Source: Stropharia rugosoannulata
Taxonomy: Eukaryota; Basidiomycota; Agaricomycetes; Agaricales; Strophariaceae
Assembly (NCBI GenBank): GCA_028532985.1
Contig: JANCIK010000006.1
Span: forward strand, 620,001-684,000
DNA: 64,000 nucleotides
Direction of reading: 5' to 3'
The translations under genes were made by a program, and so were the position numbers. The stretch's first letter is position 1; each line of letters starts with the position of its first letter. The notes under the pieces were generated by a model. That model was not told the origin of the DNA. It was given only the letters and a program-made list of their open reading frames with translations, and ran no database searches. Below, in pieces: positions 1-64,000 of the stretch.

Positions 1-2228
<2,228 letters not shown>

Positions 2229-2659
2229 GGGACATAATCATGGTTGATTACTGCATTTGGATTCATTCTTTCTCTACTCTTATGCGTCTCCAAGTAGTCT
2301 TCTCGTTGTAGTATAGTCTTTTTCTCCTTGTCGTCGCAATCGTAAATATTAGACAATTCCCTTTTCGCGTAAAGTTTAAAGCGTGAAGGTTAAATGAGGT
2401 TAAAGCTGGATGCCGGCAAAGTGCATATTTCACGTGGTTGTATGAATGATATCCGGGTTTTATGAACATTCGCACTCGCAACTTCCACTCCACTGTCATC
2501 TCACCGACATCTTGCACGCTGTTTAGCGACGCGCCTCGTACTCCCTGTTTAACTTCTTGATCTTGACATACCCACGCGACTGTCATTTCGAAAAGGAATC
2601 ATTCATAACGTCAAGGAAGGGTCCCAGTTCAGTCTTGATCTCATAATTCGACAAACGTG
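2229..2659. other. Spacer between CDC48 and DGAT2
   Basis: This holds the CDC48 3' UTR and the DGAT2 promoter and 5' UTR (tandem genes). I see no open frame with coding character and no clear TATA box. Confidence 0.5.
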
Positions 2660-4775
2660 ATGTCGACAGACACAGTGGTACCAGCCGATGTCAAGAATAG
2701 TAGCAGGAGCAGCAGTTTTAACAACCACGATGGAACATTCAACGGAACGGACAACAGTATTGGCAACAGTAACGGCAAACCGAGCGACACCCACCCGAAC
2801 AGTGCGAACAGACTCGGCTCGCGCACGTTATCGGCGAGGTCACTGAAGGAGGCGCTTTCGAAGTTGGCCACAGGACCTCTGCACGTCACGAATCCCGTTG
2901 CTGCACTTCAGGCAAATGTTGAGTGAGTGTATGCTCTTCTGCGTGCACGTGCCGAGCGCACTGTGCACCGATGCACAGGGGGTTTGCATCATTTGTGATT
3001 GTTTTTCCTCATGCTAACTATTCGCCTTTCTCCTTCTCCCATCCTTCCCTTTATTACGTCCTATCGCCGTCCTTCCCAATCCATGACCGTGACCCATGCT
3101 CACATCGGGCCGCACAACTATCCAGTTTCGTGCCCGCGCATATACCCCGCAAACGGCGTCTGCAGATGCTCGCGGTGGCGATCTGGTCGGTGATGATCGT
3201 GACCACTTCTTGCGCGTGGTTGATTCTTTGGTACGTGCTCTTCCTCATGTGGGACACGCGCGTGCGATTCATCGTCGGTGGTTTATGCAGGTCTATTCCG
3301 CCGCTGTGGCCGTTTCTGGTCGTATACTACATCTGGGCACGGTGGATAGACAAGGCACCAGAACGTGGAGGGCGGAGGCTTAAATGGTGGAGGTCGAGTT
3401 TGTTCTGGAAATATTTTGCGGATTATTATCCTGCTTCGTAAGTTGCGGAATATATGCGGAATATTCATATACTAACTGCTTGGTGATAGATTTTTGAAGG
3501 TATTTTGGCCCAACAGGCTACGATGAGATGATGGCTCACAATGTTGGAAATCACTAGGAAGCAGATCTGCCCCCGGATAGGCCTTATGTCTTTGGATACC
3601 ACCCACACGGTACGGCTTTTACATCGCATATATGTGATCTCTTACTGAATGTTGTATTGACAACAGGTATTATCGGCATGTACGAATCATCATTGATAGG
3701 ACTCTGCTTGAAATTCACGTTCTTTTCATAGGGGAGCCCTCGCGACTTTTGCCACAGAAGGTATTTGCATTTATCCGTACAGTTCAAAGTGCATATATTC
3801 ACATTTTTTTACGATACAGCTACCGGGTTCTCCAAGGCTTTCCCAGGCATCAGGCCTCACCTGCTAACGCTAACGACAAACTTCCAGATGCCATTCTACC
3901 GCGATATCTTGCTTGCGCTGGGCGTGTGCAGTGTAAGCAAGAAGTCGTGCTCAAACATTCTGAAGGCGGGACCTGGCTCTGCTATTACTATTGTTGTGGG
4001 CGGTGCCGCGGAGAGTTTGAGCGCTAGACCTGGAACAGCGGATTTGACACTGAGAAAGAGGTACATACATCTTTTTTAAAACAAGTCTCTTGATGACTTG
4101 CTAACTGACCATCTTCCAGACTCGGGTTCATCAAACTTGCAATCCAGCATGGGTACTGCAAAGTTGTTTTACGCTGCCTGACGAGATGACTGACATCAAT
4201 TGATAGTGCAGATCTCGTGCCTGTCTTTTCTTTCGGTGAAAATGATGTGAGTGCGAGATACTTGTTGTTACCAAGTACCACAGAAACTGAGGGGAATTGT
4301 AGATCTACGAGCAAATGCCAAATGAAAAAGGAACTACCATATATGCGTTACAGAGAAAATTCCAGTCGTTATTCGGCTTTACTCTCCCCCTTTTTCATGG
4401 ACGAGGGCTGTTGAATTGTAAGTTCGATGTATGGACAGTGTTTCTCTCACTAACATCGTCTAGATAACCTCGGTCTTATGCCATACCGAAGGCAAATTGT
4501 CGCAGTTAGTCAGTCACCTCCCTCTTGATCTCGATGCGCAACTTGAACTGACTCGTTCTCGTAGTTGGCAAACCTATACATGTACGACAGTCCGATAAAC
4601 CGAGTCTGGAAGACGTCATGGAAATACAAAAGAAGTACATCGAAGAACTCACACGGTGCGCTTCGTTTAATATTCGCTGTTTTACAATTCTGACCCGGCG
4701 CATTCAAGTATCTGGAATACGTACAAGGATGTGTTTGCGAAAGCGAGATTGCGCGAGCTGAACATTATAGACTAA
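2660..4775 (+). CDS. DGA1: Diacylglycerol O-acyltransferase, DGAT2 family
   Basis: Transfers an acyl chain from acyl-CoA to diacylglycerol at the ER/lipid-droplet surface, the last step of triacylglycerol synthesis. I join 14 exons: 2660-2922, 3126-3230, 3291-3437, 3490-3499, 3558-3609, 3667-3679, 3732-3760, 3820-4060, 4120-4152, 4207-4246, 4303-4417, 4464-4508, 4565-4655, 4709-4775. They total 1251 nt (416 residues) in frame. A Ser/Asn-rich head of ~85 residues precedes the family core: a hydrophobic hairpin (LQMLAVAIWSVMIV ... WPFLVVYYIWARW), the HPHG active-site motif near residue 190 (FGYHPHG), the GGAAESL segment and the late motif FGENDIYEQ. The start is the ATG at 2660. An internal 60-nt stretch (3231-3290) is open but has a perfect donor and acceptor and no family counterpart, so it is treated as an intron. 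The gene converges on the NRPS-like gene, 321 bp away. Confidence 0.95.
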
Positions 4776-5096
4776 ATTAAGGATAAATCTGTTTTTGTTT
4801 GACATTAAAAACCTTTGGTTATAATTATTAACGTATCAACCAACTAGAGCTATACTCACTCTCAGGAAATGGTGGATCCTTCGATTCAATCGCTAGTGCG
4901 TTCTAAAAGCATAAACATTCTGATCTACTAGGTATGTGTGTGTGTGTGTGTGTGGTCTACTTCTACAGTGGAATAGTCTACATGATATAACATGGGCGCA
5001 ATCTACGACGGTTTGGTGATACAGATGTGCCGGAGTCGTTTCCGTCCTGAAAAGCATAAGAGGAAGAAAAGAAAAGAAATTGAAATTGAAAGGCCA
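4776..5096. other. Spacer between convergent genes
   Basis: Shared 3' flank of DGAT2 (plus) and the NRPS-like gene (minus). Apart from a dinucleotide microsatellite I see nothing in it. Confidence 0.6.
4935..4954. repeat. (TG)10 microsatellite
   Basis: An uninterrupted TG dinucleotide run lies in the spacer between the two convergent genes. Confidence 0.95.
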
Positions 5097-5317
5097 TTAG
5101 GTTGGGATCCAGCTCGGCGGGCTGCCAGGGCCGAAGGACAGTTGAACCTTTTTGAGCTCGTTCGGGGACGTGGCCTCATAGCAGACAGGACACCATTTCC
5201 GGCTGGAGAGCGAATGGGAGATGCATCTGTATTAATGGTGAGTAATTAATCCATACTCATCAAAGGATGGTTACTTACGTGTTGCAGAAGAGGTGCCCGC
5301 ATTTGGTGATGATGGTG
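5097..5317 (-). other. C3HC4 RING finger encoded at the 3' end of the NRPS-like gene
   Basis: Reading the minus strand across an intron at 5227-5278 gives C-x2-C-x12-C-x-H-x2-C-x2-C-x10-C-x2-C: CPLC, then KCGHLFC, then (after the intron) C-I-S-H..., then CPVC. All eight zinc ligands are present with canonical RING spacing. The first five are encoded in the exon that also encodes the end of the beta-helix region, with no stop or splice site required between them. RING fingers usually recruit E2 enzymes; activity here is inferred only. Confidence 0.85.
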
Positions 5318-8300
5318 CCGTCCTGGGGGACGCGCGAGCAGAGTGGGCAGGTGACGGTGGTGATCACTGTCTCCATGCTGCTCGTGTCTGAGCCGGCCTT
5401 GGAGTTGGAGAGCGCCTTGGCGGGCCAGCCGACGTAGACGGTGTCGCTGTCGGCGACGTCGCCCGAGGTGAGCAGCGTGTGCTCGCACAGCATGCTCGCG
5501 TCCTCCATCGACGCTCCTGAAAGCAACCGCGAGCCCGAGCGCATCGCGCAGCTGTAGTGCGTCGTGTCAGATTTTTTTGTGATGCGGATATTGGGAAGGG
5601 CCTCACTCGTTACCAATCTTGAGGCAGTTAAGGGAAAAGTTGCCGCGCGAGTTGAGATGCGAGACGACGGAGCAGTCGTCCAGGTTGACGTTATCCCCGA
5701 GCTGGTTGTTGTCAGTATATGTAAGTAGGTACGTGTGCATGAGAAAGCGCGGCATTAACGCACCTCGACGAGGTCAGGCTCAGTCATCAGCCCCACCTTG
5801 CCGCCCGCCCACACGGCGCAGTTCTTCCCGATATTCGCCCCGAGTGCACGGAAGTACCAGACAATATACGCCGAGCCCGTGAGCGGGCCCAACACCCCAG
5901 ACCCGCCAAAGCCCAGCGACGCAACGCGCGCAAGCGTCAAATGGAGCTGCCACCGCTGGCAATAGCTGTTCTGGTCCCAATCGTACCGCCCCGCCTTCCT
6001 CCGCCCGATAATAACCCACTTCGCTACGATTACCCAGGTTAGTGCGAGGAGCCCCTGAAAGGCGAGGACGCCGATGAAGCATGCGTAGACGAGCAGCCAG
6101 AGCGCGGGCAGCCGCGCCCAGGCAAAGTCGACGAAGCGAATGTGGTGCGGTTTGATGTGGATGTGCCGCAGGACTTGCGCTGCGACGACGCCGCCGACGG
6201 ACCAGTATACTGCGTTGGTACATGCGACCAGGAAGCTGAGCAGGGCGATTATGGGGTAGGGAAGGACGAAGAAGCTCGCTTGGCGCCTGTAGAACGCGCG
6301 TCCGAAGGGGGTAATGGTGTCCGTGTCCGCGTCGACGCCTTCCTTTGTGCCGGGGTTGAAGCACACCGCCTCGCCATTCTCTACATACAACTCGTCCGTC
6401 AGCCCAAAATACAAAGAAGAACAAAGCCGCGCGCACCATTCCCAATCCAAGTCGACCCATCCGCATACGTCGCCCCGCGCTTGCCTAGAGCCCCGGACCC
6501 CATAACAGCGCGCAGGCCGACGCGCGTGTTCGGCAGGAGCACGACGCGGTCCGCAATCATGGCGCCCTTGCCCACGACGATCTTGCCCGCGCCGATACGG
6601 TCCGAAGTGATGAGCGACGAGCGGGACCCAAACACGACGTCGTCGCCGATCTCGAGGAGCTCTGGGTCGGGGCAGTTCACGCCCGTGCCTGGCCAGTACA
6701 CCCTCCGCCCGATCTTGGCGCCCATCAGGCGGTACACGATCTATGACACTCATGGTTAGCTCTGTGAAGAGGAGGGGGGGAAGAGGGAGGGGGACGCACG
6801 GAAACGTTCTCATAGTGCGTGCCGAGGATGGAGAACGCCTGCTTGAGTGCGTGCTGCGAGAGCAGGACGCCATTAATATACTTGCGGAGGAGGACGAGCT
6901 CTCTACGGCCCGCAACGGGTCCCTCGGTGTTGAGCCCGAGCAGGCGCTTGACGGCGATACCGAGGACGAGCTGAATGAGTGGGCGGCCGACATCGCGCGC
7001 GAGCCGCGCAAGCGCATGGAAGAGCACACGGTCGAGGGAGCCGAACCAGACGATGACGGACTCGAGGCTGTTAAGCCCTGCGCGCGAGATCGTGGTGTCG
7101 TTCACCATGGCGTAGATCGAGATGACCCAAGGGATGTCTGTCAGTTACCAAACTCTATCAGCTTCTTCCTGCCACGCACAGACTCAATGAGGACTTACGA
7201 GCGACAGCAATGACAGCGACGATGAGCGGCCACGCGATGAGCGCACGAAGAATAATATTTGGCTGGCGCCTGAGTGTCCTATTATAAGCAGCATACGACT
7301 TGGGCGCAGGGTCATCGAACGAAGATGCATGCGGTCCATACACAGCACCATCCTCCACCCTCGTCCCGGGCGCGATGAAAGTATATGTGTTCACAAACGC
7401 CCTAGCACCAATCGTCACGGGGGCGAGCACGAACTGGCCGTGGCGCTCGACGGCAAAGGCGCGGAGGGTCGCGGTGTCGATCCGGCACCCGTCTTGGAGC
7501 GTGAGCAGGTCGGGCTCGAAGAGCCGCGTCTTCTCGTCGATGTACACGTCCTTGCCAATGCGCGCACCTAGGAGGCGGTAGTACAGGATCACGAACGATG
7601 GGTGGAGGTTGAACACGCCCCGGCCGGCCATGCTTCATGAACAGGAACTATCAGCGCACGGAAATAAAGGGAGAAGGGCGACGACGTACCGCAGACTCTG
7701 GTTGACGATCCACCAGCGGAGGTAGTACCCGCCCCACATCTTGTACACGCCCGGTCTGTGTCGACCAATAACAGCCCACTTGAAAGCGATAGCAAGGAGC
7801 GGGGACAGCGTACGCGTCGCAAAACGACTAATCACGATCGCGCGGATCAGCGCCCACATCTTGCCCCAGAAACTATGCGACAGGAACCCAGAGAATATCG
7901 AGAGCATGTATATGAGGATCGTCCACGCCACCGTCATTTTGAAAGAGTAGAAGAACAAAAACGGGATGGCCTGGATGAGCAGCACCGCAGGGCGCGTTTG
8001 TGCCTTTACACCGTGGCGCACGCCAAACTCCATGTCCTCGTCGTAGTCGTAATAGTCGTCCGAGAGACACGTCGCAGAGCTGGTGCGCGTCCCGAGCTCG
8101 GGGCGTTTCTCCACCTTTATCCCACCTGCGTCCTTCTCATCCTTGCCTGCGCTGACAAGCGCCGCGATGGCGCTGACCGTGCTCTGGGCGAACAGCTCCG
8201 TCACACCGACGCTCACCCCCGCCTGCTTGCGCAGCGCGTACGCCAGTTTACCGAGCAGGAGGGAGGTACCGCCGAGGAGGAAAAAGTCCGAGTGCGCGTG

Positions 8301-10639
8301 TACACTCGCGGGCTGTAGCCCGAGCAGGTCAGCGACGACGTCCCTTACCAGGCGCTCCGAGGGCGTCATGTCCGCCTCCGCGCTGCCCAGCGCGACGCGC
8401 TCCATCGCGTCATAGTCGAACTCGTCCTCCGGGCCAGGGCTGCGCACCAAAGGCCCGTCGACGGTGAACACATGGTCCGGGAGCTCGTACCCGTGCAGCG
8501 CGCGCGATAGGCGCGTGAGTATCGAGTCCGCGCGGACAGGCGATTTCGGCGCGAGCGCGACGTACGCCGCCGTCGACCCGTCCGCCAACGCACGGACTGT
8601 AGCGTCGTCGACTTCCGGCATGCGCCTCAGCTCTTCCGCTATAGCACCGACGTTGACGGAGACAGGCGAGCACGGGATGGGCTCGGACAGGGCGTGCGCG
8701 TTGGGTGGGAGTGCGGGGGCCTCGAAGTGGCGGCTGAGGTGCGGGTGCGAGTCGCTGACCTGGCCGAGACCGAGCCGCTTGGCGAGCGCGATGCGCAGGG
8801 GCTTGCCAGCCGAGTTCTTGGGCACGTCGCGCATGTACACGAGCGCAAAGGGCCACTTGGACGGGTGCAGGTGGCCGCGCAGGCGGTCGTGCAGCTGTGC
8901 GAGGCTCAGGCGCGGTGCGCTATCGTGTGCGACGACGGCGAGCCCGATCGTCTCTTGCAGCACGTCGTGGTCGATCGAGAACGCGAGCACGGTCTGCAAG
9001 CGGTCAGCACCGAGATATTTCTCATGAAAAAAGCCGCACCTTGAAGCAGTCCTTGGCCGCAATAGCAACAGCCTCCTCGACCTCGAATGGCGAGATGACC
9101 TCGCCTCCCTTGTTGATAATCTCCTTCGAGCGGCCGGTGATATACAGGTACCTGCGGGGCAATTAGGACAAGCGACGGCGATGAGCAAGGATGACTTACC
9201 CGTCGTCGTCCATGTATCCCATGTCGCCCGAGTCGAACCAGCCGTCGGAGGAAAAGACAGAGGTGTCGAGGGGCACGGCGGGGTCGGGGTCGAGCTCGTA
9301 GCCGGCAAAGGCGGGGAGGCCGCGGACGCAGACGGCGCCGGTCTTTCCCGGGCCGAAATCCCGATCGAGGTTGGACGGGTCGCGGATGGAGAGCTCGGGG
9401 CCGCAGGCGATGCCGGAGCACCCAGGGCGGTCGAGGGCGTAGTCTGTCGGGGGCGTAGCGATGGGCATGCACCTAGGATGACGTCAGCAGCGCGCGCAGA
9501 GACGGGAAGGACGACGTACTCGGTCATGCCGTAGGACGGGAGGATGACTGCGTCAAAGGCGTCCTTGAGGCTGTTTGCGAGGGACGGGAGGAGGCCACCG
9601 GCGGCGTTTGCGATGAAGCGGACGGCAAGGTCGCGGGATGGGATGAGGCCGTCCGGCTGGGTTGACAGGACGGCGTGGTGAACTGTGGGCGCAGCGTAAT
9701 ACCTATTATGGGGCATGGGTTACCATAAGCGGCTAGTGGATGTTCGCACGCACCAAGTACACCTGAGATCCTGGGCGAGGGACCAGAACACAACGGGGTC
9801 GAAGCCAAGGCACATGACGGCGCTGCCACCTGAGAGGACGGGTGCGAGGAGGTTGCGGACGATCCCGCCGACGTGGAAGAGCGGCATCATGTTGACTAGG
9901 AGAAGAAAAAGGTCAGCAGGTGGGTGCCGGGCGGCGAGTAGTACGCACGATTGATGTCGTCCGCGCGGAGCCCCCAGGAATGGACGACGCACCAGGTGCC
10001 GACGAGGAGGGTGCGGAGGGGGTAGCGCACGACCTTTTTCTTGCCGCTCGTGCCGGAGGTGTGGAGGATCAGGGCGGTATCATCCAGGCGCTGGAGCTGC
10101 GGGGAGCCGGCGGAGGGCGCATCCTCCGTCGTGCTGAGATCAAAAAGACCAGCAGGTCCACCGGGACGCGGGGTGAGGATGACGAGGGCACAGTCGATGG
10201 CGGCGACGGCGGGTGCGAGGGCGAGGCGGTCTGCGATGTCGCGGGTGGTGACGAGGGCGCGGATGCGCAGGCGTGCGGCGTCCTCCATGATTTCTGCCGT
10301 GGTGCAGCTTGCGTTGACGGGTGCGCAGGAGTGGTATGCAGCCAGGGCGAGGAGTGCGACGGCGCTCTCGGGGCCTGCTGGGAGGACGGGCATGACGCGG
10401 TCGTTGGGGCGCAGGGACAGGCCCGGGAGACGGAAGTTGTTCACAAAGGCACGCAGGGCGGCGTGGGTGAGGGCAGGGCGCGCAGGGTCCGGGGCGAAGA
10501 CTGCAGGGGCAGGGGAGTCGGGCAGACAGTCGAGCAGGGTGCGGATGGGCGACTGCTGGAGGCGCTGGGCAAAGACCGCACCGAGGGAGACATCCTTTGG
10601 GACGGGGTCAGCGTTGAGAAAGGCAAGTGGCTGGACCAT
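5097..10639 (-). CDS. NRPS-like synthetase: adenylation, carrier, hexapeptide/membrane region, C-terminal RING
   Basis: Thirteen exons on the minus strand: 9949-10639, 9754-9895, 9520-9702, 9200-9472, 9040-9151, 7690-8993, 7199-7632, 6800-7137, 6437-6740, 5764-6380, 5607-5701, 5279-5551, 5097-5226. Total 4896 nt, ~1631 residues, frame kept at every join. Residues ~1-540 form an ANL adenylation domain (TSGTSGKKK near 196, YGMTE, GDMGYMDDDG, TGRSKEIINKGGE, catalytic Lys in PKNSAGKPL near 531). A carrier domain follows (DFFLLGGTSLL, Ser ~711). Then come several hydrophobic segments alternating with left-handed beta-helix hexapeptide repeats (for example IGDDVVFGSRSSL, IGARAFVNTYTF), the layout of Pls/PosA-type NRPS enzymes. 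After the end of the helix region (VYVGWPAKAL) the same exon runs into CPLC; the last exon supplies the rest of a C3HC4 RING (1567-1605) and the stop. Substrate unknown: amino or acyl acid activation is inferred. Confidence 0.88.
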
Positions 10640-11017
10640 TGTGAGCACTGGACTGAGGATAGAGGGCACACAAATCCCATTATTATAGGGCCCTGCACGT
10701 GCAACAACATCGAGATTCACTTCTATAAATAGACCCCCGCCGGGCTCTGCTGCACAGATTCCTCCCCCGATCTCTCCAAAAATACCTACCTGCCAAGCCC
10801 CCGTTCATTTTCACACCTCAGGCGGCTCGCCATCAGCGCGGTTCGCCCATGACGCACAGTTTCACCTCTTGCTACGATCCGCGCTGCATCCAATCGCGAT
10901 TTGGAGCTGCCCTCGTCGCCACCGTTACCTCTCCTCTGGGAGCAAGCTTCTTTGGAGCGCGACATCTTCTACGGCCCTTTCCACATGGCGGCTCTCATTC
11001 CTCTATACACACATTTT
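10640..11017. promoter_or_regulatory. Promoter/spacer between the thioesterase and NRPS-like genes
   Basis: Both flanking genes are on the minus strand, so this holds the thioesterase 3' end and the NRPS-like promoter. On the minus strand a TATA-like run (CCTATAATAATG) lies about 40-50 bp upstream of the NRPS-like ATG, just downstream of a CACGTG core. A TATAAATA on the plus strand near 10724 has no plausible rightward gene. Functional assignment is weak. Confidence 0.3.
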
Positions 11018-12536
11018 TTACTGCCCGACCACCGCTACCTCACCCCGACGCCCGCCCACAACAACCCGCCACGCCGCCTCCCCGGGGTCACACTTCTTCA
11101 GCGCACCATAGTCGTACCACACCAGCGCCTCCTTTGCGTGCGCAACAAACGCGCCCTGCCGCACAGACCACGCCCGCCCCACCACCTCGAACGTCGTCCT
11201 GTCATCTCCGTTTCCGCCGTGATGCTGGTGTGCTTCGTCAGGCGTGTCGTAAGAACCTCTCCCTTCGCACTGGCTAGTACCGTTGCCGTAACCCATCTCT
11301 TGGCATTCGCCTTTGCGCATCGGCGCAGATAACTCTGACGGCACAGATAATACTGACGAAGTTGATAATACCGACCGTGACGGCAGCACGGGCTTGTATC
11401 CGATAACCAGCTACACAAAAAAGTGAGCAAGCTTATTCCCCGACATTTAGTGAGAAGATCGAACAACAAATCAAATAAAAAAGAGTGGCCGTCGATGTGA
11501 GAACGCGTGAACCCATAAACCCGTATCAATCACTCTCGAAGGACCGCCGAGTGCGAACCCGTCTCGTTCTCTCATCTCTACACGAAGCAGTGGGAGTGTG
11601 AACCCGTCCGCCTCAACAAGTACGCGTGTGTGAACCCATCTATCGAGGAACACTCCGAGAAGAAAGAAAAAGCGGGAGAAGAACAAACACAAACCGACGC
11701 CGAAAAAAACAAACACACCGACCCGGACACCGATACCGTTACGGCTACGGATGCAGAATCAATCACATACGGATGCACAAATCACAGATAAGGGGGACAA
11801 ACCCAAATCCTGACAAACGCAGAACCGAAACACCAAACACGTCCACGGCAAATCAACGCCACAAATAACATATCCGTATAACCCCGTTTTCCAAAAACTC
11901 CAAGGTTAACAAAATGAAAAAACGAAAACAGCAAAAAAAAAGCGCGCAATACCACACCAGACGCACGAAAAGACACCAGAGAGCACGGAAACCGAAAGCA
12001 GCACTCGAGAAAGTAATAAAACGAAAACGAAAAACGAACGAACGACGACTCACAGTATCAGGGTACGTTACAGGGCGACGGAAGCGTACCTCGATCGACT
12101 TGAGTATGAGCGATACGCCTTGCCCGCGTATCATCGCTTCTGCGCGCTCCCGCCCACCGAGCTCGGTCCCCAACGATTCGAGCCACTTGATTCGGGCCTG
12201 TACACCGCGCCGCGCCACGCCGCGCATAGCGGAATCAGTATCCATGCACAAAACCATTAGTTTAGTAAGTAAGTAGTAGTAGCGTTCATTGATGCACCAC
12301 CACCACCACCACCAAGCGCAAGTTGCACAATGCAAGGCGCAATCAGGTTAGCATAACATGCCGTTAGTATGCAGGCGATCAAAAAAAAAAAGATAACAGG
12401 CAATCAAATGCAAGACGCGATCAGTACGTGTGTCATGTAGCGCAAAGTAAAGTGGATTACTCACCGACTCGAAGAACCGGACTAGGAGTGAGTGAGTCAG
12501 AAGAAGCAGCGACAAAAACAGAGGTGAGGGAGTGGG

Positions 12537-12568
<32 letters not shown>

Positions 12569-14460
12569 AAAGAGGAAGAGGGGGGAATGGAAGGCGCGTG
12601 CGAGTAGTAGAGTAGTAAGCACCGATGCGGATTCGGATTAGGTGGTATGGTATGTCGAGTAAGCACAGAGTAAGCACGTATCCGTTGTTCGAGAAAGCAC
12701 CCCATTCGAGTTTCGAGATTGGTTGTTCGAGTGATCGCGTAGTATTCGATTTCCGAGGTAATCAATCACATATCCGTTTTGCGAGGTAATCACAGATCAG
12801 TTTTTTTTTTCGAGTACGGTTAATTTTTTATAAATATCAAGGTTTGGTATCTTCGAGTAAGCACGGATTTTGTTCGGGATGATGAGGGGTGTACGTACCG
12901 TACCGGACATTGTTAACATGTCTGTAGCGGCGGAGGAGATCAAAGGAAGGCGGTGGGTGGGTGGGTGGTTGGTCGGTTGGTCGGTTAGGTAGGTAGTCAG
13001 ATAGGTAGGTAGGTGGTTAGTCAGTTAAGTGGACTCTTGAACGGATGCGCAGAGAATAGGAGAGAGGAGAAGAGAAGAGAGAATTGGCTCGTGTGCCCTT
13101 GAACGCGACGAAAGAGTGCATAGGCAAGAGAACAAAATAAAAATAAAGCACGCGCCGAGATAACGAGAGACGCTGCTTGAATGTCAAAACATCCAAGTCC
13201 GTCCGAAGGAGAAGAGGACAACGCCAAAGATAAAGCCAACGCCAGAGATAAAGCCAACGTTGAAGATAAAGCCAACGTCGAAGATAGAGCCAACCCCAAA
13301 GATAGAGATAAAGATAAAGATAAAGATAAAGATAAAGAAAAGACGAAAGACGAAAGACGAAAGGTGAAAGAAAGAAAGAAAGAAAAGACGCACTGGAATG
13401 AATCTTGATCGCCCCAGACGATGCGCTGTTCCCAGAACGATGCGGGGTCCAGTCCAGCTTTTATCAGCGCCGCGCGCGCTGCTGCTAGCGCGTCTGCCTC
13501 TGCGTCGCCTTTCGCGCTTGCGCCTGCGCGCGCCATCGCTGCAGACCGCGACCAAGTTGAAGTTTGGGAACGCGCCCGCGCCCCTGGTTCTGCCCTCGCC
13601 TGAGCGAGAGCCTCCGAGGGTGATGCTGGTGCTGATGCCGATAGCGAAGCAGTCGCAAACGCAGATACAGAGCGCATACCTAGTACTACGCCCGGGGGTT
13701 GTTCCGCACGCTCGGGCGGCGGGGTTATGTCATTGTCACTGCTGCTATCATTCCCGGTCGTCTGTATCTGGTCCTGATCCTGCGCCTGAGTGCGAGGCTT
13801 ATCCTGAGCGTGAGCGTGAAGCTTATCCCGAGTCTGAGGCTTATCCTGAGTGTGAGGCTTATCCTGACGCTGCATCTGCGCCGGGCTTACGTGTGCGTGG
13901 GCGTGTGCTATCTTATCCGTGGGCGTTACGTTGACGGGAGTGTCGTCCGCCTGGACATGCGAGTCCGAGTCCGGGTGGGCGATTACGGCTGCGCCCTGGT
14001 TCGCGCGCGTGCTCGCGTTGGTCGTAGATGCACCCACCTGGTTTGGGTTTGGGTTTGGGTTTTGATTCGCGTTCGCGTTGGCAGTCAGCGGGCGCGTGGG
14101 TACGGGTACGGGTATGGGTATGGGTATGTCCGTGTTTACTTCTATGGTACCATCGCGCCGGGCATGAGCATGAGTGTGCGTAGCACCACCACCCACCGGC
14201 GGAGAATCAGGCGAGTCCGGGCCCTGCGTCCCCGGGGGTAGATGAAATGGCGACGACGGGTCCTTGAACGCGGCTTGCAGCTCCTACATAGCGGGCGCAG
14301 TCACAGTGAGTAAGTGTTAGTCTACCTCGGCACGCTGCATGTTTCGGGTCGCGCGCGCGCGCCCTTAATACGCACGCACCTTGATCGACGAGGTGATCGT
14401 CCTCCGGTGGTGTGCTGCGACGCGGGCGAGACTGGCCAGGCGAGGGCTGAGCGCTAGCAT
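11018..14460 (-). CDS. Hotdog-fold acyl-CoA thioesterase (4HBT_2-like), probably mitochondrial
   Basis: Six minus-strand exons: 14380-14460, 13394-14283, 12899-12921, 12465-12481, 12054-12197, 11018-11410; total 1548 nt, 515 residues, all joins in frame. Residues 1-27 are Arg/Ser/Ala-rich with no acid, like a mitochondrial presequence. A ~190-residue low-complexity stretch (NPNPNPN, DKPxTQ repeats, His/Ala) follows. The fold starts at FWEQRIVWGDQDSFQ-HVNN (near 312-328), continues through VRFFES, ARIKWLESLG and SIEVRFRRPVTYPDT, and ends with ALVWYDYGALKKCDPGE, the pattern of fungal thioesterase-superfamily proteins. The two exons of 23 and 17 nt encode exactly the conserved HVNNVRYVRFFES block, which supports the model. 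Introns are 96, 472, 417, 267 and 643 nt, far longer than elsewhere here. The final C-terminus could involve one more small exon. Substrate unknown. Confidence 0.8.
12295..12314. repeat. (CAC)n run in a thioesterase intron
   Basis: An uninterrupted CAC trinucleotide run sits in the 267-nt intron of the thioesterase gene. Confidence 0.9.
12537..12567. repeat. (AAC)n run in a thioesterase intron
   Basis: About ten copies of the AAC trinucleotide lie in the 417-nt intron. Confidence 0.9.
12953..13025. repeat. GGTN tetranucleotide repeat region
   Basis: Imperfect GGTG, GGTT, GGTC and GGTA tetranucleotides run through the 472-nt intron of the thioesterase gene. Confidence 0.85.
13217..13340. repeat. 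18-bp minisatellite followed by (GATAAA)n
   Basis: Five tandem copies of an 18-bp unit (consensus GCCAACGYCGAAGATAAA) run from 13217 to about 13306 and grade into a GATAAA hexanucleotide array. The whole array is inside the 472-nt intron of the thioesterase gene. Confidence 0.9.
13797..13868. repeat. 18-bp tandem repeat in the thioesterase coding exon
   Basis: Four imperfect copies of an 18-bp unit encode the DKP-x-T-Q repeats of the low-complexity region on the minus strand. The period matches that of the intronic minisatellite 500 bp away, although the unit sequence differs. Confidence 0.8.
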
Positions 14461-17400
14461 CGGGCGTGTTTCGTACGTTATATTGTTGTTGTAGATGGGT
14501 GTCCTATGGGCAGAGACGAACCAGGCGAACCAGGGCGAGCCAGAGTGAAGGAGGACAAGACAAGATCAGAGCCCCGCGAGGATGCAAGACACGTCGCTGG
14601 AGGAAATAGCAGATAGGCACACAGCAGGAGACGGGCAGCGGCGGGGACGGCGGCAGGCTGCCAGCGAGCGGGCTGAGGACGACGTGGGCGGAGCGGAGCG
14701 GGGCAGGGAGTTCGCCTTGCACGTTCGTCGCGGCCGCACGAGACTCGACGCGGACATGGACCGTGCGCACCTCTCACCGTGCATCACCGGCTGTCCGGAT
14801 CGGTCGGCTACCAGACACAAACCGACGACGACGACAACGACGAGCAGCTTGTCCGTTCTCCATGGCCCATTGTCCAGCTGAGATCACTATCCCGACCGCG
14901 CTGCACGCTGCGCCACGCGCTGATGCCCCACACAGGGCGCACGCTGCACAGCACAGCACAGGCGCTAAGTAATTGGCGAGCGCAGGTCTAGCCGACCCTT
15001 AGCGTACTTGTTCTCCTGTTTGCGCGGGGCGCGCGCAGGCAGGTGCAGACGCAGTATTACTCACTGCTTTGATACTCGTACCAATAACATAACAAACCAC
15101 CGGGGCGACACAACATCCTGCCTACGCAGCAAGTGCTCGCAATGTACATCCCCGCGATGCCTGCATTGGCGCCCCATCCATCGGCGCCAGCACCAATCTG
15201 CTGTGTTGTTCAGTCCAAATGGCGTCCCTCGCCCTCGACGGGCAAATGCGCCTGATTCCGTACACATCTGTATTCGCATTAACCATGAACGCTCTATGGG
15301 CGCTCAGCACCATGCAGTAGTAGAGTCTCCGTGACTCTTTCGCCGACGCGCAGGCGAACTGCAGGGTCTCGTAAAACACGGTAATGCGTTGTAAAGTAAC
15401 ATAATCCTTCTTCATTCATATCCTACTTACCAAACCTACATTGCTCATTTCGCACCGTTCCCAGTTCGTCTCTGTCGCGTGGGTGCTCGACTGATGCTAT
15501 ATGACTCGCATGTGCAGCACAGCGCGCTTTGTTCTTCACATATTCACATCGAACAATGAACCTAACCTGGCACCGCCCCGCCTCGACCCAATCCCCATCT
15601 CAATCTCACCATGATATGTATGATTGCAGTCATACGAACTCGCGAAAAAAAAAAAAAAAATAGGTTAAAAATAGCCTTCCATCCCAGCATCTCCAAAAAT
15701 AACCTTCCATTTTATTTCCGTCGCAGGAATCGTGCAGCGTGGGGCTGTACACCACCTGGCGCTTGGAGATATACATACATATGATAGCTATGTATGTACG
15801 TAGCTATCTGTGAAGGGCTGAATTGTATCACTGATCTGTCACTGTCAGCTTTAGGCTCTTGTCAAAGGTAACGGACACGCTGCACATCATGGAGAGTGTA
15901 TCATATCACGGAGAGAGGATGATGGTGTTCCGACCACATCATGGCGGCCCATGAGCTTCGCCTTTGAGGAAAGTGTGCTGCGATTGTAATCAGAGTGATT
16001 TACGATCAAATTTAGAAGTGCATGGCTCAGTTTAACGTCTCTGCCCAGCGTCGTTCACGGACTCCCACTCTCATATTACACTAGTAGCGCATCAGCCAGT
16101 GGTGCACTTCGAAATTGAATGATCTGCCGCCTGACTCATTGGCAACAGTCACGATAGGTCTCAACAGCACACCACACCGAACTTGTGGATTGAAAACAAT
16201 AAATCAAATCGTCGTGTTGTGTTTCCCTCCCTTGCCAGTGTTCACACCTCATCGTTACAAGAACGAGTTTCAGCTGAAATGAACATGTCACGTCCCGCGC
16301 CCGCCCGTACTAGTGAGCTAGCAAGCCAGGCTAGAGCATATGCTCTCCTGTCTCGCACCTGTGGCACCTGAAAGGCGCTATTTGTTCTGAGCAACATCAT
16401 CCATGTGCACCCCCACCTGGAGCGGCGGATCGTCGCTGGGTCTCTAGGGTCTGGCCGTCACCAACGGTCGAGCTTCACGGGTCTGCCAAAAGCGATACCT
16501 TGACTACTCTTCTCCTCACCATACTGTCTCGATGCATGTTTGAATTCAACTCTTGTCAAGTTGAGCCAGGTTCATTTCCCGGAATAAAATAAAAATTTCA
16601 GACACATCGACAGATGGACAGAGCACAACAGGGTAAAAGAGTTACAACGCTAAGTAGTACGCGCGTCTCGGACTCGGAAGTGGCCGACGAGCACAACATA
16701 CTCTACATACATACATGCATATGCGCTCGTCCGGCGCTGTGAAGGGTAGTACTAAATACAATTGCTGTGTAGTTTTAGACTTGGGTGGGAACAGATGCAT
16801 CTTCAAGCCTGTCACCTATAATTATCTCGCGGCGCCTCGAGGAATTTCCAAGAATAACATACGAGCTTAATATAACACAGACCCATGCAATCACTCGTAT
16901 GGACGTCGGACGTATGAGGAAATCAAGTCTCGAGAGCCTTACCCAATTCTCCTTTCGGCGTCGTGAAAGGCCCTTGCTTCCAAACGAAATTTTGCGGGCG
17001 TCGATACGATCTTTACCGCGGTTCGCTCGCCACAAAGCAGAGAGCACACCGCGCGCAGACGTATACGCAGCCGGCTATGCGCCTTCTTCTTCTTCTTCCT
17101 AATGGATTAGAAATTTAAGATGCGGTATACTTGGCACAATCCCTCGCTGATAAAGTTTAGGCTGTTTAACTAATAGATAGTTTAGTAGTTGGAGGTGGAG
17201 CGCCTCTCGAGGTGCCTATTACACTTAGTGCGCTCCATTAATCATGTCCAAAGCGTATTAGCCTGGGATCTCAGACGTGCATGGAGCGGGAAAAAATGAT
17301 TCATGCAGAGAGTCAGATTCAGACTGATTGATGAAAAGAATTGTCCTCTGGACTCCGGGTCGAGAACTTGCGATCACACAAGCTGCTACAGACGACACTC

Positions 17401-19848
17401 CCATGCAATTTATGATACACACCACCTGTAAGACAGAGGTGCTGCGGCGGGTCGCGCAGCAGCACCAAATGCCCATGTCGCGCCTGTAGAACGTCTTCCT
17501 TCTCCCTCCCCCAGGCGCAAAGCGAGTGGCGTCGCATGCGCATTCCCATAGGACGCACATCAAGCGAAAATACCTCATCTTTTCAGCATCTGTATGATGC
17601 TGGTATGTTCATGTCCACAACCCCCGTCCGAGTCTCACGCACACTGGCTCAGGCAGCACGCATCCTGCGCGCTGGGCCCATCGCTGGTTGCCGATCGATA
17701 GCCCTTATCAGATGAAGGGGGGTCGCCAAAACACACAGTGATACGCCATGACATGACATCGCAGTGCGCCTCTCAATCATCCGAATTGATAGGGTAGCAT
17801 GTGCAGGGCGTCATTTTTTCCATGCATGTCGTGCACTGGCCCCAAAAATAGACCGCGGCTAAAAATACGAATAACATACGCGGGATATGCGGTAAAAATA
17901 TCGACTGTATACGAATAGAATTATCGCCCGCCGCGCACTCAGGCTGGCGGCGCGCGTCCTTTTTTTAGGCTGCCCAGCAGGAGCAGCAGTGCGTGCCTAT
18001 GTATAAGTGCGTTGGATGGGTTTTTTATACTTAGATCGCTTACGCCCGCTAAGTCCAGCGTGCAGAAATATGCGCGAGCGCTGGGGACACACGGACGTCA
18101 ACGTTTGACAACAAATCCATACCGCACCGTCTTCCGCGCGCGTGTGCTTCTCCCGCCGTGCTCCTGCACCGCCGCGTGTCCGTACCGATACGCCCCGTTC
18201 ATATCTGCCCCCAGTACGCACATTCGGGGTGTCCGCGCCCACCGCCCATCCGGGTTCTCCCTACCCAGCAACCGCGTTCTCATGCCCGTCCGCACACACA
18301 CTCTCTCTATTATTCCCGGGTCACAACTCTTCTATCTCTATGATCTGTGTACTATCGCGCTTGATATCTTTCCACCATCAATTAAACGGGCCCTCGTCTC
18401 CCCTTGCTCTGCTCAGTCCTGCCCTGCCTGCCATCGGCGGTGCTGGACAATGTACGACATCCAGCGTCGGACGCAATACCGCGGCGGCGCGAGATGCAAT
18501 CAGGAAGAGGCCAGACCAGGCCCGAGCCGGCCGTGCTGTACTGTACTGTAATATACTGTGTGTGCATCGATACCGAGGACGCAATTGTCTAAAACGCGCG
18601 CCTGTTCGTGTTCGTGCTCGCAGATTCAGAGTGATGGACAATGGACAGTTCACCTGGGTGCAGCCCGCTAACTTGGGCGTGAGCGCAAGAAGGTCTTAGA
18701 AACCCAGCGAACGTGCGGTGCGCTTCCATTTGAAAGTAATTATCGGGATACCGGGTGATCCCCGCTGCCTTACCCATGGGTCCGACCGCGTGGGCCGAAC
18801 TGATGATGATGATGTCAACACCGAGCCTGGTTCGGGTCCTCATTTGCACCCCCGGGAAGCTTCAGCTTGAGCTTGCTTGCTCGCTCAATCTCGCAAAGCA
18901 GCGTCGGCGCAATTGCCTTCCGGGTCTGTGCAAAAAAATTCTGCGACGTCCCCTCTAACCTCGCTGCCTCGCACATCGGATACATACTCTGCTGTTCGAT
19001 GGCAGATAGCCCTGTATGTACCGGGCCAATGCATGGATGGATATGGAAAACTGCTCAGAAAACAAGGCTGGCCGTCCATTTTGGTGTTTCCTCGTGTGAT
19101 ATGTACATATGGCGTGCGTTCTCTTTCGCTTCACACATTTGAGCATGCTCTCACTCTCACTCTCACTGGATAGCGAGATAACTTGGTTCAGACGCCTACT
19201 TAGGCGCTGGATCTCGTTCGGGTTTGGTTTTTCCAACACGTGTAGTACTATCTCGCCGCATGCGGATAACAGATAGGCACTATGTTCATGCTTCTTTCCC
19301 TCACTCGCGTTCGGCGTATCTCACTGACTCCCTGCCAAGCACGGTTCTTAATCGAAGAAGTCGCAGAAGCTGGCTAAAAAAAAATGTTTCCCATTTCCCA
19401 TATCTTCAAAAAATGTCCATCTCCCATAATCCCTCTTCCATTATTCGCTCATGGACATCGCAAAAATGGACAGATAACCTGGCGCAGACGTTCTGACCGC
19501 TCGCAGCACCGTCCGGCATGAGAAACGAGACTCCGTTTGCGACGCTGGTATTCCTACGTAAAAGAATCTATCCACAAAGCGTTTGTCATCACATACGCCA
19601 CCGCATTCTTCTTTCTCCCGTTCTGTGCAGATTGGGCTTGTTGGAGATGAGCTGTATCTGTACGGCTGCTTTCCATACACGATCCGAGGGTCTAGACTGG
19701 AAGTCAGCCTGACTCTGTTTCCAACGCCCTCTGCAAACTCCGATGTTATCTCTAGTAGTTATCAGGCCATTACGTTGAGAATTAACAGGGAATGGGGGAT
19801 GTGAAGGTCAGGCAATGGTAAAAAAAAACTGCCCGACGTGCGAGACGC

Positions 19849-19905
19849 AAATTCAAGCCGCGAAACCCAGACTTGCCCGATTGAGGCAAGTCGTTTCCCA
19901 TATAG
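19849..19905. repeat. Hairpin-containing direct repeat, copy 1
   Basis: Contains ACTTGCC-CGATTGA-GGCAAGT, a perfect 7-bp stem with a 7-nt loop, followed by CGTTTCCCA. About 25 bp around the hairpin are identical to copy 2 at 20720 and the flanks (AATTCAA upstream) are weakly similar. Confidence 0.75.
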
Positions 19906-20719
19906 GGATTAGTCTCTGCGCTTACGGGCGGACTAACCTATGCGCGTGTTTTCCCAAGTGACTGCGTACCTCCGCCCCGCGGTCGCTAAATAGAGCACTG
20001 AATTAGAACTTGTGATGGGCGTATGTACAACCTGGCGCAGACATATGTCCGCCATCCACTGCGCGCTTGATGTACTTTAAAATAATAAGGTTTGTGCATA
20101 CCCTCTGTCCCCATGTCTGCTCGCTTCGTCAAGAAATGCATTTTAGACGCATGCACAGGGCTAATTGTAGCCCATCTATTTTTCTAGCGCACTTATTCAT
20201 ATCCCTTTCCCCACACCTAAGCGGAGGCATGTCGGATGAGCGATGATCCATGGGCATTCAATCAAACTAACGCGGAGAGCGTGCACCCCGACCGCAAAGC
20301 ACTGCATGGACTGCAACCGCCGCCTCTCCGCATTGTGCACTGACTCATCACTTTGTGTTCCCCATGTCATGCACTTAGAATAGTGTACAGACAGGCAGCT
20401 ACTCGTATGTTCCGGAAGCTCAGTAGAGCGCGGTAGACTGTCATGAACGGGAGATAGACGAACGTGAGTTGTTTCGCTTTTCTTTTTTCAACATTAAAGT
20501 TTGACTCCTCTTACATTGTATTTTCCTGAATGTTAACACCGACGGAAACCCAAGATCTATAGCTAGAATTGCCTCTGAAAACATCTTCGTTACCCTGTGT
20601 CCTTCATATGCGAGAACGGGGACTCTAGCTTAGAGGATGCTCACAGAGAAAGCAGCTACATTTCGGACTACTTGGAAGGCTATAGCCTAAAATATATCGT
20701 CCTCCGCGCACAGGCCCAA

Positions 20720-20780
20720 TTCAAACTCCCCAAGACATACGTTGCCCGATTGAGGCAAGTCGTTTCCCAAATCAGGAGTG
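20720..20780. repeat. Hairpin-containing direct repeat, copy 2
   Basis: Shares TTGCCCGATTGAGGCAAG and the following TCGTTTCCCA with copy 1, in the same orientation about 870 bp apart. The outer stem pairs differ, so the stem is one or two pairs shorter here. Confidence 0.75.
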
Positions 20781-21117
20781 GGCCCCGCACTTGCAGACTG
20801 ACGCACAGTCATCGTCTCTAGACTTGAACATATTCAAAATCGAACTAGCCATGTTCCGCTATGGACATATGTATAAGAACCGGTCAAAGACCGCCTCCAC
20901 CCTATTCTTTCTCTCCCCTTCACCTTCACCTAGATCCTGGTGGTCTCCATTTTTTAAAATCTATAACCTCCCACTCGAGAAATACCACATACTATCGTCG
21001 ATTTATCATCCTTCTTCGTCAGCGCTCGGCCGCACATTACCCTTGGCCTCATAACCACTGCTTCACACTCTCTACATCAGTTTCACAACCAGATCATCTA
21101 TTCTACGCTCAAACACA

Positions 21118-23308
21118 ATGTTCTCACTCCCGCTCAAGATCAGTCCGCGCTTCGCCGTCCTATTTCTTCTCTGTACGCTCTCGACGCAGTGGCTGGCCCC
21201 GATCAGAACTGTTGAGGCCGTGGCTGTCGCTCGCGCACCCGCTCCCAGACGGACATCTCACAGGCAGATCACCCGGGGAGGCGTGGATCACCAGGCGAAC
21301 CAACACAATCAGCGCTACCTGCCCTACCCGCATGCGCCCCGCGCAGGAGGCTCGTACTATCATCACAAGGTAAGCAACACTCCCCTCCGAGCTGATGCAC
21401 ACCACCTAATCACCCCGTGCGCGCCAATAGCGGATGCCAAGCAACCCGTTCTCGAAATTCGCCGAGGCAGTCTTCTCCGGGATAAGGAAGAAAGGCCGGA
21501 ACAAGGGTGCGAAGAAGGAGAAGCGCGGCCACAAGGCCATCGTCATCCCCAGCACGCATGGCGATGCGTTCATGGTCTCGCACGCGCGGCGGGCCGCAGG
21601 CACACCGCAGTGGCTAAGCCAACCCAGGAATGCGTCCCAGCCTAGCGCTAGTGGCAATTCCTCGACGATGTCGGCGCAGGACGCTTCTGACGCAGGCACG
21701 CGGGGCACCCAAACACCTGGGACCGTCAATATCGTTGTATGCCAATCTTCCTCTTTTCTTTTCTCGATTAGGGGCAGTCCTGCTGACGTACCCGTTTGGC
21801 AGAGCCACTCCGACAATCAGACGGAAGAAAATGGGAAGCCGATTGCCGCGCTCTATCTGACCAACTTGAACGGGTCGTACGTGCTCAACGCGTCCGACTC
21901 GAACAGCACCGAGCTTTACCTCGTCGATGCGCCCTCATCCACGTCGCGCACCCCCACTGCGGCCAACAACACGGAAGACAGTCCCGTCAACCTAATGATA
22001 CCCGGGTTTCAAAACGACATGGATTATTGTGCTACTTACAATGTGAGCCCAAAGAACCCGGAACCGATGACTTTTGTGCAGTGCTTCGACAAGAACACGG
22101 GTACGGCGGCCACGGACGCAAACGGGACGCATGCGAGCCAGACCTTCCTGTACAACAAGAACTCGGGCGTCATCCGGCCAACCTGGTTCGCAGGCGAAGA
22201 CGACGGCACGCACGATACTACGAGCGCGAGTGCTGCAGCGGCTGACGATGGCCCGACTTCGCTCGCACCCTCGTCGTCGTCGTCGTTCGCCGCCGCCGCT
22301 TACACCCCGGCGGCTAACTCTTCGTCGACGTACGGTGCTGCCGCCGCCTCAGATACAAGCTCGTCCGCGAGCTCCACTGTGAGTTCTGCAGCAGCGGCCG
22401 ACGTGACTTCCAGCAGCGCACTCCCGACGCCCACCTCCCCGCTCAGCGCGCGCGAATACCAGCAGCACAGAGGGCAAAACGTCACACTCGTCTTCGTGCC
22501 GACGCGCAAGGCCAATGCCGCAGATGTAGATAGCAGCGGCACGAACAGCACCTCCTCGAACTCCACGGCAAGTGCCGCTGCCGCACAGGACGGCTCCGCG
22601 GCATCTAACAGCACCAGCACCTCCGTCAACGGCGCCGCGACGGGTCTGAGCGTCGAGCTTGTCGGCGATGGCAGTATTTCCTCTTCCTCCGCGCCCGTTT
22701 CCTCTTCCACCGCCGCACCCGCCGAGTCGTCAAGCGTCAACGCTGCAGCCGTCGCAGCGAGCATCGCCGCCTCCGCGTCCTCCGCGTCAGCAGCCGCCAC
22801 TTCCACTGCCACCCCTTCAGGTCAAAGCGCCAACGCCGCCGACGCACCGTCGTCTTCATCGTCGATCCCCACGGCCCCAGCCACGACGAGCGTAGTGGTC
22901 GCAGCAGCATCCGATACGCCTTCCCCTTCATCTTCTTCCAACGCGCCCACAACTACGACGAGTGTAGTCGCCGCAGCCGCAGCCGCAGTCGACACGCCCT
23001 CCGCTTCCTTATCGTCAACAGCGCTTGTCACTTCCTCGGTAGGTGCGGCCGCCGTACCCGATTCGAGCAGCAGCAGCACCACCACCACGGATAGTCCTGG
23101 AGCGAGCCCGACAGGCGCAGACGCAGCAGGGGTCGCCGATAGCTTCAGCACCAGCGCCAGCTCCAGCTCCACCATACAGAGCGGGGCGTCATCTTCAGCG
23201 ACGTACGTCGCCGCCGTTATGCAGCGCGAGGCCGCGCCCGCACCGCGGCTCACACCCGTCACCACAGCCCCGTATACCTGGCGGTTCTCGCGCGAGCAGA
23301 GCATATGA
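21118..23308 (+). CDS. Secreted Ser/Thr/Ala-rich mucin-like protein
   Basis: Exons 21118-21369, 21431-21736 and 21803-23308 give 687 residues. The N-terminus is a signal peptide: Lys/Arg, then a hydrophobic run (RFAVLFLLCTLSTQWL), ending near the TVEAVAVA region. A folded-looking middle section (AALYLTNLNGSYVLNASDS ... MDYCATYNVSPKNPEPMTFVQCF ... VIRPTWFAGEDDG) carries two Cys and several N-glycosylation sites. From about residue 260 to 640 it is almost pure Ser/Ala/Thr with Pro, as in heavily O-glycosylated cell-wall proteins. No GPI-attachment tail is visible (the end is WRFSREQSI), so release into the wall or medium is likelier. The second intron is in frame (66 nt) and removes a hydrophobic insert. 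A TATAAGAA lies ~250 bp upstream. No enzymatic motif recognised. Confidence 0.75.
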
Positions 23309-24533
23309 TTTCACGCACGTACGACCCACCTCCGGACGCATTTCATTAACACGCACTGGGAGTCTGAAGGTATGTATGTAGATCGCCATTACGCTCTATG
23401 TGTCTATGTCAGTATGATACATAGCCCGTTCACCCATCTAGCACCTTCCAGCACATTCATCTCGCGAGCAATATCAATATCTTCTCACATATGTATATCC
23501 CTATCCCTTCCCGGTGTATCTATCACATAGACATTGTAAATTATTTTTTATTATCAGTGGAAACGAGATCTGCGTGCGTTATCTCTCATCTCATCTCTCC
23601 TTCTCTGTCCTCTCTCGCTGTCTCGCTTGCCCGCTTGAGAAATATATATCAAAGTTCTTCATTTGAACTTTTTTTCTTTGCAATGAAACGCGACGACCAG
23701 TCTGGACCAGTGAATAGATAACGCCCTCGTACCCTAAAATCTAAGCGAACCTGGCGCGGTCGGTAGCCACCTTCCTTGCAATTGAAGATCTGGCGAACCA
23801 CGGCGTACGCCGTGCACGTTCGTCTGATAACACAGGACAGCGCCCACTTCTTCCCAAGCACACCATATGCATCTTTCCGCTCGCTGTGGAGCGACGCCGG
23901 ATGGGCATAGACATCGCTAGTGCCTCTGTGGAGTAAACAACGAACACCGCAATGCAGCATCCACTCACTAACAAAGAAACCTGTACCAAAAAGAGTACAA
24001 TCGTGTATGTAACGCAACATAAAAAATATATAAATGTATAACCCTCCAGACCAGCATCGGACATACGGACAAGAGAAATAGAAGCACATATATTTACTTT
24101 AACATAGATGGGGTCGACCGTAAATCTAGTAAGAATGGTCGAGTACAAATGCACACAAGACCATCACAGATGGGTGCTTGGAAGCCTGTCTCGCAGGGCT
24201 GTAGTGATAGTGCGTACCGACGCATGCAAGGCACGCGACGGGAAGACATACAAGGGCGAAGACAGAAGGGGTATGCAGGGTGCGATGCAAAGGGTAAATG
24301 AACAGCGCGTGTAGTAAGGGGGGTATGTTGGGCGTGTTGCAGTTGAAACTCGGACAGTCACGGATTGGCCGGATAGAAGAGCAATTACAAAGAATTTGTT
24401 GGAGCGGTACAGTCGCGTGGGAGGAGCCCTTGCGCACTAGTGGTATTGGTTTTTTGGTAACGCGAGGATTTTCCATCTTCAAGCCCTGAGAATAATATAC
24501 CCTCCAGGTCCACGCGACGACCTCGGATATAGC
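23309..24533. other. Spacer between convergent genes
   Basis: 3' flanks of the secreted protein gene (plus) and the single-pass membrane protein gene (minus). Pyrimidine-rich and AT-rich patches; short open frames only, none with recognisable motifs. Confidence 0.5.
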
Positions 24534-26728
24534 TTAGATTCCGCCGTACGCGTCCTCAGGATCGTACATAGAGAACGTCGTTTGCCTATTCTTCGGGTCG
24601 GAAGGCACAGCAGGTGCAGGACGCGGTGTCGGTGGGGCCTGGATGAACGACGCCTCACTAGCGGCGGACATCGGCGCCGGCTGAGACAACGGGGAGGGTG
24701 TATGAGGAACAGCAGTTGACGATGTAGCCGCGGGAGCAGGCGACGCAGGCATTCCGAATGTCGACGCAAGCGGGCTGGGAGTCACTGGGAAGTGGCTCTG
24801 GCTGGCATTCAACATTGCGCTATCGCGATCTCCAATATGCATGGGCCCAAACGTAGGGCTCAAGCTCCCTACAGACGCGCGCGGGACATTCAGCTCGGGG
24901 AGCATGGGCGGCATAGAGTCAATGCGGTAGCGCGTTGCAGCGGCAGGAGGCGGGGCCATAGGCATGGGAGGCGCGGGGAAGTCAAGTGTTTGCTCAGCCT
25001 CATTCGTATCGAGGCTATCAGTGGATGCACGGTGGGGCAGCCCAGCGGCGGCTAGAACAGGAGCAGGGACGTAGTTCTCCATGCCCCTACGGTCGATGGC
25101 GTATTGGGCTCCAGGTGTAGGTGGTGCGGACGCAGGGTCGGCGAACGGAGACGCGTCAGCATTGGGCAGCTGCGGCGGCAAGGGCGGGAGCTCGCGCTCG
25201 AGGGCAGCGCTCGCAAGACCAGATGGTACTTCCGAGTTCAGGCGGCGGGAAATCTCGACATACTGTGCCGCCTGGTAAGGTGAAACGCTAGAGCGACTCA
25301 AGTCAACATAGTCTCCAGTTGGAGGACTTTCGCGCCTGGTGTCCGGGCTAGTGACGTTATTCACTTGTCCGCGTACGCTAGGAGCAGGGGTGGCAAAAGG
25401 TCCACCTGACGCTGCAGAAGACGCAGAAGACTGACGTGTGAGGATGGGATATGGTGCTGCAGGAGCGGCCGAGTATTGTTCGTGGGGCGATTGAGGTGTG
25501 TAGATAGGATGCGGAGCGATAACCTCACCAGGTGTAAACGAGGGATAGCTTTGGTTTGCACCATAATTCGCGGACATGGGAGAGTCGGCGTATTGAGGGT
25601 ACTGCGCATACTGTGGGCTCCCGTAAGAATCTTCCTGGATATACCCTGGACGACCGTACTGCGTCCCGAAAGTTGGTGCGGGCGAAGCTGCGTCGCGCTG
25701 CATCATTTGTGGAGGAGGATTGAATCCACGCGCAACCGTATCCGCGTGTGTAGGCGGGTCAGTGAGCAACGCCGCTGAGCGGCGGAAGTCGCCTTGGTCA
25801 AACGGCGCAGTACCTGCTAACCTTTCTTCCTGTCTCTTCTTCCGTCGCAAGAAGTACATGGTGCCCACGGCAATCGCCGCAATAGCAATTAGACCAGCGA
25901 ATAGACCCCCAACAACCGCGCCAGTGCTCGGTCCGCTGGAAGAAGAAACAGCTGTGTCTGATGGACTAACACTAGCTGCAGCAGCGGTAATGGATGAGGT
26001 TGAAGTTACAAGAACGACAGATTTGCTGCTCGTAGTTGGCGCAGGAGCTGGGGTTGTCGGTACCTGGACCTGGGAGCTACTTGTCTATAAGAAAGTCATT
26101 AGTACTGTGTTAAGTCGTAGATAGATGAGAGGGCCCTTCGACATGCATATTCTCGATAACCAGAACGAAAGACATGTCTCCACACGTCTACGCAGAAGAT
26201 GAAAATAATCTTCACGCTGACAATCGTGTATACAGATATCCTCCCTTCGGCTCCAGAGAGCTTAAACTCAATGGTCAAGAGCATACTGGTCTATGGCCCG
26301 CTCTCTGGGGATTCGATGGCAATGAAAGAAGGGTGGCGTACAGGAGTAGGGTTCGGCTGGACTACCGTTGTGCTCGTCGACGTGGTAGAAGACGAAGATG
26401 TCGTAGGTGTACTGGAGCTAGTGGAAGAGGTGGAAGTAGACGAGCCATCTGTCGTCGACGGCAAGGTCAGGGTAGGAAGTATGACCAGGGTCGACGAATC
26501 AGTCTCCCTTTCTCGTGTCCGTGGGGTCGGAAAGATGTCGATCGTTGGCAGCGTCGGGACTGCATGCATGCATTCATTAGCCCCAGTGACACACTAGAGG
26601 GCAGGCCACGCACATATATTCGTGAACGGGTCTCCATCATTGAGCCTGCTGAGATACGCGTCCGGGTCGAATCCAGACTGACGGCGGTGAATAGCAGCCG
26701 CTGCGTGCTGACGACGATGGTGATTCAT
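24534..26728 (-). CDS. Single-pass membrane protein with Ser/Thr-rich ectodomain and Pro/Tyr-rich cytosolic tail
   Basis: Minus-strand exons 26614-26728, 26342-26559 and 24534-26084 give 627 residues in frame. The N-terminus (MNHHRRQHAAAIHRRQSGFD) has no signal peptide. It leads into a Ser/Thr/Pro-rich segment (TSSTSSSTPTTSSSSTTSTS). One membrane span near residues 169-193 (GAVVGGLFAGLIAIAAIAVG) is followed by RRKKR, the usual stop-transfer signal, and a ~430-residue tail rich in Pro, Tyr, Ser and Gln (for example QYAQYPQY, PTPGAQYAIDRR). The architecture resembles fungal Wsc/Mid2-type wall stress sensors, but no WSC cysteine domain is present, so a sensor role is only a guess. The second intron (257 nt) is long and could hide another small exon. 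Confidence 0.75.
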
Positions 26729-28672
26729 GTCGATGATAACTTAATTGTTTTTCTGAACAATAAAAAGAACGTCCTGAGGCGAAGAAACGAATGTGAGGCC
26801 TCCCAGGCAAGGGAGAAAGAAAAGGAGTTGAGGAAGAGAATATGGACGACAACAAGCCCAACATCCTAGAGCTCGTTGCCACCCCATTAAATTGAGTTCC
26901 CACGGTGTTCCTTACAACGCGGTTATTCCTTGTATTTGACACAATCACCGGCAGTAAATCTTTTATGTCCTATTATTGGAGTAGAGAATGTGCCTTTGAC
27001 AGCTTCTGACTGACGAATGAATTCAAACCACTCCAAATTGTGTTGTAGGCATTAAGGCTCATTAACCTTAGTTAGCTTGTTATCGGCTTTTTACCATCAT
27101 GGTCATCATTCAAATATCAGGGGTAACTTGATTACGACCGACCTGTAAGGAGCAGATTAAAGTAGGTAGAGGAAGTACTAATTAATGTGCCACGTATTAT
27201 GTTATTGGATTCTTCCGAGCTATCACACGCTTTATTTTCAGAAGGCCATCTCATGATCAAGTACCATGCATTTCTGATGATCATGCATATGTCCGACCCG
27301 ACAAACATATTCTTTCACGGCTCCGGAAACGGGTAATCTAATTAACACAGTCTTAAGGAGAATTTCAAGGACAACGCGACCTACGTCTTCAGCCGCGACC
27401 CCACTATGTATAATTAAATTGCAACGATGTGTAACATTCATAAAAAAAATTACTCACATCTCTATATGTCAATACATAGGAATATGACAATGTGTAATCT
27501 TGACTTTGATCGTGCCAGTGGTATTATCACCCTCATTTTGCTCGCAGCATTATGGGGAACAAGGAGATAGGGTGCTAAAATGCGCAAATCAGCATTTTTC
27601 CGCAATAAATTTCTACAACATAAAACACTAACTGCCAGTCTCTCCAAGCACAGATGCTTCGATCGTTGTGCCTGGAGGGAGCAGGAGATACTCTTTACAG
27701 AAGGAGGGAAAACGAGACAAAAGGTCCACTCACCGTAAATTTGCAGGTCAACTGAAGGCCGTAAAACTGCAATGTAAAGGATGTCAAAAGTAGCTACAAC
27801 TTATAGTGGACAGCGCAGACAATTGAATTTTGAAATACAGGGAAAACTCAGCATTGTGGCATTTATGAGACCATGAAATGGACTGCCAAGAGTTGAATGA
27901 CTTGAAACTTACTAACCAGCAAAAAAAAGCTCTGCGATTTGGGAGTGTAGTTTCAATCCAGAAGTTAGAGAGTCTGGAAAGAAACTAGAATTTCTGCCGC
28001 AAGCACAGCGCTCGAAAAGAGGGCGAAGTCAGTGTGGCTTGTGCATAAAAAAGAATGAAGATGAAGCATGAGCGGTTAGAGTCATCAGGGATTCGGGGTG
28101 GCTGTTGTTGTTGTCAATATACTTCAATATGCAGGCTGGTAATGGTAGAGAGGCAGTCGCTGTATAGATGTCACAGCAGAAGAGCCAGCGATGAAAATGT
28201 CCGAGAAAAGCACTACTGCCGAATCCATGAAAAATGAAACACGCTTTCCGATTCACAAAGCGTGCTTTAAAAGCGGGGAGAGAATATTTTATACCTCATT
28301 ATGTGCGCCGACGTCGCATGGTGCAAGATCCTAAGAACCATGCAGTATGCTGTGTGCTCTCTGTAAGGAGTCTCGAGGCAGTCATGTCACATGTGGCCAA
28401 TATTCATATGTGATTAGAAGTAAAGGATACCACAAAAAAACAGACTATGGCTCTCACAGGTGTAGATGTGTTTTCCGAACCTTTTCTCTTAAATTCGTGT
28501 ATGGGATGGCTATTGCGAAGCAAGGAATATAACGGTTGTTCAGGCAGCAGCGGGAAAGTGTAAGAGATCTGTATTAATAAAGAGCGGCTGGTAGTAGTTG
28601 ATAAACGAGGGTATAGCATGGGATCTATGAGAGCACCGATGCACGACAAAATAAACTTTCCTGATTTTGTTT
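26729..28672. other. Spacer, no gene recognised
   Basis: Upstream flank of the membrane protein gene and 3' flank of the GH5 gene. AT-rich, with only short open frames on both strands and none with splice-linked continuation or known motifs. Confidence 0.5.
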
Positions 28673-30925
28673 TTAAGAGGTAATATACGGGTCGCAGACG
28701 TTGGGGTCGTTGAGTTGAGATGGGTCCTTGGTGAAGAATCCCAGATTGACGCCCTCCAGGTATGACCTGAAATGCGACGTAAAATTGAAATGTTGATTTT
28801 TTAAAAAGACTTGAAGACGTACCATTGTCTCGCGAGGTCTCCAGCAAGAGCCGAGATTTCTGTCTTGAAGTTCCAGAACTGATAGATAATTCTAGTATGA
28901 GCCAAATGGCGCCACAGATATAGTGTAGTGTGCTGTACTTACAATCCATCCGGCGCCTTTACTGTACGACAGCTTTTGTGCATCTGCCCATTTAAATAAG
29001 AAATCATTGGTCGCATTGAACTGGGTTGGAAGTCCCCATTCTAGAAGCAATTGTTCAAAATTTAGGCCTTTACGCGGAGCAGACGAGACCTACCGCCAAA
29101 CCATAAGGGACTATTTCCGAGGGCAGCGTCAGCTTGAATGCGGTTCAAGTCTAAAAGTCGTATCCTTCGTCAACTTTCGAACTGAGTTACATGTTCAAGT
29201 CAAACGCACTGCAGACGGATGTTAAGTAGGCATCCGGGTTCGCATCTGCCACGCCCTATGTTTGGTGAAAAATGAATTATAGCTTGTCAAGTACTATTGG
29301 AAAAGAACACACCCCAAATCTATAAGGCATCCTGTTAGCCTTTAATACTAGCCAGACATAACAAACGACTTACGAGTAGTACAGATGGTTATCGTAGCCT
29401 TGAGGTCCAATGGCAGCGTCAGCGGGGTTGGGCGGATCGTTGTACTGCCAGTTCACGTCCATGAAGGTCGTGACAAGCGGCTGCCTCTCGCTCAGTGCAG
29501 ACTTCAGTCCATTCTGCTCAAAGACCGTATTGACGGCCAGCTGCTCTACGACCTCGGCAAGCACAGGAATGGCATCGTTTAAGACCTGGCGGACCTCGGC
29601 ATTGAAGATAGAGGACAGAGTCGCCGCGCTGGATAGGGCATCTGTCGCGTTAAAGGCGCCGCTAACGCTTTCAGAGGCGGAGAATTCGATGCCTGGAACA
29701 GGAATACCGAGCGAGAACTCCACCGCGCGCACAGTTTGAACAAAGTTGACTTGGACTGGTTTATATGTATGTAGGTCAGAAGGGGATGCATCATTGAATA
29801 CTTGAGGACCTACATCCGCCCAGGCCAGGAGTTTGCGTCGCGTTCATGATGGGCTCGTTCATTGCTTCGATACCGGCAACACTGCTAAAATCGGGGTCAA
29901 GGTGTGAGAGAGCGGTCATTACAGCCGTCCATATGAGTGCGCGGTGATAGTTGTAAGGCGTCTGTTACACCAACAGTGCAAACGATTAATATATGCGCAT
30001 TCCGAGAGCCAGGCGCTGCTCACATAGAACTCCACGTCATTTGTACACCTGTAGGCAACCATATTTTATAAATTTGTTTGTCATGCCATTGCACAGATAA
30101 ACAATTACCTTCCAGCAAACATCTGCCCAGGACTCGCGACACCAGGAAGCGCATGGTGGTCGAGGATAGCAGCAATGCCAGCTGCTTTCAGTTGCCTCAA
30201 ACCGCGTTGCTATAATTAAATAAGCTTTTGCAGGGTTCAGAAAACTCGACAAGATACACACAAGCTCTATAATACCGCCTCTCGGATAAAACTCGGTGAC
30301 CCGGTTAACCAACGGCTCAACGATCCAATAACCAAGCTATGTCCACGTCAGCGAAATCTAAGTATGAAAAGGGGAATACGCACCGGAACGCGAACTGTAT
30401 TGATACCAACTTCCGCGAGACTATCGACTTCGGTTTGTGTAAACCAAGTCTCCCTGTTATTCGAAGTAAGGATATGACCCAGTATAGCGTCGGTGAAACT
30501 GACCAATGAGTTTTGAATCGCGCATCAGTGACATCTTGGGGATAGGCTTCAGCAAAGGCGCTGTAAACGGGGTACCCATTAGAATTGTTGTATTATTGAA
30601 TTGCATATATGACTTACAATTCGGTTGCAATGCACTGAGAGCAATCGCTGCATTGTTCACCACCCATAGCAAGCCATTCTAAACCAAGTTTCATACCTAC
30701 CAAAGGCATACAAGTTGTATCAGAGCTGCTTACCAGCCGGTAGCATCCATGACTCTAGAACTAGCCTGTCATACTGCTGAGCACACTCCGATAAGGAAGG
30801 ACTGTCAACACTCACCACGAGCCCAGATTAACGCCGTAGATCTTATCCGGCAGTCCTGGCAACGACGCGGTTGCCAGAGTCGAGGTCGCTGCAAAAATGC
30901 AAAACAAAGACGGGAACCTCAACAT
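28673..30925 (-). CDS. Secreted glycoside hydrolase family 5 (exo-beta-1,3-glucanase-like)
   Basis: A gene of about a dozen short exons on the minus strand. The first exon (30816-30925) encodes a signal peptide (MLRFPSLFCIFAATSTLATA) and the family opening YGVNLGSW, completed after the intron as WLVLESWMLPAG. Later exons give INTVRVPLGYWIVEP, GIAAILDHHALPG, the acid/base motif AMNEP and, near the C-terminus, the nucleophile motif LWFGEWGLP, followed by WIFWNFKTE. These are the two catalytic Glu residues and surrounding strands of the GH5 (beta/alpha)8 barrel. The stop is at 28675-28673 after CDPYITS. A Cys-rich insert (GEQCSDCSQC) near residue 60 is notable. Substrate is most likely a beta-1,3-glucan by similarity to the VNLGxWLVLE type; not proven. 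Confidence 0.88.
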
Positions 30926-33130
30926 GGCTGAAGCAGCGGGAACGTGGCGTCACAACTGCTGATCTTGTCAGAGCTTTACGGTATTTAAACCGACCCATGT
31001 AGCACATTTCGAGTTAGAAGACGTTCCAAAGTCAATAAAGAACGCGTCGTTGCCCTGAAATTTTAGAGCGGCCAGAATAATCTCGCTTAGCTTTGAAAAC
31101 GGTGATCGCCTCCGGTCAACGTCTACCCTGCTGACCTTTTGAGGAAGCCTGAGCCGTGATAGGTGTTGCAAATGACCAGTTTCTACATGCCGGATGACTG
31201 TGTAAAGTATGGCAGAAGCGTTCAACATGTTGAAGAACCTCGAAGGAAGCTCATTGAATGCGTGTCTTGATATCGTTTGCAAGTGTTCATAGCTACGGTG
31301 TTCATCGGCATCGGCATCACGCGGACATTGTCACTTGCATGAAACAATTCTCGGGCTATATTTTGAGCGGCAATTTGGGCACTAGCCGCTTGTAGCCTGA
31401 CATGTCCATAGTACCTAAAAAAGATGCTAAGACAATTCAAATCTGGCTCGTGAAAACATAATTGCCAGCAAAGCAGCAACGACTTGGGCAACAGGAATGA
31501 AGCTCCCTCGACACTTCCGGAGACACTCTCTTACCTGCCCTTGAGTACAGTGCGAATTGAATGCATAAGTGCAGATGTAGTTGTTGGAGTTTCTTCGAAG
31601 ATTTTGCAAAGATTTAACGCCTTGAAAGTTTGAAACGCGACAGTATGCAAACGAGTCCGGAATAACCTTCGATACGGACTAGCGAGGCTGATACATTCAG
31701 TGAAAGGGGAGTGTAGGATAACAAAACTCGAAGATTTGCTTCAGATTGCTCAGCACGACTGTTGAAGTTACAAGTTGGTTTGTTGACGATTAGTAGCTGA
31801 TGGTGCGCGTACGTAAGCATAACGTAAGCCACACATAGCGTAAGCGCCGAAACACGGACACTGCAAGCCTGACACTGTTGGTTAAAACCTCCATCTTGCT
31901 CAAATCTTGCTGCATCTATCGACGGCTATCGACATACTCTATGAACTCTGATAATGCGCGCCTCTTAGCAAGAAAATTCTCTTTTATCTGGTAAAACTCC
32001 ATTGGGGGGAAATGAAACGCCCATATATCGGACACAATACTTTACCCAACTAGTAGAAATCCCTTCATAGGATGTCGGATGCTTTGGTTGGACTACCCAA
32101 AATACGCCCGCATATATGCGTCTCTTCCGAGGTCCTGAAACATCTGATATGACGCATAGCTCTTATGGGCAATCTCTCCCTGTTTACGAGGCAACGTCTT
32201 CTACCGCTCGCTCCGAGAGCAAGTCATATGGCACTGCGTTCGTGTGGCATCTTCAACGTGACTGTGGCTTGTCCCCGAAATGGTATTTCCAAGCCACTTT
32301 TAGGTGTTGAACGAAAGAGCCTTCCGGTTGATATAGATGGTCGTGAAACTAATGAAGGACCCATAGGGCCGCATTATCTATCGCAGCACTTACCTTGTGC
32401 GCTTAGCCAGATCTACGACAAGAGTACGTGGCGTCGTTGAAAGAAGCCATATCTCATACAACTAAGCCAAATGACGTCGATGATCTTCAAACGTGGACGT
32501 ATTCAGACGTATGTATTCTCGAATCTCAGGACCACTGACAGTTCTCTTGGCTTTGATGATCATTATCGAAAGCAGTCGGTCTACTCAGGTCTACATGATG
32601 TCTTTTTACAGCATATTACGACTCTACCACACTCTATCTACTGTCAAGGCAGGTCTTAATACGTCGTACATCGTATGCATAAGGAAGCCTAACGACGTCG
32701 ATGATCCTCCAGCATAATTATAGTTCTCAGGACCATTGCCTATTTCCCTTGGCTTTGAAGAAGTTTGCATATCATCAGTTGGCAGATGACTCTCAAACAG
32801 AGCTGGGAGTGTGCGCATATACAATCGCCAGTCAACTCCTTCACTATGCCGGTCAGCTATGGGAAAGCAGCATGCTTATCATTCTCTCCTTTGACGTTCG
32901 ACCGCATGATTCAACACTGCGCGCAACCTATCGCAGCACATTAAAATTAATTTGCGAACAAGCGGGGAAGTTCTATATTACCGATCACCAGCACTTGTCT
33001 ATGTCGTATGGACATATGCTATAGTCCCATCGGAGCCTTTCTCTGCTTCCTTTTAACATCGTTCTGGCAACTGTGTCTTCGAGGTTCTAGCAGACCGCCC
33101 AGTCTTGTCCAGCTCATCCACAGTACAGTC
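30926..33130. other. Spacer with a diverged duplicated segment, no gene recognised
   Basis: Divergent promoters of GH5 (minus) and the lipase (plus) are expected here. Short open frames only. A degenerate direct duplication lies at 32464-32560 and 32685-32760. Nothing else recognised. Confidence 0.5.
32464..32760. repeat. Diverged direct duplication
   Basis: Copy A (32464-32560) and copy B (32685-32760) share AAGCCwAAyGACGTCGATGATC near the start, TCTCAGGACCAyTG in the middle and CTTGGCTTTGA at the end. Copy B lacks roughly 20-30 bases of the interior. It may be a relic of an old duplication; no protein family recognised. Confidence 0.6.
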
Positions 33131-34481
33131 ATGGTCTCCCTGTTTGCCTATCTCCTTGGGCTCGTGTCGCTTGGCCTTCAAGTCGTCGCCTCGCCAGTGA
33201 CACGCGACGACACTGGCGTATTCACCACGCTGTCTACAGCGGACATCACAGCCTTCAGACCTTTCACGCATTATGCTAGTACTGCGTATTGCAAACCTGC
33301 AAACACACTGGCGTGGAATTGTGGTGGTATGTGCCCAATGAGCTCAACAAAGCGAAAGGCTTACTTTTTCTAGCCAACTGCGGGGCAAACCCAACATTTG
33401 TACCAATCGCATCTGGAGGTGATGGAGTTGTCACTCAGTTCTGGTACGTCGGTTTTGATCCGACTCTCCAAGTGAGTTATGCCGGTTTTACTAGTTTGTT
33501 GCATCGTCATTATAAAACTATTTCAACAGACCGTCATTGTTGGCCACCAGGGCACGGTGTTTTCGAAAATGTATGTCTAGCGGCATATGTTGCAGTCCGG
33601 GACTCACATCATGTTTTCATAGCATACCTGCGCTCACAGACGCAAATATCATTCTCCGACCACTGAAGCCATCTCTGTTTCCCGGAGTACCCGCAGGAGT
33701 CCTGGTACATGACGGCTTTGCCGATTCCCAAGAAAGGTTTGGCTCCCATATTCTTCTACTTCAGTAAAATTCTCAAAAATATATATATAGGAGCGCTAAC
33801 AACGTACTAGCCGCTGTCCAAAAGGCTTTGAAACAAAGCGGACTTAGCAAGGTCGCCGTAGTCGGTCACTCCCTAGGTAAGCATATATGGTGAATCCGAC
33901 CGTCTGACTACGGCTCTGACGCAAACATATCGACTCTCAGGTGCTGCCCTAGCACTTCTGGATAGCGCGTTTTTAAGGGTACAACTGCCTCCCACTGTCC
34001 AAGTCAGGTTGATCGGCTATGGCATGCCTCGAGTAGGTTTGACCCCGGGCTATAGTCTCCTTATCTAATTCCAAACGTTCACAGGTAGGAAATGAAGCGT
34101 TCGCCACCTTTATCTCGAATGCGGTGCCCAACTTGAGCCATGTCAACAACAAGTAAGCTGGAGTATCATCTTACTGTCAACTGCTGAGATATCAACGTGT
34201 TCATACAACAGGCTGGATATTGTACCAATCTTGCCTGGCCGCTTTTTGGGCTTCCACCATCCCGATGGTGAGGTACACATTCAAGCGGATTTGTCCTGGA
34301 TCGCTTGCCCCGGGATGGATAACACAGATGAACGGTGCTCTACTGGTGACGTGAAGAACATCTTTTCGGGGGATACAAATGACCATGACGGTATGTCCTT
34401 GTCATTATACGATTAGCTTTACATATGTCAACTCTAATGTCATCTTTAGGTCCTTACGATACTGTCTCTATGGGATGCTAG
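33131..34481 (+). CDS. Secreted class 3 (fungal) lipase
   Basis: Nine exons: 33131-33326, 33374-33471, 33530-33570, 33623-33736, 33791-33876, 33941-34032, 34085-34152, 34212-34390, 34450-34481; 906 nt, 301 residues, in frame. A signal peptide (MVSLFAYLLGLVSLGLQVVA) is followed by ASTAYC, the family strand FDPTLQ-TVIVGHQGT, and the nucleophile elbow VVGHSLGAALA near residue 175. Catalytic Asp is in LDIVPILP and the likely catalytic His in GEVHI. Cysteines at the expected places suggest disulfides as in the Thermomyces/Rhizomucor lipase family. Expected to hydrolyse acylglycerols outside the cell. The ATG at 33131 is chosen because it begins the signal peptide; an upstream in-frame ATG at 33008 would add an unrelated leader. 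Confidence 0.93.
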
Positions 34482-34908
34482 TGTCCAAGTTATTACTGTT
34501 ATTACCAATTTTTTCGGCATATTACTACATGGATGCAGTCCTTTATGTGCGATATTTAATTTTTATTGTGCTCGGTACTACGTAGCTACTACATGCATAA
34601 GGAAACGCCGGGACATCATATTACACTAACGAAAACTTCTCCACCTTCTAAGTCAAAGTCCTTCCATAACTTCCACCGGTAACTATAGTACACAAACTTC
34701 TACTAATTTCCCATCCCAGCTGGAGAAAAGAGGATTTGAAAATGATCTACATCCACATATACATGATACATTAATTAACGAGCAATGACTCGCCATTGTC
34801 CAGCTTTGTCACTGATCTCTGACCTAACATAATACTAATGAGTTACACGGAGACTTCCAGCTTTCTATGAGCTATAATGACTTGTATCTGAGAAAAATGA
34901 GTGTTCAC
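34482..34908. other. Spacer between convergent genes
   Basis: 3' flanks of the lipase and the DUF6535 gene; AT-rich; nothing recognised. Confidence 0.5.
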
Positions 34909-37488
34909 CTATCGGTATCGAATATACCCATTTGCAATATTGGCATCCTCCATCATGCTCTTCTGCGACGCTGATGTGTCATCCTCCATCCCCTCGTTCC
35001 CAGACGAGCTGTTCGTCCGTGTATAATACATGGCGAGCAGCAGCGCCGTCCCCGACGTGTTCTCCCGCGTGCTAATTGGTGACACAGGCGTCAGCGGGGT
35101 GTCAGGCGCATTCCCCGTCCCGTGCACTGCAGTGCCGATCCCCAGCGCGCCCGCGCCCGTCCCGGACAGCCGCGTGCGCCAGCGCTCGTGGCACACACCG
35201 ACAAAGACCGAGTAGCCGTAGTATACCTCCCAGTCGCGCGGCTGCTCGCGGCGTACGCGGCCCGCGCCCAGGCGCGCGACGCACCGCCCGAATGGGAGGA
35301 CGAGGTCCGCGACGGCAGCGGTGACCGCCGCACCGGGCGTGAGGTGGTGTGGGAGGTGCGGATCGAAGTACGGCGAGCGCGTGTAGATGTCGCCGACGTA
35401 CGTCGCCATGAGACCGAAAAGCGCGAGTGGGGGTGTAGGCCTCAGCGCCGCGGTGAACGTCGACGAGGTCGTCGTGGTCGTCACCGCGCTGTTCGTGGTG
35501 GAGGTGGAATATTCGGAAAGGAAGTGGTGTTGTAGTTGGGACTTTATGAATTGGAGGGTGCGCAGCTGGCTCGCGCGATCTTGGCTCCTGCAGGCCGTCT
35601 CCACGAAGCGTCCGATGTGGAGCGGCGGTAGGATGCTGTCGATTACGTCTATTTCAAGCCCATTCGGCTCCAGACTCTCCGCTGCAGCCCTAAGAAGCAG
35701 TTGTTCGAGCAGGTTTGTGTACTGCTCGGAAATGTCTCATGACGAAGCGAGTTACATAAGTACGCCAGCCACAAAAAAGAACGTCACAAAACGACTCACC
35801 AAGGGGGACCGGGAGTCCCATTTCCGAGTAGGACGTCGCAAACCAATTATTAACCAGGTAGTGGCGGGTCGATTCGTGCGGATCGTGTCTCCAAATGTTA
35901 TCCTGTTTCGTGAAGTAGTAGTTTATTAGGCGTATGTATAGCTCGTGTATGCGGACAGCCGCTTCTGGGGACCGCGAGTCCCAGTGAAAGATATGGGATA
36001 TCCCTATCGATATCTCGTCCTGCGTGACTTGTTGCGCGAGTGCGTCATTGGGGTGGTAGTTGGAAAATAAAATAGGAAGTTTCCGGCGCGGCTGAGAAGT
36101 CATCCACATTACACTGTGAATATACTGGCACCACCCCTCGTGCGCCTTGAATATGTCCTGCTTGATAGTAGTCAGCTCGTGGATGCCGTGGTAGCAGGCA
36201 TCCTGGACATGGGGCTGGTGCTTGCTCTCCGCATTCGCAAACTTCAGGCCTGAGATCCAGTCATATACAGGCGGGGCCTCGCTGCTCCATTTGAAGGGGA
36301 GAAATTTGAAAGTGGAAAGGGTTTCCTGGGCGTTCGTAGGTGCCTCTGCGAGCCACTTGAGCTTATACTGCTCCTCGCAGCACCGTTCTCTGTAGTACAG
36401 CGCGATCTGGTCGGCAGGTAGTGAGTCCTGATAGCCAAAGGATGACAGCTTGACGCTCCAGAATCCAATAAGCGACCTAGTGTCGGCAAGGCCATTCCTT
36501 CGAAGGCGACCAGCGAGGAAGGCGAAGACGCGGCAAATAAGCAATAACATTGGCGTGAAAATGATAGTGAACGCTGACGACTGCGGAGACCGGTACGGAC
36601 ACTGCGGAGGTATTCGCTTGCGGAGACGGAAGAAGATGATGGGTGGGAGGATCCACTGGTAGGAAGGGATTATGGTGGTCCATATTATGAAAAGGATAGG
36701 AAGCCCCACGAACGTTATGATAGGAGCAAAGACTCTTGGGGGTGCGATTAGCACCAAGAAGTCGATTAGCCCCACCAAAAATAGAACCAACGAGACTTGC
36801 AGAAGCATGGGCAAGGCGGAAAATGTTTGGGGGACATACCACTCTTGGAGCCCTTCTCGTCGCATGTTGAAAATTGCAAATTTGTCGCGGGGGGAACTCT
36901 GTACCGGGTACCGTTGGTGTTCTCGAAGCCACTGTAAAGCTACCGTACCCACGAGAACTACTGTTAGACTGAGGACAAGACTGATGAACCACAGTGCATT
37001 GACCCTCTCCATTGCGGGCGATGGTGTCGACGCCTTTGAAATTAAATATTGCGAGGGGACGGCGACTGTTGATGATGTGAAGTTAGACCCGCTGACCGAG
37101 GTCGCGATCTGCGTCAACAAGTCTATGACCGTCTGACTGGGATCTGGTTGCAGACCCTTGTACGAGTCAACTACAAAAGCTGTAACGACTGCCGAGAACA
37201 GACCAGCCTTTGATCTCAGAGATTAAGGACCGTTTAGGAAGAAGGCTGAGATGGCTCACGAAGATTAGCAGGTTCTCCACCTCGTCCTTCCACGCATCAC
37301 ATTGCTGTTTATCTCTCTCCAACAGCGGCCGTAGCAGCTTGTCCCATAGATCATCGTCGTCCTTGGGCACAGGATATTTGAGTGGATCGCCACAGCTCCA
37401 TAGAGGGGTGGTCTGCATAGCTCTCATCAGTGTCGGGCTGTGCATGTACTAAATAGCGTACCTCTGTTTCCGTTTTCGACTCGGACAT
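34909..37488 (-). CDS. DUF6535-type multi-pass membrane protein
   Basis: Minus-strand exons 37462-37488, 37260-37412, 35800-37207 and 34909-35735 give 2415 nt, 804 residues, in frame. The opening DDDDLWDKLLRPLLERDK leads through KDEVENLLIFAGLFSAVVTA into VVDSYKGLQPDPS, the signature start of the basidiomycete DUF6535 family. Hydrophobic spans follow (FISLVLSLTVVLVGTVALQW, LQVSLVLFLVGLIDFLVLI, FVGLPILFIIWTTIIPSY, FTPMLLLICRVFAFLAG). The long C-terminal region is soluble and repeat-free, ending in a Ser/Thr/Gly tail. The last join needs the acceptor at 35736, giving ...PVPL-DISEQYTNLLEQ. An in-frame ATG at 37557 would add 23 residues. Molecular function of the family is not known. Confidence 0.85.
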
Positions 37489-38327
37489 TTGTCTTGCAGT
37501 TGATGATCCGCAACGGAAAGAGGGCGGCCAAGAGAACTCAAAGAAACGCAGAGCCAAGGCTTGTGGGTCTGCAGGCGCACGCTGACCTGGTATCGATAAG
37601 CGCCTATGCGCGAGTAGAGGTGGTATGTGAGTAAGTAGCAGAAAAGTGCAGCATATTCTAAACCAGCAGCTAGATCGAAAGCTGGGACCCGGACTATGAC
37701 TAATCCCGACAAACTCCGGCAGAAGATGGAGGGAGAGAAACGAGCTGGATAGTAGGGTGGAAGACAGGGATGATTACCTTGAATGACGTTAATTTAGACC
37801 GCCCTGCTCTGCAGACTGTAATTCGACACGAATTCTTGCGGGGAGATCGGTTTACTTGTAGCCTCGCCAAAAAGATAGACTGGCAGAATTTAATATAATC
37901 ATAAGAAGAGCCCGGAGCCACCATCCAGAGAGCCAGAGCAGCGTATCAAGGCCCTCCTTCGGCCGGTCTGACATAGTCCCAGACACATGCCAAACGAGAG
38001 ATTTCGTGCAAAAAACATAGATAAGTAGAGATGCCGACTTCCATTCGCGCAGACATATCTCAGAATCACAGAAACGCCGCGCAAAGTCCGCACCAGCGCG
38101 AGTCGACAGTCACCTAGAATGTTGCTAGTCGCAGACGTGGAGTTGTAACAAATGTGACCAAAGCCGAAAAAGAAGTAACATCGCTTCCTTTTTCTCACGC
38201 TGCCTACGCGCTGCTACTGAACGCGAACGAGCGCGACGCACGCGCACTCGCCGCATATTCTTGGAATTGGTCTACACATTGCGATTATTGTAAAACATAC
38301 ATAAATATATTTCTTTCATTGCGACCC
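37489..38327. other. Spacer upstream of the DUF6535 gene
   Basis: Promoter side of the DUF6535 gene. Open frames are short and on both strands; nothing recognised. Confidence 0.45.
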
Positions 38328-38636
38328 CTACTCATTGCTGCATTTCCTTTGCTCTGTGACCGTGACAATACACTTACCATATAACGTAATAACTTCCCCT
38401 TTCAGCAAAGTGCGCTGTTCTGACACTCTCACATACGCCATCACCTCACCGTCAACGTTCACCACTGACAAGCTGTCCCCGGCGCTTTTAATGTCTCCGA
38501 CAACAAAAACAGTCTGCCTAACAGCCTTTGAGGCTACCAAACACATATGCTTCACCCTCCCGACGCTGCAAGGCCTCAAGGTCGCATTTACTCGCTTCCA
38601 CCGCGAGGTCGGTGCGTGCTCGTTTTCCTGCACCAC
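38328..38636 (-). CDS. Possible small OB-fold protein, RPA3-like (uncertain)
   Basis: A 102-codon open frame. After RWKRVNATLR it reads QTVFVVGDIKSAGDSLSVVN, then VDGEVMAYVRV ... GEVITLYG, which resembles the strand pattern of the small RPA subunit (RPA3/Rpa14: RVN..., then strands ending in a GxV turn). A consensus donor (GTAAGTGT) follows LYG, so a further exon could exist, but I could not find the usual C-terminal helix downstream. Its ATG lies only 38 bp from the ATG of the divergent 122-residue membrane protein gene, so 5' UTRs would have to overlap. Could equally be a chance open frame. Confidence 0.3.
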   Translation of the reverse strand: MVQENEHAPTSRWKRVNATLRPCSVGRVKHMCLVASKAVRQTVFVVGDIKSAGDSLSVVNVDGEVMAYVRVSEQRTLLKGEVITLYGKCIVTVTEQRKCSNE

Positions 38637-38674
38637 TAGTAGCTTTGGAGAGGCTTGCTAAGATATCTGCAGTC

Positions 38675-39119
38675 ATGCAGCACCCCTACATATTCGCTGC
38701 TGTCCTCCTCCTATGGTCGTTCTATCCGCAGTTCCCGTTCCACGTGTTGTACTTTGTCCTCTACGTCGTGCCGCGCAGCATATGGCTCGGGCTGTTAACT
38801 TGTCTGGGATTCGAGCGTGGAGGGGTGCGGCCAGGTGAGCATTACCGTACATGCCGTCTGGGAACAGATCTAGTTATCTCAATGCATGTCGAACCTCCAT
38901 TTCCTTCCAGACTCAATAGCTTCACGGTATCAGGCACGTCACTACAGGGAGGCCACGCCTAGCCATAGTTTTTTTGCGAGGGCACAGTCGTATGGAGCAG
39001 TCGAGTCACAGGTTCCTCCACCACAACGCACGCACCCAATTGTCAATTTATTTTGGCGCTTCCTTGCCCTTCTGTGCTTATACGCGTCTCTGGTCGTGCT
39101 GCTGAAGTACGGAGATTAA
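38675..39119 (+). CDS. Small membrane protein with ISG12/Ifi-6-16-like motif
   Basis: Exons 38675-38834 and 38911-39119 give 122 residues. Two hydrophobic stretches open the protein (YIFAAVLLLWSFYPQFPFHV, LYFVLYVVPRSIWLGLLTCL). They are followed by GVRPDSIASRYQARHYREAT and SFFARAQSYGAV, and a C-terminal span (FWRFLALLCLYASLVVLL). The central pattern G-x-x-x-(G/D)S-x-A-x3-Q ... S-x-FA-x2-QS-x-GA matches the core of ISG12/Ifi-6-16 family proteins, which in animals are small hydrophobic mitochondrial or ER proteins. The similarity is by eye and the flanking spans differ, so the family call is tentative; that the gene is real is supported by the clean splice and coding pattern. Confidence 0.65.
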
Positions 39120-41109
39120 TTAGGTTTGATGGGACGATTGGAATTAGGTTAGTCTGCCCTTTTTAATCGTCTTACCCTGACACGGGTTGTAACATTGGGT
39201 ATAATTTGGGTATGGTGTACGTTGAGCCCTGGCCCCTCTATATCACACACATTGTACAATTTTAATAACTACTCGTGCATTAAATACAGTGCACTAGCGT
39301 TTTGTGGTACAATTTGTATTTAAGTCCGAATACCATTTAATTGAGACTGCCTGGACCATACTTCTGCGCCTGGAACACAAATAGCACGGAAATTAAATGC
39401 GGAGACCAATCCACCTCCCGCGAATGGAATTATGTTACTTCAGTCAGATCTGAGGACCTGTCACCAGTCAACACTCAAGAAGCACAGCGAGCAACTTCCC
39501 GAGGAACGATACGTCTTCGTGCTCTGAGCTTTTTATATACAGCAGTCACCCTGCAGTGCTGTTAAAGGGAACCGTACGACGCTGTTATGTTTTACTCCAT
39601 GCCACCGCCATCCACAGGGCGCGCAATAAAGCCTCTCAGAGAAATTTCCATAAGGGCGCAAGATACATAGGAGCCAACGGCCACCCTAACTTACTCGCCA
39701 CGCGAGGCGAAGAGCGCCATACCGGACCCTTCTCGCGCGAGTCAATCATATCTGCGGCACGCCCCGTCGCCAGGCACTCAGCGACGCTGGGGCGTGGGGT
39801 CGATTGCGGCCTGCCCCATTCTTTGGCCTTGTACGTGTTCGGCGCGCGACATGGTATATTCCACTGGGGCCCAACACAAGCTCTCCGCGGACAGAAAGAG
39901 ATGGAGCGAGGTGGCGGGCCCAGTCCCTTCGCCAGTCGAACATGCTCATCGCCGTATTCTGTGCATCTCATGACGAATTCCTTTCATTTCCGAGCGAGAA
40001 CAATCATCTGCTCAGAGCAGCGCCGTGGACCTTATCAGTCTCTGCAGCAGTGCTGGGGCCTCCCCGAGCTCTGCTGTTGCGATACACCCGGGAATCTGGC
40101 GAATATAAAATATGTTTAAATCAGAGGGCCTCGGGCGATTTTGCGGCAGCAAGTCTGGTTAGGTCGGCCTTCCAATTGCGCGCTTGAGCAGTTTTCCCCA
40201 GATTCCTAAAGGCGCTGGAGGCCAATTAATTCCGTTAAACAGTCGTTATGCACTATCTTCTGCACACAATATAAACGGTGATAGGTAAAATGGAAACAGG
40301 TGTGTGATATTTGTTTGTGGCATCGCTTGACTGTAGATGAAAGATATGCCCAACGTCTATCCTTGTAACATGTATCCTAGTAGAGCGGCGGACAAATAAA
40401 ATAGACACAACTTGGGGTTGATTGTAGTAGGCGTTAGGATTTCAAGGGAGGTCGCGAAACTCAGACTTGTGGGCCGCGGTGCACAGGCAAGAACCTAAGG
40501 AAATCCTTGAGAAGACGTCATAGATCCAGATATAGTTTGTAACGGGCTATTGAAAAGACGGAGTCAGCCGACCAGGCGGGCGGTGCAGCCTAAAAGAGAT
40601 AGTCTGAACGCGTAATAGCCTCGGTTTCGTCGCAACGCCAGGTTCATCAGCGAGCAGAGGAAAAGGCGTATCCCGGGCAAAAAAGCGAGCTTGTAAGGGC
40701 GAGGGCTAGCTAGCGCCGTGATACAGGCCGCGTTGGACCCGTATTGGCCTCGGAAGGAGCATGAAGAGACTAAACGTCGCCCCGGCGACGCGAGCGACAG
40801 AGAGAGTGTGTGAAAACAGGCGGCGAGCGGTGCGGCGGGCAGGCGTATACAGTGACAGCTTCATTTTCCACAAAGTAGGAATGGTTCAAGACTTTATCCC
40901 GATTTGAAGGCGGCCTCGAGGCGCGAAGCAGGGGGATAACGTAAGCTCATTAAAGTCGAAATGGGAACAAGGCCCAGCTCTCCCTGTCCAACAATCACGG
41001 CAAGTGACAGCTTTTTCAACGTCGATTCTTGCGCGAAAAGGGCTCTGGATGGCACCCTTAATGCATCCTTCTTGTCTTTACCCGCTATATTCCCCTCCTC
41101 CCTAGCACT
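39120..41109. other. 2-kb spacer without a recognised gene
   Basis: Contains overlapping open frames of ~190 codons (39556-40119, plus) and 111 codons (39636-39971, minus) in a GC-rich block, neither with recognised motifs nor a convincing splice context. The rest is AT-rich to 40400, then GC-rich upstream of the F-box-like gene. Confidence 0.4.
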
Positions 41110-42721
41110 ATGCCCTCCGTCCCCCACGAGATCCTGCTCCATGTCGCTCACTACATCCCCGCCCGCGACCTCTTCAACCTCATGAGCGTCAACAGCACCT
41201 TTTTCGAGCTCGCCATGACCTACCGCTACCGCCAGATGAGTTTCGCGTATCTGGATAACAGGATGATCAGAAGTCTCGTGCGTCTCAGGTATGTACCGTA
41301 CATCATCCTCATACCCCCCTGTGTGCCGACGGCGCTGCGCAGGGACCCCGCCGTCGCGAAACGCGTGCGCATTCTGCACGTCTACCCGGGATTCATCCAG
41401 GAGGCACTCGACAGGGAGAAGCACTGCCCAGAACCGGCTCTGCGTCGATCACTGCGCGACAAACTTGCCGATCTCGGCAGCTTCCTGCTGGAGCAGAAAC
41501 GCCTGGTCAAGCACCCGCGAATACGCCTGGTGCAGACCCTAAAACGCGCGGAGGACGTTGTGCAGGTTATGTTGGAGGTCTTGAGTGGCCTGCCCAACGT
41601 TACCGACTATTACGTGACATGGTGCGGACCACCGTCAGTCAGCGCTACAGCCGCGCCCTTCTTGTCGACGGTATTCCAGGCGAACCTGCAGAAGCTGTCA
41701 CTGGAGCTCACGCTGGAGAACGTCAAAAATCTACTCACCCCGGCGTTCCAAGTCCAGAATCTGAAGGAACTCCACCTGCTCATTCATTCCGAGAGCATCG
41801 CCTCGCCGCATGAGTGCGGAGACATAATGAGAATGCATCTAGCACCCGCCATCAGCCGTCTGCGGTCAACGCTGGAGGCACTCACAATTCAATCGTGGGC
41901 CCCCGCAGACTTCTCTCCTATGTTCCGCGCGATCACTACCCTCTCCAGGCTAGACCAGCTCGTCGTTGCTATTCCTGTCGAGCCAACGCACTTCGGCCAT
42001 CCAGCTGGCTTTGCAGATTTCCTAACAGCGCACCGACGAACGCTCCGCGTCCTTCGGCTACGTGCGTCGCAATTTGGCGGCCAGGGACTCACTCCGAATC
42101 TGGCTTCACTGGACTGCTGGATTAGGCAAGCTATTTGCGGCGTAAGCCTGCCCAATCTCCAGATCCTCGACACCAGTTCGAATTTGTTCCCAGTGGAAAC
42201 ATCACTTCGGTGCCTCAATCAGTTTTGTTCGACCGTTACGTCGCTATCGCTGACAGGATCTTATCGCACATATGACGATGTTGAAGCAATCGTTAATCTC
42301 ATTACGTCGAGCTCAAGAAAAAAACCACTCAACACGCTCCGCATTGGCCTCGACTCGCTTTCGCCACAAATCCTGCAGCTAATCTCCTCGAGGCTACCCC
42401 AGCTAGACCGGCTTGACTTAGTCGTCAAATATCTGCTGCCGCATCCGTATGACTCGCCTAAATTGCGCAAACCTCGTGGTGACCTTCAACGAACTGCCCA
42501 AATTGTGAGTGTGTCTCTTCTCCTGTCCTATCTGAGCGCATCATGACCAATACGATATCCAGGTTGATTTTTTGACTCAAATGGAGGAATGTACCTTTAC
42601 GAATTGGCAGCTGCGGCACCTGTCCGTGTTGGCCGAGTTCCTCCCAAACCGATCTCGTTATGAGGCGCTCCTTCAACGGGTCCTTTGGTCGTCGGTCCCT
42701 TCGCTTTTGACATATACCTAA
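41110..42721 (+). CDS. F-box-like/leucine-rich protein
   Basis: Exons 41110-41288, 41343-42504 and 42563-42721; 1500 nt, 499 residues. The start PSVPHEILLHVAHYIPARDL plus FNLMSVNSTFFELAMTYRYRQM is the F-box pattern (P-E-I/L ... I-x3-L-x-x-hydrophobic-S-V-N/C-x-F). The rest has irregular leucine-rich spacing (LQKLSLELTLENVKNLLTP, LKELHLLIHS, LQILDTSSN, VTSLSLTGS, LDRLDLVVKYLLP), typical of the large Agaricomycete families of F-box proteins that act as SCF substrate adaptors. The first intron is 54 nt and in frame. The third exon replaces a premature end and adds NWQLRHLSVLAEFLPN. Target unknown. Confidence 0.8.
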
Positions 42722-43312
42722 CTTGGGATATTGACAAGATGAATACCTTCATACGTCATGAAATGTGCCCTTGGGAATGTTGGTTCTGCCAAAACACGCT
42801 AGGGAACCTTCAAGCCTCAACTCTGCGCTGTCGCATGTTTCCATATATCGGCTTGCTGTCGCATACAGCTGCTGATGACATTGGGTCGTCCTTATGACAT
42901 CCCCTTACCGCATACCCATATCGACTGATATACCCGCATATGAATGAAACCTTGGTCTGGAACATGCTTTCAGTAATGTCATATTGTAATATAGCTTATA
43001 GAAATTTCATATCATAAAGCTTTTTAACACCGTCATACCTGTCTGTCTCTTTGCTGCAAACATGAGAACCTCCTACCAAGATAAGTATCATTGACGTCAA
43101 ATATAACCGCCTTAGTCGAGGGCGCTCCCAGTGCTTCATCGATAGATAAGATTAATGGCTCTGAAGCGTCCATTCGGGAACTGGAAGCCGACTGCTGCGC
43201 CAGTAGTGTATCATTCCAGAATTGGGTATGCCGGTTTATGCGACTGTATTAATAGACCGGGGAAAGCACAGAAATAGCATTCATTAAGCCCATTTGCAGT
43301 ATAATCAAAAGC
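42722..43312. other. Spacer, no gene recognised
   Basis: AT-rich 3' flank of the F-box-like gene; only short open frames. Confidence 0.45.
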
Positions 43313-43846
43313 TTACTCGTAATGAAATTTAAATTCCCGTACTAGGCGTCCGCTTGCCGGGGCGTGTTGGCCCCCCTGCACCGAATGTTTGAACTGTTCA
43401 GTCTGTTTAGCGGCCTTCGAACACTTCTTCCCTTTACCCTTCAGGAACGAAATAAGAGGCATGATGGGCTCCGACTTGGCTTTATGGGCGTCTCTGAGTG
43501 TATAATTAAGGCCCGTCTTAGACTTCTTCGCCGGTCTTTCAAGTTCTCTAGAGTCGCCCTCCGCGTCGCGCTCCCGCTTGCGCGTATGACCTTTTTTGCC
43601 GGAGGCCGTAGGTAGTCTCTGAGTCAGAACCGGAGGTTTATTCAAGCGGACTAAGTCGAGGCCCAGAACCGTCGTGGGATATATCTTAGATTCGTCAAAC
43701 CCGTCTATTGAAACAGTCGAGAGAAGCGAGTGTATGCGTACGAAATTTAATTTATCGGACTTACCATCGAGTGTGTACGGCCCAAGGGGCATGAGAAAAC
43801 CCTGAGCAACGCAGAACGTAATCCATGAGGCATGTCTGACCTAACG
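43313..43846 (-). CDS. Hypothetical Lys/Arg-rich protein, model uncertain
   Basis: Removing a consensus intron (GTAAGT donor just before 43764 on the minus strand, acceptor before an ACGGGTTT) gives MPLGPYTLD-DGFDESKIYP and then a basic tail (GHTRKRERDAEG, RPAKKSKTG, FLKGKGKKCSKAAK) ending near 43313. The basic stretches look like nuclear localisation signals. Upstream codons (HASWITFCVAQGF) preceded by a good acceptor (TGCTGCGTTAG) suggest the true 5' part lies further right but I could not find it. Function unknown; it may be a gene fragment. Confidence 0.35.
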
Positions 43847-43956
43847 CAGCAGCAGAGTTAGACCGATAAGATAGCGCCGGGAGGAGCGTCATCGGGGTAA
43901 CGGACAATCAAAGACTGTGAAAGCAGTCTAAAAACGACTTATAATCAATACACCAT

Positions 43957-44235
43957 ATGGCCAGCAAAAAGGCCGTTGATATTGGAGGCTTACTTGTTCA
44001 CCCATGGGTCATTCAAATTACTGCAAAAGAAGAAACGCGCGGTATGGGAATCGGTAGATATATGCCCTATGTGACCACCATTGGCGGCTGTTGGGTATCG
44101 ATGGATGGTGAGTTGAGCAAAGATACAAGTCTCCTAGAACCATGGCGCTCACTCACTCCAGAGTTTGCTGACCTCCACAGGAACCGATGGACTGAAGCAG
44201 GCTACATTACCGTGAGACCTGGTCATCGTGACTGA
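43957..44235 (+). CDS. Hypothetical 92-codon open frame
   Basis: Reads MASKKAVDIGGLLVHPWVIQ ... LTPEFADLHRNRWTEAGYIT and ends HRD. Composition is protein-like (Trp, Gly and charged residues evenly spread), but there is no recognised family, no splice-linked continuation and no neighbour that explains it. May be a fragment. Confidence 0.25.
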   Translation: MASKKAVDIGGLLVHPWVIQITAKEETRGMGIGRYMPYVTTIGGCWVSMDGELSKDTSLLEPWRSLTPEFADLHRNRWTEAGYITVRPGHRD

Positions 44236-44626
44236 ATAAGAAATCTTTACTTCGAATTTGCTTACCAGTTCCCGAGAACAAGTTAGTATCCATCACGTAC
44301 TAACTGAGGGCTGCAATGCGTAAATCTTATTGAATGGTATTCTGTGCACGAACGAGGTGCTGGTGGTTTAGGGAAAGAGTGTGACGGGCAAAAAGAAGTT
44401 CACACTCAGTACGCAATAATAGCACTTGCCATCATCAATTGCAGTGGGTTGGTCATTTCCTACCTCGACACTGTGAAATTTGCAACAGAAAGTAATGAAA
44501 AGGGACTTCTATTTAAGCCAGGAATATTCTAAGGATCCATATCACATTCCAGGTACTGAAGATACAAAGACCAACAAGTAATACGGAAAGAAAACAACAG
44601 TCCAGATTTCTAAAATATATGCATCA

Positions 44627-47364
44627 CTATGATTGTTCTTGAACTTCAACGTAGTTGGCTGTAACAAATTAGAACACGATTCATAGTGATAGATCCTGTC
44701 TGAACACTTACCAGGGAAGAGGCCAATGACGCCGGTAGAGTTTTTGCCTTGCCACCAATCCTCTGAGGCTGGCTCAATTTCGGTGATATATTCTCCTTCA
44801 CGGAAGCTGATCTCGTTATCCTCTGCTGCGTCATAGCTGTGGTTATCTTTAATATAAGTAATACACTTATAAACAATTGTTCACATACTCGTAAAGGGCG
44901 ATTGCAGTGATTCCAACATCCGCCGCCGGAGGTGTCGGAGAACGAGGGGGCGGGGGCGGAGGAGGAGGAGCGGGGACAGCCTGTACACGTAACATGTAAA
45001 CGGTCATGATTGAGAAAGGGATGATAATGACTTACCGAAATCGCCGGCGGCGGCGGTGGCGGTGGTGGAGGAGGGGGAGGCGGGGCGGCTGCTTCTTCGA
45101 CTGGTTCAGTAACTTCTGGCTGCTGAACGATTTCAACATAGTTCGCTACAAGTAAAAGTGAGTTTCCAGTTTGCTAGCAGAGAACGCTACACCGACATGG
45201 GAATAATCCGGTCTTCCCATCTGCGCCAACACCGGACCACCATCCTTCATCTACTTCTTCAATCTGCTCTATGTATTCACCCTCGACAAGTGACATCTCA
45301 TTGTCTTCTCCGGCCTGTTAAATGATGAGTATTCAATATATGCGACGGGATGAATTAGGCATGCAGACTAACTTCATAATCATAGAGGACAACAGCAACT
45401 ACACCTTGACCAGCATGATGCTGCTCAGTAGGAACAGGTTCGGGTTCTGGCTCAGGTTCTGGCTCAGGAGCAAGAGACAAAGACGCCATCTATCACAACA
45501 TTAGATAGGGTCTAACAAATCATGAATCAACATTACCTGTGCCGCAGGCGGCGGCGGCGGAGGGGGAGGAGGTGGAGGTGGAGGTGGTGGTGGTGGTGCA
45601 GACGCGGGTGGCTATAAAATGGGGATTAGTATGTAAATATTTATCGGATACCAGATGGCTTACAGCTTCATACTGAGGTTCTGGCACTGGCTCAGGTTCA
45701 GCTTCGTGTTCGTATTCAGCAGCGCTCTCCTCCGTACCCCAGACAGCGTCCTGAACGGCTGCTCTCGCTGCGCTGTAGCCTTCAGGTGCAGCTGGGGGAG
45801 CAGGTGGTGCAGGTGGAGGAGGGGGTGGAGGAGGGGGTGGAGGAGGGGGTGGAGCCGTCGTTGCAGGGCTGGCTGCTGCGGAAAAGGCCGCAGCTGCTGC
45901 TCCGACGGCAACACCAGCACCAGCCGCTACCCCAACCGCTCCGAAATTCTTAGGTGTGTTCTGTGAAACAGCAGACCGTCCAAAGGCAGGAGCGCTCGAA
46001 GTGAAAACTGGTTTCGACGCAGGGGTAGAAGCACTCGGGGGAGCAAATGATGCACTGCGGCTTCGGGCTTCTTCCTCTTCTGCTTGCTTCTTGGCCAGTG
46101 CTTGTCTCTCTGTCCATGTCAGCTTTTTGCCTGCACTTGGAGTTGATGATGTAGGTGCATTTGCCTGTTGCTGTTGTTCCATAGCAGCGAATGGGTTTTT
46201 CAGCTTCTTCGGGGCCGGCAAACTAACAGGAGTGTAAGAGCTCTTGGCAGGCTCAATTCGATCCTCTTCAGTGGGTTTGGTAGGCGTATTGGAGGCGACA
46301 ACGGGACGGGGTGCTAGGGGAACGCTTGGCTGTATCGGAGCAGGAGTACTCGAGAAAGAGGTGCCAGCGCTGAAGGCAGGGCGAGCCGCTACTGGAACAC
46401 TCGGAGGCGCCGAGGGAGCAGTAGACGATTTGGGCGCCATTGCACTAAAAGCAGGTCGGCTAGTAGTTGGAAGAGTCGGTGGCCTCGAAGCCGCTGGTGG
46501 TGGAGGAGGTCCAGCAACAGCCTGCTTCTCTTCTGGCCAAGCATCCGCGGGGGCGGATCCTGCAGTTGCAGTTCTTCCATAGAGCGAGGCAGCGGATGCT
46601 AACGGTTTGGACGCTGAGAATGCTGGCCGCGAGGCAGCAGGAGGAGGTGGAGGCTTAGGAGAGGAGGTTGCTGATTGTTTGATAGCATTGATATCCGGTC
46701 TTCCTATGGGCGTATAGCTAGATCCAACAGGGGTAATGGGCTCAAACTTTCTGGGCTGCTCTTTATGACTTGAATATTTCGCTCCAGAAGCCGCCTCAAC
46801 TCTTGACATGATCAAAGCAGGGGTGACATCAGACTAGATAACACGAAACAGTCAACAACAGATAGGAATAGGAGTCATTTGTCGCACCTCGTTTCGAGCA
46901 TTTATAACGACATGTGTGCCCCTCAGAAATCGAGCCACAGCAGTTGAATGTGTATGGAAAAGACCCTTCTTAGCTTCTGGTACGCCATCTCCACACCAAT
47001 TGACTTGGACAAACTTAGGAAGTTGACTCTGCAAGATCACCGGTGAGTTTGTCGTATATGAAATGGCAGAGAAACATCCACATTACATTTGGATCAACTA
47101 CTTTGACGAAAGCATACTGGATCCTGTTTTAGATAAAAGGGGGGAGATAAGCTCGCAATCATACAACGTCACCACTGAAACTGACCGTCCATCGGAGAAC
47201 TCTTCTTCAAGCTCTTCAAGACCACCATTGCCTGTTCCCTGGACCTTGAGATCGTTTGTTCCTCCCTCGTATGTGAAGATAGCCCAATCAATGCCATTTC
47301 CACCGATCACATCTTGATATGCCTGCGCAATCTCTCTGCTCGAGAGGTTGACCTGGAGAGACAT
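44627..47364 (-). CDS. ABP1: ABP1/drebrin-like actin-binding protein (ADF-H, polyproline, two SH3)
   Basis: Eleven minus-strand exons: 47186-47364, 47087-47123, 46888-47028, 45664-46833, 45537-45611, 45373-45489, 45197-45314, 45036-45145, 44889-44980, 44712-44836, 44627-44658; 2196 nt, 731 residues. Residues 1-140 are an ADF-H domain (DWAIFTYEGGTNDLKVQG, IQYAFVKVVDPN, VNWCGDGVPEAKKG), which binds F-actin. A Pro/Ser/Ala linker contains KKLTWTERQALAKKQ and long polyproline runs that can bind SH3 domains or profilin. Two SH3 domains end the protein: ALYDYE-type AVVLYDYEAGEDNEMSLVEG ... WWSGVGADGKTGLFPSNYVEI and ALYDYDAAEDNEISFREG ... WWQGKNSTGVIGLFPANYVEV. Yeast Abp1 couples Arp2/3 activation to endocytosis at cortical patches. 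Intron placement splits both SH3 domains in the same way, suggesting tandem duplication. Confidence 0.93.
45807..45853. repeat. 12-bp tandem repeat encoding polyproline
   Basis: About four copies of GTGGAGGAGGGG (plus strand) encode the longest polyproline run of the ABP1-like protein on the minus strand. Confidence 0.85.
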
Positions 47365-48645
47365 ATCAGTCTCTTGAGGTGGGAGGATGTAAGAAATAAA
47401 TGCACAGGTTATTATAGAGTAAATATCACCTTGTATTCAAGCCTTTATGCAAGAAAACACGTTCGTTCGTTGTTGAGTTAAAGAATACCAGGGTGGTAAG
47501 TAACAACTGAGCGGCACTGCGCGGCAGCTCCGAAACGCAGTGATTATGTGATACGGCGAATGCCGTATCACCATCCCAGCCATGCGCATCGACACACTAG
47601 ATCAACAGTTTCAACATTTAACAGCATTGAGAGCATTTATGTAAAGGCAACGTTCAACTGCTCATCCATCTTGTCATGAATTTCGATGATCTATGTATGA
47701 TGCCAGCAGTGATATATAAAGCTCATTCGGAAGACAAGGAAGGAGTTGCGGCCCGCGCTTGTCTGATATTGCTCGACACCATGTCAAGCGTCGGGCGTAA
47801 GGCTGGTCAGCTTGCGAGGGCAAACCACTATTCTATCTCGCCTGCCGCCTCCACCCTCGCTTTTATTTGCGCTCCCTCTCCAAGAAAATGTCTTTGACCC
47901 ACCCACTTTCTTAGCGATGTCTGGCTCAGCGGCAGCTTGTTTTTGGCACGTCTTCGACGCTTGCGCTTTGATCCAGCCGCTCAGGACCTCTCGGGGCTTG
48001 GACTTGGTTCTGCAGACCTTCTCTGCTTCACAAGTCACCCTTCGAATCCGGCGCAGACTCTAGGCATGCGCGCGCGCCGCCGTTTTCACCCAACCCCGAG
48101 GTCCTACGTGACCTACAGATAACGAGCAATCGCTTCTCTGTCTTTTACTCCACACATTCGACACACACATTTCTTCCTCACCTCCTTGAGGCACTCTTAC
48201 CTCCCTCTCACTCAAGTCTCAGATGGTGAGCAAACGACAACTTATCTTCTAAACTGACAGGAGTTAATTAAGTTTTCGCACGTCACAGATTCGAAGTGTC
48301 TGTTCAGTCCAGGTGACAATGGTCCAAGTTCTCGGTTCATATCATATGGAGCTCAATGCGCACTTCTACTGTGTCTAATAATTTGTTTTAGTTTACCATC
48401 TATGCTCTACTTGTCTTATACTGGTAAACATCCACGTTCCATCGACCTTTTTTAAAATTTTCCCTTCTTTTCAGGAGTAGCGGATTGAAGGAAGCCACGA
48501 AGATAGATTTCCTGTACATCTTGAATCATTTGATATATCTATATCAGTGGTATCCATGATAAACAATATATTTAGCGTAGCTAGAAACGTATATAAGAAA
48601 GAGGTTGTGGGTATGCAAGAAACACATCAGACCTGCTGAATTTCG
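47365..48645. other. Spacer between divergent genes
   Basis: Promoter region of the ABP1-like gene (minus) and of the DUF6533 gene (plus). Holds a perfect 10-bp stem hairpin at 47548-47571. No recognised gene; a few splice-like sites near 48224-48420 do not resolve into a convincing small ORF. Confidence 0.45.
47548..47571. repeat. Perfect inverted repeat (10-bp arms, 4-nt loop)
   Basis: GTGATACGGC, loop GAAT, GCCGTATCAC. It lies about 185 bp upstream of the ABP1-like start codon, so it could be a regulator-binding palindrome or an RNA hairpin in a 5' UTR. Confidence 0.8.
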
Positions 48646-50431
48646 ATGGATGAGCTTATTGCTAATTATATGTATAGTAAGGAGTCCAGACTATTTTATA
48701 TATAGCACTCCTTGAACTAACAACTTATCTCTATCTGCATCCTAGCATCCAGTATCGTAGTCCTAACATACGATGTCTTGCTCAACATGGAGAAAGAAAT
48801 TCAGTACATATGGAGGTATTCGTAAAACTGAAATGTTCTTTACAACCTTTACTTGAAAGATCTTGTAGATCATCACTTTCTATTCCTAAAATTCTTTTTA
48901 TCTTCTCGCGTTACTACCCACTCAGTCACAACATGTACGTAGCACTTTGCCTATACACACGGTTATACTTTCGTCACATTATGCTAACATAAGTCCTGCA
49001 GTATATCTCTTGCATGTATGGGCGGGCCTACTCAAGTGTAAAATTGATCGAATGATGAATATTCGTGATAGTCTTCAGTGCTCCTTACAATGGACCTACG
49101 GGAGAACATGTGAGCATAGATCTAGTAATCTTTTAATTCATGAGATGAACGTCAAATTGGCCACTTAGATGTAGCTAATCCTAAGTGAAAAAAGCAATCC
49201 ATAGCTATATCACTAATATGTGTCCATAGCTGCCAAGTATTTTTATGGTATCACGGCTTGTAAGAATATCAAGCTCAGAAGTTATCCTACATAGCACTGA
49301 TAGTATGAGTTTACACAGCGGCGGATTGATATTGATTGTCCCAATACTCAACTTGATATTTTTCCTTCGCGTGTCAGCTCTTTACGGACATAACCGTAGA
49401 AGTAAGTCCATGTTCTGTATCAATGTCCTACTAGACTCTTACTCAAAGGTAATCTTAGTTGTTTCCCTTTTTGTTCTCTTGTTTATTGGTACCGCCTATT
49501 TACTGGGGAAATTCGCGTACATCCATTAATCAGGGGTCTTTCAGGTGAATTTATTGTGCGTAATGTACACGCCAACATGGACCGATACCCTCATAACGAC
49601 TGGTTTTATGATCAAGTGCGAGTTCATAACGACATTTCGTATAACAATACTTGAAGCAGAGGATGTTGTTACTATCCCATCTATTGCATTTCCGGGGAAA
49701 CATGATTGCGATACAGTCGATACTCATAGACATTTGTCGTTGCTTGCCTGGTGCGCCATGTCATCTTCCCGTTATCTCAATCTTATCAGTTTGCAGGATA
49801 CCTACAACATTCAATAGTAGTAAGTCCAGTGACTGTCCAGAAGTGCTACAATCATGAATAGCTGCTCACATTCTACAGCACTGCTTTGTTCCCTTACATT
49901 ATTTAAGCTTTGGACGAGTTTGAATAAAGAATGGCCCTTGTACAGGATGTTTGAATCGTCACCCCTTTACGCAGCTTTGTTTATTGACGGTGCACTTTAC
50001 TTTCTACTTGTATTTGGTGAGTCTACTTAGTACTACCTACTAATTTACTATCGGTTTTATTGACACTTGTAATAGTATCCAATATTTTGATATCAATTGG
50101 AGATGGCATGCTTTTTGGCACAAACTGGGGAATATTTGCATCGTATTTTCAACCGTTTGTAAAACTGTGATACATCAGAAACAAAGTGTACTCACGTTTT
50201 CTTTAGATGGTATATCGCGATATACTCGCTTTCTGTAAGTACATGCTTATGATATCTGTTTCATACAACCTGGCTAATATCAATCAGAGCTCTAGGTTGA
50301 TACTGAATTTGCGACGGGTGGCAGCCAAAGACAGCACTATAGCAATTATCAGTAGCCCTCTTCAATTTGCCACGTTAACCAGGCATAATGGTGAGGATGC
50401 AGAAACCAGGGAGGGGATCGAAGAGCCATAA
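48646..50431 (+). CDS. DUF6533-type fungal multi-pass membrane protein
   Basis: A gene of many small exons. Start ATG 48646 (MDELIANYMY) joins 48746-48815 to read TSSIVVLTYDVLLNMEKEIQ-YIW, the family's first span plus the D...E signature. It then joins 48869-48934 (SSLSIPKILFIFSRYYPLSH), 49002-49035 and 49079-49109 (CSLQWTYGRT). Later segments give GLILIVPILNLIFFLRVSAL-YGHNRR, then SPLYAALFIDGALYFLLVF and SNILISIGDGMLFGTNWGIF. The end reads INQSSRLILNLRRVAAKDST plus a short soluble tail that stops at 50431. These match the seven-span DUF6533 proteins abundant in Agaricomycetes (RVxALYGRN; SRLxLNLR near the C-terminus). I could not settle the joins between 49110 and 49300 and between 49500 and 49990, so an inactivating change there is possible. 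Function unknown. Confidence 0.65.
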
Positions 50432-50571
50432 CACGTTCATGTGTGTGTGATAGCAAATTGGAAGATCGTTACATGTATTCTCCGTGAATGTTACGCTCCT
50501 CATGACAGAAATATATCAGATCTAACTAAAGAAAAATTGGATGAGGTATAGAACCTAAGATCTCTTATTTA

Positions 50572-53500
50572 TCAAGGGGATTGTAAGAATTTATTTTTGA
50601 GAGCCATGACGTCGTTCCAAATAGGATCAGTAGCCCATGCCATGTGCCCTATGTCATGCAGAGAGAGAATTCGCCTGGGATCATTATCCGGCGCCTTTCC
50701 TGTCCTATTCATCTCCGCTGTAAGCCGACTTATTGTGACAAGCCATTCCTTCGCAGTAGCACTTTCTTCGTCGCTCAAAAGAGGTTGTCGAAGAGCCCAG
50801 ATCAGCCGATCGCATCCGTGAGTAACGTAACCTGGAGCAGGCTTGGTTAGGTTTACATGGCATATCTGTAAAGGGACGAAACAAACCGTATGGGCGATAT
50901 TTCTCAGGGGTCCATCCGATTTGGTACCTCAACACAGGGAAGTCGTGCGCCAGAAGCTCTTCAGCAAATAGTCGGGCCGGGAGGTATACTTGTCCCATAC
51001 ACATTATCTCCCCATAGAGTCTAATATACTCCTTGGGATCCTGACCTGCGGGTGGATGAGGATAAGCATCAAACATCCGGCGCGCGACCGAATCAGGATA
51101 ATATCGGTGCATATTTGGCAAGATATCGTCCAGTGTATTGATGGGGTGAGCTATTGAATAAAGGTACCACTCCTCCGTGACCTCCCCGATGATGATACTC
51201 TTGACTCCATGCTCCAAGAGACCACGAGCAAAGCCACCAGAGCTCTGCCATTCCACCAGGCCGTTGTCGGTATCGATCCAGTCCTTTGAGAGTGCCCCTC
51301 GGAAGGTGCCGTACTGGCCTAATATCTCTTCGTTTTCTATAACTCGATTAATTTCTGACCAAGGTAAGCGCTCAGTATCCCGTAATACCTCCAGAATATT
51401 GTCAGCATTGGGGTCCAGACCAAGGGACATGCATAATGCATCAAACTGCGGCTGGAGCTCAGCGGGGGTTTTGGGATTAATTCTAATAGCCGAGTTTGAG
51501 CGTATGCCTATTACTAAAGAGAAAGCGAGGCTTACAAAATTGCATTTGACTGCATTACAGCCGACTGGAAAGGTGACATTACTCCAGGAGGTAAAACGGA
51601 TACTTTATGTAATATTTGGTGCACTGAATGGGAGCCTTTGTAGTTTTTATGTTAGAAACTTTTTAATGGTATGACAAAGTACCTTACCTGCAGACAATCC
51701 GGAGATCTGTATATCACTTGAGTCACCTATTTCTCTGAAATTAGTATCCATTTACGTAGATCTTTTGGTACACCTTAGCATACAGTGGCGATCAAAAGTA
51801 TCGCACAGCCACCCCCGCATCACTTAAAATAGATCTACTCCTCGTAAAATATATGCAATTCAGATAAAAAGACATACAATGTGTAGCTAGATGTGTATGG
51901 AACAGAAAATAAATACATCACATACTGTCTGATTGTTCATGATATAAAAATACAAAGCATAGTAAAAAAGGTACTGTGCAATTCTTTTGCTCACGTCCTG
52001 TCAGATGTGGGAATGAGCATATTCTGGAAGAACGGTTAAAGCAATTGCCTACCGGGTTTCAGTACTTTGTAGCCCCACCTCGGGCCTTCACCAACGCAGC
52101 TACGCGGCGAGGCATACTCTCATACAGAGTGTCGAGGGCCTTGCGCGGGAAGTTCTCCCATTCCTCCTGCAGTGCCTCCCACAGCTCCTCCTTGTTGCGT
52201 GGCAGAGGGTTGCGTGCACGCACAAGTGCATCCAATTGATCCCACACGTGCTCAATAATATTCATATCCGGGCTAGAAGGCGGCCAGGGCAACATCTTGA
52301 CATTTTTGCGTGTGAACCATTCCTGAGCAACCTTGGATTTATGTTTTGGATCATTATCCTGCTGAAAAATGAGGCCTTCTTTGCCCGTACGCCGAATTTT
52401 AAGATCCTTCAGAGTCCCGAGAAATTGTTTTTCCAGGATTTCGACATAATCTGGGCCGCACATGATGCCGTCGATGCGATGAAGCCTTCCCATGCCCTGT
52501 GATGTGATCATCCCCCACACCATGAGGCTTCCAGCGCCATGTTTAATGGTTTTCTTTAGGAATCGATCATCCAGGGCCTGTCCGGGCTGGAACCAAGCAT
52601 ACTGGCGGCCATCAGACTTAAAGAGCAAGAATTTGGACTCATCCGTAAATCCAACCCTTTTCCAGTCCTCAACCGTCCAGCTTGCATGTGCAAGTGCCCA
52701 GAGCCGGCGCTTCTCTCGATTGGCTGGAGAAATGTAGGGCCGAGACCTTCGAACACGGCACACAAGTCCATATGCCTTTAAATTGCGTGCAAGCGTGTGG
52801 CGAGACACTTGTGGGAACGCCTTCTTGACCAATTCAGTAGCATTTGCGGCTTCGGTTCTCGCAAGCATTCGGGCTGCAATGCGGACATCACGGTCATCCA
52901 ATTTACGAGGGCGGCCAGTTTTTGGATTTACATGGTAAGGATCAGCTGTTTTCTCAAAGCGCTTGAGTATACGGCCAACAGTAGTGCGATGAATACCAAT
53001 TTCGGCAGCAATCTCATTGTCATTGAGTGAGAGGTTGTGGAGATGAGCAACTCGGGCAACTTTTGTGGGGGAAGTGTAGACCATATTCGTAGGAAGCTAG
53101 CTGTTAATTTTTTCGTCCAGCAGCGCTCTCAATCTTTTTAAAAAGCCCTGCCTTTCTTGCTGAAACATGTGAGCAAAAGAATTGCACACGTGTTTTTACA
53201 ATAAATTGTGCATTTTTAATGTGAAAGCCATTAATATATACAAAACATGTTTGCAACATATTCATTACATCCACACGTATGTAAAACAGTTGTTCGACCC
53301 GACATTAAATAGTAATCTACATTGCGAGAAGGACATATCGGAGTCGTGTAGTGGCTGTGCAATACTTTTGATCGCCACTGTACCTCCAAAAGCTTCAATA
53401 TTTGACTTGATCCATTCGAGTGCAAGCCACTGATCTTTGAACCCATAGTTTCCCGGGAGTGGAGGGTTCTCGCTTGCAATGAATCCGAATACCGATAGGC

Positions 53501-54247
53501 GGTATCCAATGTTGACCCAGAGCTCCGATCGCTCAGCAGCAATGTATTGTGCTTGAGAGCTCAGTCCGTGCGGAGAGCCAAATTGCAAGAAGCTTCAGAG
53601 ATAAAAGATAAGCAAGCCTTGAAGTAGCCATGGACGGAATAGTCTTACCCTCCGTGTATGTATACTTTTACGGGAAATTTCTTCTTCTCTGGGAAAGTTG
53701 GAGGAACAACAACGTTGAGGTAAAGACTGCGATAATACTTAATGATAGATTCCATTTAGAAGACATTTATACTTACGGATTTTCCGTTGGTTCACCAAAG
53801 CCAACTTTGTCCTCAAAGGGCGTGCCTGTGGGAAGCAGCGGTCATAGGGTATTATCGCAAAAAACGTAGTAGGGAATATTCACCTGCTGCTTGACCGTCA
53901 TTTAAAGGCTGAGCGCAGTCTTTTGACAGTAAGTCAGCCCGCTGACATAACTGCACGAAATATTGGATTCATACAGGACGCCTCCCTTATATACTCTTTT
54001 GATGCATATCTATAATCCTCTGGCAAAGGCCTCGGATCCTCAAAGCGACGCGGAGGAAGAGCATATGGGATCTCTAGTAGCTGAAAGTCATCTCTTATCC
54101 CTTCATCATGAACCAGTTAGCATACTGACCCAAGAAAACGGCACATCCATTGCTTGCGCGTCCACCGATGACATCTCCAAACGCTGTGTTCACTGTCACT
54201 CGACGGGGATTGTTGGCTAATTGGTCGTGAAGGTGGTTGCCTTTCAT
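50572..54247 (-). CDS. Type-B carboxylesterase with a Tc1 element inside an intron
   Basis: Ten minus-strand exons: 54130-54247, 53975-54073, 53884-53919, 53777-53825, 53649-53726, 53384-53592, 51688-51726, 51536-51635, 50887-51482, 50572-50831; 1584 nt, 527 residues, every join in frame. Motifs in order: EIPYALPPRRFEDPRPLP, LYLNVVVPPTFPEKKKFPVK, VYIHGGFLQFGSPHGLSSQA, WVNIGYRLSVFGF, GFKDQWLALEWIKSNIEAFG, nucleophile elbow ISGLSAGG near 205-209, PFQSAVMQSNAIL, and a C-terminal VTHGCDR that supplies the likely catalytic His. No signal peptide, so probably intracellular. The intron between exons 6 and 7 (51727-53383) is 1657 nt; without the inserted transposon and its duplicated TA it would be 57 nt. 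Hydrolyses carboxylic esters; substrate unknown. Confidence 0.85.
51783..51812. repeat. Tc1 left terminal inverted repeat
   Basis: Thirty bases that match the reverse complement of the right end with a single difference at position 20. Confidence 0.95.
51976..51995. repeat. Tc1 inner inverted repeat, left
   Basis: TGTGCAATTCTTTTGCTCAC is perfectly complementary to the copy at 53169-53188. It also resembles the outer right terminus in the same orientation (17 of 19 bases). Confidence 0.9.
52059..53084 (-). CDS. Tc1-family DD34E transposase, intact
   Basis: 341 residues, uninterrupted, intronless. The N-terminal part has two helix-turn-helix units (LSLNDNEIAAEIGIHRTTVG and the region around VKKAFPQVSRHTLARNLKAY) separated by a GRPRK AT-hook-like motif (residues 57-61). 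These bind the terminal repeats. The catalytic triad is D148 (FTDESKF), D243 (QQDNDPKHKS) and E278 (PDMNIIEHVWDQL); D243 and E278 are separated by 34 residues, the Tc1 signature DD34E. Cuts and rejoins the element at TA sites. Opposite in orientation to nothing else in the element; it reads in the same direction as the host carboxylesterase gene. All catalytic residues are present, so activity is plausible. Confidence 0.96.
   Translation of the reverse strand: MVYTSPTKVARVAHLHNLSLNDNEIAAEIGIHRTTVGRILKRFEKTADPYHVNPKTGRPRKLDDRDVRIAARMLARTEAANATELVKKAFPQVSRHTLARNLKAYGLVCRVRRSRPYISPANREKRRLWALAHASWTVEDWKRVGFTDESKFLLFKSDGRQYAWFQPGQALDDRFLKKTIKHGAGSLMVWGMITSQGMGRLHRIDGIMCGPDYVEILEKQFLGTLKDLKIRRTGKEGLIFQQDNDPKHKSKVAQEWFTRKNVKMLPWPPSSPDMNIIEHVWDQLDALVRARNPLPRNKEELWEALQEEWENFPRKALDTLYESMPRRVAALVKARGGATKY
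53169..53188. repeat. Tc1 inner inverted repeat, right
   Basis: GTGAGCAAAAGAATTGCACA is the partner of the inner left copy. Confidence 0.9.
53351..53380. repeat. Tc1 right terminal inverted repeat
   Basis: Partner of the left TIR; ends CGCCACTG directly before the TA duplication. Confidence 0.95.
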
Positions 54248-55136
54248 GGCAGATACTGTCAGAGCAGGAGTGACCGCTGTAATCAAACAAGACTGCAGTT
54301 GGGGTATAAAAAGCGAATGGCGTGATATCTCATGGGATTATTGTGGATCATGAGATCACAGGCCCGTTAATAGCAAAGCCAGAGAAGTAACCATAGAGGG
54401 GGATGCGCCTTGCTGCGAAAGAAGAACAGTGTCTTTGTGATATGCTCAATGTAGGGGATGTATATCTTCCGTAGTAGTAGTTGTGTTTGCTCGGAGCATA
54501 GGAAGATGGAAGCACTATTTCGAAGTTTATAGTGTGCTCATCGATATGAAGCTAGCTTAAACTTGGAATGAAATCAATGCGACACTTGGTAGAGTTTCTG
54601 CTTGACGAAGGCCAAGATCTCAAAACAAGGAGCAATGGATGAGTCATGACACAAAGATAAGTGATCCTGGCGGTGTCTTGACCGTGTTGGCCAAACAGTT
54701 GCCAAACATGTGTTTCTACTTACCAACAACTTACCAACCTCTGACTTTCATGCTGCTTTCATTGGTGTCAAAGTTGCTTTGACTGAATAGAATAATTTGA
54801 CAATCCGTGCGCTACATATGCTGAAACGTGTCGATCCTCAAAAATAAGGCTAATCACAAGGTCAAATTTACGACAATTTGACAAGCATGAAACCGGCTAC
54901 AGATGTCGATATGTATGTCTTCTACGTAAGTACAGAATGATCCCTTTGGTTTCGCCGGCAGCCAAGTTGACTTTCTTGTTACCTGTACTCGCAGCACTTC
55001 AATGCCCTAGAACCCATGGCCAGGTAGAATCCAGATCTCGTGTGTCTGTCTGCGCTGAAAACATTCTTAGCCAGCGAAACATGACATAGGTTGATATCTG
55101 GATAACAAATTTAGATCACATGAAAGGTTTGACAAG
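54248..55136. other. Spacer between divergent carboxylesterase and HET genes
   Basis: Expected to hold both promoters. AT-rich, no open frame of note, no clear motif. Confidence 0.5.
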
Positions 55137-57383
55137 ATGGAAAGAAAACCGTGGACGTACGTCCATTCCGGTTGGCGATGTCAGTTGGATCCTTACAGCT
55201 CACAACAAGGAGGTTATCACACGGACAATACGCGCTACTGGCATACACCCCTCATGATCCTGCCCATTTGCGCTCTTGCCTTCGTCCTTGCCCCCAGTTA
55301 TCCTTGTTCCCGATCTCGCGATGCATATATGCGTAGTCCTCCACGCATACATCGACCAAAACCCGTGCTCGCGACAGACATTCCTCTGTATCTTCCCTTA
55401 GACACAGCAAAGGATACGGTTCGCTTGCTTCTCGTACATTCTGGCCAACGCGGAGACGAAATCAAATGCTCACTTGTGGAAGTTCCTCTGAATAATAATC
55501 CAGAATATGCGGCACTTTCATACACGTGGGGGGCCCCAATTCGGCGTAGTGCGTCTCGATGGACACTTAGGGGGATGTATCAATACTTGCGCGAAAAACA
55601 CGAACAGATTTTTCTCCCTCGTACCTCTACGATTACTCTCGATGGATATCCCGTGCCAGTGACTAACAACTTGGAAAGTGCACTTCAGCATCTGCGACGA
55701 CCGAATGAACCGCTACTTATATGGGTAGATGCTGTTTGTATCAATCAAGGAGATGATGCGGAGAAGGCTCATGAAGTCAGTTTAATGCATGGGATTTACA
55801 GAAAGGCTAAGACTACGTATGTATGGCTTGGTCCTTCCGCCGACGACAGCAATACCGCAATGGACTTTGTTCGAGAAACCACTTCCCTCGACGTAATGTC
55901 TCCCGACTTCCGCCTTGACAAGATAACGCCCTTTCCTCCCTGGAACGCTCTCCAGGCTCTATTCGCCCGATCGTGGTGGAGTCGAGTCTGGGTTATACAA
56001 GAAGCTTGTCTTTCACGAGACGTCATCGTCAAATGTGGAGAAAAAGAAGTCCCCCTTGGCTGTTTTACTCACCTAGCTGTAAATGAAAACAAAATTCGGC
56101 GGCGTCTACGAACAGATGCTGCTTTTGGTGGTAAATATGCTCGGATGGTTCGTTGGACATTTATACCACCTACGACGCCATTCTATCTTCTACTGGGGAC
56201 GTGGTCTGACATGCATGCATTGACTTTAAACTCTGGGATTCCCTTATGGGGAGGATTGACTATGACGAGTCTCTTTCACGCCACAATGCCGCGCGACAAA
56301 GTATACGGTGTTTTGGGACTTGTTCTGAAGCCTGACAGAGATGCAATTGATGTCGACTACACTTCTCGGAAAAGTGATACAGAGGTGTTCAAAGACGTCA
56401 TAGCGTATATTATCAAGTCCGAAAAACATTTAGAGCCGCTTCAGATGGTGGGACCACAGAAGCAGCTGCCAGGTCTTCCATCATGGGTCCCCGATCTCTC
56501 ATATCCGAGCACATGGTTTTCTAACACATTTTTGAATGTTGGCTACAGTGCAGGTGGAACGAACCTACTATGGCTGCGTCTTAATCATCCATACCTTGGT
56601 GCCTTTGCGCTCGACCATCCCATTTTCATGAAGATATTTGCAAAATTTCTCCCATACGCCAATCGTCAGCTAATAGGAACATTCTCCGACTCTCGCGGCG
56701 CAGGGGTATCTTTCTCCTCAGACCAGGCCATTCTGACTGTGCGTGGTATTCCAATAGATACCATTGCTATCGCCGATGCCGCACCTCCCACAAATATTTT
56801 CCACGCGTCCGACCATGTCTATCTTAACCAAAGCGGTGTGTGGATGAATCCCGAACTCGCACCCGCAACGCGCAAATGGGAACGCCTCGCAGCTGCATAT
56901 CCCCAAAAACCTTATGGGTCTTCCGGGGCATGTTACAATGCCTTCTGGCGGATGATAATAACAAACAGGTACCGCGGTGGTAGCGACGGTGCTGTAGCAG
57001 CCGGGGGGTTTATAGCACCACCTGCTCATTATCACCTCGCATACGAGTTATGGACCGGACAACGGAGTCCGCCACGCGACCCCAAAGAGTATGCACGTCT
57101 GTCATTGCTCGTCGGCACCTTCCAAGCCATGGTGGGACGCGTCGCAGAGTCCCGAGCATTTATCATCACAAAGGGGGGCTGGTATGGTATGGCGCCTAAT
57201 ACATCTAGACCAGGGGACCTGGTCTGCGTTCTCCAACATGGCCAGGTACCGTTTGTATTGCGGCAGATAAATAAGGAAGGACTTTGGGAACTAGTGGGGG
57301 AGTGCTACGTACATGGCTTCATGCAAAGTGAGGCTGTGACAAGAGCACACACAGAAGATGTGAAATTGTTCAGCATAGCGTAA
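55137..57383 (+). CDS. HET-domain protein (heterokaryon incompatibility type), copy 1
   Basis: Intronless, 748 residues. A hydrophobic stretch (MILPICALAFVLAPSYP) lies near residue 40. The HET domain follows: YAALSYTWGAP (motif 1), LLIWVDAVCINQGDDAEKAH (motif 2), YRKAKTTYVWLGPSADDSN, then the conserved RSWWSRVWVIQEACLSRDVI and LPSWVPDLSYP. The C-terminus has GMAPNTSRPGDLVCVLQHGQ and LWELVGECYVHGFM, typical for this subfamily. In ascomycetes HET domains trigger cell death when unlike nuclei meet; in basidiomycetes their role is not established. It faces a paralogue at 60058-62100. Confidence 0.93.
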   Translation: MERKPWTYVHSGWRCQLDPYSSQQGGYHTDNTRYWHTPLMILPICALAFVLAPSYPCSRSRDAYMRSPPRIHRPKPVLATDIPLYLPLDTAKDTVRLLLVHSGQRGDEIKCSLVEVPLNNNPEYAALSYTWGAPIRRSASRWTLRGMYQYLREKHEQIFLPRTSTITLDGYPVPVTNNLESALQHLRRPNEPLLIWVDAVCINQGDDAEKAHEVSLMHGIYRKAKTTYVWLGPSADDSNTAMDFVRETTSLDVMSPDFRLDKITPFPPWNALQALFARSWWSRVWVIQEACLSRDVIVKCGEKEVPLGCFTHLAVNENKIRRRLRTDAAFGGKYARMVRWTFIPPTTPFYLLLGTWSDMHALTLNSGIPLWGGLTMTSLFHATMPRDKVYGVLGLVLKPDRDAIDVDYTSRKSDTEVFKDVIAYIIKSEKHLEPLQMVGPQKQLPGLPSWVPDLSYPSTWFSNTFLNVGYSAGGTNLLWLRLNHPYLGAFALDHPIFMKIFAKFLPYANRQLIGTFSDSRGAGVSFSSDQAILTVRGIPIDTIAIADAAPPTNIFHASDHVYLNQSGVWMNPELAPATRKWERLAAAYPQKPYGSSGACYNAFWRMIITNRYRGGSDGAVAAGGFIAPPAHYHLAYELWTGQRSPPRDPKEYARLSLLVGTFQAMVGRVAESRAFIITKGGWYGMAPNTSRPGDLVCVLQHGQVPFVLRQINKEGLWELVGECYVHGFMQSEAVTRAHTEDVKLFSIA

Positions 57384-58253
57384 CGAGTGAGGTCTTCGCC
57401 AATTAGCCCTGGAAAAACTTCTATAATAAACTCTCGCACTGTCGCGGGGCCCGCTTTATACCAGTATGATTGATAGATCAGTCACATACACTTCTCTATA
57501 TTTTGCTCCATGTATATCATATATGATTGCCTTCTAGTACCATCATCTTACGTCGTAATGCCATTTTCCTTTTTGTTGAGTAATGGTACATAATTCAAGG
57601 GTAAAAATGCAACATATGTATAACATACGGCATGTTCAAATACTAATTAGCAAGACTGGGCTCATGAACGACTCATCCACTATGGATATCTTAGTCTCCG
57701 GACTTTTTCGTTTGACGTATTCTTCAATTTCATACAACAAATGTTGCCATGAGATATATCCTGAGACTTGGGGCTTTTCGAGGAAACGCAAAACCTATGT
57801 CCTGCGTGTGAGCTCATATATTCTTGCAATTCTGAATGATTGTTGCGCAGTATTAGGTGGAATCGAAGTCGTTATGTGACACAACTAATATGTCGAGAAC
57901 GTCGATTGCGAGGCCAGAGAATCCTGTGAACGCAAACTTGAGGATAAAATTAGAGTCAGAGTAGCGAAGTAGGGTTAAGGTGACCGCCAGTCCCTGCTTG
58001 AATACTGACTTAAGAACTACGTGTTATTTTCTATTAAGTTTGTGTGTTCTCCTCCATTAAGTATGTGAAGGAGATGGAACTAAACGTGGAGCACGCTGGT
58101 AGGAAGCCGGTGCTTACTACTTAAGCACTCAATAAGTACTGCTATTATTCAATCTTCGGTGCAACTTCGGTGACTGATTGGTGAGAGTAATACTACAGGT
58201 CCTTGGGAATATATCATAGGCGCATGCAAACTCAAATACGAAACTAAATAATA
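57384..58253. other. Spacer between convergent genes
   Basis: 3' flanks of the first HET gene and of the gene at 58254-59142. Only short open frames; nothing recognised. Confidence 0.5.
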
Positions 58254-59142
58254 CTAATACTGTTCATCTTCGAACTCCCTTAAACAATGACAACACATAA
58301 CAGGTTCAATCTGCCACCACCACCACTGTAGGAATCAAAATTTTATATTCAAAATACGAACAGTTAAATGTACGCACATGATGGTTCCATAGGCGGTGTG
58401 GCCAAGGTCCGAAAGCTGAATCGATCTGGCGAGCGTAATATTCTTCATACTCAGTATTAGAGTTATCGAGGGGTTCGGGGCCATAACTTGGGTCGTTACG
58501 TGCCACATATAGTTGCGAATACGTATCTGCTCCCAGTAAAGGAGTCCGTTCTGTTCCATATTCTGAGCCCCCTGGAAAGCGCATCCCCAACTTGACATGC
58601 TTTGCGTGCAGTTCGTAGTACCTTTGTTCAAGGAATATTTTCCGCTCGGCCTGTTGCTGTCCTATGATAGCCATACGCTGGCCGAGCGTGCACCGTTCAG
58701 AATTTTCGGGATCATATTCCATTTCGTTCCGTAGTGGCACTGAGATAGAGGAAGAGCGTGACGGTGAATCTGAGACGTGAGTCATTTCCTCCGAGTCGGC
58801 GGTGGGACTATAATATGTCCATTCATTGTATGAGTGCCTATCCCTATTCAGACCTGACGCGATGCGCACACGGTCTCGAAAACGGACCCGTCCAGTTCTC
58901 TCTGACGTCGAGGGCTCGGAACAAGCACAGGTGGAAGAAGTGTCCTCTTCATTACTCCTAGTTGCGTAGAGGGTGGGATAACTGTCGGACTGGGGACTCG
59001 GATGGCTGGGGATGTTATCGGACTGCAGGGCCCTGATGTACACCGAGTTGTCAGCGCGCCGATCTTCCGCGTCCATGTTGGGCGTGTAGGCGATTCGCGT
59101 AGGCAGCAGAGTTATTCTCGGCCTCGTGTTTAGCGACGTCAA
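58254..59142 (-). CDS. Protein of unknown function, 278 residues
   Basis: Exons 58378-59142 and 58254-58325 on the minus strand. The N-terminal half is Ser/Arg-rich and looks disordered. A conserved-looking block follows (ERCTLGQRMAIIGQQQAERK, EQRYYELHAKHVKLGMRFPG, ERTPLLGADTYSQL), then WPHRLWNHH spliced to WWWWQIEPVM, an unusual four-Trp run. The ERTPLL motif resembles a dileucine-type sorting signal, and the aromatic end could associate with membrane, but no family is recognised. Without splicing the frame would end in VVVVAD; the Trp-rich reading is preferred because donor, acceptor and frame all fit. It lies between two convergent HET genes. Confidence 0.65.
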
Positions 59143-60057
59143 TGCAGTGATGAGACGGTGGTTCTGTGGGGGACTGTGGATCCTCTCGTGTTATAAGGCT
59201 GCGATGAAGGCGGGGTGTTGGTGGGTGGGCAGGGATGATAAGGGGGTGTAAGTAGTCGCTGGCCGACCATTATCAGGCGGTTGACCGGTTTGACCTACCT
59301 AATAAACGATCTTGAAAAGGTTGTCTAATTTTAGTATGTGCGGGGCCGACGCAAGCGCGCGAGGGGCAATAAGTTCGTAGAAAAAAAGAAATATATGCAC
59401 CACTCGCCTGGTACTCGTCTTGCAGCTTCTGCTAATAACACAGACCACGACAGGAATGGTAGTGAATTTCGTGACTGCAGTGAGCAGATATACGCTTACA
59501 CCTTATGATGTTAGAAATCCCAGTGAAATCATCTATATTTGGTTCATTTTTGAGGCGTTTGCCTCATTTGAATAAACCCCCATCTTCTGTAGTGCTATGT
59601 ATCGACATAGAAGACTTCTGATGCTGTCATATGAATTGATCGCCGTTATCTGAAGGACAGTAGCATCACGGGTATGTTCTGGCATCGTGCACATTGCTAG
59701 TGACCAGTGACTACGCATATTCCAGACTCTATTCGGATCTATATAGTTTAGTCAAACGTAGAATTCATATGAGACATAATTCTTGCTCGTTGTAGGCGCT
59801 AGCCAGCAAGAGTATCTTCGTCCCAGGAGATGCAGTAGAGAGGCGTTCACGTCAGAAAGGCGGATGAAATACGGCATTGCAGCCTGTACGCCACTCGGTC
59901 AGAAAGTATGCCATGGGACTCATTAGTCGTGTCGGGAGCGGGCAAGCAGTTGACTGTGCATGTCTAGGTACAAGCTTGCAGAAGCGAGAATCTGTAGAGA
60001 GTTTGGTCCGCCTAGGCCTCCGCGAAATCCTGCTACAACAGGACAAAGTATCAGCAC
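59143..60057. other. Spacer between the unknown gene and the second HET gene
   Basis: Holds the promoter of the 58254-59142 gene and the 3' end of the second HET gene; short open frames only. Confidence 0.5.
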
Positions 60058-62100
60058 TTAGACAAGGCTAAATCTCTCGATTTGTGACGGCAAGACGCCC
60101 TCCATGGCCTCCCCAAACATGATGCCATGCACATAGCACTCTCCAACCAGCTCCCAGTTCCCTGTCGTTTTTCCCGGACGCACCACGAAGGGCATGTCGC
60201 CCCCTTCGAAGATAGAGACAACATCCTCAGGTTTCGCCGTCTTCGGAACCATCGCCAGATATCCCTGGGTGGTGATAGCGAACAATTTCGACTCAATAAC
60301 CAGCTTTTCCAAGTCGAAACGATCCGTGGCTGCAAGAACCGCAAGGGGAGTCTCCGGTGGCCGGATACAGTACTCGGGGGAAGCAGCCGACGGGCACGAG
60401 CCGTCTTGCAGGTCAAGCGCTGGGCGCCCGGCCGTGATTCCGCGCAGGGAGGAAACATTCAGAGTAAGCGTGCTCCAAAACGCCTCGTGCAGAGCCTCCG
60501 ACGAACCGTACGGATTGCGTGGATACGAGCGCGCGCTATATTCCCAGCTCAGGATCTCGTCACCGAACCTCTCAAGGGATGACTGCGGCGCCACAAAGGA
60601 GATGGTGTCGAAATGTACACCGGCCAATGTAAGCACATTCTTGTCCAAGGAAACGATGGCGCCGCTGTAAAAGGAAGATGCGAGTCCCCAGTGACTGAAA
60701 ATCCCATGGTCAAAACGCGGGTCGCGGATCTCCGTGGTGAGCTTAAACGCGCTGCCATCCCCGCATGCTCGATAATGCCCTAACGTTGACAAAAGGGCGA
60801 ACTGATTCATAACTTCAGGGTGACAGAGATTGGGAATCCACGAGGGAACGTCGGGGAGCGCCTTCAAGTCCTCTCTAACCAGCCTGAGGGCGTCTACGGT
60901 ACCAGTCGACCTGATCAAACGAGTTACGACGGCTTGAGAAACGTCAGACACGGTACTAGTGTAGCTGGCGTTGATTGCGGCCCTGTCCTTGTCTGATACG
61001 AGGCTCAACAAACCGAATACCTTATGTGCGGGCACCGATGAGCGGAAGTGGCCGGTGAGGCGCAAGAGATCCCATAATGGCATTCCGGTGGGAGTCCCGC
61101 CATGATTCCAGTTCAGCTCTTCAGCGAGATGAAGCAGGGGAGGGTCGGGGAGAGCCATTATGTCCACGTTCCATTTGTAGTTGAGATACTCGTGCGCAAG
61201 TTCTGGGTCGCGCATAAGATGGGTATAGAGAGCTTTGCGTATCGAAAACAGCTTGAGGAAATCCTCGAATGTTGCCTCTTCGTTCCCGCACTTGACGATG
61301 ACATTGGAGGAGAAAATCGCTTCTTGTACAACCCAGACGCGCTCCCACCAAGAACGCGAGAAAAGGTGAACAAGCGCCTGCGACGACATTTCGCGTGTCC
61401 GCTTGTTGGTGTCGACCGTTTGCAGACTGTCGATAATATCCATGAAGTTGTCACCACCTCTAACAGGATGGTCAAGCGCAGCAACCCTGCGCACAAAATC
61501 CATTGCGCTGTCGCTACCGTCTGCCGTAGGACCCAGCCAGACATAAGTTGTCTCTGAGTGTGCGTATATCCTATTCATCATTTCAATTTGGTGCTCCTTT
61601 TCTTCATTGTCCTTCTGGTTAATGCAGATAGCATCCACCCAGATGGTTAAAGGCTCGTCCGGTCGCCTTAGGTGCGTTAGGGCGGCAAAGACGTTGTCGG
61701 TTACTTCCATGTTCTGGCCGTCGACAGTAATGATAGTGGTAGTGGTTGAACATTGTGCAGAAATTCTGGGAAAATTTTGCTGCGGCGCGCCTGTAGAGGA
61801 GTTTGGTGGAATAGGCTGTCCCCACGTATATGAAAGTGCAGCGTAGGCTGGATTGCTATCTAATATCACCTCCAAGAATGAACAGCGTATATTGTCAGCT
61901 TTCTGTCCAGGATAAACATGCAGCAAGCGAATTACGCTTTGTGAGGAGTTGATAGGCGTGTAGGAAAAGAGGGCTGCGCCGGAGGAGGACGAGACTGACG
62001 ATAGGCTTTTGTTGGACATACTGGTGTTTCCGAAATGATAGTACCAGAACATGGCAAGAGGGAGAGAAAGAACCTTCGGTATGCCCAGCAAGTAAATCAT
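60058..62100 (-). CDS. HET-domain protein, copy 2 (paralogue of copy 1)
   Basis: Intronless, 680 residues. A hydrophobic N-terminus (IYLLGIPKVLSLPLAMFWYY) may be a signal anchor; an internal ATG (MSNKSLSS) at 62019 would remove it. HET motifs: YAALSYTWGQPIPPNS, LTIWVDAICINQKDNEEKEH, YAHSETTYVWLGPTADGSDS, RSWWERVWVVQEAIFSSNVI, VPSWIPNLCHPE. The C-terminus has AMVPKTAKPEDVVSIFEGGD and NWELVGECYVHGIM, matching copy 1 block for block. The two are convergent, 2.7 kb apart at their ends. Role inferred only from family. Confidence 0.93.
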   Translation of the reverse strand: MIYLLGIPKVLSLPLAMFWYYHFGNTSMSNKSLSSVSSSSGAALFSYTPINSSQSVIRLLHVYPGQKADNIRCSFLEVILDSNPAYAALSYTWGQPIPPNSSTGAPQQNFPRISAQCSTTTTIITVDGQNMEVTDNVFAALTHLRRPDEPLTIWVDAICINQKDNEEKEHQIEMMNRIYAHSETTYVWLGPTADGSDSAMDFVRRVAALDHPVRGGDNFMDIIDSLQTVDTNKRTREMSSQALVHLFSRSWWERVWVVQEAIFSSNVIVKCGNEEATFEDFLKLFSIRKALYTHLMRDPELAHEYLNYKWNVDIMALPDPPLLHLAEELNWNHGGTPTGMPLWDLLRLTGHFRSSVPAHKVFGLLSLVSDKDRAAINASYTSTVSDVSQAVVTRLIRSTGTVDALRLVREDLKALPDVPSWIPNLCHPEVMNQFALLSTLGHYRACGDGSAFKLTTEIRDPRFDHGIFSHWGLASSFYSGAIVSLDKNVLTLAGVHFDTISFVAPQSSLERFGDEILSWEYSARSYPRNPYGSSEALHEAFWSTLTLNVSSLRGITAGRPALDLQDGSCPSAASPEYCIRPPETPLAVLAATDRFDLEKLVIESKLFAITTQGYLAMVPKTAKPEDVVSIFEGGDMPFVVRPGKTTGNWELVGECYVHGIMFGEAMEGVLPSQIERFSLV

Positions 62101-63483
62101 GACTGCTTGAACTAGTGATGATGGATGGCTTCGACTTAGCGATCCTTGAGTTTCGTGTCTATGAACATAGGTGATATCATTATGTACCTTTTCTTGTGTT
62201 GAGTCAATGTTGAGTCAGAATGATTGCGTGTTACGTTGATGCTTGATAACCACGTTGCAGCACAGCTTCGAGATAGTACGACTGCCAACGGCCACCAGTT
62301 TGAATGGTCTTTGTGGCTATTAGCCCTCCAAAACCGATGTACTCCCTTTGCCAGGCTCCCGTAAATGTGCCTGAACCCGGGAGCCCGGACCATATTAATA
62401 TAATTGTCTTCACGTTGTTCCTCCAGCCGCATTCTGAAGAAAGTCATAGCCACCCGTACTTTGATCCAAGACATTTTGGCCCAGACATTGTAAGTAGCAG
62501 TTCATGTCTTCAGCATCGCCAGAATGTTACGAAGATCACCAACAACTTTACTCAACTTTAATAGCCACAAAAATAGATGGAAAACGTGAGCTTGTCGAAG
62601 AAGAGCGGTGCCGGTGCCATGGATGGCTGCTTAAAGCCGAAAAAAAAGGTGCTGCCATGATAGCATTGTCCGTTGCTGTGGGCGGTCAGAGATGTTGAGT
62701 TGAATGAGGTGTCGCTGAGGGGTTCTGAATCCCTAACGTATTTCAGAAGTCCGCTATTGCAGATAACGCTAGAGAGTGTATTCAGTGAGTCTTCGATGTC
62801 AAAAGCCCTAACATAAAGCAGGGAAGGATATATGCGGGTGAGGCTGTGAAGGATGGATATCTTTAACCATGGTCGGGTTCCGAAGCCTATTGGGCAGGAG
62901 TATAAATAAGTTGTATGCCAATCGTTGGTCCGTAGATCATTGACAAGGATAATTAGTATGTTGTCGGTCACTGTATGCGGTAGGAGGACGAGCTGGTGGT
63001 CAGCTAGTTGCTTGCACAAGGTTCGCTTTGCAGGATCCGGCGTCCAAATGGCAGGAAAAGGCCAGTAAAATTCACTGCGGGAAGCGCCCGCTGCCAGCCG
63101 CTGCACAGCGTTGAATTCAAGCGCCATCAGACATGCATATGTCTGGGTCGATGAATGATGATGGTGATGGTGAGAGAAAAAGCGATGTGACGGTATGTGA
63201 TGTGACTGGACAGTCCTGGCGACGGAAATTGACAAACTGTCTCCTTGGCTTGAATTCACCCTGCTACCACATCCATCGCTGCGCCCCCACCCGAGGCCGC
63301 AGACCACTCCTTTACACACTCCCTTCTTTAAAGCCCGCTATATCAAGGAAAGCAAGCGCTTTTCTCGTCATTTTTCCAGTGAGTTTACAGATTTTCCCTG
63401 CTTTTTCGTTCCCAATTCTCAGGGGCTTACCACCTCCCTTCAGACTTCACCAAAAGCATACTCATAAACGTAGCATAAACGCC
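62101..63483. other. Spacer between divergent genes, with one doubtful open frame
   Basis: Upstream flanks of the second HET gene (minus) and of the Kre9/Knh1-like gene (plus). A minus-strand open frame of ~190 codons (62558-63127) is listed separately. A pyrimidine-rich stretch precedes the Knh1-like ATG. Confidence 0.45.
62558..63127 (-). CDS. Doubtful open frame, hypothetical protein
   Basis: Begins MALEFNAVQRLAAGASRSEF and continues YWPFPAIWTPDPAKRTLCKQ. The first ~90 residues have normal amino-acid balance (LADHQLVLLPHTVTDNILII), the rest less so. No family recognised; no supporting splice sites. Could be a real orphan gene or chance. Confidence 0.25.
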   Translation of the reverse strand: MALEFNAVQRLAAGASRSEFYWPFPAIWTPDPAKRTLCKQLADHQLVLLPHTVTDNILIILVNDLRTNDWHTTYLYSCPIGFGTRPWLKISILHSLTRIYPSLLYVRAFDIEDSLNTLSSVICNSGLLKYVRDSEPLSDTSFNSTSLTAHSNGQCYHGSTFFFGFKQPSMAPAPLFFDKLTFSIYFCGY

Positions 63484-64000
63484 ATGTTCGCCATACCTAT
63501 TGTAACCGCTCTCTTTGCTCTCGCTGTTCGCGCACAAGTACAGCCCAGCGAGCCCGCACCGGGCGAAATCTTCAACGCGGGCACAAACTGCCACATCTCC
63601 TGGGAGGGCTCAGGCGATGCCAACTGGAAGGGCATGTTCATCCAACTCATGACTGGAGACAACTTCAATCAGGTCCCCCTTACAAGTCTGTTTCTATTCC
63701 CTTAACATGTCTTCCTCCAGGCTGACAGCAATTACTCCTCCTCTTCTACCCTAAACGATAGCCGTCGCGACGAACCAGGACGGAAGCACCTCGGGCTCCT
63801 TTGACTACACCTGCCCGCAGGTAACGCCCAACTCTGCCATATACTTCTATATGTTCACCTCATTCCTCGACACCAACGCGTCTTGGACTGGCACGGGCCG
63901 CTTCGCTATTGCCTCGTCTACTGGGCAGACAACGCCTCCCTCAAACAGCATACAGCCTCCTGGGCCTGACGGCGGTCCAGGCGCTGCAATCCCGTGGGGC
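63484..64000 (+). CDS. Kre9/Knh1-like secreted Ser/Thr-rich protein, 3'-truncated by the window edge
   Basis: Exon 1 63484-63685 and exon 2 63762->64000. A signal peptide (MFAIPIVTALFALAVRAQ) precedes the domain: PSEPAPGEIFNAGTNCHISW, GDANWKGMFIQLMTGDNFNQ, TVATNQDGSTSGSFDYTCPQ, YFYMFTSFLDTNASWTGTGR, FAIASSTG. This is the Ser-Thr-rich GPI-anchored membrane family related to Kre9/Knh1 (beta-1,6-glucan-associated wall proteins), with the characteristic W, DYTCP and F-T/S pattern. The reading frame then enters a Pro/Gly/Ser linker and leaves the window, so a GPI site cannot be judged. Confidence 0.88.

Follow-up and report, generated by a model that had tools for sequence, protein, structure and literature searches.

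Synthetases of the Pls/PosA type (TIGR02353, the epsilon-poly-lysine synthetase type) are built from an adenylation (A) domain, a carrier (T), and three repeats of membrane segments followed by a beta-helix. Oxalate-CoA ligases, which are stand-alone enzymes of about 510-540 residues, have an A domain but no carrier, no membrane part, and no RING. Among the RING proteins, RNF4 and BRE1 are active ligases, and BMI-1 is the partner without catalytic activity in a RING pair. In many RINGs, an Arg or Lys after the last zinc ligand activates E2~Ub, although this is not universal. Here we describe a gene of the fungus Stropharia rugosoannulata in which a synthetase of this general build is followed, in the same spliced frame, by a RING.

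Gene model and surroundings

The window, the whole stretch of 64,000 nucleotides that was analysed, sits on a 3.7-Mb contig of a 48-Mb assembly with 20 contigs. Splicing of the window sequence yielded 13 exons on the minus strand, running from 10639 to 5097 and separated by 12 GT-AG introns of 46-62 nt. The spliced synthetase-RING frame has 1,628 residues; it begins at ATG 10639, the earliest ATG of its open frame, and its stop codon, the earliest in frame, ends at 5097. The earlier note had reported 13 joins in frame, of which the frame is kept but the number is 12, and retention of any single one of the 12 introns leads to a premature stop. The domain search that it had proposed for the spliced protein matched AMP-binding (residues 57-394), PP-binding (679-744), Hexapep, and RING families (Pfam). 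The simple order of adenylation domain, carrier, and beta-helix given there proved incomplete, as the protein comprises an A domain, a degenerate second A-subdomain, the carrier, three repeats of membrane region plus beta-helix, and a C-terminal C3HC4 RING. The features are listed below with their window positions:

Exon 1, 9949..10639, minus strand: start codon and N-terminal A domain, including TSGTSGKKK; Pfam AMP-binding at residues 57-394
Exon 2, 9763..9895, minus strand: A4 region MPLFHVGGI, acyl-CoA-ligase type, FDxS Asp absent
Exon 3, 9520..9702, minus strand: A domain, to YGMTE
Exon 4, 9200..9472, minus strand: A domain, CMPIA and GWFDSGD
Exon 5, 9040..9151, minus strand: A domain, GRSKEIINKGGE
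Exon 6, 7690..8993, minus strand: C-subdomain of the A domain (lysine of PKNSAGKPLR), degenerate A-subdomain, carrier, and first hydrophobic pair (801-835)
Ser708 in LGGTSL, 8262..8264, minus strand: predicted 4'-phosphopantetheine site, from the PP-binding match and alignment
Exon 7, 7199..7632, minus strand: beta-helix 1, then hydrophobic segment 1025-1043
Exon 8, 6800..7137, minus strand: remainder of the repeat 2 membrane region, with its linker; the fungal protein shows no separate hydropathy peak here
Exon 9, 6437..6740, minus strand: beta-helix 2, Hexapep at 1210-1240
Exon 10, 5764..6380, minus strand: hydrophobic segments 1294-1312 and 1353-1371 of repeat 3; beta-helix 3 begins
Exon 11, 5607..5701, minus strand: beta-helix 3, HLNSRG with His1478
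Exon 12, 5279..5551, minus strand: end of beta-helix 3, 20-residue linker, and first half of the RING
Intron 12, 5227..5278, minus strand: 52 nt, GTAAGT...ACAG
Exon 13, 5097..5226, minus strand: second half of the RING (C1587, C1598, C1601), 27-residue tail, and stop

The central claim of the earlier note, that synthetase and RING share one frame, is borne out by exon 12, which carries both with no stop between them: GWPAKAL (residues 1536-1542) lies at 5430-5410 and the codon of the first RING ligand at 5349-5347. Its finer details also agree with the spliced sequence. The 52-nt intron (5278-5227) lies between RING ligands 5 (C1584) and 6 (C1587), where it splits codon 1586, and the stop is the 28th codon past the last ligand, with 27 residues following C1601 before it. 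With intron 12 retained, residue 1586 would be the last of the protein and the RING would be truncated. Judged from the gene structure, there is a strong case that the fusion is present as one reading frame in the S. rugosoannulata genome.

The two identified left neighbours, an AAA ATPase at 1-2228 (PF00004, 2.9e-28) and a diacylglycerol acyltransferase at about 2660-4770 (PF03982), were each scanned by one or two exons, and their names and extents are our own interpretation. Both are on the plus strand, so no minus-strand neighbour is seen to own the RING exons. The acyltransferase gene is arranged tail-to-tail with the synthetase. To us the AAA ATPase reads like Cdc48/p97, and the closeness of such a gene to a RING-bearing synthetase is probably a coincidence. 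Upstream of the synthetase, at 11800-14500, there is a stretch that appears repeat-rich by eye.

The synthetase core and its bacterial relatives

Among solved structures, the A domain is closest to oxalate-CoA ligases (PDB 5ie0, E 9.1e-47; 6qjz, E 1.2e-46). The ANL motifs are present (P-loop HTSGTSGKKK at 193 and the catalytic-lysine motif PKNSAGKPLR at 522), as is the carrier serine motif LGGTSL (PF00550, E 1.2e-12). The degenerate second A-subdomain lies between A domain and carrier (residues about 577-675, window 8361-8657), and tyrocidine synthase 2 ends in an A-subdomain plus carrier that aligns with residues 577-744. FDxS is the A4 motif of amino-acid-type A domains. The fungal MPLFHVGGI lacks its Asp, whereas two canonical Pls/PosA proteins, L109 and L110, have AFDVSVEE and GFDGSVEE, respectively. 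From this region and the PDB matches, the carboxylic acid that the A domain would activate is probably not an alpha-amino acid.

The protein had been placed among the relatives of poly-lysine synthase. Its single module and A-T-beta-helix order fit that placement; functional kinship does not follow, and a poly-lysine-synthase-type identity was rejected because the acyl-type A domain most resembles oxalate-CoA ligases, the amino-acid-binding FDxS Asp is missing, and the family score is below cut-off. TIGR02353 matches the fungal protein in three stretches with 181.3 bits versus an equivalog cut-off of 423.1 (NCBIfam), and the two bacterial relatives scanned against it also remain below (182.6 and 166.1 bits). 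L109 and L110 reach 747.7 and 576.8 bits, and their amino-acid adenylation domains score 405.2 and 403.2 bits. Weak TIGR02353 matches occurred in 13 of 14 control genomes, so a sub-cut-off match alone is unspecific. Within its own genome the synthetase is single-copy: 10 of the 16 protein matches are its own exons and the other 6 are weak A- or carrier-domain matches, and all three TIGR02353 matches fall in the synthetase-RING gene.

Bacterial and archaeal genomes, one for each species, were scanned with a 563-residue query reaching from the middle of the A domain to the carrier. The scan, which relied on six exact eight-residue patterns and thus missed many relatives, returned 42 loci. Four cover nearly the whole query at 38-41% identity, and the remaining 38 are partial matches (24-36% identity). 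The four near-full relatives (L035-L038) are from Novosphingobium percolationis, N. sp. KCTC 2891, N. olei, and one Myxococcales MAG. They are 34.1, 34.2, 34.3, and 36.3% identical to the fungal protein over 1,488, 1,488, 1,491, and 1,462 residues, and the alignment runs end to end through A domain, degenerate A-subdomain, carrier, and the three membrane/beta-helix repeats. The A part is best conserved (203-209 of 467-475 residues identical) and has the same MPLFHxGGI motif; the carrier (about 34%) and the helix repeats (about 28-38%) follow, and the degenerate A-subdomain is weakly aligned (15-21 of 84-92 residues). Together, the fungal gene and the four bacterial relatives appear to form a subfamily of their own, marked by an A domain of acyl type.

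The bacterial proteins differ from the fungal one at their C-termini, which lie 17, 17, 22, and 10 residues past GWPG, the counterpart of fungal GWPA (1536-1539). The first fungal RING ligand is 24 residues past GWPA and so beyond all four ends. None of the four has a RING, and with the two canonical Pls/PosA proteins included, the RING is absent from 6/6 aligned bacterial relatives. Since these relatives end before the RING position, the RING is an appended module. In a MAFFT alignment the terminal residues of L037 fell across from the end of the fungal protein, an end-gap artefact that we disregarded.

Rarity was assessed with a model of the membrane/beta-helix half made from the fungal and four bacterial sequences (threshold 1e-30), applied to genomes drawn evenly from the larger groups with at most two candidates scored per genome. 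Matches came from 2 of 385 genomes in the Novosphingobium class and from 3 of 377 in the phylum of the Myxococcales MAG. One match in each set was a genome already known, and the other three matches were partial; two of them were fetched, which are L109 and L110, and G736 was left out. No plasmid record matched the myxobacterial relative at E 1e-60, and among viral contigs 21 stretches fit the helix-part pattern, none of which was confirmed.

The Novosphingobium relatives have similar gene neighbourhoods. In L036, a 4'-phosphopantetheinyl transferase (PF01648, 1.3e-13) starts 20 bases past the synthetase and is followed by a ferritin-like gene and, further along, a TonB receptor barrel. The transferase adjoins the synthetase downstream in three of the four relatives (all three Novosphingobium; L035 and L037 by tblastn), so the carrier is probably loaded. 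L035 and L037 share with L036 the transferase, the ferritin-like gene, a large upstream gene, and a response regulator. The large upstream gene is TonB-like by eye and has no Pfam match at 0.001, and the downstream TonB receptor of L036 recurs only in L035. None of five neighbour genes was found at L038, where the contig ends about 950 bases downstream. The region 318-13496 of L036 (also L035, partly L037) is a possible iron-linked metabolite cluster; the Novosphingobium neighbours hint at an iron-related metabolite and say nothing direct about the fungus.

In the hydropathy profile the hydrophobic segments form three clusters, and a beta-helix stretch comes after each cluster. For the C-terminal half, five peaks were counted in the fungal protein, as against seven apiece in the two bacterial relatives checked. 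As numbers of membrane segments these counts are approximate, because the peaks partly overlap and also appear inside the soluble A domain; the cytosolic placement of the RING, which depends on the segment count, is likewise tentative. The membrane pairs of repeats 1 and 3 are each followed by a positively charged KW..IGR stretch, and repeat 2 has KRLLGLN. Under the positive-inside rule of membrane proteins, these stretches would put the helices and the RING in the cytosol, which suggests that all soluble parts, RING included, face the cytosol. Beta-helix 3 (about 1419-1541) matches the hexapeptide transferase 3ixc (E 4.5e-8); at a threshold of 0.01, no other PDB entry matched the C-terminal part. 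The HLNxRG motif of this helix, with fungal His1478, is kept in 5/5 subfamily members, and a His aligned to His1478 is also found in 2/2 canonical Pls/PosA proteins. Folding of the bacterial C-terminal half from four sequences was uninformative (mean pLDDT 32).

The C-terminal RING

The eight zinc ligands are C1563, C1566, C1579, H1581, C1584, C1587, C1598, and C1601, with the spacing that had been read from the DNA (x2, x12, x1, x2, x2, x10, x2). They follow the C3HC4 order at distances within the allowed range, and the hydrophobic positions of CPLC and CPVC are retained. Eight RING-type Pfam families match, two of them above their cut-offs: PF13923 at 1563-1601 (E 8.2e-8, 32.4 bits versus 27) and PF00097 (E 1.2e-7, 31.9 bits versus 21). 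The sub-cut-off families are PF13639 (26.3 versus 27.3), PF14634 (26 versus 27.9), PF13920, PF14835, PF14447, and PF12678. In 14 prokaryote control genomes, PF13639 had no match and PF13923 had one, none over cut-off. The RING profile match is far above chance.

The PDB matches of the RING include RNF4 (2e-14 for a two-RING construct, 6.8e-8 for the single RING), a RING2/BMI-1 chimera (2.6e-10), and the BRE1 RING chain (1.3e-7). The BRE1 alignment pairs query residues 5-60 with residues 8-63 of 64 without net gaps and thus reaches within one residue of the chain end, and the tail of the fungal RING, NELKKVQLSF, is BRE1-like. RNF4 has an Arg after its last ligand, whereas the fungal RING has Tyr1602 there and no basic linchpin residue, so its E3 activity may be weak or absent. 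Given the ligands and these matches, E3 activity of the RING is plausible.

GC3 is 0.81 in the RING codons and 0.80-0.85 in the enzyme parts; within exon 12 it is 0.94 in the final turns of the helix and 0.89 in the linker. We looked for a RING donor in the same genome by a protein search and with two RING families (25 matches each), and translated all 25 matches of one family, 2 of 25 of the other, and the six non-self loci of the protein search. The best other RING by E-value, L011, reached E 6e-4 with 33% identity over 57 residues in a protein search that ran exon by exon, so that spliced RINGs can escape it. We read L011 as an RNF220-like C-terminal RING and the next ones as RNF10-like and PEX12-like. 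No clear donor was found among the translated matches, and no BRE1 was recognised among the translated RING matches, where introns can hide one.

Possible roles of the fused RING

The reading that we favour, at a probability of roughly 0.4, is that the product is a membrane-anchored acyl synthetase that depends on a carrier and bears an added C-terminal RING acting as an E3 in cis. The A domain would adenylate a carboxylic acid, likely not an alpha-amino acid, and load it onto Ser708, and the beta-helix units would hand the acyl group to an acceptor, most likely via His1478 of the third helix. The RING, 20 residues past that helix on the predicted cytosolic side, would recruit an E2 and ubiquitylate the synthetase or a partner, so that the level or quality of the enzyme would be controlled in cis; self-ubiquitylation would be the simplest use. 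As the RING is absent from the bacterial relatives, its role is more likely regulatory or structural than chemical. If intron 12 were retained, the product would be an enzyme whose RING is broken, which could serve as a switch. The fuller proposal, in which a built-in, membrane-anchored ubiquitin ligase acts in cis to tune how much synthetase is present and is switched by retention of intron 12, is less likely than not.

The fusion may also be real and the RING not an E3. It is a tentative but realistic possibility that the domain is a zinc-bound dimerisation or docking module that pairs synthetases or tethers them to a partner, which would agree with the Tyr in place of the RNF4 Arg, with BMI-1 among the matches, and with the BRE1-like tail, which would suit a dimerising RING. 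The eight intact ligands, the preserved CPLC/CPVC hydrophobic positions, and the presence of RNF4 and BRE1 among the best matches speak for an E3 instead. A lineage-specific C-terminal capture without a selected role, tolerated at the end of the enzyme, seems improbable: one copy in one genome, 6/6 aligned bacterial relatives lacking a RING, and no close RING elsewhere in the genome in the exon-by-exon search are what it would predict, but the intact ligands, the intron within the RING, and the gene-like GC3 argue against a recent neutral read-through.

Still less credible is that the gene model is at fault, with the synthetase ending near 5400 and a separate RING gene or transcript starting from M1554. 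There is one in-frame ATG between helix and RING (M1554, at 5376), but a single exon holds the helix end and the RING with no stop between them, and both left neighbours are on the plus strand. AATAAA, ATTAAA, and AATAAT are absent from the minus strand in 5001-5551, also past the real stop, which is not decisive. That ubiquitin or a ubiquitin-like protein serves as the acyl acceptor, brought to the synthetase by the RING, is far-fetched: the physical fusion alone points to it, the bacterial cores have no RING, so the core reaction seems independent of one, and no precedent is known to us for ubiquitin as the acceptor of a carrier-made acyl group.

An active RING, as in the favoured cis-E3 reading, would mean that an enzyme from secondary or lipid-like metabolism bears its own ubiquitin-writing module; to our knowledge, ubiquitin control of metabolic enzymes is known only in trans. 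If control in cis is true, degradation control would have been fused onto an enzyme type that is otherwise seen here only in RING-less bacteria, whose ends mark a clean boundary at which the added RING is amenable to truncation. The gene also points to a little-known subfamily that joins an A domain of acyl-CoA-ligase type to a membrane/beta-helix body of Pls type. Its members here come from one fungus, three Novosphingobium, and one myxobacterial genome, and its product could be sought in the bacteria. The fungal protein has the A-T-(membrane + beta-helix)x3 architecture of the Pls/PosA synthetases, of which the canonical L109 and L110 are 24.0 and 23.1% identical to it and, like its closer bacterial relatives, end shortly past the last helix. 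BRE1 and RNF4 are among the nearest solved RINGs, yet they are different proteins.
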